From Paracoccaceae bacterium (GTDB taxonomy: Bacteria > Pseudomonadota > Alphaproteobacteria > Rhodobacterales > Rhodobacteraceae), in contig JAFGXY010000043.1 of NCBI GenBank assembly GCA_016936395.1, forward strand, positions 118,015-182,014: a DNA stretch of 64,000 nucleotides, given 5' to 3'. Below the pieces are notes generated by a model. The model worked only from the letters and a program-made list of their open reading frames with translations. It was not told where the DNA came from and ran no database searches. Numbering within the stretch: position 1 is the stretch's first letter; the number at the start of each line of letters is the position of its first letter. Position numbers and translations under genes: made by a program. Below, piece by piece: positions 1 through 64,000 of this stretch.

Positions 1-2529
1 GCGTCCGGGTGCCGCTGCGGCAGCGGTCACTTGCGCCAGCAAGGCCGGATCCAGTGCCACGCCGCGCTTTTCGGCGCTGGCCTTGACCGCGCTGCACAAT
101 TGCGGGGCTTGGCGCAGCAGGGCGAGAAAGCGCGCTTCCTCCAGTGTCAGCAAGGTGGTGTGGCTGATGGCCCTGACCCGTGCCCGTCGCGGACGGCGCA
201 ACAGAAGCGACAGTTGCCCGAACATCTCGCCGCGGCCCAACATTACCCGGCTTCCGGCCTGTTCCAGCTCGACCGCGCCCGAGGCGACAAACCAGACCCG
301 GTCGGGGCGGTCTTCCTTGCGCATCAGAACGTCGCCCGGTTTGGCGTAGACGGTCTTCATCTGTGCCGACAATTGTGCCAGCGACGCCGGGTCCAGATCA
401 GAAAACAGCGGAAAGCCGCGCACGATATCGGACCGCTGCAACCGCAGGTCCAGCCGGGGGCGGCGGGCAAGGGCGGCGCGCTCGGCGGCGGTCTGGTCGC
501 GCAGGGACATCCGCAGTTCCGGGCCGATCAGGCCATCGGCGGTCATCTGGTCATATTCGGCCTCTTCGCGTTGCAACACCAGACGGCGGATCAGACGGCG
601 TTCCAGCCGTTCGGCATAGCCGGGAAACTGGGTGCGCAGCCCCTCCAGCTCATGCGTGGCATCCTCGACCCGGCGCTTGATCAGGTCATGCAGCAACCCC
701 GCCACCCGGCGGCCATGGATGCGCAGGATGCGGCTTTCGACAAAGCCGGTCAGTGCTCGCAACATCTGGCGCTGTGCCACCAGCATCTCGAAGCGGTCTT
801 CGGTGATGCGTTCCAGCGGGGATTTCCGGCGAAACCGGTTGTGCAACCATTCCGCCGCCCGCATCGCCCGTCCCGGCATCAGCGCGCGGCGCGCCTGCGC
901 GCGATAGCCCGAGCGGCCTTCGGTGCGGGTGGCTTCGATCAGGCGGTCGGCATCGGCCAGCATCTGGTCGGCCAGCCGGGCGGTCATCAGGTTTTCCTGA
1001 AACGCCTCAAGGATCAGATCGCGTTCATGCCCGGCAAGCGCGACAAGGCCCAGCGTGACCCGGTCCTTGTCCAGAATATCGCGGGCGTCATCGGCGCGTT
1101 CGACCGATGCGTTCAGCCGTTCGCCAAAGCGCACCGCCTCATCGCGCACGATGGCGGGGGTCAGGTCCAACTGGCGCGTGGTCTCGGCCACGGTTTCGCG
1201 CACCTCTTGCAGCGACACCGCCACCACCTGTTCCGACAAGGCGCGGTCCAGCGGCGACAGCCGGTCCAGCCCCAGCCAGGCGATCACCGCGCGCAAGGTG
1301 GTGCCCTGCACCAGCAAGGTGAACAGCACAAAGCCGGTGGCGATGATGCCGACCTGCCGTTTGGTTTCAACAAAGATCGCCGGGTTTTCGGTGACAGCCA
1401 GCGCCAGGGCAAGAGTCACCGCGCCGCGCAAACCGCCCCACAGGATGGCGATGCGGTAGGGGGCGCTGACCTTGGGCGACAGGCGCGCGGCGGTCAGCAG
1501 CGGCAACAGGCCGTAAAGCACGATCGCCCGCGCGACAAAGGCCGCAATCACCGTGACACCGATCAGCGCCACGTCACTGGGGCGCAGGAATTGCAGGATG
1601 CGCGGCACCAAGAGCGCCGCCAGCACAAAGATCAGCCCCCCCGCCCAATAAGCGATCAGCGCCCAGGCGTCGCGCAATTGCGACAGGGCAGCCGGTGAAA
1701 TCCGACCCGGTGCCAGAAGGTTCACCGTCATCCCGGCGGCCACCACCGCCACAACGCCCGAAGCGCCGACCACCTGATCGGCAAGCAGAAAGGTGATGAA
1801 CGGCGTGGCAAAGCTGACCGAGACCTGCGCCAGCGGCCAAGGGTTCATCCAGCCCATCAGCCGCACCGCCAGACGGCTGCCAACCCAGCCCACCACGGCG
1901 CCCGCCGCAATCAGCCAGGGCAGGCGCAGCAGGGCGGCGGCAATGTCGGGCTCGGCCTCACGCGCGGCGACGGCGGTCAGGAACACCGAAAACAGTGCGA
2001 TGGCGGCGGCGTCGTTCAGCAGGCTTTCGCCCTCGACGATGCGGGCCAGCCGTTGCGGGGCAGGGGTCGCGCGAAAGATGCTGACCACGGCCGAGGGGTC
2101 GGTGGTCGAGACAATTGCCCCGATCAGCAGGCAGGCGATCAGCGGCAGGGTGGTAAAGGGGTGCAGCGCCAGACCGATGACAAAGGTTGCCACCACGACC
2201 GCGATCACCGCCAGCACCAGCACCGGCACCCAGTCGTCCAACAGCCGCCGCAGGTTCAGCGTCAGCGAGACCTGAAAGATCAGCACCGGCAGAAAGACAT
2301 AAAGAAACAGATCCGAGTTGATCGGCAGGTTCAGAATGACCTGCGCCACCGGGTTCAGCGCGTCGGTCATTTCGGTCTGCCAGAACCATGCGGCCCCGGC
2401 ACCAATGGCGATACCCACGGTGGCCAAAATCACCGTGACCGGCAGCCGCAGCCGGGCCGCAAGCGGCTCGGACAGGGCGATGACCACGAACAGGGCCGAC
2501 AGGATGGCAATCAGGGCGATAAGGTCCAT
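1..2529 (-). CDS. Na+/H+ antiporter (CPA1/NhaP type) with C-terminal cyclic-nucleotide-binding domain; 3' end off the left edge
   Basis: Hand translation of the minus strand from ATG at 2529 gives MDLIALIAILSALFVVIALSEPLAARLRLPVTVILATVGIAIG..., a multi-TM antiporter, then in the same frame a cNMP-fold segment PGDVLMRKEDRPDRVWFVASGAVELEQAGSRVMLGRGEMFGQLSLLLRRPRRARV. No stop before the edge, so absent from the ORF track. Confidence 0.85.
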   Translation of the reverse strand, partial: MDLIALIAILSALFVVIALSEPLAARLRLPVTVILATVGIAIGAGAAWFWQTEMTDALNPVAQVILNLPINSDLFLYVFLPVLIFQVSLTLNLRRLLDDWVPVLVLAVIAVVVATFVIGLALHPFTTLPLIACLLIGAIVSTTDPSAVVSIFRATPAPQRLARIVEGESLLNDAAAIALFSVFLTAVAAREAEPDIAAALLRLPWLIAAGAVVGWVGSRLAVRLMGWMNPWPLAQVSVSFATPFITFLLADQVVGASGVVAVVAAGMTVNLLAPGRISPAALSQLRDAWALIAYWAGGLIFVLAALLVPRILQFLRPSDVALIGVTVIAAFVARAIVLYGLLPLLTAARLSPKVSAPYRIAILWGGLRGAVTLALALAVTENPAIFVETKRQVGIIATGFVLFTLLVQGTTLRAVIAWLGLDRLSPLDRALSEQVVAVSLQEVRETVAETTRQLDLTPAIVRDEAVRFGERLNASVERADDARDILDKDRVTLGLVALAGHERDLILEAFQENLMTARLADQMLADADRLIEATRTEGRSGYRAQARRALMPGRAMRAAEWLHNRFRRKSPLERITEDRFEMLVAQRQMLRALTGFVESRILRIHGRRVAGLLHDLIKRRVEDATHELEGLRTQFPGYAERLERRLIRRLVLQREEAEYDQMTADGLIGPELRMSLRDQTAAERAALARRPRLDLRLQRSDIVRGFPLFSDLDPASLAQLSAQMKTVYAKPGDVLMRKEDRPDRVWFVASGAVELEQAGSRVMLGRGEMFGQLSLLLRRPRRARVRAISHTTLLTLEEARFLALLRQAPQLCSAVKASAEKRGVALDPALLAQVTAAAAAPGR

Positions 2530-2557
2530 GGGTCGATGCTAAATCCTTTGGCCGGGA

Positions 2558-2597
2558 ACAAAAAGAAAGGGCCGGTCACAAATGGCGACCGGCCCGA
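2558..2597 (-). terminator. Rho-independent terminator of gap
   Basis: Inverted repeat GGGCCGGTC/GACCGGCCC followed on the minus strand by CCCTTTCTTTTTG. Confidence 0.75.
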
Positions 2598-2620
2598 AAC
2601 ATCGCAACTTTGGCGCGTGA

Positions 2621-3622
2621 TCAGATCAGCTTGCCCATTGCCACAGCCGTGTCGGCCATCCGGTTGGAAAAGCCCCATTCGTTGTCATACCACGACAGAA
2701 CCGAACACAGCGTGCCATCCATGACCTTGGTCTGGTCCATGTGGAAGACGCTGGAATGCGGATCATGGTTGAAGTCCATCGAGACATTCTTGAACTCGGT
2801 ATAGCCAAGGATGCCCTTCAGCTTGCCATCGGCCGCCGATTTGATCGCGGCGTTGATCTCGGCCACGCTGGTTGCGCGCTTGGCGATGAACTTCAGGTCC
2901 ACCACCGAGACGTTGGGGGTGGGCACACGGATGGCAAAACCATCCAGCTTGCCCTTCAGCGCGGGCAGCACCAGACCCACGGCCTTGGCAGCCCCGGTGC
3001 TGGTCGGGATCATCGACAAGGCCGCGGCGCGGCCGCGATACAGATCCTTGTGCATGGTGTCCAAGGTCGGCTGATCGCCGGTATAGCTGTGGATCGTGGT
3101 CATCATGCCGCGTTCGATGCCGATCACCTCGTTCAGCACATAAGCCACCGGCGACAGGCAATTGGTGGTGCACGATGCGTTCGACACGATCAGGTCGTCG
3201 GCGGTCAGCGTGTCATGGTTCACGCCGAACACGATGGTCTTGTCGGCATCTTCGCCGGGGGCCGAGATCAGCACGCGCTTGGCGCCGTCTTCCAGATGCG
3301 CCCGGCATTTTTCCTTGCTGGTGAAGATGCCGGTGCATTCCATCACGATATCCACATCCGACCACGGCAGATCGGCCGGATTGCGCAGGGCGGTGACGCG
3401 AATGGGGCCACGGCCTGCGTCGATCCAGTCGTCACCGGTGGTCACTACGCCGGGAAAACGGCCATGCACGCTGTCAAAGCGCAACAGATGCGCGTTGGTT
3501 TCCACCGGGCCAAGGTCGTTGATGGCAACAACCTGAATATCCGTGCGCCCCGATTCAATGATCGCGCGCAGCACATTGCGCCCGATCCGCCCGAACCCGT
3601 TGATGGCAACCTTGACTGTCAT
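2621..3622 (-). CDS. gap: Type I glyceraldehyde-3-phosphate dehydrogenase
   Basis: [24 protein letters not shown]..., [19 protein letters not shown] active-site motif; C-term [12 protein letters not shown]. Confidence 0.97.
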
Positions 3623-3710
3623 GGCAAACTCCCTTGCACAGCGACTCAATGGTCGAGCTGCGCGTCAAGATGCCCGGATCGACCTGAAACGCAACGCAAG
3701 TTTGCACCGC

Positions 3711-3854
3711 TCAGCGCCAGAACGCCAACCATTCCAGCAAGAAATCAAGCTTGGTCAGCAAGAACAGCATCGCCTGCCCGCCATTGCCAAGGATATCGGC
3801 CAGGATGGCGACGACGACCACGACGCCAAGGGAGAGGGCAATCTTGTCGGTCAT
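3711..3854 (-). CDS. Small single-TM protein (47 aa)
   Basis: MTDKIALSLGVVVVVAILADILGNGGQAMLFLLTKLDFLLEWLAFWR; hydrophobic segment; upstream of gap on the same strand. Confidence 0.6.
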   Translation of the reverse strand: MTDKIALSLGVVVVVAILADILGNGGQAMLFLLTKLDFLLEWLAFWR

Positions 3855-4027
3855 GCACGTCCCCAACGCGGCGGGCTGTTTGCCCCTTGGCACAAACGGC
3901 CCATCTGGCCTGATATCGGACTCGATAAAGGATAGACGCGCCCAAGAGAAGCGGCTTGCGTCAGACGGGCTTTGCCTTTGACGATTTCACAGGCTAGATG
4001 CGGCAGATCAGGAACGGAGTGGCGTGC

Positions 4028-4993
4028 ATGAGCGGTTTGCTGGCTTTGCTGGATGACGTGGCGGCGATTGCCAAGGTGGCGGCCAGTTCGGTCGATGATA
4101 TCGCGGCGGCGGCGGCCAAGGCGGGCAGCAAGGCCGCAGGCGTGGTGATCGACGATGCCGCCGTCACGCCGAAATATGTCACCGGCTTTTCGGCCAGCCG
4201 TGAGTTGCCGATCATCTGGCGCATTGCCCTTGGGTCAGTGCGCAACAAGCTGGTGATCCTGCTGCCGGCGCTGCTGGCGCTGGATGCGTTCTTGCCGCAG
4301 GCGATCACGCCGCTGTTGATGCTGGGCGGTGCCTATCTGTGCTTTGAAGGCGCGGAAAAGGTCGCCCATGCGCTGTTTCCCCATGCCGACCCGGTGATCG
4401 AGGCGGATTTTGCCACTGGCGATGCAACGCATCTGGAAGAGGCAAAGGTCGCCGGCGCGATCAAGACGGATTTCATCCTGTCGGCCGAGATCATGACCAT
4501 CGCCCTTGCCGCCATTCCACAAGGCACCGTCTGGATCGAGGCGGTGACGCTGGCGGTGGTGGGCCTGCTGATCACGGTTGCGGTCTATGGCGCGGTGGCG
4601 CTGATCGTGAAGATGGATGACATCGGCCTGCACATGGCAGCGGGCGGCACGCGCGTCGGGCGCGCGATCGGGCGCGGGCTGGTGGTGGGGATGCCAAAGC
4701 TGCTGACGCTTTTGTCCACCGTCGGCACGCTGGCGATGCTGTGGGTGGGCGGGTCGATCGTCATTCACGGCATGGAGGAATTGGGTTTTGGCTGGCTGGG
4801 CCATCACATCCACGACCTCGCGGTGCTGGCCGGGCAGGCGGTGCCGCAGGCGCATGGCGCGGTCGAGTGGGGGGCCAAGGCGGCCATGGACGGGGTGTTC
4901 GGTCTGGCGCTCGGGATGGTCCTGATCCCGCTGGTCACCCGGATCATTGCCCCGTTGTGGGGGCTGGTTGCGGGCCGCAAGGCCGCACATTAG
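4028..4993 (+). CDS. DUF808-family inner membrane protein
   Basis: MSGLLALLDDVAAIAKVAASSVDDIAAAAAKAGSKAAGVVIDDAAVTPKYVTGF..., typical DUF808 N-terminus. Confidence 0.88.
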   Translation: MSGLLALLDDVAAIAKVAASSVDDIAAAAAKAGSKAAGVVIDDAAVTPKYVTGFSASRELPIIWRIALGSVRNKLVILLPALLALDAFLPQAITPLLMLGGAYLCFEGAEKVAHALFPHADPVIEADFATGDATHLEEAKVAGAIKTDFILSAEIMTIALAAIPQGTVWIEAVTLAVVGLLITVAVYGAVALIVKMDDIGLHMAAGGTRVGRAIGRGLVVGMPKLLTLLSTVGTLAMLWVGGSIVIHGMEELGFGWLGHHIHDLAVLAGQAVPQAHGAVEWGAKAAMDGVFGLALGMVLIPLVTRIIAPLWGLVAGRKAAH

Positions 4994-5049
4994 CCTTTGC
5001 GCGCGCCACGCCCGTGCACGCACCGGGGGCGCCCGGCGCGGATTGCAGG

Positions 5050-5484
5050 TCAGGCGACCCTCAGAATGTCTTCCAGTTCTACATTGTCGCTCATCAGATC
5101 GGCGATCGAAACCTCGTCAAGCTTGGCGTAGAACGCGTCCAGCGCGCCGTTCAGCACGCATTTCAGCCGGCAAGCGGCAAACAGCGGACAATGGTTGGCA
5201 CTGGCGGCGAAACATTCGGCAAAGGGCAGCGTGGCCTCCAATGCGCGAAACACCTCGCCCACGCGAATGGTATCGGCCGGACGACCCAGCATCAACCCAC
5301 CCGAGCGGCCGCGGATCGTCCGCAGGAAGCCCTTTTGCGCCAGCATGTGAATGACCTGCGCCAAGTGGTTCTCGCTGGCGTTGCAGGTTTCCGCAACCTC
5401 GTGCTTGCGCACGATGCGACCCGGATTTGCGGCACAGAACATCAAGGCTCGCATGGCAAGATTCGTGCGGGTGGTCAAACGCAT
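5050..5484 (-). CDS. Rrf2-family transcriptional regulator, NsrR-like
   Basis: MRLTTRTNLAMRALMFCA... HTH plus Fe-S cysteine cluster ECFAASANHCPLFAACRLKC. Confidence 0.85.
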   Translation of the reverse strand: MRLTTRTNLAMRALMFCAANPGRIVRKHEVAETCNASENHLAQVIHMLAQKGFLRTIRGRSGGLMLGRPADTIRVGEVFRALEATLPFAECFAASANHCPLFAACRLKCVLNGALDAFYAKLDEVSIADLMSDNVELEDILRVA

Positions 5485-5556
5485 GGCTGGTCCCTTGGTT
5501 AGACGTAGAATCGTAACAATCGTGCAATAAGATGTGTCACTAGGGAAAAGATGAAT

Positions 5557-5570
5557 ATGATCCAGATCAT
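5557..5570. promoter_or_regulatory. FNR/CRP-type palindrome ATGATCCAGATCAT
   Basis: Perfect palindromic half sites around CCAG, in the divergent intergenic region. Confidence 0.5.
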
Positions 5571-5639
5571 CTGGGATCAGTTCCGTTCACATTAACTTGC
5601 ATGTGAAAGGCGACTTTTTGTGCCGTTTGGGCGCTTTAC

Positions 5640-5653
5640 TTGATCCAGATCAA
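5640..5653. promoter_or_regulatory. FNR box TTGATCCAGATCAA
   Basis: Exact TTGAT-N4-ATCAA, centred about 62 bp upstream of the SQR-like ATG at 5709. Confidence 0.7.
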
Positions 5654-5708
5654 ATCGCCAGCCAAAGCATACAATCATATACCGGAATATGTGCAGGAGG
5701 AGTGCGAC

Positions 5709-7076
5709 ATGACACTTTTTTACGACCCCCGGCTTTTGGCCTCGACCCGGCGCGGATTTCTGGGTGCAGCGGCAGGTGGTCTGGCAGCGGCAGCCATGGT
5801 GCGTCCTGCGCGGGCGCAAGCCGTCGCGACCAAAGCCAAGATCGTTATCCTTGGGGCTGGGGCCGGTGGCACCGGTCTTGCCAATACGCTGGCCGGACGG
5901 CTGGACGGGGCCGAGATCACCATCGTCGATGGCCGCAAGCAGCATTTGTATCAACCGGGGTTCACGCTGATTGCGTCGGGGTTGAAGCCTGCGTCCTATT
6001 CGGTATCGCCCACCGGCGACTGGCTGCCTAAGCAGGTCAAATGGGTGGAAGAATACGCCGCCAACATCGACCCCGAAGCCCAGACCGTGACCACGACAGG
6101 CGGCACCAAGCTGGCCTATGACTATCTGGTTCTGGCCCCCGGCCTGACGCTGAACTGGGACGCGGTCGAAGGCTTTGATCTGGGAATGGTCGGCAAGGAT
6201 GGCATCGGCGCGGTCTATGCCGGCCCCGATCATGCCGCAGCGACATGGACTGCGATGGATGCCTTTACCGACAAGGGCGGTGTCGCGCTGTTCGGTCGCC
6301 CGGCGACGGAAATGAAATGCGCCGGCGCGCCGCTGAAATATACCTTCATCACCGATGATTATCTGCGCCGCAAAGGCACGCGTGATCGCTCGCAGATCAT
6401 CTATGCCGCCAACAACAAGGCGCTGTTCTCGGTCCCGGTGGTGAATGAAAAGCTGAAACTGCTGTTCCGCGACAAGGCGGTTGACGTGCGTTGGGACCAT
6501 GTCCTGAAAGGCATCGATGTCGCCACCAAGACAGCCACCTATGTGATCCCGGCCACGCAGACCATCAAGGACGGTGCGATCGTCGATACCCCGGCCCGCG
6601 AAGAAAAGATCGGCTTCGACTTCATCAACGTGATCCCGCCGATGACCGCGCCAAAGGTTGTCAGAGAGTCGGGTCTGTCCTGGGCCGACAAATGGGTGGG
6701 CGAGGGCTGGATCGAGGTTGACCAGTCGAACCTGCGCCACCTGCGCTATCCCAACATCTTCGGGGTCGGTGACATCAACGGCGTGCCCAAGGGCAAGACG
6801 GCGGCTTCGGTGAAATGGCACATTCCGGTGGTTGTCGATCACCTTGTGGCCTCAATTCAGGGCAAGGAAGGCACCGAGGTGTTCAATGGCTATACCTCTT
6901 GCCCGATGATCACCAAGATCGGCCGCGCCATGCTGATCGAGTTCGACTACAAGGACAATCTGGTGCCGTCCTTCCCCGGTGTCATCGCCCCGCTGGAGGA
7001 ATTGTGGATCAGCTGGCTGATGAAGGAAACCGCCCTCAAGCCCACGTATAACGCCATGCTGCGCGGCAAGGCATAA
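5709..7076 (+). CDS. Tat-exported sulfide:quinone oxidoreductase-like FAD flavoprotein
   Basis: Tat signal STRRGFLGAAAGGLAAAAMVRPARAQA; KIVILGAGAGGTGLANTLAGRL dinucleotide fold; KCAGAPLKYTF cysteine motif; SD AGGAGG upstream. Confidence 0.85.
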   Translation: MTLFYDPRLLASTRRGFLGAAAGGLAAAAMVRPARAQAVATKAKIVILGAGAGGTGLANTLAGRLDGAEITIVDGRKQHLYQPGFTLIASGLKPASYSVSPTGDWLPKQVKWVEEYAANIDPEAQTVTTTGGTKLAYDYLVLAPGLTLNWDAVEGFDLGMVGKDGIGAVYAGPDHAAATWTAMDAFTDKGGVALFGRPATEMKCAGAPLKYTFITDDYLRRKGTRDRSQIIYAANNKALFSVPVVNEKLKLLFRDKAVDVRWDHVLKGIDVATKTATYVIPATQTIKDGAIVDTPAREEKIGFDFINVIPPMTAPKVVRESGLSWADKWVGEGWIEVDQSNLRHLRYPNIFGVGDINGVPKGKTAASVKWHIPVVVDHLVASIQGKEGTEVFNGYTSCPMITKIGRAMLIEFDYKDNLVPSFPGVIAPLEELWISWLMKETALKPTYNAMLRGKA

Positions 7077-7087
7077 GGAGGATCACC

Positions 7088-7441
7088 ATGAAACAACTGA
7101 CACTGGAAACCCTGATTGCGGTTTGGGAAGAAATGTTCGGCAAGGGCCCGTTCTGGGCGATGGCTGGGGCGGCGATCGTGATCACGCTGGCCTATCTGTT
7201 CGTTCTGGTGCGCGATCGCAGCCTGTCGATGAAGAAGTTTCTTTACGCCCAACTGTCGATGCCCTTTGGCGCGGCGGCGGCCGTGCTGTTCGTGCAGTCG
7301 GTCACCTCATCGGGCTTTTCCGACATCGGCGGCCCGATCGACTGGGTCGTCTTGCTGGGTGTCGCGGCGGCCGGGGCGATGGGCCTTGCCATTCTGGTCT
7401 ACACCGCGGAATCCCTCTTGATGCGTAAACAAGAGGCCTGA
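7088..7441 (+). CDS. Small three-TM membrane protein (DUF5368-like)
   Basis: MKQLTLETLIAVWEEMFGKGPFWAMAGAAIVITLAYLFVLVRDRSLSMKKF...; 11 bp after the SQR-like gene. Confidence 0.75.
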   Translation: MKQLTLETLIAVWEEMFGKGPFWAMAGAAIVITLAYLFVLVRDRSLSMKKFLYAQLSMPFGAAAAVLFVQSVTSSGFSDIGGPIDWVVLLGVAAAGAMGLAILVYTAESLLMRKQEA

Positions 7442-7460
7442 TGCCACCTCTTTAGGCACG

Positions 7461-7505
7461 ACCCGCCCCCCACTGCCGTGCCGGCTGGGGGGCGTTTTAT
7501 TTTTG
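7461..7505 (+). terminator. Rho-independent terminator
   Basis: CGCCCCCCA...TGGGGGGCG followed by TTTTATTTTT. Confidence 0.75.
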
Positions 7506-7527
7506 ACCGAAAGGGCGCGCCGGCCCC

Positions 7528-7541
7528 TCAAAGCGCTTTGA
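7528..7541. promoter_or_regulatory. LacI-type operator candidate TCAAAGCGCTTTGA upstream of glgP
   Basis: Perfect 14-bp palindrome about 180 bp upstream of the glgP start. Confidence 0.5.
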
Positions 7542-7720
7542 AGGTGGTAACAAACGGAAATTGTTTTGTTTTATTCACGTGCGTTCGCCATCTGGGTGCG
7601 CTACCACTTGGGTGACGCACAAGGTGCTGCCGCAGCACCAGCCCCGTCGGTGATCAAGGGCGCGCTTGACCCTTCCCTGTATGGGTCTAGCCTGCTTGCA
7701 CGCCGTCTTGACCCAAACAT

Positions 7721-10126
7721 GTGGATGCCGATTTGAACGACCTCAGCCTCACCCCGACCACGTTGAAAGCCGATATCCTGCGCCATCTGGCGTTTACGCT
7801 GGGCAAGGACCCTGATCACGCCAGCACCTATGACTGGCGCATGGCGCTGTCTTACGCCATTCGCGACCGGATCGTCGGCCCGTGGTTTGAATCGACCCGC
7901 AAGACCTGGGACAGCGATCACAAGCGGGTCTATTACCTGTCGATGGAATTCCTGATTGGCCGCATCCTTGAGGATGCCACCGTCAACCTTGGCCTGCGCG
8001 ACATTGCCGAACAGACGATGCACGACTTTGGCCACGAATTTCGCACCATCGTCGAAGATGAACCCGACGCAGCGCTTGGCAACGGTGGACTGGGGCGGTT
8101 GGCGGCGTGCTTCATGGAGTCGATGGCGACCTTGGGCTGCCCGGCCTATGGCTATGGCATCCGCTACGAACACGGGCTGTTCCGCCAGCGGTTCGAAGGC
8201 GGCCGTCAGGTCGAAACCCCGGAAGACTGGCTGAAGCAGGCCCACCCGTGGGAGTTTGCACGGCCCGAGGCCGCCTATACCATTCCGTTCAAGGGCAGCG
8301 TCGAGCACCGCGGCGACAAGGATGTCTGGGTGCCGGGCGAGACGGTGATCGCCACCGCCTATGACACGCCGGTGGTGGGATGGCAGGGCAAATGGGCCAA
8401 CACGTTGCGGCTGTGGGGGGCGCATCCGACCACCCAGTTTGATCTGGAACGCTTCAACCGCGGGGATTACGCCGCCGCCGCCGAGCCGGAAAATCTCGCC
8501 CGCACGCTCAGCCGGGTGCTTTACCCTGATGACACCACCTATCAGGGCAAGGAACTGCGGCTGAAGCAGGAATTTTTCCTGACCTCGGCTGCCCTGCAAG
8601 ACATCTTGCGGCGGTTTCTGGTCAGCCACAAGAACCTGACCAAGCTGCCGCAATATGTGGCAATCCAGATGAACGACACCCATCCCGCCATTGCCGGGCC
8701 GGAACTGATTCGTCTGCTGTGTGATGTGCATGGCCTGCCCTTTGCGACGGCGCTGCCGATTGCCCGCGCCTGTCTTGGCTATACCAACCACACGCTGCTG
8801 CCCGAGGCGTTGGAGCGGTGGGCGACCTTTACCTTCGGCAATGTGCTGCCGCGCCACATGCAGATCGTCGAGCAGATCGACCAATGGCACAAGGATGAAA
8901 ACCGCACGCGCCCCTACTACGTCGGCATCGTCAAGCACCAGGAGGTGCGGATGGGCGAGTTGGCGTTCATCATGGCGCACAAGGTCAACGGTGTGTCGGC
9001 GCTGCATTCGGAACTGGTCAAGAAGAACCTGTTCCCCGAACTGCATGCCCTGCACCCCGACCGCATCATCAATGAAACCAATGGCGTTACCCCGCGCCGC
9101 TGGCTGAAGATGTGCAACAAGCCGCTGGCCAGCCTGATCACCGATACCATCGGCAGCGGCTGGGAGGATGATCTGGATCGCCTGAAAGGTCTGGAAAAAC
9201 CCATTGAAACCAAAGCTTTCCGTGACGACTTTGAGGCGGCAAAGCGTGCCAACAAGGTGGCCTTGTCAAACTGGATGGCCAGCCATGAAGGCATCAGCCT
9301 GAACCCCGATGCGCTGGTCGATGTCCAGATCAAGCGGATACACGAATACAAGCGCCAGTTGCTGAATATCCTGCAAACCATTTCGCACTGGAACGACATC
9401 CGCAACAACTCGAATGGCAACTGGGTGCCGCGCGTCAAGATCTTTGGCGGCAAGGCTGCGCCCGGCTATGTAGTAGCCAAGGAAATCATCCGCCTTATCA
9501 ATGATGTGGCGGTGGTTGTTAACAGTGATCCGGTGGTGGGAGATTTGCTGAAGATCGTCTATCCGGCCAATTACAACGTCAGCATGGCCGAACGGCTGAT
9601 CCCGCCGTCTGATCTGTCGGAACAGATCTCGACCGCCGGGAAAGAGGCATCGGGCACCGGCAACATGAAGTTCATGATGAACGGGGCACCCACCATCGGC
9701 ACGCTGGACGGCGCAAACGTCGAGATCTTGCAAGAGGTCGGGGCCGAGAACTTTTTCCTGTTCGGCCTGACCGCCGAAGAGGTGATGGCGCGTCGGCAAG
9801 ACCCCGACCACGCCCGCAAGGCGATTGAGGCAAGCCAGCCCTTGCAGGACGTGTTGCAGATGATCGCCGAAGGCCGGTTCAGCCCGGATCAGAAGGACCG
9901 CTACCATGATCTGGTGCATCGGGTCTGGCATTACGATTATTTCCTCGTCGCCAGTGACTTTGACGCCTACAACGCCGCACAAGCCCGCGTCGACACGGCG
10001 TTCCAAGATCGCGAGGCCTGGGTGACAATGGCGGCGTTGAACACGGCACGCTCGGGCTTTTTCTCGTCGGACCGCACGATCCGCAGCTATATGAAAGACG
10101 TCTGGTCCATCACATCCGCCCTGTAA
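7721..10126 (+). CDS. glgP: Glycogen/starch/alpha-glucan phosphorylase
   Basis: 801 aa; YYLSMEFLIGRILEDATVNLGL, ...STAGKEASGTGNMKFMMNGAPTIGTLDGANVEI PLP region; GTG start. Confidence 0.97.
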   Translation: MDADLNDLSLTPTTLKADILRHLAFTLGKDPDHASTYDWRMALSYAIRDRIVGPWFESTRKTWDSDHKRVYYLSMEFLIGRILEDATVNLGLRDIAEQTMHDFGHEFRTIVEDEPDAALGNGGLGRLAACFMESMATLGCPAYGYGIRYEHGLFRQRFEGGRQVETPEDWLKQAHPWEFARPEAAYTIPFKGSVEHRGDKDVWVPGETVIATAYDTPVVGWQGKWANTLRLWGAHPTTQFDLERFNRGDYAAAAEPENLARTLSRVLYPDDTTYQGKELRLKQEFFLTSAALQDILRRFLVSHKNLTKLPQYVAIQMNDTHPAIAGPELIRLLCDVHGLPFATALPIARACLGYTNHTLLPEALERWATFTFGNVLPRHMQIVEQIDQWHKDENRTRPYYVGIVKHQEVRMGELAFIMAHKVNGVSALHSELVKKNLFPELHALHPDRIINETNGVTPRRWLKMCNKPLASLITDTIGSGWEDDLDRLKGLEKPIETKAFRDDFEAAKRANKVALSNWMASHEGISLNPDALVDVQIKRIHEYKRQLLNILQTISHWNDIRNNSNGNWVPRVKIFGGKAAPGYVVAKEIIRLINDVAVVVNSDPVVGDLLKIVYPANYNVSMAERLIPPSDLSEQISTAGKEASGTGNMKFMMNGAPTIGTLDGANVEILQEVGAENFFLFGLTAEEVMARRQDPDHARKAIEASQPLQDVLQMIAEGRFSPDQKDRYHDLVHRVWHYDYFLVASDFDAYNAAQARVDTAFQDREAWVTMAALNTARSGFFSSDRTIRSYMKDVWSITSAL

Positions 10127-10161
10127 CCGGGTGGTTCTGCTGAGCTTTGGGAGGAGACAGC

Positions 10162-12345
10162 ATGACCGATACTCTGATCGACGACGGCGCCGCTTGGGCG
10201 ATCGTGGAAGGCCGTCACGGTGACCCGTTCTCGGTTCTGGGCCTGCACAAGCGCGACGGGACATGGGTGGTCACCGCCTTTGTGCCGGGGGCCGAACGGC
10301 TGTGGGTTCTGACCGGGAAATCGGGCAAAGAGGTTGAGGCAACCCATTGGGGCCACGGTCTTTTCCTGTGTGCTTTGCCGCGCAAGGTGGCCTACAGCCT
10401 GCGCGCCGAAGGCCATGGCAATGTCTGGGCCTTCGAAGACCCGTTCCGCTTTGGCCCGGTGTTGGGCGAGATGGATGAGTATTTGCTGGGCGAGGGCACG
10501 CACAAGCGGCTGTGGCAGGTGCTGGGGGCGCATGTGATCCGCCACGAAGGGGTGCAGGGCACGCATTTCGCGGTCTGGGCCCCCAATGCCGAACGGGTGT
10601 CGGTGGTGGGTGATTTCAACATCTGGGATGGCCGCCGCCACCCGATGCGCCGCCGCGGTGCCACCGGCGTGTGGGAGACCTTTGTGCCCGGTCTGGGCGA
10701 AGGCGAGACCTACAAATATGAGATTCGCGGACCCTTCGGGCAGCTTTTGCCGCTGAAGGCCGATCCGGTCGGGTTCGGGTCGGAACATCCGCCGGCAAAT
10801 GCCTCGGTGGTCAGAACCATTGGCGGCAGCTTTGGTGATGCCGACTGGATGGAAACCCGGCACGCGCGGCAGAATGTCGACGCCCCGATTTCCGCCTATG
10901 AGGTGCATCTGGGGTCATGGCGGCGGGCGCCGGGCGACCGGATGCTGTCGTATCTGGAACTGGCCGAGCAACTGGTGGATTACGCCGTCGACATGGGGTT
11001 CACCCATCTGGAACTGCTGCCGGTGTCGGAATACCCGTTTGACGGGTCGTGGGGCTATCAGCCGGTTGGCCTGTTTGCGCCCACCATCCGCCACGGAACC
11101 CCGTCCGAATTTCGCGCCTTTGTCGATGCGGCGCATGGCAAGGGTCTGGGGATCGTTCTGGATTGGGTGCCGGGGCATTTTCCGACCGATGCGCATGGTC
11201 TGGGCCATTTCGACGGCACGCCGCTTTATGAACATGCCGACCCGCGCGAAGGCTTTCATCAGGACTGGAACACCCTGATCTTCAACTATGGCCGGGTTGA
11301 GGTGCAGAATTATCTGGTGTCCAACGCGCTGTATTGGCTGGAGGAATACCACATCGACGGGCTGCGCGTCGATGCCGTTGCCTCGATGCTCTATCGCGAC
11401 TACAGCCGCTCTTCGGGCGAATGGATCCCCAACCGTGATGGCGGGCGCGAGAATTACGAGGCCATCGCGATGTTGCAGCGCATGAACATCGTAGCCTATG
11501 GCGAATCGCCGGGGGTGATGACGGTGGCCGAAGAAAGCACCGCCTTTCCCGGCGTCAGCCGCCCGGTCAACCATGGCGGGCTTGGCTTTGGCTTCAAGTG
11601 GAACATGGGCTGGATGAACGACACCCTGTCCTACATGCAAAAAGACCCGCTGTTTCGCAAATACCACCACCACCAGATGACCTTCGGCCTGGTCTATGCC
11701 TGGTCGGAAAATTACGTGCTGCCGATCAGCCATGACGAGGTGGTGCATGGCAAGGGCAGCATGCTGGCCAAGATGCCGGGCACGGGCGAAGAAAAGTTTG
11801 CCAATCTGCGGGCCTATTACGGCTTCATGTGGGCGCATCCGGGCAAGAAGCTGCTGTTCATGGGTCAGGAATTCGCCCAAGGCGCGGAATGGAACCATAA
11901 CCAGAGCCTTGACTGGCATCAGTTGGACATCCCGGCCCATGCCGGGGTGCAGGCGCTGGTGCGCGATCTGAACCGGGTCTATCGCGGCACGCCGGCGCTG
12001 CATGTGAACGACACAAGGCCCGAAGGCTTTGAATGGATCGAAAGCAATGATGCCGCGGCCTCGGTCTATGCCTGGATTCGCAAGGGCCGCGCGGAGGATC
12101 CGATGGTGGTGGTGGTTGTCAACATGACCCCGGTCGAGCGCCGCTATCGCCTTGGCCTGCCCGGCGCCGGGCGGTGGCATGAACTCTTGAACACCGATGC
12201 CGCGGCCTATGGCGGCGGCAACCGTGGCAATCTGGGCGGTGTGCTGGCCGAAAATACGCCTTGGCATGGGCGGGCTCACTCGGTTCTTGTCACCTTGCCG
12301 CCATTGTCGGCAGTGTATCTGCATCAAGAGCTTGCGCGCGCATAA
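10162..12345 (+). CDS. glgB: 1,4-alpha-glucan branching enzyme
   Basis: GH13 motifs DGLRVDAVASMLYRDYSR, SHDEVVHGKGSML; CBM48 N-term. Confidence 0.97.
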   Translation: MTDTLIDDGAAWAIVEGRHGDPFSVLGLHKRDGTWVVTAFVPGAERLWVLTGKSGKEVEATHWGHGLFLCALPRKVAYSLRAEGHGNVWAFEDPFRFGPVLGEMDEYLLGEGTHKRLWQVLGAHVIRHEGVQGTHFAVWAPNAERVSVVGDFNIWDGRRHPMRRRGATGVWETFVPGLGEGETYKYEIRGPFGQLLPLKADPVGFGSEHPPANASVVRTIGGSFGDADWMETRHARQNVDAPISAYEVHLGSWRRAPGDRMLSYLELAEQLVDYAVDMGFTHLELLPVSEYPFDGSWGYQPVGLFAPTIRHGTPSEFRAFVDAAHGKGLGIVLDWVPGHFPTDAHGLGHFDGTPLYEHADPREGFHQDWNTLIFNYGRVEVQNYLVSNALYWLEEYHIDGLRVDAVASMLYRDYSRSSGEWIPNRDGGRENYEAIAMLQRMNIVAYGESPGVMTVAEESTAFPGVSRPVNHGGLGFGFKWNMGWMNDTLSYMQKDPLFRKYHHHQMTFGLVYAWSENYVLPISHDEVVHGKGSMLAKMPGTGEEKFANLRAYYGFMWAHPGKKLLFMGQEFAQGAEWNHNQSLDWHQLDIPAHAGVQALVRDLNRVYRGTPALHVNDTRPEGFEWIESNDAAASVYAWIRKGRAEDPMVVVVVNMTPVERRYRLGLPGAGRWHELLNTDAAAYGGGNRGNLGGVLAENTPWHGRAHSVLVTLPPLSAVYLHQELARA

Positions 12346-12363
12346 CCGACGGGGGACGACACC

Positions 12364-13635
12364 ATGAAGGCACGGCCAAACCAGAGATTGTCATCGCAGG
12401 CGATGGCCTTCGTTCTGGCGGGTGGGCGCGGCAGCCGCCTGAAGGAATTGACCGACCGCCGCGCCAAACCGGCGGTCTATTTCGGCGGCAAGACCCGGAT
12501 CATCGACTTTGCCCTGTCCAATGCGCTGAACAGTGGGATTCGCAAGATGGCGATTGCCACACAGTACAAGGCGCACAGCCTGATCCGCCACATGCAACGC
12601 GGCTGGGGCTTTTTCCGGGCCGAGCGCAACGAATACCTCGATATCCTGCCCGCCAGCCAGCGGGTGAACGAATCCAAATGGTATATGGGCACTGCCGATG
12701 CGGTCACGCAAAACATCGATATCGTCGATGACTACAAGGTCAAATATGTCATCATCCTGGCTGGTGACCATGTCTACAAGATGGATTACGAGATCATGCT
12801 GGCGCAGCATGTGGCCTCGGGCGCCGATGTGACGATCGGCTGCCTGACCGTGCCCCGGATGGAGGCCACGGCCTTTGGCGTGATGCATGTCGACGCCGAG
12901 ATGCGGATCACCCATTTCCTGGAAAAGCCGGCCGATCCGCCCGGCATTCCGGGGGATCCCGACAATGCGCTGGCCTCGATGGGGATTTATGTCTTCAACT
13001 GGGATCTGCTGCGCGATCTGCTGATCCGCGATGCCGAAGACCCCAATTCCAGCCATGATTTCGGCAATGACATCATTCCGCAGATCGTGAAAAACGGCAA
13101 GGCCGTGGCGCATCAGTTTGCCGACAGCTGCGTGACAAGCGGGTTGGAGGATGAACCCTATTGGCGCGACGTGGGCACGATTGACGCGTTCTGGCAGGCC
13201 AACATCGACCTGACCGATTTCGTGCCCAAGCTGGACCTTTACGACAATTCCTGGCCGATCTGGACCTATGCCGAGATCGTGCCGCCGGCCAAGTTCATCC
13301 ATGACACCGATGGTCGCCGCGGCACGGCGATCTCGTCGCTGGTGTCGGGCGATTGCATCGTGTCGGGGTCAGAGGTGCGCAATTCGCTGCTGTTCACCGG
13401 CTGCCGCACCCATTCGTTCAGCAGTCTTGAATATGTGGTGGCGCTGCCGCAGGTGACGGTGAACCGCAAGGCCGAGCTGAGAAATTGTGTGGTGGACCGT
13501 GGTGTTATCATCCCCGAGGGACTTGTGGTCGGGCAAGACCCGGAGGAAGATGCCCGCTGGTTCCGGCGGTCCGAGACCGGAATTGTGCTGATCACCCAGG
13601 ATATGCTGGACGCACGGGCGCGCGTGCTGGGTTAG
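12364..13635 (+). CDS. glgC: Glucose-1-phosphate adenylyltransferase
   Basis: [48 protein letters not shown]. Confidence 0.97.
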
Positions 13636-13654
13636 GGCGGGCTGGGTGGATGCG

Positions 13655-13708
13655 CCGGGGGGCTGTCTGCCCCCCGGACCCCCCGAGGGTATTTGGGCCA
13701 AGAGGAAT
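13655..13708 (+). repeat. Dispersed intergenic repeat A, copy 1
   Basis: CCGGGGGGCTGTCTGCCCCCCGGACCCCCCGAGGGTATTTGGGCCAAGAGGAA; shared with 34181 and 40030. Confidence 0.75.
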
Positions 13709-13721
13709 GAAGGGCGAAGGG

Positions 13722-15142
13722 ATGACGGGTCGGGTGTTGTCGGTTGCCTCGGAATGTGTGCCCTTTGTCAAGACCGGGGGGCTGGCCGATGTGGTGGGGG
13801 CGCTGCCCGGCGCCCTTGCCGGCGCGGGCTGGGACATGCGGGTGCTGATCCCGGCCTATCGGTCGTTGCGCGGCCTGACCGCAGGGATGGACGAGGTCTG
13901 GTTCGAGCCGGGGTTGTTTGGAGGCGCGGGCCGGGTGTTTTCCGGCCGGGTCGACGGGATTGACCTGCTGTTGCTGGATGCGCCGCATCTGTTTGACCGC
14001 GATGGCGGCCTTTACAACGGGCCATGGGGCGATTGGTGGGATAATCCGCAGCGCTTTGCCGCCCTGTCGTGGATGGCGGCGCGTCTGGCGCGCGAAGGGG
14101 TGGCAGGCTGGCGGCCTGACATCTTGCATGCGCATGACTGGCAGGCCGGCCTTGCCCCGGCCTATCTGGCCTATCACGGGGCCGAGGGGGTGCGGTCGGT
14201 TCTGACGGTGCACAACATTGCGTTTCAGGGCTGGGCCCCGGCCAGCCTGCTGGGCGAGTTGCGGCTGCCGGCCGAGCAATACTATCCCGGTGGGTTGGAA
14301 TATTATGGCGGGCTGTCCAGCCTGAAGGCCGGATTGGTCACGGCGGACTGGATCACCACCGTCTCGCCAAACTATGCCGCCGAGTTGATGCGGCCCGAAT
14401 TCGGCATGGGACTGCAAGGCGTGATCGCGGCGCGGGCGGCACGGGTGTCGGGTATCCTGAACGGGATCGACACGGCGATCTGGTCGCCCGAGGCCGAAGC
14501 GGTGCCCTATTCCGCCAAGGCGATGGCGGGCAAGGCCACGGCGCGCGCGGCTTTGTGCACAGAGTTTGACCTTTCGGTGCCCGGACCTCTGGCCATCGTG
14601 GTCAGCCGGCTGACCGATCAGAAGGGGATAGACCTGTTGCCACCAAGCATCCCCGGTTTTGTGGAGGCGGGCGGCGGTCTGATCGTGCTGGGATCAGGTG
14701 ATCCGGCGCTGGAAGGCGCGATGCGCGGCCTAGCACAGGCGCATACGGGCCGGGTGGCGGTGCAGATCGGCTATGACGAGGCGCTGAGCCACCGGCTGTT
14801 TTCGGGTGCCGACGCCGTGCTGGTGCCCAGCCGGTTTGAACCCTGTGGCCTGACCCAGATGTATGGCTTGCGCTACGGCACCTTGCCGGTGGTGTCGGCA
14901 ACCGGCGGGCTGATTGATACGGTGATCGGGGCCACGCCTGCCACTCTGGCGGCCGGGGTGGCGACGGGTGTGGTGTTCCAGCCGACCGATGCCATGGCCT
15001 TGCAGCAGGCACTGGCGCGGCTGGTTGCGCTTTATGCCGACAAGAAACTTTGGGCGCGGATGCAGAAGAACGCCATGGCGCATCCGGTGGGCTGGCAAAC
15101 CTCGGCTTCCGCCTATGCGGCGCTGTATGAAGGCCTGCGCCC

Positions 15143-15146
<4 letters not shown>
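13722..15146 (+). CDS. glgA: Glycogen synthase
   Basis: MTGRVLSVASECVPFVKTGGLADVVGALPGAL (KTGGL ADP-glucose motif); VPSRFEPCGLTQMYGLRYGT. ATG 13707 also possible. Confidence 0.95.
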
Positions 15147-18909
<3,763 letters not shown>

Positions 18910-18923
18910 GACACGTCATGGTC

Positions 18924-18955
18924 GCCTCCGGCGGGAGTATTTTTCAAGCAGCAAT
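18924..18955 (-). repeat. Dispersed repeat B, copy 1 (inverted)
   Basis: GCCTCCGGCGGGAGTATTTTTCAAGCAGCAAT; reverse complement of copies at 18975, 43196, 61532. Confidence 0.8.
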
Positions 18956-18974
18956 CCACGCTCGTCCCCTTTGC

Positions 18975-19006
18975 AATGCTGCTTTTGAAATACTCCCGCC
19001 GGAGGC
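18975..19006 (+). repeat. Dispersed repeat B, copy 2; forms a long hairpin with copy 1
   Basis: AATGCTGCTTTTGAAATACTCCCGCCGGAGGC. Confidence 0.8.
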
Positions 19007-19116
19007 GCACATCGGCCACCTGAAGGTCACATGACCCTTCCTGGCGCTTCCCTCCCCCCTGGTGGGGAGGGATAGGGAGGGGGGCTTGGGTGCACGAAGG
19101 GCGGCTAAGGGTCAAG

Positions 19117-20193
19117 TCAGCGGAACTGCTTGGCCAATTTCAGCCCCTGGCCCTGATAGTTTGACGCGATCTTTTCGCCATAAAGCGCATCCGGCCGCTC
19201 GGCCATGCGTTCATAGACCAGCCGCCCCACCACCTGGCCATGTTCCAGCACGAAGGGGGCTTCGTGGCAGCGCACCTCCAGCACACCGCGAGAGCCAGCC
19301 CCCCCTGCCTCCGCATGGCCGAAGCCGGGGTCGAAAAAGCCCGCGTAATGCACCCGGAATTCGCCCACCATCGCCAGATAGGGGGCCATTTCGGCGGCAT
19401 AATCGGGGGGTATCGTCACAGCCTCGCGGCTGACCAGAATGTAGAATGCGCCGGGGTCAAGGATGATGCGGCCTTCGGTCGTGCGGACCTCTTCCCAGAA
19501 CTCTTTCGCCGGGTAATGGCCGATCAGGTCCAGATCGATCACCCCGGTATGCGGCTTGGCGCGGTAGCCAACCAGATCGCCCTGTGCCGGGCGCAGGTCG
19601 ACCGAAAAGCCCAAGCCTTCGGAAATCACCGGGATACCGTTTACCAAAGGCTCGACCCGGTGCAGGGCGGCCAGATCGGCGTCTGACAGCACCGCTTGCC
19701 CGGCGCGAAAGCGGATCTGGTTCAGCCGTTGCCCGGCGCGGACCAGCACCGAAAACGACCGGGGACAGACCTCGGCATAAAGCGGGCCGTCATAACCTTC
19801 GGGGATACGGTCGAACTCGACCCCGCCATCGGTGATCAGCCGCGTCAACAGATCCAGCCGCCCGGTCGAGGATTTGGCATTGGCCACCGCCGAAAGGTCT
19901 GCGGGCAAAGACAGGCGTTCCATCAGCGGGATCACATAGACGCAGCCTTTTTCCAACACCGCGCCCCGGCTCAGGTCCATGCGGTGCATCTCGAACTCGG
20001 CCAGACGCTCGCTGACCGGACGGCCTTTGCCGGCAAGGAACGAGGCGCGCACCCGATGGGCGATATGGCCAAGGCGCAGGTCAAGGCTGGCGGGTTGCAC
20101 CTGAGCGGGCAGGATGGCGGGCGTGGCGCTGATCTGGCCGTCGGCGATCATCTGGCGCAGGTGTTGGGCAGCAAGAACCCCGGTGCCGGTCAT
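19117..20193 (-). CDS. dcd: 2'-deoxycytidine 5'-triphosphate deaminase-family protein (long form)
   Basis: MTGTGVLAAQHLRQMIADGQISATPAILPAQVQPASLDLRLGHIAHRVRASFL...; AVANAKSSTGRLDLLTRLITDG. Confidence 0.85.
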   Translation of the reverse strand: MTGTGVLAAQHLRQMIADGQISATPAILPAQVQPASLDLRLGHIAHRVRASFLAGKGRPVSERLAEFEMHRMDLSRGAVLEKGCVYVIPLMERLSLPADLSAVANAKSSTGRLDLLTRLITDGGVEFDRIPEGYDGPLYAEVCPRSFSVLVRAGQRLNQIRFRAGQAVLSDADLAALHRVEPLVNGIPVISEGLGFSVDLRPAQGDLVGYRAKPHTGVIDLDLIGHYPAKEFWEEVRTTEGRIILDPGAFYILVSREAVTIPPDYAAEMAPYLAMVGEFRVHYAGFFDPGFGHAEAGGAGSRGVLEVRCHEAPFVLEHGQVVGRLVYERMAERPDALYGEKIASNYQGQGLKLAKQFR

Positions 20194-20220
20194 GAGCAAT
20201 CCCCCCAAGGCTGAAAACAC

Positions 20221-20258
20221 AAACCGCCCGCAAGGCGCAAGACCAAGCGGGCGGTTTT
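20221..20258 (-). terminator. Terminator downstream of tRNA-Pro
   Basis: AAAACCGCCCGC...GCGGGCGGTTT inverted repeat between tRNA-Pro and dcd. Confidence 0.65.
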
Positions 20259-20263
20259 GGTAA

Positions 20264-20341
20264 TGGTCGGGCCGGAGAGATTCGAACTCTCGACCTTCCG
20301 CCCCCCAGACGGACGCGCTAACCAGGCTGCGCTACGGCCCG
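20264..20341 (-). tRNA. tRNA-Pro (anticodon GGG), 3' CCA encoded
   Basis: Minus strand CGGGCCGTAGCGCAGCCTGGTTAGCGCGTCCGTCTGGGGGGCGGAAGGTCGAGAGTTCGAATCTCTCCGGCCCGACCA folds as a cloverleaf, loop CTGGGGG. Confidence 0.97.
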
Positions 20342-20417
20342 AACATGCCGGGATACATACTGATATTCGCGGGCGGCACAAGCGGGAAAGCATCAAACTT
20401 CCCCGATCCGGCCGGGC

Positions 20418-21356
20418 CTAAAGCGGACCACGCGGCGCCCGAGCCACCCGGTCACGCAAGGCCTGTGCCACATCGCGCAAGGCGGCCAGCGTGGCGCGGG
20501 CTTCGGGCGACAGCGATCCAGCGCGGGTAGCGCGCAACCGCTGCGCCAGCGTCGGCGCCATCAGGATCGGGCCCGTCTGGAGCAGGTCGGGCGGTGCCGG
20601 GGCAGGCACGGGTGGCGCGATCGGGGACGGGGGGGCGGTCGTGGCAGCGATCATCGGGGACACAGGTGCCAAAGCAGCCTCATCGGGCGCATCAGGGTCT
20701 GGCGGGAACAGGGCCGCATCCGAAGCGATTTCATCGGCCCACACGGCCATCGGGGCCTCGGAGGTGTCGGGCAGGGCAGAGGCCATTTCCTGCAGGTCTG
20801 CCGCGGGCAGACGGGAAAACAGGTCAGCCACCTCGGCCGCGGCGGGGGAGAACGGCGGGGCATCCCTTCGGGCATCGTCGCCGGGCGCGCGTCTGGCATC
20901 GGTTCTGGCGTCGGCCCTGGCATCGGCCGCGCGGGCGTCGTCAGGCACCTGTCGCGGCACGGGTTGCAGGGCGATCACCTCGGCGCTTTCCGCTGTGGTG
21001 ACGGGCAGCCCCTCTGCGCCATCGCCCCCGCCGCCCGGGGCCGTCACCGCGGCTTCGATGGCGGCGTCATCTTCGGCGGTGCCGTTGTCGTCCACGACGC
21101 CGGAAACGTGCTGAACCCCTTGTTCGCGCAATATTTTTTGCACGCCGCGGATCGTCATCCCCTCATCATGCAGCAACCGCCGGATTCCGGTCAGCAGTGC
21201 CACATCGGCCGGGCGGTAATAGCGCCTACCTCCGGCCCGCTTGACCGGGCGGATCTGCGGAAACCGGCTTTCCCAGAATCGCAGCACATGGGCCGGGGTT
21301 TCCAAAAGCTCGGCCACTTCGGAAATCGTGCGGAAGGCGTCGGGCGATTTTTGCAT
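20418..21356 (-). CDS. MerR-family regulator with long disordered C-terminal region
   Basis: [45 protein letters not shown] MerR HTH; Ala/Asp/Arg/Pro-rich remainder. Confidence 0.92.
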
Positions 21357-21380
21357 GCGCCGCGCGCTCCTTTTGTTCGG

Positions 21381-21683
21381 TTACGTCTTTTTGCCGGCGG
21401 CGACCCGGTCACGCATCAGATGCGACGGCCGAAAGGTCAGCACCCGGCGCGGGCTGATCGGAACCTCATCGCCGGTCTTGGGGTTGCGACCGACGCGGGC
21501 CGACTTGTCGCGGACCGAGAACGTGCCGAACGAGGAAATCTTGACCTGTTCGCCCGCTGCAAGCGCGTTGGACATGTGCAGCAAGACCGATTCCACCAGT
21601 TGCGCCGATTCATTGCGGCTGAGGCCGACTTCGCGAAACACGGCTTCCGACAGGTCCATCCGCGTCAAGGTCTTTTCACTCAT
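21381..21683 (-). CDS. ihfA: Integration host factor alpha subunit
   Basis: [76 protein letters not shown]. Confidence 0.97.
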
Positions 21684-21770
21684 TCTTCCATCCCCCGGCT
21701 TTTCCGAAAGGATGCGCCCACCCGATTTGCGAGTCAATATCAGAGGCTTGGGCGGCGTAGTTAAATCGCC

Positions 21771-22742
21771 TTACCAGCGAAGAACCACCGACCCCCAGGC
21801 CAGACCGCCACCGATGGCCTCGGTCACCAGCAGGTCGCCGGGCTTGATCTGGCCGCGTGCCTTGCCGACCGACAGCGCCAGCGGGATGGATGCCGCCGAG
21901 GTGTTGCCGTGGTCTTGCACCGTGACCACCACATGATCCATTGGCAATTGCATCTTCTTGACGGTGCCTTCGATGATGCGGATATTGGCCTGATGCGGCA
22001 CGATCCAGTCAACATCGGCGCTGGTCAGACCGGCCTTGTCCAGACTGGCAAGAGCGGTTTGTGCCAGCTTTTCAACGGCATGGCGGAAAACCTCTTTGCC
22101 CAGCATGCGCAGCTTGCCGGTGCTGCCGGTGCTGGTGCCGCCATCGACATAAAGCAGGTCGCGAAACCGGCCATCCGAGTGCAGGTCGCTGGCCAGAATA
22201 CCGCGATCGGCCGAGGTGCCGGTGCCGGTCTGCGCCTCGAGCACCAGGGCACCGGCACCGTCCCCGAACAGGACGCAGGTCGCGCGGTCGGTCCAGTCCA
22301 TCAGGCGGCTGAAGGCTTCGGCACCGATCACCAGCACCCGTCTGGCCTGACCCGAGACGATCAGCGCATTGGCGGTGGTCAGGGCAAAGACGAACCCGGC
22401 GCAAACCGCCTGCACGTCAAAGGCAAAACCACGCGTCATGCCCAGCTCGCCCTGCACCATGGTCGCCGCCGAGGGAAAGGTCAGATCGGCGGTCGAGGTG
22501 GCCAGAATGATGGCGTCGATGTCATCGGGCAGCAACCCGGCATCGGCAAGGGCGGCGCGCGCCGCGTGGCTGGCCATCAGCGAGGTCGTCTCGCCTTCTG
22601 CCGCGAAATGCCGCCGCTCGATCCCCGAGCGTGTGCGAATCCATGCGTCGGTGGTATCGACAAATGTCTCGATCTCGGCATTTGACACCACGCGGGCGGG
22701 CAAATAATGCCCGACACCAATCACCACGGCACGCATTGTCAT
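21771..22742 (-). CDS. fabH: 3-oxoacyl-[ACP] synthase III
   Basis: DAWIRTRSGIERRHFAAEGE, QAVCAGFVFAL active-site Cys, VPHQANIRIIEGT. Confidence 0.97.
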   Translation of the reverse strand: MTMRAVVIGVGHYLPARVVSNAEIETFVDTTDAWIRTRSGIERRHFAAEGETTSLMASHAARAALADAGLLPDDIDAIILATSTADLTFPSAATMVQGELGMTRGFAFDVQAVCAGFVFALTTANALIVSGQARRVLVIGAEAFSRLMDWTDRATCVLFGDGAGALVLEAQTGTGTSADRGILASDLHSDGRFRDLLYVDGGTSTGSTGKLRMLGKEVFRHAVEKLAQTALASLDKAGLTSADVDWIVPHQANIRIIEGTVKKMQLPMDHVVVTVQDHGNTSAASIPLALSVGKARGQIKPGDLLVTEAIGGGLAWGSVVLRW

Positions 22743-23866
22743 GATTGGTGCCTGTCTCCCATGGCGACCAGCGCCGCCTCTGCTGTTCCCGTCGCCCTGC
22801 GCCCGGTTGACGCAACCCGCGCGGCCAGCCGCTCGACAAAGCCGGTACGCGCCAGTTGAATGGCAAGCCCGATGGCGGCGGCAACCCCGGTATCATCGGC
22901 CGACCCGTGCGATTTGACGACCGTTCCGTTCAGGCCAAGGAATACACCGCCATTCACCCGGCGCGGATCGATGCGTTTTTGCAGCCGCTTGAGCGAGTTC
23001 AGCGCCAGCAGGGCGGCGAATTTCGACAAAAGACCGGCCCCGAACGCCTCGCGCAACAGTTCCGAGATCAGCTTGGCGGTGCCTTCGCCGGTTTTCAACG
23101 CGATATTGCCGGTGAACCCATCGGTCACGATCACATCGACCCGGTCGGATGGAATATCGCCGCCTTCGACAAAACCGACGAAATCGAACCCGCCCGCCTC
23201 GGCGGCTTCGGTTATCCGGTCATGCGCCTGTTTCAGCTCGGCGCGGCCCTTGTGTTCCTCGGTGCCGACGTTCAGCAGGCCGATGCGCGGCCGGGACAGG
23301 GCAAGGCCGATGCGGGCATAGGCCGCGCCCATGGTGGCGAATTGCAACAGGTCTTCGGCCTCGGCCTCGATGCCCGCGCCCACGTCCAGCATCACGTTAA
23401 AGCCGCCCGGGTTGCGGCTGGGCCACAGGCAGGCGATGGCAGGACGGTTGACGCCCGCCACCTTGCGCAACCGGATCATGGCCACGGCCATCAGCGCGCC
23501 GGTGTTGCCGCAGGACACGGCAGCCTGTGCCTGCCCGGATTTGACGCTGTCAATCGCCGCCCACATCGAGGTGCCTTCGCCATGGCGCATCACCTGACTG
23601 GGCTTGTCGGTCATTTCGACCACGCGGTCGGCATGCACCACCGTCACCCGGTCGGCCAGACCGGCGTGCCGCGCGATCAACGGGGCCAGATCGGCCGCAT
23701 TGCCATGCAAGATGAACGCCACATCCGGGTTCTTGGCGGCGGACAAGGCAAGACCGGCCACAACGGCTGCCGGTCCGCGGTCGCCCCCCATGGCATCAAT
23801 CGAAATGACTATGGCAGGCCCGCCGTCAAGCGTCTCCGTCGCCGGATGGTGCAGTGCCTTCGACAT
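22739..23866 (-). CDS. plsX: Phosphate acyltransferase PlsX
   Basis: VISIDAMGGDRGPAAVVAGLALS, TDGFTGNIALKTGEGTAKL; 4-nt overlap with fabH. Confidence 0.96.
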   Translation of the reverse strand: MSKALHHPATETLDGGPAIVISIDAMGGDRGPAAVVAGLALSAAKNPDVAFILHGNAADLAPLIARHAGLADRVTVVHADRVVEMTDKPSQVMRHGEGTSMWAAIDSVKSGQAQAAVSCGNTGALMAVAMIRLRKVAGVNRPAIACLWPSRNPGGFNVMLDVGAGIEAEAEDLLQFATMGAAYARIGLALSRPRIGLLNVGTEEHKGRAELKQAHDRITEAAEAGGFDFVGFVEGGDIPSDRVDVIVTDGFTGNIALKTGEGTAKLISELLREAFGAGLLSKFAALLALNSLKRLQKRIDPRRVNGGVFLGLNGTVVKSHGSADDTGVAAAIGLAIQLARTGFVERLAARVASTGRRATGTAEAALVAMGDRHQS

Positions 23867-23889
23867 GGCGGGCGCTGTCTGGCCGCGGC

Positions 23890-24096
23890 TTACGCCGCGT
23901 CCTCGTCCAGATCGACCTCATTGGCCGTCGCCACGACTTCGCGGGCATCATAGTGGCCACAAGCGCCGCACACATGATGCGGACGCTTCAATTCGCCACA
24001 GTTCGGGCATTCAGCGGGGTTTCCGGCAACCAGTGCGTCATGGGCACGGCGCATGTTGCGCTTGGATTTGGTGACTCGGTTCTGCGGGACAGCCAT
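23890..24096 (-). CDS. rpmF: 50S ribosomal protein L32
   Basis: [55 protein letters not shown]. Confidence 0.98.
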
Positions 24097-24253
24097 GTCG
24101 CGACCTTTGGGTAGTGGGGACAGGCCCCTGTTTTCTATGACGTTTCTTCAAGCGGACAAAGCCGCCGGGGGCGTGTCGCCACACCCCGAATGAGGCGCGA
24201 AACATAGCCGGAATTCTTGGGCGCGCAAGCCCCTTTCTGTCTGGCTGCGCCGA

Positions 24254-24844
24254 CTAGGTTCCGTCGCCGCCTTCCAGCCGCCCCTTCAAGGCCGCCAGCC
24301 CGGCGAAGGGTTTCAGGTCCGCGTCGCTGATCGGCGCAGCCCCGGGCGGGGCCGCGTCCAGGCTGCCAAGCTCGGCCCCCGGCGCGCGCGGATAAAGCGG
24401 CAGCGCCAGGACCAGCGCCTCGATCGCCACGGCACCGGGGTCGATCACTTCGGGCAGGGCCTCGGCACTGTCGTCTTCGGGCATCTCGATCTCGTCGCCC
24501 TGCGGGTCTTGCCAATCGCGGATATAGCGACGGACAACGGTTTCGCGCAGCTTTGCCGGAACCGGAACCAGGGTGATGGCGCAGGCTTGCACCACCTTGG
24601 CCTGCAACTCGGCCTCAAGCAAGAAATCCTGCGCGCCCACGGGGCGGATCTCGCCCTTGAAATGCAGGGCGGGCAGGTCAAGCAGGCCAAGGCTGCCGGC
24701 AATGCCGGCGCGGGTGGCGGCATCGGGCGTCAGGTCAAATCGGGTGGGCTTGCGGCTGGACAGCGCAGCACTGCGCAACGGGTGGCGCAGCGGCAGATCG
24801 GGCATGGCGGGCGCAGCGGCGGGGGATTGGGGCAGTTTTGCCAT
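24254..24844 (-). CDS. YceD/DUF177-family protein
   Basis: HFKGEIRPVGAQDFLLEAELQAKVVQACAITLVPVPAKLRETVVRRYI; upstream of rpmF. Confidence 0.88.
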   Translation of the reverse strand: MAKLPQSPAAAPAMPDLPLRHPLRSAALSSRKPTRFDLTPDAATRAGIAGSLGLLDLPALHFKGEIRPVGAQDFLLEAELQAKVVQACAITLVPVPAKLRETVVRRYIRDWQDPQGDEIEMPEDDSAEALPEVIDPGAVAIEALVLALPLYPRAPGAELGSLDAAPPGAAPISDADLKPFAGLAALKGRLEGGDGT

Positions 24845-25056
24845 GATGACCCTCGGATCAAAGCGGCTGACAGACCGACACGCGTTCCATTCTTGAACCG
24901 GCGCACGTGTTTCTGTAAGCCTTTGTGTCAGGAGACGGTTTCTTGTCTTTCGCACCTAAGCGGCACGGGCCGGCTTGGCAAGTGCTGCAAGGCAAGGCAG
25001 TCGTTTCGGGCGACGCACGGCAGGTGCGCGTCGGGGCCGAGCAAGGATTGACACGA

Positions 25057-25554
25057 ATGCCACGGACGACATCAAAGCGCGACCGGACCATGGGTCCATC
25101 GGTCTTGGCCCGATGGGCACGGGGACTGATGATGCTGGGCCTTGCCGCCAGTCTTGCAGCCTGCTCGGCGGTCTATCGCAATCATGGCTATGTGCCGGTA
25201 GAGGAAGACCTTGCCCAGCTTGTCGTCGGCACGGACACACGCGACACCGTGGCCCCCAAGGTCGGGCGGCCCTCGGCCTGGGGTCTGCTGAATGACACCG
25301 GCTGGTTTTACGTGCAAAGCCGCTGGGAATACAAAGGGGCCTTTCCGCCGAAAGAACTTGACCGGCAGGTCGTGGCCCTGACGTTTTCCGAAGCGGGCGT
25401 GTTGCAAAACGTCGAACGCTTCGGGATGGAGCGCGGCCAGATCGTGCCGTTGTCGCGCCGTGTGACAGAATCCAACGTCAAGGGCATGAGCGTGCTCAGC
25501 CGCCTGTTCTCGAACTTCGGTCGCGTCAATCCGGGTCAGTTTCTGAACAACTGA
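25057..25554 (+). CDS. Outer membrane assembly lipoprotein, BamE/SmpA-OmlA family
   Basis: Lipobox GLAASLAACSAVYRNHGYVPVEEDLAQLVVGTDTRDTVAPKVGRPSAWGLLND. Confidence 0.88.
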   Translation: MPRTTSKRDRTMGPSVLARWARGLMMLGLAASLAACSAVYRNHGYVPVEEDLAQLVVGTDTRDTVAPKVGRPSAWGLLNDTGWFYVQSRWEYKGAFPPKELDRQVVALTFSEAGVLQNVERFGMERGQIVPLSRRVTESNVKGMSVLSRLFSNFGRVNPGQFLNN

Positions 25555-25569
25555 CCCGGGGGCCTGTCA

Positions 25570-25962
25570 CTAAGCCTCTGGGTCAAACGTCAGGGCGACA
25601 CCGTTGATGCAGTAGCGCAGACCGGTCGGGGCAGGGCCGTCGGGAAACACGTGCCCCAGATGTGCGTCGCAGCGGGCGCAATGCACCTCGGTCCGACGCA
25701 TGAAAAAGCTCCGATCCACAGTTTCGCCGACATTTTCGGCGGCAATTGGCGCATAAAAGCTGGGCCAGCCGGTGCCCGAGTCGAACTTGGTGGCTTGGTC
25801 AAACAAGGGCGCGTCGCAGCACACACAGCGAAAGGTGCCGGGGGCCTTGGGGAAATCTTCGTGGGTGAAGGCGCGTTCGGTGCCATGCTTGCGTGTCACC
25901 TTGAAGGCCAGATCAGACAGCGCTGCGCGCCATTCGTCATCCGTCTTGATCACCTTGTCCAT
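25570..25962 (-). CDS. msrB: Peptide-methionine (R)-S-oxide reductase
   Basis: FRCVCCDAPLFDQATKFDSGTGWPSFYAPI..., VHCARCDAHLGHVFPDGPAPTGLRYCINGVAL. Confidence 0.97.
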   Translation of the reverse strand: MDKVIKTDDEWRAALSDLAFKVTRKHGTERAFTHEDFPKAPGTFRCVCCDAPLFDQATKFDSGTGWPSFYAPIAAENVGETVDRSFFMRRTEVHCARCDAHLGHVFPDGPAPTGLRYCINGVALTFDPEA

Positions 25963-26062
25963 CCGAACCTCCTGTGGTTTTCTGATGCTGCCGCTGCACA
26001 CGACAGCACGGCGGGAATCTAGGTCCGGGCAGGGGGTCTGCCAAGGGCGAAGGGGGCAGCCT

Positions 26063-26803
26063 GTGCAACCATTGACGCGCGGCCGGTATATGGCACGGCT
26101 TGCCGAAGGGGGCGCAGATGTGGCGCGGGCGCAGGCGTTGCGGCATCTGGCGTTCTACGCAAGGCGCGGCCGTGCCCGCCCCGATGGCCGCGATTGCGAT
26201 GCCTTTGACGCCACCGCCCGGCACATGCTGGTGGAAGACTGCCATGATGGCACTTTGCTGGCCTGTTACCGGGTGCAGGTCTATCGCGGTGACGGCGTTC
26301 TGGCATCCTATGGCGCGCAGTTCTATGATCTGTCGCGCCTTGCCAGCTATCCCGGCCCGTTGATGGAGCTGGGGCGGTTCTGCCTGCATCCCGACCAGCA
26401 TGATGCCGATATCCTGCGTCTGGCCTGGGCGGCGATGGCGCGTCTGGTCGATGACTGGGGCATCGCGCTGCTGTTTGGCTGTTCCAGCTTCATGGGGGCG
26501 GATCCGGCGCGCCATGCCGCCGCCTTGCACTTTCTGTCAGCCCGCGTGGCCCCCGACCTGTGGCGCCCCGGCCCGCGCGCCCCGTTGCGGGTGTCGCTGG
26601 GCGGCTGGTCGCAGGCGACCGGCACCGCCGAAATTCCGGCGCTGTTGCGCACCTATCTGGGCATGGGCGGCTGGGTCAGTGACCACGCGGTGATCGACCG
26701 CGATCTGGACACGCTGCATGTTCTGACCGGGGTCGAGATTGCCCATATCCCGCCTGCCCGCGCCCGCGCCCTGCGCCAGATTGCGGCGGAGAGTATGGGG
26801 TAA
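26063..26803 (+). CDS. OlsB-like L-ornithine N-acyltransferase / GNAT-fold hemolysin-like
   Basis: RYMARLAEGGADVARAQALRHLAFYARRG...DCHDGTLLACYRVQVY...ELGRFCLHPDQHDADILRLAWAAMARLVDDWGIALLFGCSSFMGADP. GTG 26063 or ATG 26090 start. Confidence 0.75.
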   Translation: MQPLTRGRYMARLAEGGADVARAQALRHLAFYARRGRARPDGRDCDAFDATARHMLVEDCHDGTLLACYRVQVYRGDGVLASYGAQFYDLSRLASYPGPLMELGRFCLHPDQHDADILRLAWAAMARLVDDWGIALLFGCSSFMGADPARHAAALHFLSARVAPDLWRPGPRAPLRVSLGGWSQATGTAEIPALLRTYLGMGGWVSDHAVIDRDLDTLHVLTGVEIAHIPPARARALRQIAAESMG

Positions 26804-26944
26804 TATGATACCTCTATTGCAAGCTATTGATTTGGCGTCATTTTATATTGATTTTGCAGCTTGACGCTGCACTGGTGATGCGCGATAAGCCGCCATCCGA
26901 ATTGTCAGAGGTGCGCCTCTGCCCTTCCTTCATGGGACGACACG

Positions 26945-27409
26945 ATGAAAACCTTTACCGCTACTCCGGCGGACATCGAGAAAAAGTGGATCCTGATCGA
27001 CGCCGAAGGCATCGTTCTGGGTCGCTTGGCCACGATTGTCGCCAATATCTTGCGCGGCAAGAACAAGCCGACCTTCACCCCCCACATGGACATGGGTGAC
27101 AATGTCATCATCATCAACGCCGACAAGGTGCAGATGACCGGAAACAAGCGCGCCGACAAGATCTACTACTGGCACACCGGCCATCCCGGCGGCATCAAGC
27201 AGCGCACGGCGCGGCAGGTGCTGGAAGGCAACCACCCCGAGCGTGTGGTGATCAAGGCCGTTGAGCGTATGATCACCCGCAACCGCCTTGGCCGTCAGCA
27301 GATGACCAACCTGCGCGTCTATGCAGGGGCCGCCCATCCGCACGAAGCGCAGCAGCCCACCGTCCTTGACGTTGGCGCGCTGAACCCGAAGAACACCCGG
27401 AGCGCATGA
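26945..27409 (+). CDS. rplM: 50S ribosomal protein L13
   Basis: [68 protein letters not shown]. Confidence 0.98.
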
Positions 27410-27411
27410 GC

Positions 27412-27903
27412 ATGGCTGACATCAAATCCCTCGACGATCTGAAATCGGCCGTGTCCGGCACGGTTGCCGATGTGGCAGCCCCGGTTGCCGCCCCCCGCGT
27501 TCCCGTGCGCGATGCGCTTGGCCGCGCCTGTGCCACCGGCAAGCGCAAGAACGCGGTTGCCCGTGTCTGGGTCAAGCCCGGTTCCGGCAAGGTTGTGGTC
27601 AACGGCAAGGAAATGGCGGCCTATTTCGCCCGTCCGGTGCTGCAGATGATCCTCAAGCAGCCCTTCACCGGCGCGAATGTGGAGGGCCAGTTCGACGTGA
27701 TGGCCACGGTTGTCGGTGGCGGTCTGTCGGGTCAGGCCGGTGCGGTCAAGCACGGCATCTCCAAGGCGTTGCAGCTTTATGAACCCGGCCTGCGCCCCGC
27801 GCTGAAAGCCGCCGGCTTCCTGACCCGCGACAGCCGCGTGGTGGAACGCAAGAAATACGGCAAGGCCAAGGCGCGCAAGAGCTTCCAGTTCTCCAAGCGC
27901 TGA
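27412..27903 (+). CDS. rpsI: 30S ribosomal protein S9
   Basis: [32 protein letters not shown]...[19 protein letters not shown]. Confidence 0.98.
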
Positions 27904-27921
27904 TCCGGTTTTCATGGTTAC

Positions 27922-27950
27922 AAAAGGCCCGCCGTCTGGCGGGCCTTTTT
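27922..27950 (+). terminator. Rho-independent terminator of rplM-rpsI
   Basis: AAAAGGCCCGCC-GTCT-GGCGGGCCTTTTT. Confidence 0.9.
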
Positions 27951-28106
27951 GTTTGGCTGTCGTAAAGCAGGAATGGGATGGTTGGCCGGGACGTTTTTGG
28001 TCCCAAGATGAGCCATGCTGTATGGTGCCGTGACGGCAGATGGCCACTCAGGCATTCTGCCGTGATACCCGAGCCTCACCATCAGGGTATATAGTCTCCA
28101 CACAAT

Positions 28107-28132
28107 GAAAAAGGGGCCGGAAGCTCCGGCCC
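28107..28132 (-). terminator. Terminator of the DUF1127 gene
   Basis: GGGCCGGAGCTTCCGGCCCC then TTTTT on the minus strand. Confidence 0.8.
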
Positions 28133-28168
28133 AGTCGGGGAAAAGCTGCAAATGGCGGCGGATCAAGC

Positions 28169-28375
28169 CTACCAGAACCCGCGCGCGGCTTCGGTCTGCG
28201 CGGCAAGCGGGTCAAGCCCCACGTCGCGCAACAGATGCGCATCCAGCCGTTTCAAGCCCTTTCGCGTGCGCTGGCGCTGCTCCCACGCGACAACGCGGAC
28301 CGCGGCGGCCAGCACCAGCCGCGACAGCGGCGGAAGATCGGCAGAGCGGAATACCAGCATTTCGGCGGGAGACAT
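28169..28375 (-). CDS. DUF1127 small protein
   Basis: MSPAEMLVFRSADLPPLSRLVLAAAVRVVAWEQRQRTRKGLKRLDAHLLRDVGLDPLAAQTEAARGFW. Confidence 0.88.
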   Translation of the reverse strand: MSPAEMLVFRSADLPPLSRLVLAAAVRVVAWEQRQRTRKGLKRLDAHLLRDVGLDPLAAQTEAARGFW

Positions 28376-28394
28376 GGGACGCCATCCTTTTGTG

Positions 28395-28478
28395 TTGATA
28401 CAATGGCACTTGATGCCATAGTATATCGATACAAAACCATCAGGTGAATCGCCAGAGGAACATTGTGGCTGATACAAT
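28395..28478. promoter_or_regulatory. Three direct repeats YGATACAA in the DUF1127/MocR divergent intergenic
   Basis: TTGATACAAT 28395-28404, TCGATACAAA 28426-28435, CTGATACAAT 28469-28478. Confidence 0.6.
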
Positions 28479-29868
28479 ATGGCTGCCCGACCTGTCGGGC
28501 CAGGACGGTCCGAAATATCTGGCGCTGACCCGCGCCCTGCGGGATGCCATCCGTGACGGCAGTCTGGCCGAAGGCGCGCAACTGCCCACGGTGCGTGAAC
28601 TGGCGTGGCAGTTGAAGGTCACCCCCGGCACGGTGGCGCGCGCCTACAGCCTTGCCACGCAAGAGGGGATGCTGGCCGCCACCGTCGGGCGCGGCACCTT
28701 TGTTGCCGCCAGCCATCCGCGGCTGGGGCCGACGCAATCGCTGTATATCGAGCGCGATCCTGCCCGCGATCAGGGCCGCACCGATCTGCGCGCGCCGATC
28801 CTGCCCGATCTGGGGCAGGGGGCCGCCATCGCGGCCGCGATGCGGGCGGTTGCGCAGGACGCCGCGATCGACTGGATCGACTACCCCAGCCAGCGCGGCG
28901 AGATCCCGCTGCGCGAGGCGGTCTGTCATTGGCTGTCAGACCGGGTGCTTGGGCCGATGTCGCCCGAGGATATCGTTCTGACCCATGGCGGACAGAACGC
29001 CATCAACCTGATCTTCATGTGTTGCCTGCGCGGGGATCGTCCGGTGGTGCTGACCGAGGAACTGGCCTATCCCGGCTTTCGCCACGCCGCCCGCCTGTCA
29101 CGGGCCGAGACGGTGGCGGTCGAGATGGATGATCAAGGCATCCTGCCGCAGGCGCTGGACGCCGCCTGCCGACGCCATGGCGCGCAGGTGCTGTGCCTGA
29201 CCTCCGAGGCGCAAAACCCCACCACCGGCCGCATGGGGGCGGACCGGCGGCAGGCAGTGGTCGATGTGGCGCGGCGGCATGATCTGCAAATCATCGACGA
29301 CGATTGCTATTCGGTGGCCAGCGATTCCCTGCCCGCGATCCGAGCGCTGGCCCCGGAACGCAGCTGGCACGTCGGCAGCCTGTCGAAAACCCTGTCGGCG
29401 GGCTTGCGCTTTGGCTATATCGTCGCGCCGCCCGGCATGGGGCAGGCCGGCAGGCTGACGGCGCAACATGCGTATTTTGCCCTTTCGCGCCCGATCGAGG
29501 CCATGGTCCTGCATCTGTTGCAATCGGGCGAGGCGGCGCGCCTGCGCGATCTGGTGCAGGCCGATCTGGACGCGCGGTTGCAGGCGGCGGTCAACACTCT
29601 GGGCGCGTTCGATCTGGTCTGGCAACCGGGGCTGCGCTTTGTGTTCCTGCGCCTGCCCTCGGGCTGGCGGGCCAGCACCTTTGTCGCGCGGGCAGAAGGC
29701 GCGGGCGTCATGGTGCGGTCGGCCGATGAATATGCGCTGGTGCATGGCCGCGCCCCCAACGCTGTGCGGGTGGCGATGGCGGGCAACATGCCGATCGAGC
29801 AGTTTCAGGCGGCCCTGACGCGACTGGCGCAACTGCTGGCGCAACCGCCGTCCGATCTGATGGTCTGA
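28444..29868 (+). CDS. MocR-type GntR-HTH/aminotransferase fusion regulator
   Basis: GntR wHTH LREAIRDG-like ALRDAIRDGSLAEGAQLPTVRELAWQLKVTPGTVARAYS plus PLP domain VGSLSKTLSAGLRFGYI. GTG 28444 or GTG 28465 start. Confidence 0.9.
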   Translation: MNRQRNIVADTIWLPDLSGQDGPKYLALTRALRDAIRDGSLAEGAQLPTVRELAWQLKVTPGTVARAYSLATQEGMLAATVGRGTFVAASHPRLGPTQSLYIERDPARDQGRTDLRAPILPDLGQGAAIAAAMRAVAQDAAIDWIDYPSQRGEIPLREAVCHWLSDRVLGPMSPEDIVLTHGGQNAINLIFMCCLRGDRPVVLTEELAYPGFRHAARLSRAETVAVEMDDQGILPQALDAACRRHGAQVLCLTSEAQNPTTGRMGADRRQAVVDVARRHDLQIIDDDCYSVASDSLPAIRALAPERSWHVGSLSKTLSAGLRFGYIVAPPGMGQAGRLTAQHAYFALSRPIEAMVLHLLQSGEAARLRDLVQADLDARLQAAVNTLGAFDLVWQPGLRFVFLRLPSGWRASTFVARAEGAGVMVRSADEYALVHGRAPNAVRVAMAGNMPIEQFQAALTRLAQLLAQPPSDLMV

Positions 29869-30084
29869 TCCGGCAAAAAGGGCCGATTGTGGCGCGATTG
29901 TGGCAGTCAGGCGGCAACACCAAGGCGGAAGGCGCCCACCTGTTGCAAGAGGGACTCTGTCTGCGCGCCCTGCAACGGTCCAGCCTGCGGCACGCTTGAC
30001 CCAAGCCCCGGTTTTGCCGCAATTTCAAGCCTATAAGAAGCAGTCGTGTGCAGCGACGCAGCAGACCCAAGGCAGGCCGAACCG

Positions 30085-30342
30085 ATGGCATTTGAAACCA
30101 CGTTCCACGCGCCGCATGGTGGCGCAGATTTTCTGGGCTGGCGCACCCGCGGCGGCTTTACCGAGATTGTCTATGATGATGGCGTCGCCCGCCGCATGGT
30201 CTGGCGCGTCGAAGGCGGTGTCGGCAATGAGGCGCGGCTGTCGGATGCGCTGCGGGCGGCTGTCGGGTCGGTCCGCGTGGTGCCGTCGCTGTATGACGAG
30301 TTGAAAAAGCGCGCCATCGCGATTGAGCGGATTGCGGGTTGA
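30085..30342 (+). CDS. Hypothetical small protein
   Basis: MAFETTFHAPHGGADFLGWRTRGGFTEIVYDDGVARRMVWRVEGG...; followed by a terminator. Confidence 0.65.
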   Translation: MAFETTFHAPHGGADFLGWRTRGGFTEIVYDDGVARRMVWRVEGGVGNEARLSDALRAAVGSVRVVPSLYDELKKRAIAIERIAG

Positions 30343-30366
30343 CGCCCTAACGCCTTGAAATGATGC

Positions 30367-30394
30367 AAAGCCGGGTCATCGGTCCGGCTTTTTC
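30367..30394 (+). terminator. Rho-independent terminator
   Basis: AAAGCCGG...CCGGCTTTTTCT. Confidence 0.8.
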
Positions 30395-30443
30395 TATGGC
30401 CGGGCATACGGCGGGCCTTGCCAGCCTGTCAGGCTTGTGCCTA

Positions 30444-30457
30444 GCTTTGATCAAAGC
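30444..30457. promoter_or_regulatory. Perfect palindrome GCTTTGATCAAAGC upstream of ABC transporter
   Basis: 14-bp perfect palindrome 53 bp upstream of the first permease. Confidence 0.5.
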
Positions 30458-30509
30458 CGGATGATACCGGCGGGGGCGTCGGGGCACCGGCGGCGCGACA
30501 GGGGGCGTC

Positions 30510-31391
30510 ATGGCGAAAGCGAAATCCGGTCTCGGGCGGTCTGAAAAGGCATCTGGCCTGTTGATGATCAGCCCGACGGCACTTTATGCCGTGCTGTTGC
30601 TGGCGGCGCCCTTGGGCACGGTTCTGGTGTATTCGCTGGTGTCGGGCAAGGGCGGCAACATCGTCTGGGACTTTGGCCTGCAAAACTATATCGAGGTCTG
30701 GACCGGCCCGGTTTACCGCGCCATCATGTTGCGGTCGCTTATCGTGTCACTGTCGGTTACGGTGGTGACGGTGCTGATCGCCTATCCCATCGCCTATTTC
30801 GTTAGCTTCTACGTGCCGCCCGAGAAAAAGTCGCTCTGGCTGTTCCTGATCACCATCCCGTTCTGGACCAGCTATCTGATCCGGGTGTTCTTGTGGAAAG
30901 TGATCCTTGGCTATAACGGCGTCATCAACTCGGGGCTGATGAGCGTGGGCGTCATCGACGCGCCGCTGACATGGATCAACTACAACATAGGCGCGCTGGT
31001 GATGACGCTGGCGCATGCCTATGCGCCCTTTGCCATTCTGCCGATCTTTGTCAGCCTGGAAAAGATCGACCGCAGCCTGCTGGAGGCCGGGCAAGACCTT
31101 GGCGAATCCAAGCTGATGACCTTTTTGCGGGTCACGCTGCCCTTGTCGATGGGGGGCGTGATTGCGGCAGTGCTGATCGTGTTCATCCCCACCATCGGCG
31201 ATTATGTGACGCCCGATCTGATTGGCGGTGGCAAATTGCCAATGATCGCGAACATGATGGAGGTGCAGATGCTCAAGATCAACAACAAGCCGCTGGGCAG
31301 CGCGATTGCGGTGTCGGCCATGGCAATTGTCGCGGTGATCTCGGTGCTGTTCGTGCTGGCAAACCGCCGCTTCCTTGGCCCCCAGAAATAG
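30510..31391 (+). CDS. ABC transporter permease (PotB-like)
   Basis: Six-TM protein with EAGQDLGESKLMTFLRVTLPLSMGGVIAAVLIVFIPTIGDYVTPDLIGG. Confidence 0.92.
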   Translation: MAKAKSGLGRSEKASGLLMISPTALYAVLLLAAPLGTVLVYSLVSGKGGNIVWDFGLQNYIEVWTGPVYRAIMLRSLIVSLSVTVVTVLIAYPIAYFVSFYVPPEKKSLWLFLITIPFWTSYLIRVFLWKVILGYNGVINSGLMSVGVIDAPLTWINYNIGALVMTLAHAYAPFAILPIFVSLEKIDRSLLEAGQDLGESKLMTFLRVTLPLSMGGVIAAVLIVFIPTIGDYVTPDLIGGGKLPMIANMMEVQMLKINNKPLGSAIAVSAMAIVAVISVLFVLANRRFLGPQK

Positions 31392-31401
31392 AGGTTCGGT
31401 G

Positions 31402-32208
31402 ATGAAATCCCCCGGCCTGCGCGCCTATGCAATCGGCTATCTGATCTTTCTCTATGCGCCGATCCTGCTGTTGCCGATCTTTGCCTTCAACGATTCCAAG
31501 ATCATTGCCTTTCCGCTGTCAGGGTTCACCACGCAGTGGTTTGGCGAAATGTGGCAGGACGCGCAGCTTTGGTCGGCGCTGAAGAACTCGATGATCATCT
31601 CGGGCACCACCGCCATTCTGGCCACCGGCCTTGGCATCTTTGCCGCCCGCGCCAGCACGCGCTATACCTTTCCCGCCAAGGGCGGGCTGATCGGGCTGAT
31701 CATGCTGCCCCTGGTGCTGCCGGAAATGATCGTGGCCATGTTGCTTCTGGTGGTGTTTCTGGCCATTTCGGTGCCCTTGTCGATCTTCACCGTCATTCTG
31801 GGCCATGTGCTGATCACCACGCCGTTTTCGGTGGCGATCCTGTCTTCGGCCTTTCAGTCGCTGGACAAGTCGTTCGAGGAAGCGGCCTATGACTTGGGCG
31901 AAGGGCCGGTCTCGACCTTCCGGCTGATCATCCTGCCGCTTGTCATGCCCGGCATCATCTCGTCGCTGCTGATCTGCTTCACCATCAGCCTGGATGAATT
32001 CATCATCGCCTATTTCCTGTCCGGCTCCGACACCGTGCTGTCGGCCTATATCTATGGCCAGTTCCGCTTTCCGGCCAAGGTTCCCGCCATGCTGGCGCTT
32101 GGCACCATTCTGGTGCTGGTGTCGGTGATGCTTCTTTCCATTGCAGAGTTTTTCCGCAGGCGCGGCATTGCCAAGACCGGTGGAAAAGATACCGGAGGCT
32201 TTTTGTGA
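31402..32208 (+). CDS. ABC transporter permease (PotC-like)
   Basis: EEAAYDLGEGPVSTFRLIILPLVMPGIISSLLICFTISLDEFIIAYFLSG. Confidence 0.92.
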   Translation: MKSPGLRAYAIGYLIFLYAPILLLPIFAFNDSKIIAFPLSGFTTQWFGEMWQDAQLWSALKNSMIISGTTAILATGLGIFAARASTRYTFPAKGGLIGLIMLPLVLPEMIVAMLLLVVFLAISVPLSIFTVILGHVLITTPFSVAILSSAFQSLDKSFEEAAYDLGEGPVSTFRLIILPLVMPGIISSLLICFTISLDEFIIAYFLSGSDTVLSAYIYGQFRFPAKVPAMLALGTILVLVSVMLLSIAEFFRRRGIAKTGGKDTGGFL

Positions 32209-33299
32209 CCACGACCAAACCCACGATGATCGAGTTCCGGGATGTGCACAAATACTACGGCGACTACCACGCCTTGCGCGGGATTTCCGCCACCATCCGC
32301 GCGGGAGAGTTTTTCTCGCTGCTCGGGCCCTCGGGCTGTGGCAAGACCACGCTCTTGCGCACGATTGCAGGCTTTGAGGGCATCGACACCGGCGTGGTGC
32401 TGATCGACCGCAAGGATATGGCGCGTGTGCCCGCGAACGAGCGGCCCACCAACATGGTGTTCCAGTCCTATGCCATCTTCCCGCATATGAGCGTGGAAGA
32501 AAACGTCGGTTTTGGCCTGCGCCGCGACCCGCGGACGAAGACCGAGAAACAGGCCGCGGTGGAAGAGGCCCTGGCCATGGTCGGTCTGAAAGGCTTTGGC
32601 AAACGCGCCGCACACGCGCTGTCGGGCGGGCAGCGGCAGCGGGTGGCCTTGGCGCGCGCGCTGATCCTGAAGCCCAAGGTTCTGCTCTTGGACGAGCCGC
32701 TGTCGGCGCTGGACAAGAAGATGCGCGAACACATGCAGGTCGAGTTGATCAAGCTGCAACGCCAGGTCGGCATCACCTTTGTGCTGGTCACGCATGATCA
32801 GGAAGAGGCGCTGGTGATGTCGGACCGCATCGCCGTGATGTTTGACGGCGAGATTGCGCAACTGGCCGACCCGGAAACCCTGTATCGCCGCCCGAACTCG
32901 AAAAAAGTGGCGGATTTCATCGGCACCATGAACTTCATCCCCGCCACCGTGCTGGGCGAAAGCGGTGGCCGCATCGAGATTGAGGCCAAGGGTCTGGGCC
33001 GGGTGGAGCTGATGGCCGAGCAATGCCCGGCAGGCCGGGGCGACGCGCCGATGGTCGGCTTGCGGCCCGAGACGCTGACGCTGCTTTATCCCGGCCAGAC
33101 AAGCACCGAGCGCACGGTGGCAGGCGTCATCGACGAGGTGATCTACTTTGGCGACATGACCTATTACGATGTCTATCTGGGCGGCACCGATGTCGAGGTG
33201 CGCCTGTCGATGCGCAACGTGCCCGGCCGCCTGATCATGGATGTCGGCACATCGGTCGATGTGGCCTGGAGCCCCGAGGCGCTGGTGCTGTTCCGATAA
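32205..33299 (+). CDS. ABC transporter ATP-binding protein (PotA-like)
   Basis: LLGPSGCGKTTLLRTIAGFE Walker A; LSGGQRQRVALARALILKPKVLLLDEPLSALD; C-term TOBE. Confidence 0.95.
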   Translation: MTTTKPTMIEFRDVHKYYGDYHALRGISATIRAGEFFSLLGPSGCGKTTLLRTIAGFEGIDTGVVLIDRKDMARVPANERPTNMVFQSYAIFPHMSVEENVGFGLRRDPRTKTEKQAAVEEALAMVGLKGFGKRAAHALSGGQRQRVALARALILKPKVLLLDEPLSALDKKMREHMQVELIKLQRQVGITFVLVTHDQEEALVMSDRIAVMFDGEIAQLADPETLYRRPNSKKVADFIGTMNFIPATVLGESGGRIEIEAKGLGRVELMAEQCPAGRGDAPMVGLRPETLTLLYPGQTSTERTVAGVIDEVIYFGDMTYYDVYLGGTDVEVRLSMRNVPGRLIMDVGTSVDVAWSPEALVLFR

Positions 33300-33363
33300 G
33301 CCCGCAACTTGCAAGTGCCGCGCGCCCGGTTTAGGCCAAGCCATCCCCGGATGGAGGCCCCCG

Positions 33364-34158
33364 ATGTCTGACCCGATCAGCCTGCTTGACGCCGCTCATG
33401 CCGCCGTCAGTGCCGACCCCGACAATGAAGCGCTGCGCCTGCGGTTCTTTGAACGGCTGGCCGATGGCGAGATGTTCCTGCTGCTTGCGCATGAGGCGCA
33501 GGGCGACACGCTGGATCCACGGGTGTTTGATCTGGAAGATGGCCGCTTTGTGCTGGTGTTTGACCGCGAGGACCGGCTGGCCGCATTCACCGGCGGCATC
33601 GCGCCCTATGCGGCGCTGCCGGGCCGGGTGATTGCCGCGCTGCTGAAGGGGCAGGGCATCGGGCTGGGGGTGAACCTTGGCGTCGGCCGCAGCGAAATGC
33701 TGCTGCCGCCCGAGGCGCTGGACTGGCTGGCCGTCACCCTGGAAGACGGCCCCGAAGAGGTGGAAGCGCTGCCTGAGCGGTTCTATGCGCCAAAGGGCCT
33801 GCCCGAAGCGTTGATCACCGGGCTGGATGCAAAACTGGCCCGCGCCGGGGGATTGGCGTCCGGCGCGCTTTTGGCAGCAGTGACCTATCGCGGCGGACGG
33901 CGGGGGCACATGTTGGCCTTTCTGGACGTGGCGGCGGGCGCGCAGGCGCCGCTTGCCCGCGCGGCCTCGGAGGCGCTGGTGTTTTCCGGGCTGGAGGCGG
34001 GCGAGTTGGACGTGTCGTTCTTGCGCAGCGCCGACCCGGCGGTGGCCAGCATGGCCCGCGTGGCACTGCGCTTTGATCTGCCCGCGCCTGAAGCCCCGTC
34101 GCAGGCGCCGGGGATGGCCCCCGGCATGGACCCGAGGCGCCCGCCAAGATTGGTATAA
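33364..34158 (+). CDS. SseB-family protein
   Basis: LAHEAQGDTLDPRVFDLEDGRFVLVFDREDRLAAFTGGIAPYAALPGRVIAALLKGQGIGLGVNLG. Confidence 0.7.
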   Translation: MSDPISLLDAAHAAVSADPDNEALRLRFFERLADGEMFLLLAHEAQGDTLDPRVFDLEDGRFVLVFDREDRLAAFTGGIAPYAALPGRVIAALLKGQGIGLGVNLGVGRSEMLLPPEALDWLAVTLEDGPEEVEALPERFYAPKGLPEALITGLDAKLARAGGLASGALLAAVTYRGGRRGHMLAFLDVAAGAQAPLARAASEALVFSGLEAGELDVSFLRSADPAVASMARVALRFDLPAPEAPSQAPGMAPGMDPRRPPRLV

Positions 34159-34180
34159 GGTCTCTCTGGGCAGCGACGGA

Positions 34181-34227
34181 GCGGGGGCCAGCCCCCGCAC
34201 CCCCGGGGTATTTTCGCCAAGAGGAAG
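34181..34227 (+). repeat. Dispersed repeat A, copy 2
   Basis: GCGGGGGCCAGCCCCCGCACCCCCGGGGTATTTTCGCCAAGAGGAA. Confidence 0.7.
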
Positions 34228-34280
34228 GGCAAAGGGCAGGACCGCTTGACCTTCCGCGTGCGCCCGCATACCTGACGGTC

Positions 34281-36083
34281 ATGGCACGCGCACCCCTTCT
34301 ACAACTCTCTGACATCTCGCTGACCTTTGGCGGAAACCCGGTCTTCAACGACCTGTCACTGGTGGTTCAACCCGGCGACCGGGTGGCGCTGGTTGGGCGC
34401 AATGGGTCGGGCAAATCGACCTTGATGAAGGTGATGGCGGGGCTGACCGAGCCTGACCGTGGCCTGCGCGTTGTGCCGCCGGGGGTCAGCGTCGGCTATA
34501 TGGAGCAAGACCCCGATCTGTCGGGCTTTGCCACCTTGGGCGATTTCGCCGCCAGTGCCTTGCCCGAGGGCGAGGAATACCGCGTGGCGATGGTGGCCGA
34601 GGGGCTGAAGTTCAACCCCGAAACACCTGTCGCCACGGCCTCGGGCGGCGAGCGGCGGCGGGCGGCTTTGGCCAAGCTGCTGGCCGAGGCGCCCGAGCTG
34701 ATGCTGCTGGACGAGCCGACCAACCATCTGGACATTCAGGCGATCGAATGGCTGGAAGCCGAGTTGAAGGCCACCCGCACCGCCTTTGTGCTGATCAGCC
34801 ACGACCGGGCGTTTCTGCGCGCGCTGACCAAGGCGACGCTTTGGGTGGACCGCGGCGAGGTGCGGCGGCGCGAATCGGGTTTTGACGGCTTTGAGGAGTG
34901 GCGCGAAACCGTCTGGGCCGAAGAGGATGAGGCGCGCCACAAGCTGGACCGCAAGATCAAGGCCGAGGCGAAGTGGGCGGTCGAGGGGATTTCTGCGCGA
35001 AGGAAACGCAATCAGGGCCGGGTGCGGGCCTTGGCCGCGTTGCGCGATGAGCGCAGCAGCCAGATCCGCCGTCAGGGCACCGCGATGCTGGAGATCGATT
35101 CCGGGGCCACCAGCGGCAAGAAGGTGATCGAGGCGACCGGCATCGGCAAGCGCTTTGGCGACAAGACCATCCTGTCGGGCTTTGACCTGCGGGTGTTGCG
35201 CGGCGACCGGGTGGCCTTTGTCGGCCCCAACGGCGTGGGCAAGACCACGCTTTTGAAGATGCTGACCGGCGAGATTGCCCCGGATGAGGGCACGGTCAAG
35301 CTGGGCACCAATCTGGAGATCGCGGTGTTCGACCAGACCCGCGCGCAACTGGACCCCGAGGCCAGCCTGTGGGAAAATCTGACCGGCGATCCCTTGATGG
35401 CGGTGTCGGGCGCGTCGGATCAGGTGATGGTGCGCGGCACACCCAAGCATGTGGTGGCTTACCTCAAGGATTTCCTGTTTGACGAGCGGCAGGTGCGGGC
35501 CCCGGTGCGCAGCCTGTCAGGCGGCGAAAAGGCGCGGCTCTTGCTGGCCAAGCTGATGGCGCGGCCCAGCAACCTGATGATCCTTGACGAGCCGACCAAC
35601 GATCTGGACGTGGAAACGCTGGACCTGTTGCAAGACGTGCTGGGCGACTATGACGGCACCGTGCTGCTGGTCAGCCACGACCGGGATTTCATTGACCGCA
35701 TCGCCACCGCCACCGTGGCGATGGAGGGCAATGGCCGCGCCACCGCCTATCCAGGGGGCTGGTCGGATTATGCCGCACAGCGCCCGCAGGCTTTGGCCGA
35801 GGCCGCCAAGGCTGCCGCCAAGGCGGCACCGGCCCGAGAGCAACCCAAGCCTTCGAAAAACACCGGCCTGTCGTTCACCGAACGCAAGCGGCTGGATGAT
35901 TTGCCTGCCATCATCACGCGGCTTGAGGCCGAGATTGCCAAGCTGGAAGCGTTTCTGGCTGAACCGGAGCTTTATCACAAGGAACCGGCCAAGTTTCGCA
36001 AGGGCACCGAAGCGCTGACCGAACGCCAGCTTGCCTTGCGCGCCGCCGAGGCCGAATGGCTGGCACTGGAAGAACGGGCCTGA
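34281..36083 (+). CDS. ABC-F family ATPase (Uup-like)
   Basis: Two Walker A (GRNGSGKST, GPNGVGKTT) and two LSGGEKARLLLAKL-type signatures, no TM; coiled-coil C-terminus. Confidence 0.93.
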   Translation: MARAPLLQLSDISLTFGGNPVFNDLSLVVQPGDRVALVGRNGSGKSTLMKVMAGLTEPDRGLRVVPPGVSVGYMEQDPDLSGFATLGDFAASALPEGEEYRVAMVAEGLKFNPETPVATASGGERRRAALAKLLAEAPELMLLDEPTNHLDIQAIEWLEAELKATRTAFVLISHDRAFLRALTKATLWVDRGEVRRRESGFDGFEEWRETVWAEEDEARHKLDRKIKAEAKWAVEGISARRKRNQGRVRALAALRDERSSQIRRQGTAMLEIDSGATSGKKVIEATGIGKRFGDKTILSGFDLRVLRGDRVAFVGPNGVGKTTLLKMLTGEIAPDEGTVKLGTNLEIAVFDQTRAQLDPEASLWENLTGDPLMAVSGASDQVMVRGTPKHVVAYLKDFLFDERQVRAPVRSLSGGEKARLLLAKLMARPSNLMILDEPTNDLDVETLDLLQDVLGDYDGTVLLVSHDRDFIDRIATATVAMEGNGRATAYPGGWSDYAAQRPQALAEAAKAAAKAAPAREQPKPSKNTGLSFTERKRLDDLPAIITRLEAEIAKLEAFLAEPELYHKEPAKFRKGTEALTERQLALRAAEAEWLALEERA

Positions 36084-36085
36084 GC

Positions 36086-36940
36086 CTACCAGCGCCCCGA
36101 CGCGCCGCCCCCCGAGGATGAGCCGCCGCCAAAGCCGCCGGACGAAGACGTATCGTCCGAGATGCGGGAAATGCTGTAGCGCTCGGACCGGTCCCACCCG
36201 CAGGCCGCGCAATGCGTGTGCAACAGGCCGGTGCCGACGGTGGTGGTGGTGGCGTCTTGCAAGACCTCGCGGGTGCGCGACAATCGCCGCTTGCCACAGT
36301 TCGGGCAGGCTTTGACGCGCACCAGAACATCGGCAAGGACCGAGCGCGCGATAAGGCCTGCGATCCCGGCAAAGAACAGCCCGAAGATCGCCATCGGGGC
36401 GAAGTCTTGCCATGTCTTTTTCGGCGTGGGTGGGGTGTCGGCCCCTGCGGCAAAGGGTAAGGCGATCAGATCATATGTCGCCTGGATGCCAGCCTCGATC
36501 CCTTCGGCGTAACGGTCGTCGCGGAAGGCCGGCAGGAAGTAGCGGTCGATCACCCGTTGGGCGGCATTGTCCGAGATCACCTGATAGCCGGAGCCAAGGG
36601 CGATCCGCATCTCGCGGTCGGTCTTTGCGACAAGGATCAGGATGCCGTCATTGCGTGAGGCATCACCCACACCCCATTGATTGAACAGGGTTTTGGCGTA
36701 ATCTTCGATCCGCTGGTTTGCGCCACCATGATCGGCGATCCGCATCATCGTCACCAGCACGACATGCACGCCGGTGTCTGCGCGACCTTTTGTCAGGGCG
36801 GCAGTGACGCGGGCTTCACTGTCAGGCGGCAGCAGATCGGCAAAATCGCTCACGGTATCGGACAAAGGGTCAGGCAAGACCTGAGCTTTGGCCTGCAAGG
36901 GCATGGCGAGACACAGGAAAATGGCAAGCATCCGGATCAT
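36086..36940 (-). CDS. TPM-domain (YgcG/DUF477) membrane protein
   Basis: DLLPPDSEARVTAALTKGRADTGVHVVLVTM...; C-terminal SSSGGFGGGSSSGGGASGRW. Confidence 0.9.
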   Translation of the reverse strand: MIRMLAIFLCLAMPLQAKAQVLPDPLSDTVSDFADLLPPDSEARVTAALTKGRADTGVHVVLVTMMRIADHGGANQRIEDYAKTLFNQWGVGDASRNDGILILVAKTDREMRIALGSGYQVISDNAAQRVIDRYFLPAFRDDRYAEGIEAGIQATYDLIALPFAAGADTPPTPKKTWQDFAPMAIFGLFFAGIAGLIARSVLADVLVRVKACPNCGKRRLSRTREVLQDATTTTVGTGLLHTHCAACGWDRSERYSISRISDDTSSSGGFGGGSSSGGGASGRW

Positions 36941-38316
36941 GGCAAAAGCTCGGCTATGACTTTTGGCGCGGTCATCACATCGTCGCGGGTGCCGTCGAAC
37001 TGGCCGACCTGCATGCGGATGACCAAACGGCCGCGGTGGCGGGTTTGGGTCAGATAGATGCGGCCATCGTCGTTGATGCGGCTCAAGAGGGCTTCGGTTT
37101 CGGCGTCGTTGCCAAGGGCAAAGGTGAACAGCGACAGGCGTTGGTCTGAGGTGAGCGTGACACCGGGCAAGGCGCCAATGGCGGCACGCGCCTCGGTTGC
37201 CCAGGCGACATGGTTGCGGATACGGTTGCGCAGCCCCTCAAGCCCATAGGCGCGCAGGGTGAACCACAGTTTCAGCGCACGAAAGCGGCGGCCAAGCGGC
37301 ACGGTCCATTCGTTGAAATTGACGATATCTTCACGCCCGGCGGTTTCCAGATAGCTGGGGCGCAAGCCAAGGGTCTTGACCTGCGGGGTGGGGTCGCGCA
37401 GGAATTGCACGGCGCAATCGAACTGCGCGCCAAGCCATTTGTGCGGGTTGAAGACGATTGAATCGGCCGCTTCAACGCCGCGCCATAAGTGCCTGAATTC
37501 GGGGCAGATCATCGCTGATCCGGCCCATGCGGCATCGACATGCACGGGAAGGCCGTTGGCATGCGCCACGCCGATGCAATCGGCCATCCGGTCAAAGGCA
37601 CCGACCGATGTGCCGCCTGCGCACAAGATCACGCCTGCGGGCAGGTAACCGGCGGCGCGGTCGGCGGCAATGGCCCCGGCCAGAGCGCCGGGCTTCATCG
37701 ACAGGCTGCGATCGGTGGGGATTTTCACCAGATTGTCCTGCCCGATCCCCGACAGACGCGCGGCTTTGTCCACGCTGCTGTGGGTTTCGGCACTGGCATA
37801 AAGCCGCAAGCGGGGGTGACCTGAAAGACCGCCCGCAAGCCCTTGCCAATCCAAGGCTTTCTCGCGCATCGTCAGCACGGCCGACAGGGTTGTGGTGGTG
37901 GCGCTGTCATGGATGGTGCCGGTGAAATCATCAGGCAGGCCAAGCGCGCGGGCCAACCAGCGGATCATCACCTGTTCCACCTCGGTCACCGCCGGAGAGG
38001 TTTGCCAGATCATGCCTTGCGCGGCAATCGCATTGGCCAGTTGTTCGGCCAGCATGGAGGCAGGCGAGGCATTGGCGGGAAAGTAGGCAAAGAAGCGCGG
38101 GTGCTGCCAATGGGTGATGCCGGGCAGGATGGCCTCAAAATCGGCAAAGACCGTCTCCATGTCTTCGGCGGAGTCAGGCGCTTGGTCAGGCAGGTGTGCT
38201 GCGATCTTGCCGGGTGTCAGGGGCGCGCGCACGGGCCGGTCGCGCAAGGTGCTGTGGTAGTCATGCGCCCAGTCGGCGGCGCGTTTTGACCAGTGGCGCA
38301 AGTCGTCGTGATCCAT
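36937..38316 (-). CDS. PLP-dependent (aromatic-L-amino-acid type) decarboxylase
   Basis: MDHDDLRHWSKRAADWAHDYHSTLRDRPVRAPLTPGKIAAHLP...; HVDAAWAGSAMICPEFRH, NPHKWLGAQFDCA PLP lysine. Confidence 0.92.
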   Translation of the reverse strand: MDHDDLRHWSKRAADWAHDYHSTLRDRPVRAPLTPGKIAAHLPDQAPDSAEDMETVFADFEAILPGITHWQHPRFFAYFPANASPASMLAEQLANAIAAQGMIWQTSPAVTEVEQVMIRWLARALGLPDDFTGTIHDSATTTTLSAVLTMREKALDWQGLAGGLSGHPRLRLYASAETHSSVDKAARLSGIGQDNLVKIPTDRSLSMKPGALAGAIAADRAAGYLPAGVILCAGGTSVGAFDRMADCIGVAHANGLPVHVDAAWAGSAMICPEFRHLWRGVEAADSIVFNPHKWLGAQFDCAVQFLRDPTPQVKTLGLRPSYLETAGREDIVNFNEWTVPLGRRFRALKLWFTLRAYGLEGLRNRIRNHVAWATEARAAIGALPGVTLTSDQRLSLFTFALGNDAETEALLSRINDDGRIYLTQTRHRGRLVIRMQVGQFDGTRDDVMTAPKVIAELLP

Positions 38317-38414
38317 CGGGCCCCCCTTTGGGCCAGTTTGGCCATGGCGCGGCAAAAGCTGCAAGGGTGCAAATTGTGCTTGGCGCGGCCGCTGCGGGCA
38401 GATAGGTTTGCGTC

Positions 38415-38456
38415 ATGACAACGACCTGCATCATTTGCTGCTGCATTACCGGCTGA
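38415..38456 (+). CDS. Candidate Cys/Ile/Thr-rich leader peptide MTTTCIICCCITG upstream of cysS
   Basis: ATG ACA ACG ACC TGC ATC ATT TGC TGC TGC ATT ACC GGC TGA; AGG about 9 nt upstream; 95 nt before cysS ATG. Confidence 0.65.
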   Translation: MTTTCIICCCITG

Positions 38457-38465
38457 CCTTTGGTC

Positions 38466-38518
38466 GCGCGGGTGCTTGTCAACATTTCCAATCCTAACGG
38501 AAGTTGCCAGACCCGCGC
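38466..38518 (+). promoter_or_regulatory. Hairpin in the cysS 5' leader
   Basis: GCGCGGGT (38466-38473) pairs ACCCGCGC (38511-38518); inner CAAC..TTCC / GGAAGTTG. Confidence 0.6.
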
Positions 38519-38551
38519 CGGGATGTGGCCTGCGCTTTGGGGATTGCGGAC

Positions 38552-40012
38552 ATGACGATCAAGCTGACCAATTCGAAAACCCGCCGCAAGGAGGTGTTCG
38601 AGCCTTTGGACCCCTCGAATGTGCGGATGTATGTCTGCGGGCCGACCGTCTATGACCGGGCGCATCTGGGAAATGCGCGGCCTGTGGTGGTGTTCGACAC
38701 GCTGTTTCGCTTGCTGCGCCATGTCTATGGCGCGGATCACGTCACCTATGTGCGCAATTTCACCGACGTGGATGACAAGATCAACGCCAAGGCCGCCGCG
38801 ACGGGCCGCGACATCCGCGACATCACCGATGAGACGATCGGCTGGTATCACGACGACATGGACGCGCTGGGGGCCCGGCGCCCGACGCATGAGCCGCGCG
38901 CGACCGAGTATATCGGCGCGATGATTGCGATGATCGAAGGGCTGATCGCCAAGGGCCATGCCTATGAGGCCGAGGGCCATGTGCTGTTCCGGGTGCGGTC
39001 TTACGCCGAGTATGGCGCGCTGTCGGGCCGGTCGGTTGATGACATGATCGCAGGCGCGCGGGTCGAGGTGGCGCCGTTCAAGGAAGACCCGATGGATTTC
39101 GTGCTGTGGAAGCCGTCGGAAGACGCGGTGCCGGGCTGGGACAGCCCTTGGGGTTACGGTCGCCCCGGTTGGCATATCGAATGCTCGGCCATGGCGGCGG
39201 AACTGCTGGGCGACAGTTTCGACATTCACGGCGGCGGCTTGGATCTGCAATTTCCGCATCATGAGAATGAGATCGCCCAAAGTGCGTGCGCCCATGAACA
39301 CGGGGCCTTTGCCCGCTACTGGATGCACAACGAGATGTTGCAGGTTGAGGGCAAGAAGATGTCCAAGTCATTGGGCAACTTCTTCACCGTGCGCGATTTG
39401 CTGGATCAGGGGATACCGGGCGAGGTGATAAGGTTCGTGCTGCTGAGCACGCATTACAGGAAGCCGATGGACTGGACTGAGAGAAAGCGACGTGAAGTTG
39501 AAAAGCGACTTGATCGGATGTTGCCTGCTGTGACGGCTGCAATTTCCTTCGGACTTGCACCGTCTGAAAACTGGCAGGATATCCCAAAAGGAATGTTCAT
39601 TTCTCTTTGCGATGATTTGAATACTGCTGACGCAATCTTTTCACTGGAAGCTGCGGCCGATCACTTGCTCCAAGTCTGCCGCGGGGAATTGGCACGCGAG
39701 GGACTGACATTAGAAAATGCGGCACGAAGGGCAGCGTTGGAGTTCCTAACGGGACTTGATGCTTTTGGCTTGTATAGCCTCATGCTTGATCGACGCGTAC
39801 GGCGAATGGATGCGAAAGAACAGTTGGACCAACTGCATCTAAGGTTTGCTCTTGCATATGAACATGCTCGCCAAACCAAGGAATTTGGCGACCTTGATGG
39901 CCTGAAAAGCGCCCTTATCGCCGCCGGCGTCGAAGTCCGCATGTCCAAATCTGGCGTTGAACTTGTGCCCGGCCCCGACTTCGATCCCGCCAAGCTGGAG
40001 GCGTTGCGATGA
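38552..40012 (+). CDS. cysS: Cysteinyl-tRNA synthetase
   Basis: [51 protein letters not shown]. Confidence 0.95.
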
Positions 40013-40029
40013 TGGCGCTTGCAGGAGTT

Positions 40030-40080
40030 GGGGGGCTTTCTGCCCCCCACGCCCCCCGAGGGTATTTCGGCCAAGAGGAA
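40030..40080 (+). repeat. Dispersed repeat A, copy 3
   Basis: GGGGGGCTTTCTGCCCCCCACGCCCCCCGAGGGTATTTCGGCCAAGAGGAA. Confidence 0.75.
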
Positions 40081-40090
40081 AGGGCTTGCC

Positions 40091-41725
40091 ATGCGTGAGC
40101 GGCTTTACCTCTACGACACCACCCTGCGCGACGGGCAGCAGACGCAAGGGGTGCAGTTTTCGGCCAGTGAGAAGGCGGTGATCGCGCAAGCGCTGGATGG
40201 GCTTGGCGTCGATTACATCGAGGGCGGGTGGCCGGGGGCGAACCCGACCGACTCGGAATTCTTTGCCGAGGCGCCGAAAATTCGCGCCACCATGACCGCC
40301 TTTGGCATGACCAAGCGGGTGGGGCGATCGGCCGAGAATGACGATGTGCTGGCGGCGGTGCTGGATGCGGGCACGCCTGCGGTCTGTCTGGTGGGCAAGT
40401 GCCATGAGTTTCATGTCACCACCGCGCTTGGCTGCACGCTCGAGGAAAACCGCGAAGGCATTGCGGCGAGTGTGGCGCATCTGGCCATCAAGGGGCGCGA
40501 GGCGCTGTTCGATGCCGAGCATTTCTTTGACGGCTACAAGGCCAATCCCGCTTATGCTTTGGAATGTCTGCGCGCGGCGATGGACGCGGGCGCGCGTTGG
40601 CTGGTCTTGTGCGATACCAATGGCGGCACGCTGCCCGCCGAGGTGGGGCGGATTGTTACGCAGGTGATTGCAAGCGGCATCCCCGGCGACCGCTTGGGCA
40701 TCCATTGCCACGACGATACCGGCAATGCGGTGGCCGGGTCGCTGGCCGCGATTGATGCCGGGGTGCGGCAGGTGCAGGGCACGCTGAACGGTTTGGGCGA
40801 ACGCTGCGGCAATGCCAATCTGACCACGCTGATCCCGACGCTGCTGCTGAAAGAGCCTTATGCCAGCCGCTTTGACACCGGGGTCAGCCGCGAGGCGTTG
40901 CGCGGGATGCTGCAAACCAGCCGGATGCTGGATGACATTCTGAACCGGGTGCCGCGGCGGGCGGCGGCTTATGTCGGGGCTTCTGCCTTTGCGCACAAGG
41001 CCGGGCTGCATGCGAGCGCCATTCTGAAAGACCCCAGCACCTATGAGCACATCCCGCCCGAATGGGTGGGCAATGCGCGGGTGATCCCGATGAGCAATCA
41101 GGCCGGGCAGTCGAACCTGCGCGCCCGTCTGGTGCAGGCGGGGATCGAGGTTGACCCGAAAGACCCGGCCTTGGGGCGGATACTTGAGACGGTGAAGCTG
41201 CGCGAGGATCAGGGCTATGCCTATGACGGCGCGCAGGCAAGCTTTGAGCTGCTGGCACGGCGCGAGTTGGGGTTGAACCCGCAGTTTTTCGAGGTCAAGC
41301 GCTACCGGGTGACGGTGGAGCGGCGCAAGAACAAGTATGACCGCATGGTCAGCCTGTCCGAGGCGGTGGTGGTGGTCAAGATCGGCGACCGCAAGATGCT
41401 GTCGGTGTCGGAATCGATGGACGAAACCGGCACTGACCGCGGCCCGGTCAACGCCTTGGCGCGGGCACTCGCCAAGGATCTGGGGCCGTATCAGGCCTGT
41501 ATCGACGCGATGAAGCTGGTCGATTTCAAGGTGCGCATCACCAATGGCGGCACCGAAGCCGTGACGCGGGTGATCATCGACAGCGAGGACGGGCAGGGGC
41601 GGCGCTGGTCAACGGTCGGCGTCAGCGCGAACATTGTCGATGCGTCGTTCGAAGCGCTGCTTGAGGCGATCCAGTGGAAGCTGATCCGCGATGTAGGCTT
41701 GCCGCAGCGCGAGGCTGCCGAATGA
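40091..41725 (+). CDS. cimA: (R)-citramalate synthase
   Basis: MRERLYLYDTTLRDGQQTQGVQFSASEKAVIAQALDGLGVDYIEGGWPGANPTD; GIHCHDDTGNAVA. Confidence 0.95.
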   Translation: MRERLYLYDTTLRDGQQTQGVQFSASEKAVIAQALDGLGVDYIEGGWPGANPTDSEFFAEAPKIRATMTAFGMTKRVGRSAENDDVLAAVLDAGTPAVCLVGKCHEFHVTTALGCTLEENREGIAASVAHLAIKGREALFDAEHFFDGYKANPAYALECLRAAMDAGARWLVLCDTNGGTLPAEVGRIVTQVIASGIPGDRLGIHCHDDTGNAVAGSLAAIDAGVRQVQGTLNGLGERCGNANLTTLIPTLLLKEPYASRFDTGVSREALRGMLQTSRMLDDILNRVPRRAAAYVGASAFAHKAGLHASAILKDPSTYEHIPPEWVGNARVIPMSNQAGQSNLRARLVQAGIEVDPKDPALGRILETVKLREDQGYAYDGAQASFELLARRELGLNPQFFEVKRYRVTVERRKNKYDRMVSLSEAVVVVKIGDRKMLSVSESMDETGTDRGPVNALARALAKDLGPYQACIDAMKLVDFKVRITNGGTEAVTRVIIDSEDGQGRRWSTVGVSANIVDASFEALLEAIQWKLIRDVGLPQREAAE

Positions 41726-42426
41726 GCGCGGCGTTCTTCGCCCTGCATTCGGGCCTGACCCGTGAAGCGCCGGGCGATGCCGAAAGCCTGGCTTGGGCAC
41801 TTGATCTGGCCAGGACGCCTGCACGGGCGCGAATCCTTGATGCCGGGTGCGGGCCGGGGGCGGATCTGGCGCTGTTGCGCGCGATGCGTCCGGCGGCGCT
41901 TCTGGTGGGATTTGACCTGCACGCCCCCTTCATTGACCGGATCAGGGCCAAGCAGCCAGAGGTTGAGGAGCGTGTGGGTGACATGCTGGCACCTGACGGC
42001 CTGTTTGATCTGATCTGGTCGGCGGGGGCGGCCTATGGCCCCGGTGTGCCCGCAGCGCTTGCCGCTTGGCGGCCGCATCTGGCACCGGGCGGGGCGGTGG
42101 CGTTTTCCGATTGCCTGTGGCGCACCACCCGGCCTGCCGAGGCGACCCGCGCCTTTTGGGCCACCGAATACCCCGGCATGCTGGACCTGCCCGGCCATAT
42201 TGCCCGGATCGAGGCGGCAGGTTACCGCATCCTTGGCGCGCGCTGGCTGGGGCAGGCGGCATGGGCGGCCTATTATGGCCCCTTGGCCGAGCGGGTGGCC
42301 GCCTTGCGCCCCGGTGCCAATGCCGAAATGGCGCTTGTCCTGCAAGAGACAGAGGCCGAGATCGACCTGTGGCGCAGCCACGGCGATGACTACGGCTATT
42401 ACCTGACCGTGGTGCAACCGGCATGA
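41722..42426 (+). CDS. Class I SAM-dependent methyltransferase
   Basis: ILDAGCGPGADLALLRAMRPAALLVGFD; ATGA overlap with cimA. Confidence 0.85.
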   Translation: MSAAFFALHSGLTREAPGDAESLAWALDLARTPARARILDAGCGPGADLALLRAMRPAALLVGFDLHAPFIDRIRAKQPEVEERVGDMLAPDGLFDLIWSAGAAYGPGVPAALAAWRPHLAPGGAVAFSDCLWRTTRPAEATRAFWATEYPGMLDLPGHIARIEAAGYRILGARWLGQAAWAAYYGPLAERVAALRPGANAEMALVLQETEAEIDLWRSHGDDYGYYLTVVQPA

Positions 42427-43187
42427 CCGTTGCTGCCTGTGCCGCTCTGGTGGAACGCGGCGATCCGGATCGGTTTATCGCCACCCTTGCCGCCCCGGTG
42501 CAGTCCCGCGCGCACCTGTTCCCGCTTTATGCCTTCAACCTTGAGGTTGCCCGCGCGCCCTGGGTCACGGCCGAGCCGATGATTGCGGAGATGCGCCTGC
42601 AATGGTGGCGGGATGTGGTGGCGGCACCCGCCGCCCGCGCGCATGAGGTGGCAGGGCCGCTGCATGCGTTGATCGAAACCGCCGCACTTCCCGTGCAAGT
42701 GTTTGACCGGCTGATCGAGGCGCGCCGCTGGGATATCTACCGCGATCCGCCTGCCGATGACAGGGCGCTGGATGGCTATATCGACGATACCGCTGGCGGG
42801 CTGATGTGGCTGGCCGCCTTGGCGTTGCGGGCACCGCCAGAGGCAGAACCTGCCGTGCGCGCTTATAGCTTTGCCACCGGCCTTGCTGCTTACTTGCGCG
42901 CCGTGCCAGAACTGGAGGCGCGGGGTCGCACTCCGCTGTGTGATGGCCGCCCCGAGGCGGTGTCGCAGCTTGCGCTGCGCGGGCTGATCCGACTGACTGC
43001 GGCGCGCCGGGCGGGCAGCACCATCCCGCGTGCGGTGCGTGCCGCGCTGCTGCCCGGCTGGCAGGCCGAAGCCCTTCTGAAACAGGCCGCGCGCGACCCG
43101 GCAGCCGTGGCCGAAGGCCGGTTGTATGTGTCCGAATTTGCCAAGCGCGGCAAACTGCTCTGGCAAGCAAGCACCGGATTGTTCTGA
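42423..43187 (+). CDS. Squalene/phytoene synthase family protein
   Basis: LFPLYAFNLEVARAPWVTAEPMIAEMRLQWWRDVV...; ATGA overlap. Confidence 0.88.
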   Translation: MTVAACAALVERGDPDRFIATLAAPVQSRAHLFPLYAFNLEVARAPWVTAEPMIAEMRLQWWRDVVAAPAARAHEVAGPLHALIETAALPVQVFDRLIEARRWDIYRDPPADDRALDGYIDDTAGGLMWLAALALRAPPEAEPAVRAYSFATGLAAYLRAVPELEARGRTPLCDGRPEAVSQLALRGLIRLTAARRAGSTIPRAVRAALLPGWQAEALLKQAARDPAAVAEGRLYVSEFAKRGKLLWQASTGLF

Positions 43188-43195
43188 ACTCTGCC

Positions 43196-43228
43196 GATTG
43201 CTGCTTGCCAAATACTCCCGCCGGAGGC
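43196..43228 (+). repeat. Dispersed repeat B, copy 3
   Basis: GATTGCTGCTTGCCAAATACTCCCGCCGGAGGC. Confidence 0.8.
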
Positions 43229-43252
43229 ATACGCCGCCGCCCACGCAAGGCG

Positions 43253-44488
43253 TCAGCTGCGCATCTCGCGCGGTTGGCTCCACAGCCAGATCAGCGCGCC
43301 ACCTGCCAGCACCAGAAACGGCAGCATCGCCATGTTGACCAACTGCCAGCCCGCCTGAACAGACCCGCCCGAGCAATTCATCAACCCGCCTGACGAAAAG
43401 CTGGCCAGCGACACGCCGCCAAATATGATCAGGTCGTTCAAGCCTTGCAGGCGGCCGCGCTCTTCCGGGCGTTGGGCGGATGTCAACAGGGCTGTTGCAC
43501 CGATGAAACCGAAGTTCCAGCCAATGCCCAGCAGAATCAGCGCGATGAAGAAGTTTTCCAGTTCCACCCCCGCCATCGCCACCGCACCCGATCCGGCCAG
43601 AATGATCAGGCCAAGCGCGATCACCCGCTCTACCCCAAAGCGCGCAATGATGTGGCCGGTGATGAAACTGGGCGCATACATCGCCAGCACATGCGCGGTG
43701 ACGACATCGGCGGCGACGCCGGTTTCAAACCCGCAACCGACCACAGCCAGCGGTGATGAGGTCATCACCAGATTCATCAGCGCATAGGAAACGGTGGCGC
43801 AGATCATCGCAACAGCGATCACCGGGGTCTTGACCAGCTCCATCCGGCCGCGGCCTTGCGGCGCGCCAAGCGTCGGGGGGCGGGGTTTGGGGATGTTCAG
43901 ACCGGCAAACAGGAACACACCGACAAGGTTCAGCCCGATCACTGCAAGGTAGGTGCCAAGGAAAGGCACCACCATGCTTTCCGCTGTGACCTTGACCAAT
44001 TGCGGGCCCAGCACCGCAGACAACAGCCCCCCGGCCATGACCCAGGAAATCGCCTTGGGCCGGAACGCATCCGACGCGGTGTCGGCGGCGGCGAAGCGGT
44101 AAAAACCCTGCGCGCTCATGTAGATGCCGGTCAGCAGTGCGCCGATGCAGAACAGCACGAAGCTGGAAGTCAGCAGACCATAAGCCCCGATGGCCGCCCC
44201 CAGCGCGCCCCCGGCGGCACCGACCACAAAGCCCGCGCGGCGGCCATGGCGCTGCATGAAGGCCGACAGGGGCGTGGCGGCCAGCATCGAGCCGATCACC
44301 GAAAAGCTGATCGGCAGCGTCGCCCAGCAGGCATTGGGCGCAAGGTTCTGCCCGGCAAGCCCGGCGATGGTGAAGATCATCGGCATCTGCGCACCCAAGA
44401 TCGCTTGCGCAGCGACCAGCACCAGCACGTTGCGTTTGGCCGTTGCGTCTTGCGCAGGGGTATCGGGCAGGGCGGGGTTGTGCGTCAT
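43253..44488 (-). CDS. MFS transporter
   Basis: 12-TM pattern; LGAQMPMIFTIAGLAGQNLAPNACWATLPISFSVIGSMLAATPLSAFMQRHGRRAGF. Confidence 0.88.
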   Translation of the reverse strand: MTHNPALPDTPAQDATAKRNVLVLVAAQAILGAQMPMIFTIAGLAGQNLAPNACWATLPISFSVIGSMLAATPLSAFMQRHGRRAGFVVGAAGGALGAAIGAYGLLTSSFVLFCIGALLTGIYMSAQGFYRFAAADTASDAFRPKAISWVMAGGLLSAVLGPQLVKVTAESMVVPFLGTYLAVIGLNLVGVFLFAGLNIPKPRPPTLGAPQGRGRMELVKTPVIAVAMICATVSYALMNLVMTSSPLAVVGCGFETGVAADVVTAHVLAMYAPSFITGHIIARFGVERVIALGLIILAGSGAVAMAGVELENFFIALILLGIGWNFGFIGATALLTSAQRPEERGRLQGLNDLIIFGGVSLASFSSGGLMNCSGGSVQAGWQLVNMAMLPFLVLAGGALIWLWSQPREMRS

Positions 44489-44586
44489 GGCGCCCAGCGG
44501 TAGGGGGTTTTCGCTGTGCCTTCAATATGCATTTTTGCGCAGCTTTCGGGTTGCCTCTGTGCGGGCGGCCAAGCAAGGCTGGAACC

Positions 44587-45216
44587 ATGGTTGGGCGGAT
44601 CATCGCGACAGAAAGCTGTATTTCCGAAGGGGCGGCATGGTTGGCCGCGGCCGAGCCGCGCTTTGCCCATGCGCTGGCGCTGACCGGACCATTGCCGCTG
44701 CGCCGCAGGGCGGACGGGTTTCAGGCGCTGCTGTCGTCGATCGTCAGCCAGCAGGTCTCGGTTGCCTCGGCCAACGCGATCTGGGCACGGCTGGAGGCGG
44801 CGGGGATGACGCAAGCGCAGGCCATGGCGCAGGCCAGCGACGACGCCCTGCGCGGGCTTGGCCTGTCGCGGCAAAAGGCGCGCTATGGCCGGGCCCTCGC
44901 GGCGGCGGGCATCGACTATGTCGGTTTGCGCGCGTTGCCCAATGAGGCGGTGATCGCAGAACTGGTGGCGGTGCCGGGCATCGGCCGCTGGACCGCCGAG
45001 ATTTACGCGATGTTCGCGCTTGGCCGCGCCGATGTCTTTGCCCCGGCAGACCTTGCGCTGCAAGAGGCGGCAAGGCTGTTGTTCGGGCTGGAGGCGCGGC
45101 CCACCGAGCGGGCGTTGCGCGCCATGGCCGAGAATTGGACACCGTGGCGCGCGGTTGCCGCGCGCGCACTTTGGGCCTATTACCACATCGCAAAGCAGCG
45201 CGAAGGGATATGGTGA
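44587..45216 (+). CDS. DNA-3-methyladenine glycosylase (AlkA-type HhH-GPD)
   Basis: FQALLSSIVSQQVSVASANAIWARL, VPGIGRWTAEIYAMFALGRADVFAPADLAL. Confidence 0.92.
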   Translation: MVGRIIATESCISEGAAWLAAAEPRFAHALALTGPLPLRRRADGFQALLSSIVSQQVSVASANAIWARLEAAGMTQAQAMAQASDDALRGLGLSRQKARYGRALAAAGIDYVGLRALPNEAVIAELVAVPGIGRWTAEIYAMFALGRADVFAPADLALQEAARLLFGLEARPTERALRAMAENWTPWRAVAARALWAYYHIAKQREGIW

Positions 45217-45875
45217 TGCGGCAGTTGCAATCGGCGCGGCGCGGTGCGGCATCGGGCCGGGCCACCAGCGTGGTGGTGTTCGTGCATGGCTATGGCGCCG
45301 ATGGTGCCGACCTGCTGGGTCTGGCCGATCCGCTGGTGCCGCACCTGCCTGCCACCGCCTTCTATGCCCCCGATGCGCCGGACCCCTGCGCCGGCAATCC
45401 CTTCGGCCGCCAGTGGTTTTCGATCCCCTGGCTGGATGGGTCAACCGAGGCCGACAGCCTTGCCGGATTGCTGCGCGCGGCGGACGATCTGAATCGCTTT
45501 CTGGACCGGGTGATGGCCGAGGAGGGCGTGGGGCCAGAGGCTCTGGCATTGGTCGGCTTTTCGCAAGGCGCGATGATCAGCCTGCACATTGCCCCCCGCC
45601 GCGCCACCGCGATGGCCGGGGTGGTGGCGATCTCGGGCCGCTTGCTGCTGCCCGATCTTCTGGCGGCGCAGGCGCAGGTCAAGCCGCCGGTGCTGCTGAT
45701 CCATGGCGACGCCGACCCGGTGGTGCCCTTTGCCGACATGGGGTTGGCGGGCGATGCCCTGACCGGGGCAGGGTTCGAGGTGTTCGGCCATGTCATGCGC
45801 GGCACCGGCCATGGCATCGCGCCCGATGGTCTGGGCGTGGCGCTGCAGTTTCTGTCTGAACGGTTGCCACGATAA
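45216..45875 (+). CDS. Alpha/beta hydrolase, phospholipase/carboxylesterase family
   Basis: VVFVHGYGADGADLLGLADPL, ALVGFSQGAMISLH nucleophile elbow, LLIHGDADPVVPF. Confidence 0.9.
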   Translation: MRQLQSARRGAASGRATSVVVFVHGYGADGADLLGLADPLVPHLPATAFYAPDAPDPCAGNPFGRQWFSIPWLDGSTEADSLAGLLRAADDLNRFLDRVMAEEGVGPEALALVGFSQGAMISLHIAPRRATAMAGVVAISGRLLLPDLLAAQAQVKPPVLLIHGDADPVVPFADMGLAGDALTGAGFEVFGHVMRGTGHGIAPDGLGVALQFLSERLPR

Positions 45876-45902
45876 TCCGGCGGCGCAGGTTGCGGCAAGA
45901 AG

Positions 45903-45965
45903 AGGGGGTCTTTCTGCCCCCGCAGCAGGCGGCTGCGCCCCCCGAGGATATTTGTCGACAGAGAA
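45903..45965. repeat. Dispersed repeat A, divergent copy 4
   Basis: GAGGGGGTCTTTCTGCCCCCGCAGCAGGCGGCTGCGCCCCCCGAGGATATTTGTCGACAGAG. Confidence 0.55.
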
Positions 45966-45971
45966 AGCGGC

Positions 45972-46940
45972 TTAGCCGGTCTGGGCGGCAAGATAGGCGG
46001 CGCAGCCGGTAAGGGCGGCGAAATCATCCTCAACCACCGTCACCGAGAAGGCCGTTTCCAGCAGATCGACGCGGCGGGGTTCGCGGAAGGACTGGGTCAG
46101 GCCAAGGGCGGCGAAATGCGGGGCCATGGCGCGCGCCATGCCGCCGATCAGGAAGATGCCGCCATAGGGCAGATGGATCAGCGCCAGATCGGCAAGGGTT
46201 TGCCCCAGAATCCGGGTGTAAATTTGGGCGGCATGGCAAGCCGTGGCATCGCCCGCGTCAAGGGCGGCAAAGACCTGTGCCGAGGTTGTGGTGCTGCCCG
46301 CATCGGCGGCGGCAAAGGCAAACAGGTTGGCCAGGCCGCGGCCCGAGAGCACCTCTTCCACGCCGCAATGCGCGACTTCGCCGCGCCGTGCCAGCCGGGC
46401 CTCGACAAAGCGCATAAGGGCAAGGTCTTCGTCGCCCCGCACCGGCATGGTGACATGGCCGCATTCCGATGGCGGAACAAGGCGTGCGGCGCCCGTGCCG
46501 TGCACGGGGGCGGCATTGACGCCGGTTCCAAGCCCCACCACCAGCATTGCACCGGGGGCTTTGGGGCCGCTGATCACCGGGCGCAGGTTGGCCGCCGCGA
46601 TATGGTCAAGCGCGTGGCCCTGAGCTTGCAGATCGTTCAGGATGGCAATGCGGTTGGCTTGGGTGGCGCCGTGCAATTTGTCCGCATCCATCACCCAATT
46701 GAGATTGGTCATCGTTGCCATGCCATGCTGCACCGGGCCGGCGGCGGCGACGCAGACGCCCGAAACGGTCTGGCCCGCGGTTTGCAGGTAATCGGCAAGA
46801 ATATCGGCAATGTCCTGACCGCGCGACGCATAGTCAGTGTTGGAATAGCGGGCGATGCTGCCGGGCAGGACGCGGGCGCCTTCGGCCAAGGCCACCCGGG
46901 TGTTGGTGCCGCCGATATCGGCTAGGATCGACAGGGTCAT
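45972..46940 (-). CDS. glk: Glucokinase
   Basis: MTLSILADIGGTNTRVALAEGARVLPG...; VVGLGTGVNAAPVHG; ECGHVTMP. Confidence 0.94.
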   Translation of the reverse strand: MTLSILADIGGTNTRVALAEGARVLPGSIARYSNTDYASRGQDIADILADYLQTAGQTVSGVCVAAAGPVQHGMATMTNLNWVMDADKLHGATQANRIAILNDLQAQGHALDHIAAANLRPVISGPKAPGAMLVVGLGTGVNAAPVHGTGAARLVPPSECGHVTMPVRGDEDLALMRFVEARLARRGEVAHCGVEEVLSGRGLANLFAFAAADAGSTTTSAQVFAALDAGDATACHAAQIYTRILGQTLADLALIHLPYGGIFLIGGMARAMAPHFAALGLTQSFREPRRVDLLETAFSVTVVEDDFAALTGCAAYLAAQTG

Positions 46941-48319
46941 GCTTTTCGTCCTTGGTCCGGGCGGCGGTCATTGCGGGCCAAGGCCCGTGCCAGCGCGTGA
47001 TACGAGGCTTTGGGGGTGCGCTGCAAGCTGTCGAAATCAACATGCACCAGACCAAAGCGCTTGGCATAGCCTTCGGCCCATTCGTAATTGTCCAGAAGCG
47101 ACCAGTAGAAAAAGCCCTGCACATTGGCGCCATCGGCAATGGCGCGTCTGGTTGCGGCAAGGTGGGCGAAGAGGAAATCTTCGCGGACCGCGTCGCTGAC
47201 GGTGCCGCTTGCCATGCTGTCGGCATTGGCCATGCCGTTTTCGGTGACATGGATCGGCAGGTCGCCAACGTAGTCGCGCGCCAGCCGGGTCAGGAAGTGG
47301 TGCAGGCCGTCGGGGTAGATCTCCCATCCCATCTGGGTTTTCGGCAAGGGGCCGGGCACGTCGCGCAGGTGTGGCCATGGCGCATCGGGGTCATGCGCGT
47401 GCAGGTGGCGGGTGTAGTAGTTGACGCCCAGCCAGTCGAGTTTTTGCCCAATCAGGGCCATATCGTCCTGCCAGCGGTCGGGCATGTGGCGGCCCAAACC
47501 TTCGAGCACGATCTGGGGGTAGGCCTGGCGGGTGATGGCCTCGATGAACCAGCGGTTGAAGATGCCGTCCCAGCGGGCGGCGGCCACCTGATCTGCGGCG
47601 CTGTCGCTGGCGGCCTGCGCATAGTCGAAGTTCAGCACGATGCCAAGGTTGGGCCGGCCCATGCCGCGCAGCCGTTCCAGCGCCATGCCATGCGCCAGCA
47701 GGATATGATGCATGGCGCGGGCGGTGGCGCGGATATCGCGCAGGCCCGGCGCATGGACGCCTGCGAAATGCGACAGCCAGGCCACGCACCATGGCTCATT
47801 CACGGTGGCGATGCTGGCGACGCGGTCACCAAGGCGGTGGGTGATGGCCCCGGCAAAATCGGCAAAGCGTGCGCAGGTATCGCGGCAGGCCCAGCCGCCC
47901 GCATCGGCAAGGGCCGAAGGCAGTTCCCAGTGATACAGCGTCTGAAACGGTTTCAGCCCGCGCGCGCAGATGCCATCGACCAGCCGGTCATAGAAATCCA
48001 TCCCTTGCGCGTTGACAGTCATGCCATCGGGCATCACCCGCGCCCAGGAGGTGGAAAACCGGTAGGCATCCAGATGCGCGGCGGTCAGCAGGTCAAGGTC
48101 GGCTTCCCAGCGGTGGTAATGGTCGCAGGCGCGCGCGCCATCCTCGGCGCGAACCACGTTGCCGGGGGTGGCGGCGAATGTGTCCCAATGGCAAGGGCCG
48201 CAACCGCCAAAGCCCGAGCCTTCGATCTGATAGGCGGCGGTGGCGGCGCCGAACACAAAGCCGGGCGGAAAATCAAAGCGCGACAAGGGGAGGGAGGCGG
48301 GCGCGGGCGTGCTGGACAT
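46937..48319 (-). CDS. Beta-glucosidase, GH1
   Basis: FPPGFVFGAATAAYQIEG, ATVNEPWCVAWL, IHVTENGMAN, AKRFGLVHVDFDSLQRTPKASY. Confidence 0.95.
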   Translation of the reverse strand: MSSTPAPASLPLSRFDFPPGFVFGAATAAYQIEGSGFGGCGPCHWDTFAATPGNVVRAEDGARACDHYHRWEADLDLLTAAHLDAYRFSTSWARVMPDGMTVNAQGMDFYDRLVDGICARGLKPFQTLYHWELPSALADAGGWACRDTCARFADFAGAITHRLGDRVASIATVNEPWCVAWLSHFAGVHAPGLRDIRATARAMHHILLAHGMALERLRGMGRPNLGIVLNFDYAQAASDSAADQVAAARWDGIFNRWFIEAITRQAYPQIVLEGLGRHMPDRWQDDMALIGQKLDWLGVNYYTRHLHAHDPDAPWPHLRDVPGPLPKTQMGWEIYPDGLHHFLTRLARDYVGDLPIHVTENGMANADSMASGTVSDAVREDFLFAHLAATRRAIADGANVQGFFYWSLLDNYEWAEGYAKRFGLVHVDFDSLQRTPKASYHALARALARNDRRPDQGRKA

Positions 48320-48323
48320 GGGG

Positions 48324-49352
48324 TCAGACCTTTGGGGCGGGGCCGTTGGATTGGCCGATGATCAGTTCGGCCTCAAGCAACCGTTGCCTGGGCGCGGGGT
48401 TGGGAAGGGCGATGATATCCAGCAGCATTTCAGCGGCCAGACGGCCGGCCTCGCGCACCGACGACCGGGTGGCGGTGAAAATCGGCACGTCCTCGCCGTT
48501 CTTCATATAGGACAGATCATCGTCATGGATGATCACGCTGATGTCGCGGCCCATCTGCAGGCCGACCTCTTCCAAGGCCCGGCGCACCCCCATGCCGGAA
48601 ATCATCGAGGCCACCAGAAACGCCGTTGGCCGCTGCGGCAGGGCCAGCATGGCGCGGGCGGCGCGGTGGCCGCAGATCTCGGTCATCTCGTCCGAGGCCA
48701 TCAGGGCCGGGTCGGGCGCAATGCCCCGCGCCACCAGCGCATCGACATAGCCGGTCCGGCGGCGAATGGCGAAATCCATGAACTCCAGCCCGTTGACCAG
48801 CCCGATGCGGGTGTGGCCCAGATCGAGCAGAAACTCGGTCGCGCGTTGAAACGCCCGGCGGTTGTTCACGTCCAGCCAACTGTAAGGCAGCGCGGCCCCG
48901 GTCGCGCGGCCATGCACCACGAAGGGCAGGCCGATGTCGTGCAACAGCGCGATGCGCGGGTCGTTCATCCGGGGCGCGTGGACGATGACGCCATCGACAT
49001 TGCCCTTGGATTTCAGGCCGCGATAGGTGGCCTCTTCCTGATCATCGGGCACCACCGACAACACCATGTCATAGCCGTTGCGGCTGTAGGTCTCGCCTGC
49101 GCCGGCGATGAAATCGGCAAACACCGGGTTAACGATTTCGTGCCGGGTGGCGATCGGGATGACATGCCCGACCGCCATGGCGCGGCCCGTGGCAAGCCGG
49201 ATGGCGCGGGTGTTGGGGTGGTAATTGTGGCGCTTGGCAGCGGCCATCACGCGCTCGCGGGTGGCCTCGTTCACCTCGGGATAGCCGTTCAGCGCACGGC
49301 TGACGGTGGTGGGCGACAGCCCGAGTCTCGAGGCCAGTTCCTTGAGGTTCAT
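48324..49352 (-). CDS. LacI-family regulator (AglR-like)
   Basis: MNLKELASRLGLSPTTVSRALNGYPEVNEATRERVMAAAKRHNYHPNTRAIRLATGR; adjacent and divergent to aglEFGAK. Confidence 0.93.
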   Translation of the reverse strand: MNLKELASRLGLSPTTVSRALNGYPEVNEATRERVMAAAKRHNYHPNTRAIRLATGRAMAVGHVIPIATRHEIVNPVFADFIAGAGETYSRNGYDMVLSVVPDDQEEATYRGLKSKGNVDGVIVHAPRMNDPRIALLHDIGLPFVVHGRATGAALPYSWLDVNNRRAFQRATEFLLDLGHTRIGLVNGLEFMDFAIRRRTGYVDALVARGIAPDPALMASDEMTEICGHRAARAMLALPQRPTAFLVASMISGMGVRRALEEVGLQMGRDISVIIHDDDLSYMKNGEDVPIFTATRSSVREAGRLAAEMLLDIIALPNPAPRQRLLEAELIIGQSNGPAPKV

Positions 49353-49367
49353 GCCACGCAAAACATT

Positions 49368-49381
49368 CAAAACGGTTTCAA
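49368..49381. promoter_or_regulatory. Operator candidate CAAAACGGTTTCAA (aglR side)
   Basis: Shares CAAARCGGTTTSA with 49543-49556. Confidence 0.5.
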
Positions 49382-49542
49382 TTCCGCCGGACCTTAGCCA
49401 GCCCGGCGGATCAGGTCAAAGACAAAGACTTGGCCGGATTTTTCAATGCCGCCGGTTTCTGCGGCTGCAAACATGGGCTGCTGCCGCAGCAGCAGGCAGT
49501 CCGGATTGACTTGATAGGGCAGTTCGGCAATGGTTCGGCATC

Positions 49543-49556
49543 CAAAGCGGTTTGAG
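49543..49556. promoter_or_regulatory. Operator candidate CAAAGCGGTTTGAG (aglE side)
   Basis: Near-palindrome about 80-90 bp upstream of aglE. Confidence 0.5.
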
Positions 49557-49634
49557 TGCGATTCTGATGTCGCGCGACACTGGCATTGGCACAGCGCCCG
49601 GCAAGATGGGCGGGGATATCCGGGAGGAAGACAG

Positions 49635-50987
49635 ATGAAATCCAGACTTTACGTCAGCGCCGCGGCGCTGGCCCTGATGGCAGGTGGTGCCTTTGCACAA
49701 GACCTGAAATTTCCCGTCGGCGAGGGGGCGTTCAACTGGGCCTCGATGGACGCGTTCAAGGCCGCGCATGGCGATCTGGCCGGCCAGGAGCTGACCATCG
49801 CCGGGCCATGGCTTGGCCCGGATCAGGAACTGCTTGAATCGATGCTGGCCTATTTCGAACTGGCCAGTGGTATTGACGCCAAATACGTCGGCTCGGACGC
49901 TTTTGAAATTCAGGTGCGCATTGATGCCGAGGCCGGCTCTGCCGCCAATGTTTCGGCCTTTCCGCAACCGGGGCTGGCGGCCGATCTGGCAAGGCTTGGC
50001 CAGTTGGCCCCGCTGACCGCAGCCGATGCCGCCTGGTTGCAGGAAAACTATGCCGCGGGTCAGTCCTGGGTGGATCTTTCCACTTTTGCAGGCCCTGACG
50101 GCAACCCGGCGCTGTTTGGTTTTTTCTACAAGATCGACGTGAAATCGTTGGTCTGGTATTCGCCCGAGAACTTTGAGGATGCCGGTTATGCCGTTCCCGA
50201 AACGATGGAAGACCTCAAGGCGCTGACCGAACAGATGGTGGCCGATGGCGTGACACCGTGGTGCATCGGGCTGGGGTCGGGGGCGGCAACCGGCTGGCCC
50301 GCGACCGACTGGGTCGAAGACATGATGCTGCGCGTCAACACCCCCGCCGATTATGATGCCTGGGTCCGCAATGAACTGAAGTTCAACGACCCCAAAGTCG
50401 TGGCCGCGATCGAAGAGTTCGGCTGGTTCGTGCAAGACGCCTATGTGGCCGGCGGCAAGGGCGCGGTTTCCACCACCGATTTCCGCGACAGCCCGAAGGG
50501 TCTGTTCTCGTCGCCACCGCAATGCATGATGCACCGTCAGGCCTCGTTCATTCCGGCCTTCTTTCCCGAAGGCACACAAATGGGGGTGGACGCCGATTTC
50601 TTCTACTTCCCGTCCTATGCCGGCAAGGATCTGGGCAAGCCGGTTCTGGGTGCGGGCACCGTCTTTGGCATCACCAAGGACAGCCCGACCGCGCGCGCCT
50701 TCATCGAATGGCTGAAGACGCCGATCGCGCATGAGATCTGGATGGCGCAAAAGGGCTTTCTGACCCCGCATAAGGGCGTGAATGTCGAGCTTTACGGGGA
50801 CGCCACGCTGAAGAAGATGGGGGGCATCCTTTTGGGCGCCGATACCTTCCGCTTCGATGGATCAGACCTGATGCCGGGCGCGATTGGCGCGGGCGCGTTC
50901 TGGACCGGCATGGTCGATTACACCGGCGGCAAGGCGGCCCAGGCTGTGGCCGATGCGATCCAGACCACCTGGGACGCCATGCAGTAA
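49635..50987 (+). CDS. aglE: Alpha-glucoside ABC transporter substrate-binding protein
   Basis: Signal peptide MKSRLYVSAAALALMAGGAFAQ; long family-1-type SBP, head of agl gene order. Confidence 0.9.
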   Translation: MKSRLYVSAAALALMAGGAFAQDLKFPVGEGAFNWASMDAFKAAHGDLAGQELTIAGPWLGPDQELLESMLAYFELASGIDAKYVGSDAFEIQVRIDAEAGSAANVSAFPQPGLAADLARLGQLAPLTAADAAWLQENYAAGQSWVDLSTFAGPDGNPALFGFFYKIDVKSLVWYSPENFEDAGYAVPETMEDLKALTEQMVADGVTPWCIGLGSGAATGWPATDWVEDMMLRVNTPADYDAWVRNELKFNDPKVVAAIEEFGWFVQDAYVAGGKGAVSTTDFRDSPKGLFSSPPQCMMHRQASFIPAFFPEGTQMGVDADFFYFPSYAGKDLGKPVLGAGTVFGITKDSPTARAFIEWLKTPIAHEIWMAQKGFLTPHKGVNVELYGDATLKKMGGILLGADTFRFDGSDLMPGAIGAGAFWTGMVDYTGGKAAQAVADAIQTTWDAMQ

Positions 50988-50994
50988 GACATCA

Positions 50995-51033
50995 CCCCCG
51001 GAGGCAGAGACCTGCATCCGGGGGTTTTCTTTT
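50995..51033 (+). terminator. Intercistronic terminator/attenuator aglE-aglF
   Basis: CCCCCGGA...TCCGGGGG then TTTTCTTTT. Confidence 0.8.
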
Positions 51034-51121
51034 CTGCGCAGTCGGTCACAGTGCAGACCAAAGGGCCGGACCAAACCGGCCACCAAAAAAAGAGAACCCT
51101 TGGGGGGGAGGATCGCGCGCC

Positions 51122-52129
51122 ATGAACCCGGCATTGCAGGGCTTGATCACCATCATCATCGGCGTTGGCGGCTGCGTCGGGTATTTCTACGGGTCCAACC
51201 TGTTTCTGGACAAGGTTCTGTATCCCGCCCGCGGTCCGCATATCGGCCGCAACATCACCCGCGCCAATATGATCCGGCCCTGGCTGTTTCTTGCGCCCGC
51301 GTTGCTGGCGTTGACGGTCTATCTGGCCTATCCGGTGATCGAGACCCTGCGCCTGTCGCTGACCCAGCGGCTGCCCGGCGGGGGCTATGAATTCGTCGGC
51401 TTGCAAAACTACAACAAGATGTTTGCCGAGCCGAAGTTCTGGGAGGCGTTGCAGAATAACCTGTTGTGGCTGATCGTGGTGCCGGCGCTGTCGACCATGT
51501 TCGGCCTGCTGGCAGCCCAGCTTTCCGACCGCATCAGATGGGGCAATCTGGCCAAATCGCTGATCTTCATGCCGATGGCGATTTCCTTTGTGGGTGCCGC
51601 GGTGATCTGGAAGCTGGTCTATGACACGCGGCCGATTGATCAGGAACAGATCGGCGTGCTGAACGCGCTTTACCTGTTCTTTGGCGGCAGCGCGCCGCAA
51701 ACCTGGCTGACCATCCCGTTCTGGAACAGCTTTTTTCTGATGATCGTGCTGATCTGGATCCAGACCGGCTTTGCCATGGTGATCTTGTCGGCAGCGCTGC
51801 GCGGGGTGCCCGAAGACACAATCGAGGCCGCCATCGTCGATGGCGCCAACCCGTTTCAGATTTTCTTCAAGATCAAGGTGCCGCAGATCATGGGAACCAT
51901 CGTGGTGGTCTGGACCACGATCACCATTGTCGTGCTCAAGGTGTTCGACATCGTCTTTGCGATGACCAACGGCCAGTGGGAAACGCAGGTGCTGGCCAAT
52001 TACATGTATGACAAGCTGTTTCGCGCCAATGACTGGGGCATCGGCTCGGCCAGTGCGATGATCATCATGCTGCTGGTGACGCCGATCCTGATCTGGAACG
52101 TCTACAACGCCCGCAAGGAGATGCGCTGA
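51122..52129 (+). CDS. aglF: Alpha-glucoside ABC transporter permease
   Basis: EAAIVDGANPFQIFFKIKVPQIMGTIVVVWTTITIVVLKVFDIVFAMTNG EAA motif. Confidence 0.92.
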   Translation: MNPALQGLITIIIGVGGCVGYFYGSNLFLDKVLYPARGPHIGRNITRANMIRPWLFLAPALLALTVYLAYPVIETLRLSLTQRLPGGGYEFVGLQNYNKMFAEPKFWEALQNNLLWLIVVPALSTMFGLLAAQLSDRIRWGNLAKSLIFMPMAISFVGAAVIWKLVYDTRPIDQEQIGVLNALYLFFGGSAPQTWLTIPFWNSFFLMIVLIWIQTGFAMVILSAALRGVPEDTIEAAIVDGANPFQIFFKIKVPQIMGTIVVVWTTITIVVLKVFDIVFAMTNGQWETQVLANYMYDKLFRANDWGIGSASAMIIMLLVTPILIWNVYNARKEMR

Positions 52130-52156
52130 TGGTCCGCGACGCTACAGGAGCCGTGC

Positions 52157-53299
52157 ATGGATAACATCGTTGGCAAGAAGCCTGCGCTGACCCGGGCGGT
52201 CAATATCTCGATGGCAGTGCTGGTGGCGCTGTGGCTGTTCCCGACCTTGGGCCTTCTGGTGTCGTCTTTCCGCACCGCCGACCAGATCGCCAGTTCCGGC
52301 TGGTGGTCGTCGCTGGGCACGCAGGAACGCCAGGTGCCTGCCATCCGCGTCGAAGGGGCCGAGGTTGCGCGGGATGGGCGTTTCGTGATCGAGGGCCGGT
52401 TGTTTGCCACGACCGATGCGCGCGTCAGCGCCTGGGGCACCTCCTCGCGCGAACCCGAGGCTTACGCTCCGGGGCAGGTGGTCGATCTGGACGGCGGCGC
52501 CACGCTGACGGTGGTGGAAGATGGCGCTTATGTGCTGTCCAGCCCGAGCCCGACAGCAGGCACCCGGCTGCCGCGCATCTTCAGCACCGCCGCCACCCCG
52601 CCCGAGTTCACCACCGAAAACTATCGGGCCATACTGTTTGACCCGAAAAACACTGATGGCATGGCCAAGGCGTTCTTCAACACGCTGACGGTGACGATTC
52701 CGGCCACCATCATTCCGATCCTTGTTGCAGCTTTTGCCGCTTATGCCTTGGCGTGGATGGATTTTCCCGGCCGCGCCTTGTTGATTGCGGCAATCGTCGG
52801 CCTGCTGGTGGTGCCGTTGCAACTGGCCTTGATCCCGCTGTTGAAGCTGCACAATGACATTGGCATCGGCAAGGGATATCTTGGCACCTGGCTGGCGCAT
52901 ACCGGCTTTGGCCTGCCTTTGGCGATTTACCTGTTGCGCAACTATATGGTCGGTCTGCCGCGCGACATCATCGAATGTGCCAAGGTCGATGGCGCGTCGG
53001 ATTTCCAGATTTTCACCAAAATCATCCTGCCGCTGTCGTTTCCGGCGCTGGCCTCCTTCGCCATCTTCCAGTTTCTCTGGACCTGGAATGACCTGCTGGT
53101 GGCGCTGGTGTTCCTGATCGATTCCACCGGTGAAACCACGGTGATGACCAAGCAGATCGTCGAGTTGCTGGGCACCCGCGGCGGCAACTGGGAGGTGCTG
53201 GCAACGGCGGCCTTCATCAGCATTGCGGTGCCGCTGATGGTGTTCTTTGCGATGCAGAAATATCTGGTGCGCGGCCTGCTGGCCGGCTCGGTCAAGTGA
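52157..53299 (+). CDS. aglG: Alpha-glucoside ABC transporter permease with periplasmic insertion
   Basis: ECAKVDGASDFQIFTKIILPLSFPALASFAIFQFLWTWNDLL. Confidence 0.92.
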   Translation: MDNIVGKKPALTRAVNISMAVLVALWLFPTLGLLVSSFRTADQIASSGWWSSLGTQERQVPAIRVEGAEVARDGRFVIEGRLFATTDARVSAWGTSSREPEAYAPGQVVDLDGGATLTVVEDGAYVLSSPSPTAGTRLPRIFSTAATPPEFTTENYRAILFDPKNTDGMAKAFFNTLTVTIPATIIPILVAAFAAYALAWMDFPGRALLIAAIVGLLVVPLQLALIPLLKLHNDIGIGKGYLGTWLAHTGFGLPLAIYLLRNYMVGLPRDIIECAKVDGASDFQIFTKIILPLSFPALASFAIFQFLWTWNDLLVALVFLIDSTGETTVMTKQIVELLGTRGGNWEVLATAAFISIAVPLMVFFAMQKYLVRGLLAGSVK

Positions 53300-53312
53300 G
53301 GCGGGTAGGTCT

Positions 53313-54935
53313 ATGCCAGACGTGATCGGCGCGGATGCAGACTGGTGGCGCGGGGCGGTGATCTATCAGATCTATCCGCGCAGCTATCAAGACAGCACAG
53401 GCGACGGGGTGGGCGATCTGCGCGGCATCACCGCGCGGCTGGACCATATCGCCAGCCTTGGCGCCGATGCGATCTGGATCAGCCCGTTCTTCACCAGCCC
53501 GATGAAGGATTTCGGCTATGACGTCAGCGATTATTGCGACGTGGACCCGATGTTCGGCACCTTGGCGGATTTTGACGCGCTGGTGGCGCGGGCGCATCAC
53601 CTTGGCCTGCGGGTGATGATTGATCTGGTGCTGTCGCACACCAGCGATGTGCATCCGTGGTTTGTGCAATCGCGCCGCGACCGCAGCAACGACAAGGCAG
53701 ACTGGTATGTCTGGGCCGAGCCCAAGGCCGACGGCACGCCGCCGAACAACTGGCTGTCGATTTTTGGCGGGTCTGCGTGGCAATGGGACACCCGGCGTGA
53801 GCAATACTATCTGCACAACTTCCTGACCAGCCAGCCCGACCTGAACTTCCACTGCGACGCGGTGCAAGAGGCACTGCTGGACGTGGCGCGGTTCTGGCTG
53901 GCACGCGGGGTCAACGGCTTTCGGCTGGACACCATCAATTTCTACTTTGCCGACAAGTATTTGCGCGACAATCCTGCACTGCCGAAAGCGCTGCGCAACA
54001 ACACCATCGCGCCATCGGTGAACCCCTATAATCACCAGCTTCACCTGTTCGACAAGAACCAGCCGGAAAACCTTGAATTCCTGCGCAAATTCCGCGCCGT
54101 GCTTGACCCGTTCAATGCCGCGGCGGTGGGTGAGGTGGGCGATGCGCAGCGCGGGCTTGAGATCATGGCCGAGTATACCTCGGGCGGCGACAAGGTGCAG
54201 ATGTGCTATCCGTTCGAGATGTTGCAACCCGCGCGGCTGACGGCGGATTTGCTGGAAACCACCTTTGCACGGATGAATGCGGTGGCCCCCGATGCCTGGC
54301 CCTGCTGGGCCTATTCCAACCACGACACCGTCCGCCACATCACCCGCTGGGGGCTTTCTGACGCAGCGGCAAAGACTTACACAGTGCTGCTGATGTGCCT
54401 GCGCGGGTCGTTGTGCCTGTATCAGGGTGAGGAGTTGGGTCTGCCCGAGGCAGATATTGCCTTTGAGGATCTGCAAGACCCCTATGGCATCGCCTTCTGG
54501 CCCGAGTTCAAGGGCCGTGATGGCTGTCGCACGCCGATGGTCTGGCAGTCTGACAACGCAAACGGCGGCTTTTCCCCGGCAAAGCCGTGGTTGCCGGTGA
54601 CGGCGGCGCATCTGGGCCGGTCGGTCGCGGCGCAAGAGGCCGACCCGACCTCGATGCTGCACCACTATCGCCGCGCCCTGGCGTTTCGCCGGGCCAACCC
54701 GGTGTTGCAGGTGGGCGATCTGGTCGATCTGGTGGCCATGGGCGATCTGGCGCGGTTCCGGCGCACAAAAGACGCCGAGATTTTCTGCGCCTTCAACCTT
54801 GGCGAAGGCCCGGCACACACACAGCTTCCCCAAGGGGATTGGGGGGCAATCGGAGGAGACCTTGGTGCCACGGCGGCCATGGGCGGCGAGGTGACACTCG
54901 GTGCCTGGGGCTTTTGTCTGATGCGCAAGGCGTAA
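53313..54935 (+). CDS. aglA: Alpha-glucosidase, GH13
   Basis: WWRGAVIYQIYPRSYQDSTGDGVGDLRGI, GFRLDTINFYF, YSNHDTVRHITRWG. Confidence 0.95.
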   Translation: MPDVIGADADWWRGAVIYQIYPRSYQDSTGDGVGDLRGITARLDHIASLGADAIWISPFFTSPMKDFGYDVSDYCDVDPMFGTLADFDALVARAHHLGLRVMIDLVLSHTSDVHPWFVQSRRDRSNDKADWYVWAEPKADGTPPNNWLSIFGGSAWQWDTRREQYYLHNFLTSQPDLNFHCDAVQEALLDVARFWLARGVNGFRLDTINFYFADKYLRDNPALPKALRNNTIAPSVNPYNHQLHLFDKNQPENLEFLRKFRAVLDPFNAAAVGEVGDAQRGLEIMAEYTSGGDKVQMCYPFEMLQPARLTADLLETTFARMNAVAPDAWPCWAYSNHDTVRHITRWGLSDAAAKTYTVLLMCLRGSLCLYQGEELGLPEADIAFEDLQDPYGIAFWPEFKGRDGCRTPMVWQSDNANGGFSPAKPWLPVTAAHLGRSVAAQEADPTSMLHHYRRALAFRRANPVLQVGDLVDLVAMGDLARFRRTKDAEIFCAFNLGEGPAHTQLPQGDWGAIGGDLGATAAMGGEVTLGAWGFCLMRKA

Positions 54936-54949
54936 GGGAAGGGACGGCC

Positions 54950-56035
54950 ATGGCCGATTTGCAACTGATCAATGTGGAAAAGGCCTATGGCGAGGTGAAG
55001 GTTCTGGCGAACATCAACCTTGACATCAGGAAGGGCGAGTTGATCGTTTTTGTCGGCCCCTCGGGCTGCGGAAAGTCCACCCTGCTGCGGATGATCGCCG
55101 GGCTGGAGCGGATCACCGCCGGTGACTTCATGATTGATGGCGAGCGGATGAACGACGTTCCGCCGGCACAGCGCGGCATTGCGATGGTGTTCCAGTCCTA
55201 TGCGCTTTACCCGCACATGACGGTGCGCGACAACATGAGCTTTGCGTTGAAGATCGCCAAGAAATCGCCTGCCGAGATTGAGGCCGCTGTCGCCAAGGCC
55301 GCGCGCATCCTGCAACTGGAGCCGTTCCTTGACCGTCTGCCGAAGGCGCTGTCGGGCGGGCAGCGGCAGCGGGTGGCGATCGGGCGCAGCATCGTGCGCG
55401 ACCCCAAGGTGTATCTGTTCGACGAGCCCTTGTCGAACCTTGATGCCGCCCTGCGGGTGGCGACCCGGATCGAGATTGCGCAACTGAAAGAATCAATGCC
55501 GAATTCGACGATGATCTATGTGACGCATGATCAGGTCGAGGCGATGACGCTGGCGACCCGTATCGTGGTGTTGGCGGGCGGCGGCATCAGCCAGGTTGGC
55601 GCACCTCTGGAGTTGTATGAGCGCCCGCGCAACGAGTTCGTGGCGCAATTCATCGGCAGCCCGGCGATGAACCTGATGGCGGGCGAGGTGGTGGAAACCG
55701 GTGCGCAGACCCGCATCACCTTGGCCAATGGCGGGGTGGCAATATCGTCGGTGCCGACGATTCAATCGGACCGGGGGCGCCGCGTCAACATCGGGGTGCG
55801 ACCCGAGGATTTGCTGGCCACCACCGGCACGCCGATCTTTACCGGCGAGGTCGAGTTCACCGAGGCGCTTGGCGAGGTGACGCTGCTCTATTTCAAGCGG
55901 CAGGGCAAGGATGCGCAGGTGGTGGCAAAGCTGCCGGGCATCCACAACGAATTGCGCCGCAAGACCGTGTCTCTGGGGGCCGATCCGGCCAAGGTGCATC
56001 TGTTTGCCGACGGGCAAAGCCTGCTTTACCGCTGA
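54950..56035 (+). CDS. aglK: Alpha-glucoside ABC transporter ATP-binding protein
   Basis: FVGPSGCGKSTLLRMIAGLERIT, ALSGGQRQRVAIGRSIVRDPKVYLFDEPLSNLDAALR. Confidence 0.94.
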   Translation: MADLQLINVEKAYGEVKVLANINLDIRKGELIVFVGPSGCGKSTLLRMIAGLERITAGDFMIDGERMNDVPPAQRGIAMVFQSYALYPHMTVRDNMSFALKIAKKSPAEIEAAVAKAARILQLEPFLDRLPKALSGGQRQRVAIGRSIVRDPKVYLFDEPLSNLDAALRVATRIEIAQLKESMPNSTMIYVTHDQVEAMTLATRIVVLAGGGISQVGAPLELYERPRNEFVAQFIGSPAMNLMAGEVVETGAQTRITLANGGVAISSVPTIQSDRGRRVNIGVRPEDLLATTGTPIFTGEVEFTEALGEVTLLYFKRQGKDAQVVAKLPGIHNELRRKTVSLGADPAKVHLFADGQSLLYR

Positions 56036-56151
56036 ACCAGCGCCAGCACGGCCAGAAACACCCCGCCAAGTGCGTAGGCGGCAAGTGTCGGCACCCACAG
56101 CGTCAGGCGGGGGGCAGGGGCAAGGCGGGGGACAAGTTTCGGGTGTCGCAT
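56026..56151 (-). CDS. Candidate small single-TM protein (41 aa), not in ORF track
   Basis: MRHPKLVPRLAPAPRLTLWVPTLAAYALGGVFLAVLALVQR; overlaps aglK 3' end by 10 nt. Confidence 0.45.
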   Translation of the reverse strand: MRHPKLVPRLAPAPRLTLWVPTLAAYALGGVFLAVLALVQR

Positions 56152-56197
56152 CGCCCGTATTAAACCGCGCTTAAGTTTCGTCTGCGTTAACGGGCGC

Positions 56198-57049
56198 ATG
56201 AGATGGCAATGGTCTGATACCTTGGGTGCCTCGTGTGCCGGGGGGGCTGCGTTCCAGCAGTCGCCGGACTACGGGCTTGCGGCGCGGGCCTGCGGTGCGC
56301 GCGTCGATGCGGCGGTGTTGCGCGACGGCGATCAGGTTTTGGCCACGGTGCAGATATTGCGGCGGCGCGGGCTTGCGGCGCTGTTACGCGGCCCGGTCTG
56401 GACGGAGGAGATGGCGTTGGCTGACCGGCGGCGGGCGTTGCGGCGGCTGGCCCGGCAGGGGGCGGTGCTGATCGCCACGCCGGAGGTCGCGCTGCCGGGG
56501 CCGGGGATCGTGCCGCTGCTGACCCCGCGCCACGTCGCGCTGTGGGATCTGCGGCCCGACCCTGACGATCTGCGCCGGGGTTTGGCGGGCAAGTGGCGCA
56601 ATGCGCTGACGGCGGCGGAACGGCGCGGGATTGTGGCACAAACGGCCCCGATCAACGCCTTGCCGCAGCTGATTGCGGCCGAGGCGGCACAGCGCAGGGC
56701 GCGCGGCTATCGCGCCTTGCCGGGGGCCTTTACCCTTGCCTTGCCACCGGACAGCCTGCGCCTGTGGCAGTGGTGCCGCGGCGGGCGGGCCCATGCCCTG
56801 ATGTGCTTCGTGCGCCATGGCCCTTGGGCAACCTATCATCTGGGCCATGCCGAAGATCTGGCCCGCAGCGCCGGGGCGCACCGGGTGATGCTGTGGCAGG
56901 CAGCACTGGCGCTGCGGGCCGAGGGGGTTCGGACGCTGGATCTGGGCGATATCAACACCGAAGACGCCATCGGCCTTGCGCGGTTCAAGCTGGGCACCGG
57001 GGCAGATTTGCGGGCCTTGGGCCCCACCTGCTGGGTGCTGCCCGGCTAG
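56198..57049 (+). CDS. FemAB/GNAT-like acyltransferase
   Basis: MRWQWSDTLGASCAGGAAFQQSPDYGLAARACGARVDAAVLRDGDQVLATVQILRRRG...GVRTLDLGDINTEDAIGLARFKLGTGADLRAL. Confidence 0.75.
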   Translation: MRWQWSDTLGASCAGGAAFQQSPDYGLAARACGARVDAAVLRDGDQVLATVQILRRRGLAALLRGPVWTEEMALADRRRALRRLARQGAVLIATPEVALPGPGIVPLLTPRHVALWDLRPDPDDLRRGLAGKWRNALTAAERRGIVAQTAPINALPQLIAAEAAQRRARGYRALPGAFTLALPPDSLRLWQWCRGGRAHALMCFVRHGPWATYHLGHAEDLARSAGAHRVMLWQAALALRAEGVRTLDLGDINTEDAIGLARFKLGTGADLRALGPTCWVLPG

Positions 57050-57113
57050 GCTGCCCCTTGCATCCCATTGGCGAATGGGCTTTGACAAAGCACAAGCCGA
57101 AAGGAAGGTTCCC

Positions 57114-58109
57114 ATGGCCCAAGAGCCCCGCCGTTTCCGACCCAAAGCCTTTCCACCGCCCGAGTTTCCGCCGCGCAAGCTGCCCTTGTTCGCACGTATG
57201 CCGCCGGCGGTGTTTCCGGCGGTGCTGGGGCTGATCGGGCTGGCGCTTGCGTTGAAGCGGGCCTCGATCGTGGCGCAGGTGCCCGAAGGTCTGGCCGATC
57301 TGGCCTTGGGGCTGGTGGCGGGTCTGTGGCTCTTTTGCGCGGTGGCCTATGCGATCAAGCTGGCGCGCCGTCCGGCGGTGGTATTGGACGATCTGCGCAT
57401 CCTGCCGGGCCGCGCCGGTCTGGCGGCGGCCAGCATGGGTGCGCTTGGGATTGCCGCCATTTTGGTGTTTTTCCTGCCGGTGGCGGCGAAGGCGGCACTG
57501 GTCATCGGCCTTGGACTGCAAGCGGCGCTGGCGGCGCTGACGATCCGCAGCCTGCTGGCCGCCCCGCCCGAGGTGCGCGAGGTGACGCCGGTCTGGCACC
57601 TGAGCTTTGTCGGCTTCATCGTGGGGGCCCTGGCCGCTGTGCCGCTGGGCTGGACCTTGCTTGCGCAAGCGCTGCTGTGGGGCACGCTGCCGATTGCCGT
57701 GGCGATCTGGGGCATCAGCCTGTGGCAGCTTGTGCGCCGCATCCCGCCCGCGCCGCTGCGCCCGCTGCTGGCCATTCACCTGGCCCCGGCGGGCCTCTTT
57801 GCCACGGTGGCGGCCTTGCTGGGACTGACGCTGCTGGCGCAGGTCATGCTGGCCATTGGCGCAGTGATCCTGATTGCGCTGGTGGTGTCTGGCCGCTGGA
57901 TCGCTGAGTCGGGTTTTTCCGCGCTTTGGGGGGCGTTCGGCTTTCCGCTGGCCGCCTACGCCTCGGCGCTGATGGCCAACGGTCTGGTGATGGCCGGGGT
58001 GCTTTTGACAGTGGTGGCGCTTGGGGTGATCCCGGCGATTGCCTGGCAGGTGATCAAGGGCTGGCCCAAGGGCACGCTGGCCGCCAAGACCAATGCTGCC
58101 ACAGCCTGA
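57114..58109 (+). CDS. TehA/SLAC1-family tellurite-resistance/dicarboxylate transporter-like membrane protein
   Basis: MAQEPRRFRPKAFPPPEFPPRKLPLFARMPPAVFPAVLGLIGLALALKRAS..., about ten hydrophobic segments. Confidence 0.75.
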   Translation: MAQEPRRFRPKAFPPPEFPPRKLPLFARMPPAVFPAVLGLIGLALALKRASIVAQVPEGLADLALGLVAGLWLFCAVAYAIKLARRPAVVLDDLRILPGRAGLAAASMGALGIAAILVFFLPVAAKAALVIGLGLQAALAALTIRSLLAAPPEVREVTPVWHLSFVGFIVGALAAVPLGWTLLAQALLWGTLPIAVAIWGISLWQLVRRIPPAPLRPLLAIHLAPAGLFATVAALLGLTLLAQVMLAIGAVILIALVVSGRWIAESGFSALWGAFGFPLAAYASALMANGLVMAGVLLTVVALGVIPAIAWQVIKGWPKGTLAAKTNAATA

Positions 58110-60572
58110 CTACCGGGGCACCAGCGTCGTGCTGCCAACGGCGGCGGCGCGCGCAAGGTCGGGGTCCAGACTCATCGGCACATAATCACCCCGCCGCCAG
58201 CGTTCGCCCAGATCATCGTAATGGCGCGACAGCGGATGCCCCGATTGCCCGGTGGAAATGACAAAAACCGACGAATCGGGGTCGGCAAAGTCATAGACCC
58301 CGCGATAGCCCGCGCCATGCACGTTCAGATAGGGGTTCGGCCCGTCGCCGATGGTGCGGCCGCGCATCAGCGTGTGGTCACCGCCGCTGGTGCTTTGGCG
58401 GATGTTGACGAACCATTTCAGGAACGGCACCTCGCCCAGAACCGGGTGGTCATGCATCGCCTCATGCGCCTGCCCCCAACGCCAGCTTTCGGGGTTCGGG
58501 CCATAGGTCGCGGTCAGCCCGATCAGCGCCTCATCCAGCGCGATGCGGGCAATGTCTGGGCAGCTTTCCACCGCCGCCGACTGGATCACGTCACACCAGA
58601 CCCCGGCGCCGCCGGTGTTGCGAAACACCCGGTCCAGAAACACCGGATCAGGATGGGTGATGTCATCGGCCAAGGGGCCAAGCTCGTCGCGGATCAGCCG
58701 GTCATTCAGCGCCCGCAACCACGCCATATAGATCAGTGGCTCGGGCAAATGCTCGTTCATCTCGCCGTTCCATTCGGCCAGCAACATCAGCGCGCGTTGG
58801 CGCAGCCGTTCCGGCGTGCCCTCGGGCGCGGCTTCGCCGGTGAACCACAGCTCGGCCCCGATCAGCGGCAGGATGGCGCGGGCGGCGGACGACACGGTAT
58901 CAAGCTGCGCCTCGATAAAGCTTTCGCGGGTGTGCACCTCGCGGGTTTTCATCAGCGTGAGCCAGCGTTGAATCCGCTGGGTATCGCCCCACAGGAACGA
59001 CAGATGGTCAGGAAAGGGCAGACTGGTGGTCTTATTGTTGGTGTTGCCAAGGATGCCACTGGGCGGGTTCACCACCCGCGGGTTGCTGTCATAGGGCATC
59101 ACACCGTCCCAGCGCGCGGCAGGGTCGGTGCCACGGGCCGGCATCCGGCCTTGCGTCGGATGGGCAGGATCACGACGCGGCACCTGGCCGATCACCTGCA
59201 AGGCAATGCCAGAGGAGTCCGCCAGCATCAGGTTCTGTGAGGGTGCGATGAACAGCCGCCCCGCCTCGATCGCGTCGTCGATCGAGCCTGCCTGCATCAC
59301 CCGCAGTGCTGCCGTCATCGTGGTGTCCGCCGCCGAAAGCGCCGTCCACGACAGCGCCGCCACATGGCCCGGCGGCGTGACCGAGGCCAGATCGTAATGC
59401 GAGCCCGGCAGAACCGGCCCGGCCCTTGACCAGCGCAGGGTAATGGTGACCGGCGTCTGATCTTTGACCTGAATGATCGACCGCCGGGTGACAAAGCCTT
59501 CATAGCCGGTGGCGGTTTCGTATTCCTCGGGGTTGGCGGGGTTCAGCTTTTCCATCACCACATCCTGATCATCGACGTAAGACGAGGTCAGCCCCCAGCC
59601 CACCGCCGCCGACCGCCCGATCAGGATGCTGGGCACGCCCGGAATGGTGGCCCCGATCACACCGCCCGATTGCAGGTCAAGCCGCGCCAGATACCAGATC
59701 GTCGGCGCGGTAAAGCCCAGATGCGGATCATTGGCCAAAAGCGTGCCCCCAGCCGCCGACCGCCCCGGCACCGCCGCCCAGGCGTTTGACGCACCGGCAA
59801 AGGCCAGCCGCGCAAACGGTGACAGCGGATCATTGGTCGCCATCCGCAGCGCCGCCGTGGACGGCACCACCCCCGGCATCAGGCTGGCATAATCGGGCAG
59901 GGCGGTGATGGCCTGACCCGGATCATCGGGCAGGATATCGCGAAGGCGGTCGTCCGACAGCAGCATCGACATGCGGGCGCGCAGCACCTCGGCCTCCAGA
60001 TGGCCGGACAATTGCAAGGCCATCAGCTTCAGGATGGCGATGGAATCGGCCGGCGACCAGGCCGCGATCTCATTGGTGAAAAAGAAGAACTCGGGCGCGC
60101 CCCGGCCGCGCGCACCCTCGTTGATCTGGCCGATCCAGGCATTGACCCCGGCGGCATAAGCCTCGAGTGCCGCACGGGTGGGAGCATCCTGCACCTCAAC
60201 CGATTGCAGCGACAGGGTGTAAAGATCATAGCGGCGCAGCAGCTCGTCGATTTTCAGGGTGCGATTTCCGAACACCTCGGACAGCCTGCCTTGGGCGGTG
60301 CGGCGCAGCATGGTCATCTGCCACAGCCGATCCTGCGCATGGGCAAAGCCCAGCGCGAAGAACACATCGTCATCCGTGGCGCCAAAGATATGCGGAACAT
60401 TGTCATTGTTACGCAAAATCTCGACCGGGGCCGACACGCCGGGCAGCGTGTAGCGGGCTGTGTAGTCGGGCACCGACCGCTCCAGAAAGTAATAGACGAT
60501 CAGCAGCGACAGCAGCCCAAAGGCCACCAGACCGGCAAGCAGCCGCAAAAGCCAACGGAAAACGGTAAGCAT
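58110..60572 (-). CDS. Penicillin acylase (Ntn-hydrolase) family protein
   Basis: VEILRNNDNVPHIFGATDDDVFFALGFAHAQDRLWQMTMLRRTAQGRLSEVFG; GASNAWAAVPGRSAAGGTLLANDPHLGF with SNAWA Ser nucleophile. Confidence 0.94.
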   Translation of the reverse strand: MLTVFRWLLRLLAGLVAFGLLSLLIVYYFLERSVPDYTARYTLPGVSAPVEILRNNDNVPHIFGATDDDVFFALGFAHAQDRLWQMTMLRRTAQGRLSEVFGNRTLKIDELLRRYDLYTLSLQSVEVQDAPTRAALEAYAAGVNAWIGQINEGARGRGAPEFFFFTNEIAAWSPADSIAILKLMALQLSGHLEAEVLRARMSMLLSDDRLRDILPDDPGQAITALPDYASLMPGVVPSTAALRMATNDPLSPFARLAFAGASNAWAAVPGRSAAGGTLLANDPHLGFTAPTIWYLARLDLQSGGVIGATIPGVPSILIGRSAAVGWGLTSSYVDDQDVVMEKLNPANPEEYETATGYEGFVTRRSIIQVKDQTPVTITLRWSRAGPVLPGSHYDLASVTPPGHVAALSWTALSAADTTMTAALRVMQAGSIDDAIEAGRLFIAPSQNLMLADSSGIALQVIGQVPRRDPAHPTQGRMPARGTDPAARWDGVMPYDSNPRVVNPPSGILGNTNNKTTSLPFPDHLSFLWGDTQRIQRWLTLMKTREVHTRESFIEAQLDTVSSAARAILPLIGAELWFTGEAAPEGTPERLRQRALMLLAEWNGEMNEHLPEPLIYMAWLRALNDRLIRDELGPLADDITHPDPVFLDRVFRNTGGAGVWCDVIQSAAVESCPDIARIALDEALIGLTATYGPNPESWRWGQAHEAMHDHPVLGEVPFLKWFVNIRQSTSGGDHTLMRGRTIGDGPNPYLNVHGAGYRGVYDFADPDSSVFVISTGQSGHPLSRHYDDLGERWRRGDYVPMSLDPDLARAAAVGSTTLVPR

Positions 60573-60654
60573 GGGGGGCCTGTTCTTGACGGCAGGGTTG
60601 AGGCTGATAGCTAAGGCATCGACAGAAAAAGCGCAACGCATAGGGGAGGCTGTG

Positions 60655-61518
60655 ATGGCAAAGGTGGCATTCTTGGGGCTTGGGGTGATGGGCTTTCCGA
60701 TGGCGGGCCATCTGGCGGCCAAAGGCCACACGGTGACGGTCTACAACCGTAGCCCCGCCAAGGCCGAGGCCTGGGTGGCAAAACACGGCGGCACCTCCGC
60801 CCCGACCCCGCGCGCGGCGGCGGTGGGGCAGGACGTGGTCTTCGCCTGCGTCGGCAATGACGACGACCTGCGCGGCATCTGCACCGGGCCAGATGGCGCC
60901 TTTGCCGGCATGGCGCTGAACACGGTGTTTGTCGATCACACCACGGTTTCGGCGCAGGTCACGCGCGAGATGTGGGCTTTGGCCGAAAGCCTTGGCCTTG
61001 GCTTTGTCGATGCCCCGGTGTCGGGCGGGCAGGCGGGGGCCGAAAACGGCGTGCTGTCGGTGATGTGCGGCGGTGAGCCCGACCACTATGACCGGGTCGA
61101 GCCGGTGATTGCGGCTTACGCCCGCATCTGCCGCCGGTTGGGCGACAGCGGTGCCGGGCAGATCGCCAAGATGATGAACCAGATCTGCATCGCCGGTCTG
61201 GTGCAGGGTCTGGCCGAGGCCTTGGCCTTTGGCGAAAAGGCCGGTCTTGACGGCGAAAAGGTGGTCGAGGTGATCAGCCAGGGTGCCGCCGGATCGTGGC
61301 AGATGGCCAACCGCCACAAGACCATGCTGGAAGACCGCTTCGATTTCGGTTTTGCGGTGGACTGGATGCGCAAGGATCTGGGCATCTGCCTTGCCACCGC
61401 CAATGACATCGGCGCCTCGCTGCCGGTCACAGCCCTTGTCGACCAGTTCTACAAGGATGTGCAGCGTATGGGCGGCGGGCGCAACGACACCTCAAGCCTG
61501 ATCCGCCGCCTGCGCTGA
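60655..61518 (+). CDS. NAD(P)-dependent beta-hydroxyacid dehydrogenase (3-hydroxyisobutyrate dehydrogenase family)
   Basis: MAKVAFLGLGVMGFPMAGHLAAKGHTVTVYNRSPAKAEAW; FVDAPVSGGQAGAENG. Confidence 0.92.
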   Translation: MAKVAFLGLGVMGFPMAGHLAAKGHTVTVYNRSPAKAEAWVAKHGGTSAPTPRAAAVGQDVVFACVGNDDDLRGICTGPDGAFAGMALNTVFVDHTTVSAQVTREMWALAESLGLGFVDAPVSGGQAGAENGVLSVMCGGEPDHYDRVEPVIAAYARICRRLGDSGAGQIAKMMNQICIAGLVQGLAEALAFGEKAGLDGEKVVEVISQGAAGSWQMANRHKTMLEDRFDFGFAVDWMRKDLGICLATANDIGASLPVTALVDQFYKDVQRMGGGRNDTSSLIRRLR

Positions 61519-61531
61519 TCCGCGCGCAAGC

Positions 61532-61564
61532 GATTGCTGCTTTGCAAATACTCCCGCCGGAGGC
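61532..61564 (+). repeat. Dispersed repeat B, copy 4
   Basis: GATTGCTGCTTTGCAAATACTCCCGCCGGAGGC. Confidence 0.8.
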
Positions 61565-61590
61565 ACCAACGCCTGCGGCGGGGCACCCCT

Positions 61591-62154
61591 TCAGGGAATG
61601 ATTCGGTTGTATTTGACCCCGGCCAGCGTTGCCCCGGCGATCAGCCCCTGCTGGCCGAACACCAGCGCGATCACCGGCTCCAGTTCGGTGGTTTCCTTGC
61701 CCAGCGACGCGCCCTGCTCGGGCGTGGCATAGCGCACATCGGCCCCAAGCGCCCAGCCCTGACCGCGGCGGAACTGGCCAAGGGCCGCTTCGGTCATGAA
61801 GAACAGCGCATGGGCATATTGCTGTGCGCCGATCTGAAATCCGAAGGTGGCACGGGTGGCCGAGTAGTAATCGACCGTCACCCCGCCCACACGCAAGGCA
61901 CCCCGGCCATAGCCGCCACCATAGATCAGCCCGGCTTCGGTGATCAGCGGCATGTAGAGCACGCCTGCCGCGCGGCTGGCCAGATCGCGGGTGCCGGGAA
62001 AGCTGTTGAACAGATATTCTTGCGTCGAGTTGACCCGCGCATCGATCTGGGCGGCACCATTGCTGCCAACGCCGTTGCCGCAGGCGGCAAGCAGGCCGGT
62101 GGCGCCGGTTGCCCCAAGAAAACCACGTCTGGAAATACCGCTGAGAACTGTCAT
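61591..62154 (-). CDS. YSC84/SYLF-domain lipoprotein
   Basis: MTVLSGISRRGFLGATGATGLLAACGNG (RR plus lipobox); ARVNSTQEYLFNSFPGTRDLASRAAGVLYMPLITEAGLIYGGGYGRGAL. Confidence 0.88.
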   Translation of the reverse strand: MTVLSGISRRGFLGATGATGLLAACGNGVGSNGAAQIDARVNSTQEYLFNSFPGTRDLASRAAGVLYMPLITEAGLIYGGGYGRGALRVGGVTVDYYSATRATFGFQIGAQQYAHALFFMTEAALGQFRRGQGWALGADVRYATPEQGASLGKETTELEPVIALVFGQQGLIAGATLAGVKYNRIIP

Positions 62155-62301
62155 GTCGCTTGCCCTTCGCCTCATGTGACCGCCCGCAGGCGGAAGGTGG
62201 CTCTGTCGGCCCCGTTACGGCACATATAGCGGCATTCTTGCGGCTTGTCATGCCATCTTGGCACCCAACGGCGGCAGATTGCCGATCTGCGCGGCGGGGT
62301 G

Positions 62302-63929
<1,628 letters not shown>

Positions 63930-63972
63930 CGCACCCTTGACGGGACGCAGGGTCCGCGTAGGTAACGCAGCC

Positions 63973-64000
63973 ATGAAGATTGCTTCCCCCCCCGACCGGA
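63973..64000 (+). CDS. Possible start of next gene, truncated by window edge
   Basis: ATGAAGATTGCTTCCCCCCCCGACCGG (MKIASPPDR...); too short to assign. Confidence 0.3.

Follow-up and report, generated by a model that had tools for sequence, protein, structure and literature searches.

Upstream of the cysteinyl-tRNA synthetase gene (cysS) of a Paracoccaceae bacterium lies a very short ORF crowded with cysteine codons. Is it a regulatory leader, which amino acids would it sense, and at what level would it control the genes behind it? We studied these questions in a 64,000-nt stretch of DNA (hereafter the window) and in cysS loci of related genomes. Our main reading, to which we give a probability of roughly 0.6, is that of a leaderless regulatory ORF sensing both cysteine and isoleucine and controlling a cysS-cimA operon.

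A conserved short ORF and its promoters

The elements of the upstream region and the gene that follows it are:

38380..38408, + strand: promoter P1 of the leader, with -35 TTGGCG (38380-38385), a 17-nt spacer and -10 TAGGTT (38403-38408)
38415..38456, + strand: leader-peptide ORF encoding MTTTCIICCCITG and a stop codon, with 4 Cys and 3 Ile codons; predicted leaderless; conserved across Rhodobacteraceae
38485..38513, + strand: candidate promoter P2 in hairpin B (see below), with -35 TTTCCA (38485-38490), a 17-nt spacer and extended -10 TGC-CAGACC (38505-38513)
38552..40012, + strand: cysS, cysteine--tRNA ligase (TIGR00435, 426.7 bits)

The initial annotation described an ORF of 13 codons, four of them for Cys, located 95 nt upstream of the cysS ATG (38552), and the sequence is exactly so: positions 38415-38456 read ATG ACA ACG ACC TGC ATC ATT TGC TGC TGC ATT ACC GGC TGA, i.e., MTTTCIICCCITG. 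It overlooked that three of the 13 codons specify Ile. The check it proposed on orthologous leaders showed that the ORF and its Cys codons are kept in most Rhodobacteraceae while the flanks differ; starting from a set of 80 cysS loci, a Cys-rich short ORF was found in most members of the family, its stop codon mostly 77-140 nt 5' of cysS. A covariance model of the motif, built from 55 leaders, detected it in 166 of 199 Rhodobacteraceae genomes, usually as a single copy located at cysS, and in 171 of 198 genomes of the order; these counts are lower bounds, because several model-negative genomes carry diverged leaders that were found by hand (e.g., MTRLICICC, MGRVICIICI and MARICIICIPLAR). The source genome gave a single match and no further copies with this model; a simpler TGY-rich pattern also matched at other places. 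In the rest of the class the model had almost no matches beyond the order, and most of the weak matches outside the family fell within or over unrelated genes; two (L122 and L123) were truly upstream of cysS. The Cys codons of the leaders are dominated by UGC (TGC 305 vs TGT 19). There is certainly a conserved Cys leader peptide at cysS, which is not a product of chance, and that the leader is both conserved and translated is almost beyond doubt.

The -10 element of P1 ends 6 nt upstream of the ATG, which places the predicted transcription start at the A of the start codon. This arrangement was inspected in 111 held-out genomes, i.e., genomes not used in finding the promoter pattern: the distance from the end of the -10 to the ATG was 6-8 nt in 107 of them (96%) as compared with 21% in shuffles, the spacer was 17 nt in 91, and position -1 was C or T in practically all. 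Promoter position and the pyrimidine at -1 together indicate that the leader ORF is very probably leaderless. The second putative promoter, P2, has the extended -10 consensus TGCTAAGCC, of which the window version (CAGACC) is a weaker form. Of 122 sequences in which a -10 could be recognised, 118 have the TT of the -35 at a spacer of exactly 17 nt, and P2 was retained in all 11 examined loci that have no leader ORF. The conserved TTTCC and TTGCTAAGCC of the hairpin B loop fit this second promoter, whose predicted transcript would lack the leader as well as the 5' half of hairpin B. A transcription start downstream of 38415, taken by the initial annotation as grounds for discarding the leader, would be compatible with it, because a second conserved candidate promoter sits inside hairpin B.

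Isoleucine codons and linkage to cimA

The gene behind cysS in the window is:

40091..41725, + strand: cimA, citramalate synthase (TIGR00977, 576.7 bits, cut-off 450), the first isoleucine step from pyruvate

Ile makes up 30% and Cys 23% of the leader peptides. Relative to shuffled composition, Cys was enriched 8.3x and Ile 5.6x, with Leu at 0.2x and Val at 0.1x; general hydrophobicity does not account for the bias, since Leu, Val and Phe are under-represented. Counted back from the stop, 4.4 of the 5 codons from -4 to -8 encode Ile or Cys, codon -4 is Ile in 95% of the leaders, and most have CC at -6/-5. At codons -5 to -7 Cys and Ile exchange for each other, despite the two base changes needed. 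A peptide that works through nascent-chain chemistry or metal binding rather than codon supply, in the manner of Cys-rich copper-responsive uORFs, would fit a Cys-rich hydrophobic product with a strongly conserved terminal run; it is nevertheless very improbable given the Cys/Ile swaps at the same positions, the variable Cys spacing, the depletion of other hydrophobic residues, and the amino-acid genes downstream. As a separate observation, the Ile codon at -4 (38445-38447 in the window) is AUU in 153 of 168 leaders and AUC in 5, a near-fixation that may reflect codon speed or an RNA constraint; the latter would count against our main reading.

Among the 52 leader loci with enough sequence, cimA directly followed cysS in every one, as compared with 11 of 22 loci without a detected leader (p = 2e-7; this and the p-value below are indicative only, since related genomes are not independent). 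In 13 of those 52 loci the two genes overlapped or lay at most 5 nt apart. All the leader-bearing loci checked had cimA next to cysS, except those of genus g107 (see below), and it also came directly after cysS in three leader loci of other families. The same gene order is frequent in the class at loci with no leader; probably, then, the cysS-cimA pair came first and the leader was acquired later. In Roseobacter denitrificans, 80% of the isoleucine flux runs via citramalate (PMC2749216).

Two genera in which cimA is missing from some or all genomes bear on the purpose of the Ile codons. In genus g24, a leaderless Ile/Cys leader was present in 38 of 39 genomes with cimA and in none of the eight without it (p = 3e-8), three of these eight being Paracoccus loci assigned there by identical cysS context. 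In the genomes without cimA, cysS stands in a different context, behind another gene, and the co-loss of leader and cimA may represent one rearrangement. Genus g107 lost cimA, and its leaders (MDWICCLCRA, MDWICCLCRA and MEWICCPC) kept their Cys residues with one Ile each; at most one Ile was found in all g107 leaders vs 2 of 169 others, a case that corresponds to one lineage with shorter peptides. In G045, where cysS and cimA are apart, a recognisable leader was found at neither gene.

These patterns suggest that the leader is likely to respond to Ile as well as to Cys. The initial annotation proposed a Cys leader with refolding RNA and no intrinsic terminator; the Cys codons, the refolding RNA and the missing terminator (in more than 160 genomes) stand, and a shortage of Cys probably makes up only half of the signal, because the peptide is equally a leader for Ile and cimA is the gene linked to it. 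The opposite extreme, a leader that is chiefly an Ile sensor for cimA with cysS as a passenger or regulated as a consequence, is suggested by the Ile at codon -4 in nearly all leaders and by a leader that follows cimA better than it follows cysS. Such a reading is improbable, as Cys is the most over-represented residue and three Cys codons were kept in the genus that has no cimA. We slightly favour dual sensing in the form of a single leaderless peptide of 8-14 codons acting as a Cys/Ile OR-gate for cysS and cimA, whose Ile codons mostly vanish without cimA.

Two further observations concern this region. In three other alphaproteobacterial families, Ile/Cys-rich uORFs lie upstream of cysS-cimA (L262, L263 and L264), with the peptides MTVFGIIIDIIISGC... 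(Cys-poor), MSNAHTIFICPIICR and MLGSTFCIIDWIICDR. The cysS-cimA gap of the window (40013-40090) contains a GGGGGGC/GCCCCCC hairpin and an element CCCGAGGGTATTTCGGCCAAG, with no U tract; the CCCGAGGGTATTTCGGCCAAG pattern recurs at 13682-13702 and, weakly, at 34201, far more than chance would give.

Mutually exclusive hairpins and the terminator question

Two overlapping hairpins were found around the end of the ORF:

38447..38474, + strand: hairpin A, formed by the last codons and the stop (5' arm 38447-38458) with 38462-38474; excludes hairpin B
38466..38518, + strand: hairpin B, the one reported initially; GCGCGGGT (38466-38473) with ACCCGCGC (38511-38518), and inner pairs CAAC/GTTG and TTCC/GGAA

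The 8-bp stem GCGCGGGT/ACCCGCGC with inner CAAC..TTCC/GGAAGTTG pairing was present as initially described; hairpin A, which overlaps it, had been missed. Both hairpins use one common arm (GCGGG), which B pairs with GCCCGC, and they are mutually exclusive. The hairpin region of the window was not more stable than shuffles as a single sequence (z = -0.42), and the evidence for the hairpins is therefore comparative. Matched arms of hairpin A gave -10.9 kcal/mol vs -8.85 +/- 0.21 with arms swapped between species, and those of hairpin B -18.2 vs -16.3 +/- 0.28. One pair of hairpin B changes from G-C to C-G in 16 sequences, with a covariation score of 0.139 vs 0.085. The outer pairs of hairpin A presented no column-wise covariation, because their 3' side also belongs to hairpin B.

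In the modelled RNA, the two hairpins are near balance when no ribosome is present (P(A) 0.53, P(B) 0.38) and shift to 0.19 and 0.65 with a ribosome stalled at codon -5. Hairpin B is favoured by stalls at codon -5 or -6 but not by one at codon -7; the latter finding counts against the stall model, as does the near equality in the window of the hairpin B fold and the fold that blocks the Shine-Dalgarno (SD) sequence (-37.9 and -38.7). On balance we infer, with good confidence, control based on ribosome stalling.

The initial annotation saw no U-tract terminator, and indeed none follows hairpin B in the window, in agreement with the leaders of more than 160 genomes. At least 5 T within the 8 nt after the hairpin occurred in 14 of 163 leaders for A and in none of 163 for B, and the 4 nt that immediately follow A are mostly C/G. 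No terminator-like site was found in the window. A U/C-rich stretch does occur 5-18 nt 3' of hairpin A in the family, reduced to TTT in the window, and coincides with the -35 of P2. An intrinsic terminator after A or B was rejected, as neither stem is directly trailed by a U tract. Of the features of a trp-type attenuator, the leader has the regulatory codons and the mutually exclusive hairpins, and no intrinsic terminator.

This bears on a published prediction. The initial annotation knew of no Cys leader described at cysS in this group; the uORFC-8-2 motif (Brewer et al. 2021, RNA Biol, PMC8632094), located upstream of cysS in Rhodobacterales, has tandem Cys codons and was proposed to control termination, and the window leader very probably belongs to it. 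They share the position 5' of cysS in Rhodobacterales, a conserved AUG, tandem Cys codons (mostly UGC) and two stems, for which ribosome-mediated attenuation was predicted. The published text deals solely with Cys codons, with cysS, and with an intrinsic terminator carrying a U run. The leaderless start, the Ile codons, the cimA linkage, the putative SD-opening switch (see below), the internal promoter and the absence of an intrinsic terminator go beyond it. The first stem of uORFC-8-2 is described as holding the Cys codons; hairpin A comprises the last codons (Cys at -2 in 49%) and not the CC pair. The Cys half of the signal was thus predicted in 2021; the Ile half, the missing 5' leader and the second promoter are new here. 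As proposed for uORFC-8-2, a hairpin and U run would terminate transcription, and a stall at Cys codons would allow read-through to cysS. Besides its publication, this Cys-only attenuator has in its favour the U/C-rich stretch that begins about 5 nt past hairpin A. It seems rather improbable all the same: T runs are rare after A, where C/G mostly follow, and absent after B; the window has no terminator-like site; the U-rich TTTCC is accounted for by the P2 -35 at fixed spacing; and the Ile enrichment and the cimA association would be left unexplained.

Access to the cysS ribosome-binding site and comparison with known systems

If transcription is not terminated at a hairpin, the switch may act on two elements near the cysS start:

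38489..38494, + strand: CAATCC; with hairpin A formed, it can pair with GGATTG (38541-38546) across the cysS ribosome-binding site
38538..38543, + strand: TGGGGA, Shine-Dalgarno-like sequence of cysS

The structure of the window with A forced also pairs the cysS AUG. Modelled SD opening in the window costs 6.5 kcal/mol when A is formed and 3.0 when a ribosome is stalled; the values were 5.5 and 3.0 kcal/mol across 55 species, and 5.57 and 3.02 in 108 held-out genomes. In silico, the SD was more blocked without a leader ribosome than with a stalled one in 91-93% of the species, beyond swap controls: in the held-out genomes, the difference of 2.55 kcal/mol compares with 1.71 +/- 0.14 and 1.69 +/- 0.07 after swapping. 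Since swaps retain 1.7 of the 2.55 kcal/mol, most of the effect would be a conserved leader property, and about a third would come from specific loop-SD matching. The SD pairing may be partly incidental, because most of the effect survives tail swaps and P2 constrains the sequence of the B loop. The modelling makes control at the SD rather than control of termination a somewhat better supposition.

According to the mechanism we propose, transcription from P1 would begin with the A of the uORF start codon, and ribosomes would initiate without a Shine-Dalgarno sequence. With Cys-tRNA and Ile-tRNA plentiful, the ribosome would complete the 13 codons and depart, the last codons and the stop would form hairpin A, and hairpin B would be prevented; the freed B loop and 3' arm would then pair with the cysS ribosome-binding site, keeping translation low. 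If either charged tRNA were scarce, the ribosome would stall at one of the Cys or Ile codons that lie 3-5 codons ahead of the stop, where it would cover the 5' arm of A; hairpin B would then form and the cysS site would open. P2, inside hairpin B, would supply a basal transcript without the leader.

For the last step, Rho is the chief competing explanation: with the leader ribosome gone and cysS untranslated, Rho would terminate transcription within the region left untranslated, and a stalled ribosome or hairpin B would block it. The missing intrinsic terminator and the pyrimidine-rich stretch after the ORF would suit such control, and Rho has been proposed for terminator-less mycobacterial cys leaders (PMC1262725). 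We consider it unlikely, given that the two states differ in SD opening by more than the swap/shuffle controls, which Rho does not require; it can also work jointly with translational control. Between the two, we regard control at translation as probable.

A search of the window with Rfam 15 gave a chance match only. In the ilvGMEDA and thrABC leaders, one peptide with codons for several amino acids controls the matching genes; these have intrinsic terminators, leaders translated from an SD, and amino acids that belong to a single pathway. By comparison, the combination of Cys and Ile at a tRNA synthetase gene plus a gene for biosynthesis is unusual. T-box leaders of Gram-positives also raise synthetase levels on uncharged tRNA, and they bind the tRNA directly with no need for an ORF. 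Closer in form are the mycobacterial polycysteine leaderless sORF attenuators (Canestrari et al. 2020, Mol Microbiol; via PMC9094748 and PMC13236596), which are reported to be leaderless and to have Cys runs and, as here, no intrinsic terminator and proposed translational control. Their transcripts start at the ORF start codon, which is also where promoter position and the -1 pyrimidine place the start here. They belong to another phylum, precede Cys biosynthesis genes rather than cysS-cimA, and are not known to carry Ile codons.

If our reading is correct, one tiny ORF would set tRNA charging and synthesis for two amino acids of different pathways, the presence or absence of cimA would offer a clean evolutionary test of the purpose of leader codons, the published terminator model would become testable, and annotation would be predicted to miss leaderless dual leaders across Alphaproteobacteria. 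In E. coli, an excess of cysteine inhibits threonine deaminase and thereby causes isoleucine starvation, and the leader may have to do with this coupling of Cys and Ile metabolism.

The region between the leader and cysS also varied in length and content. Three leaders (L209, L214 and L215) had an extra hairpin of the GGUCGGG..CCCGACC type inserted between the leader stop and the GCGGG arm, and those of genus g24 (L297-L335) presented a shorter gap, with the stop mostly 51-78 nt 5' of cysS, so that the switch may be more compact there.
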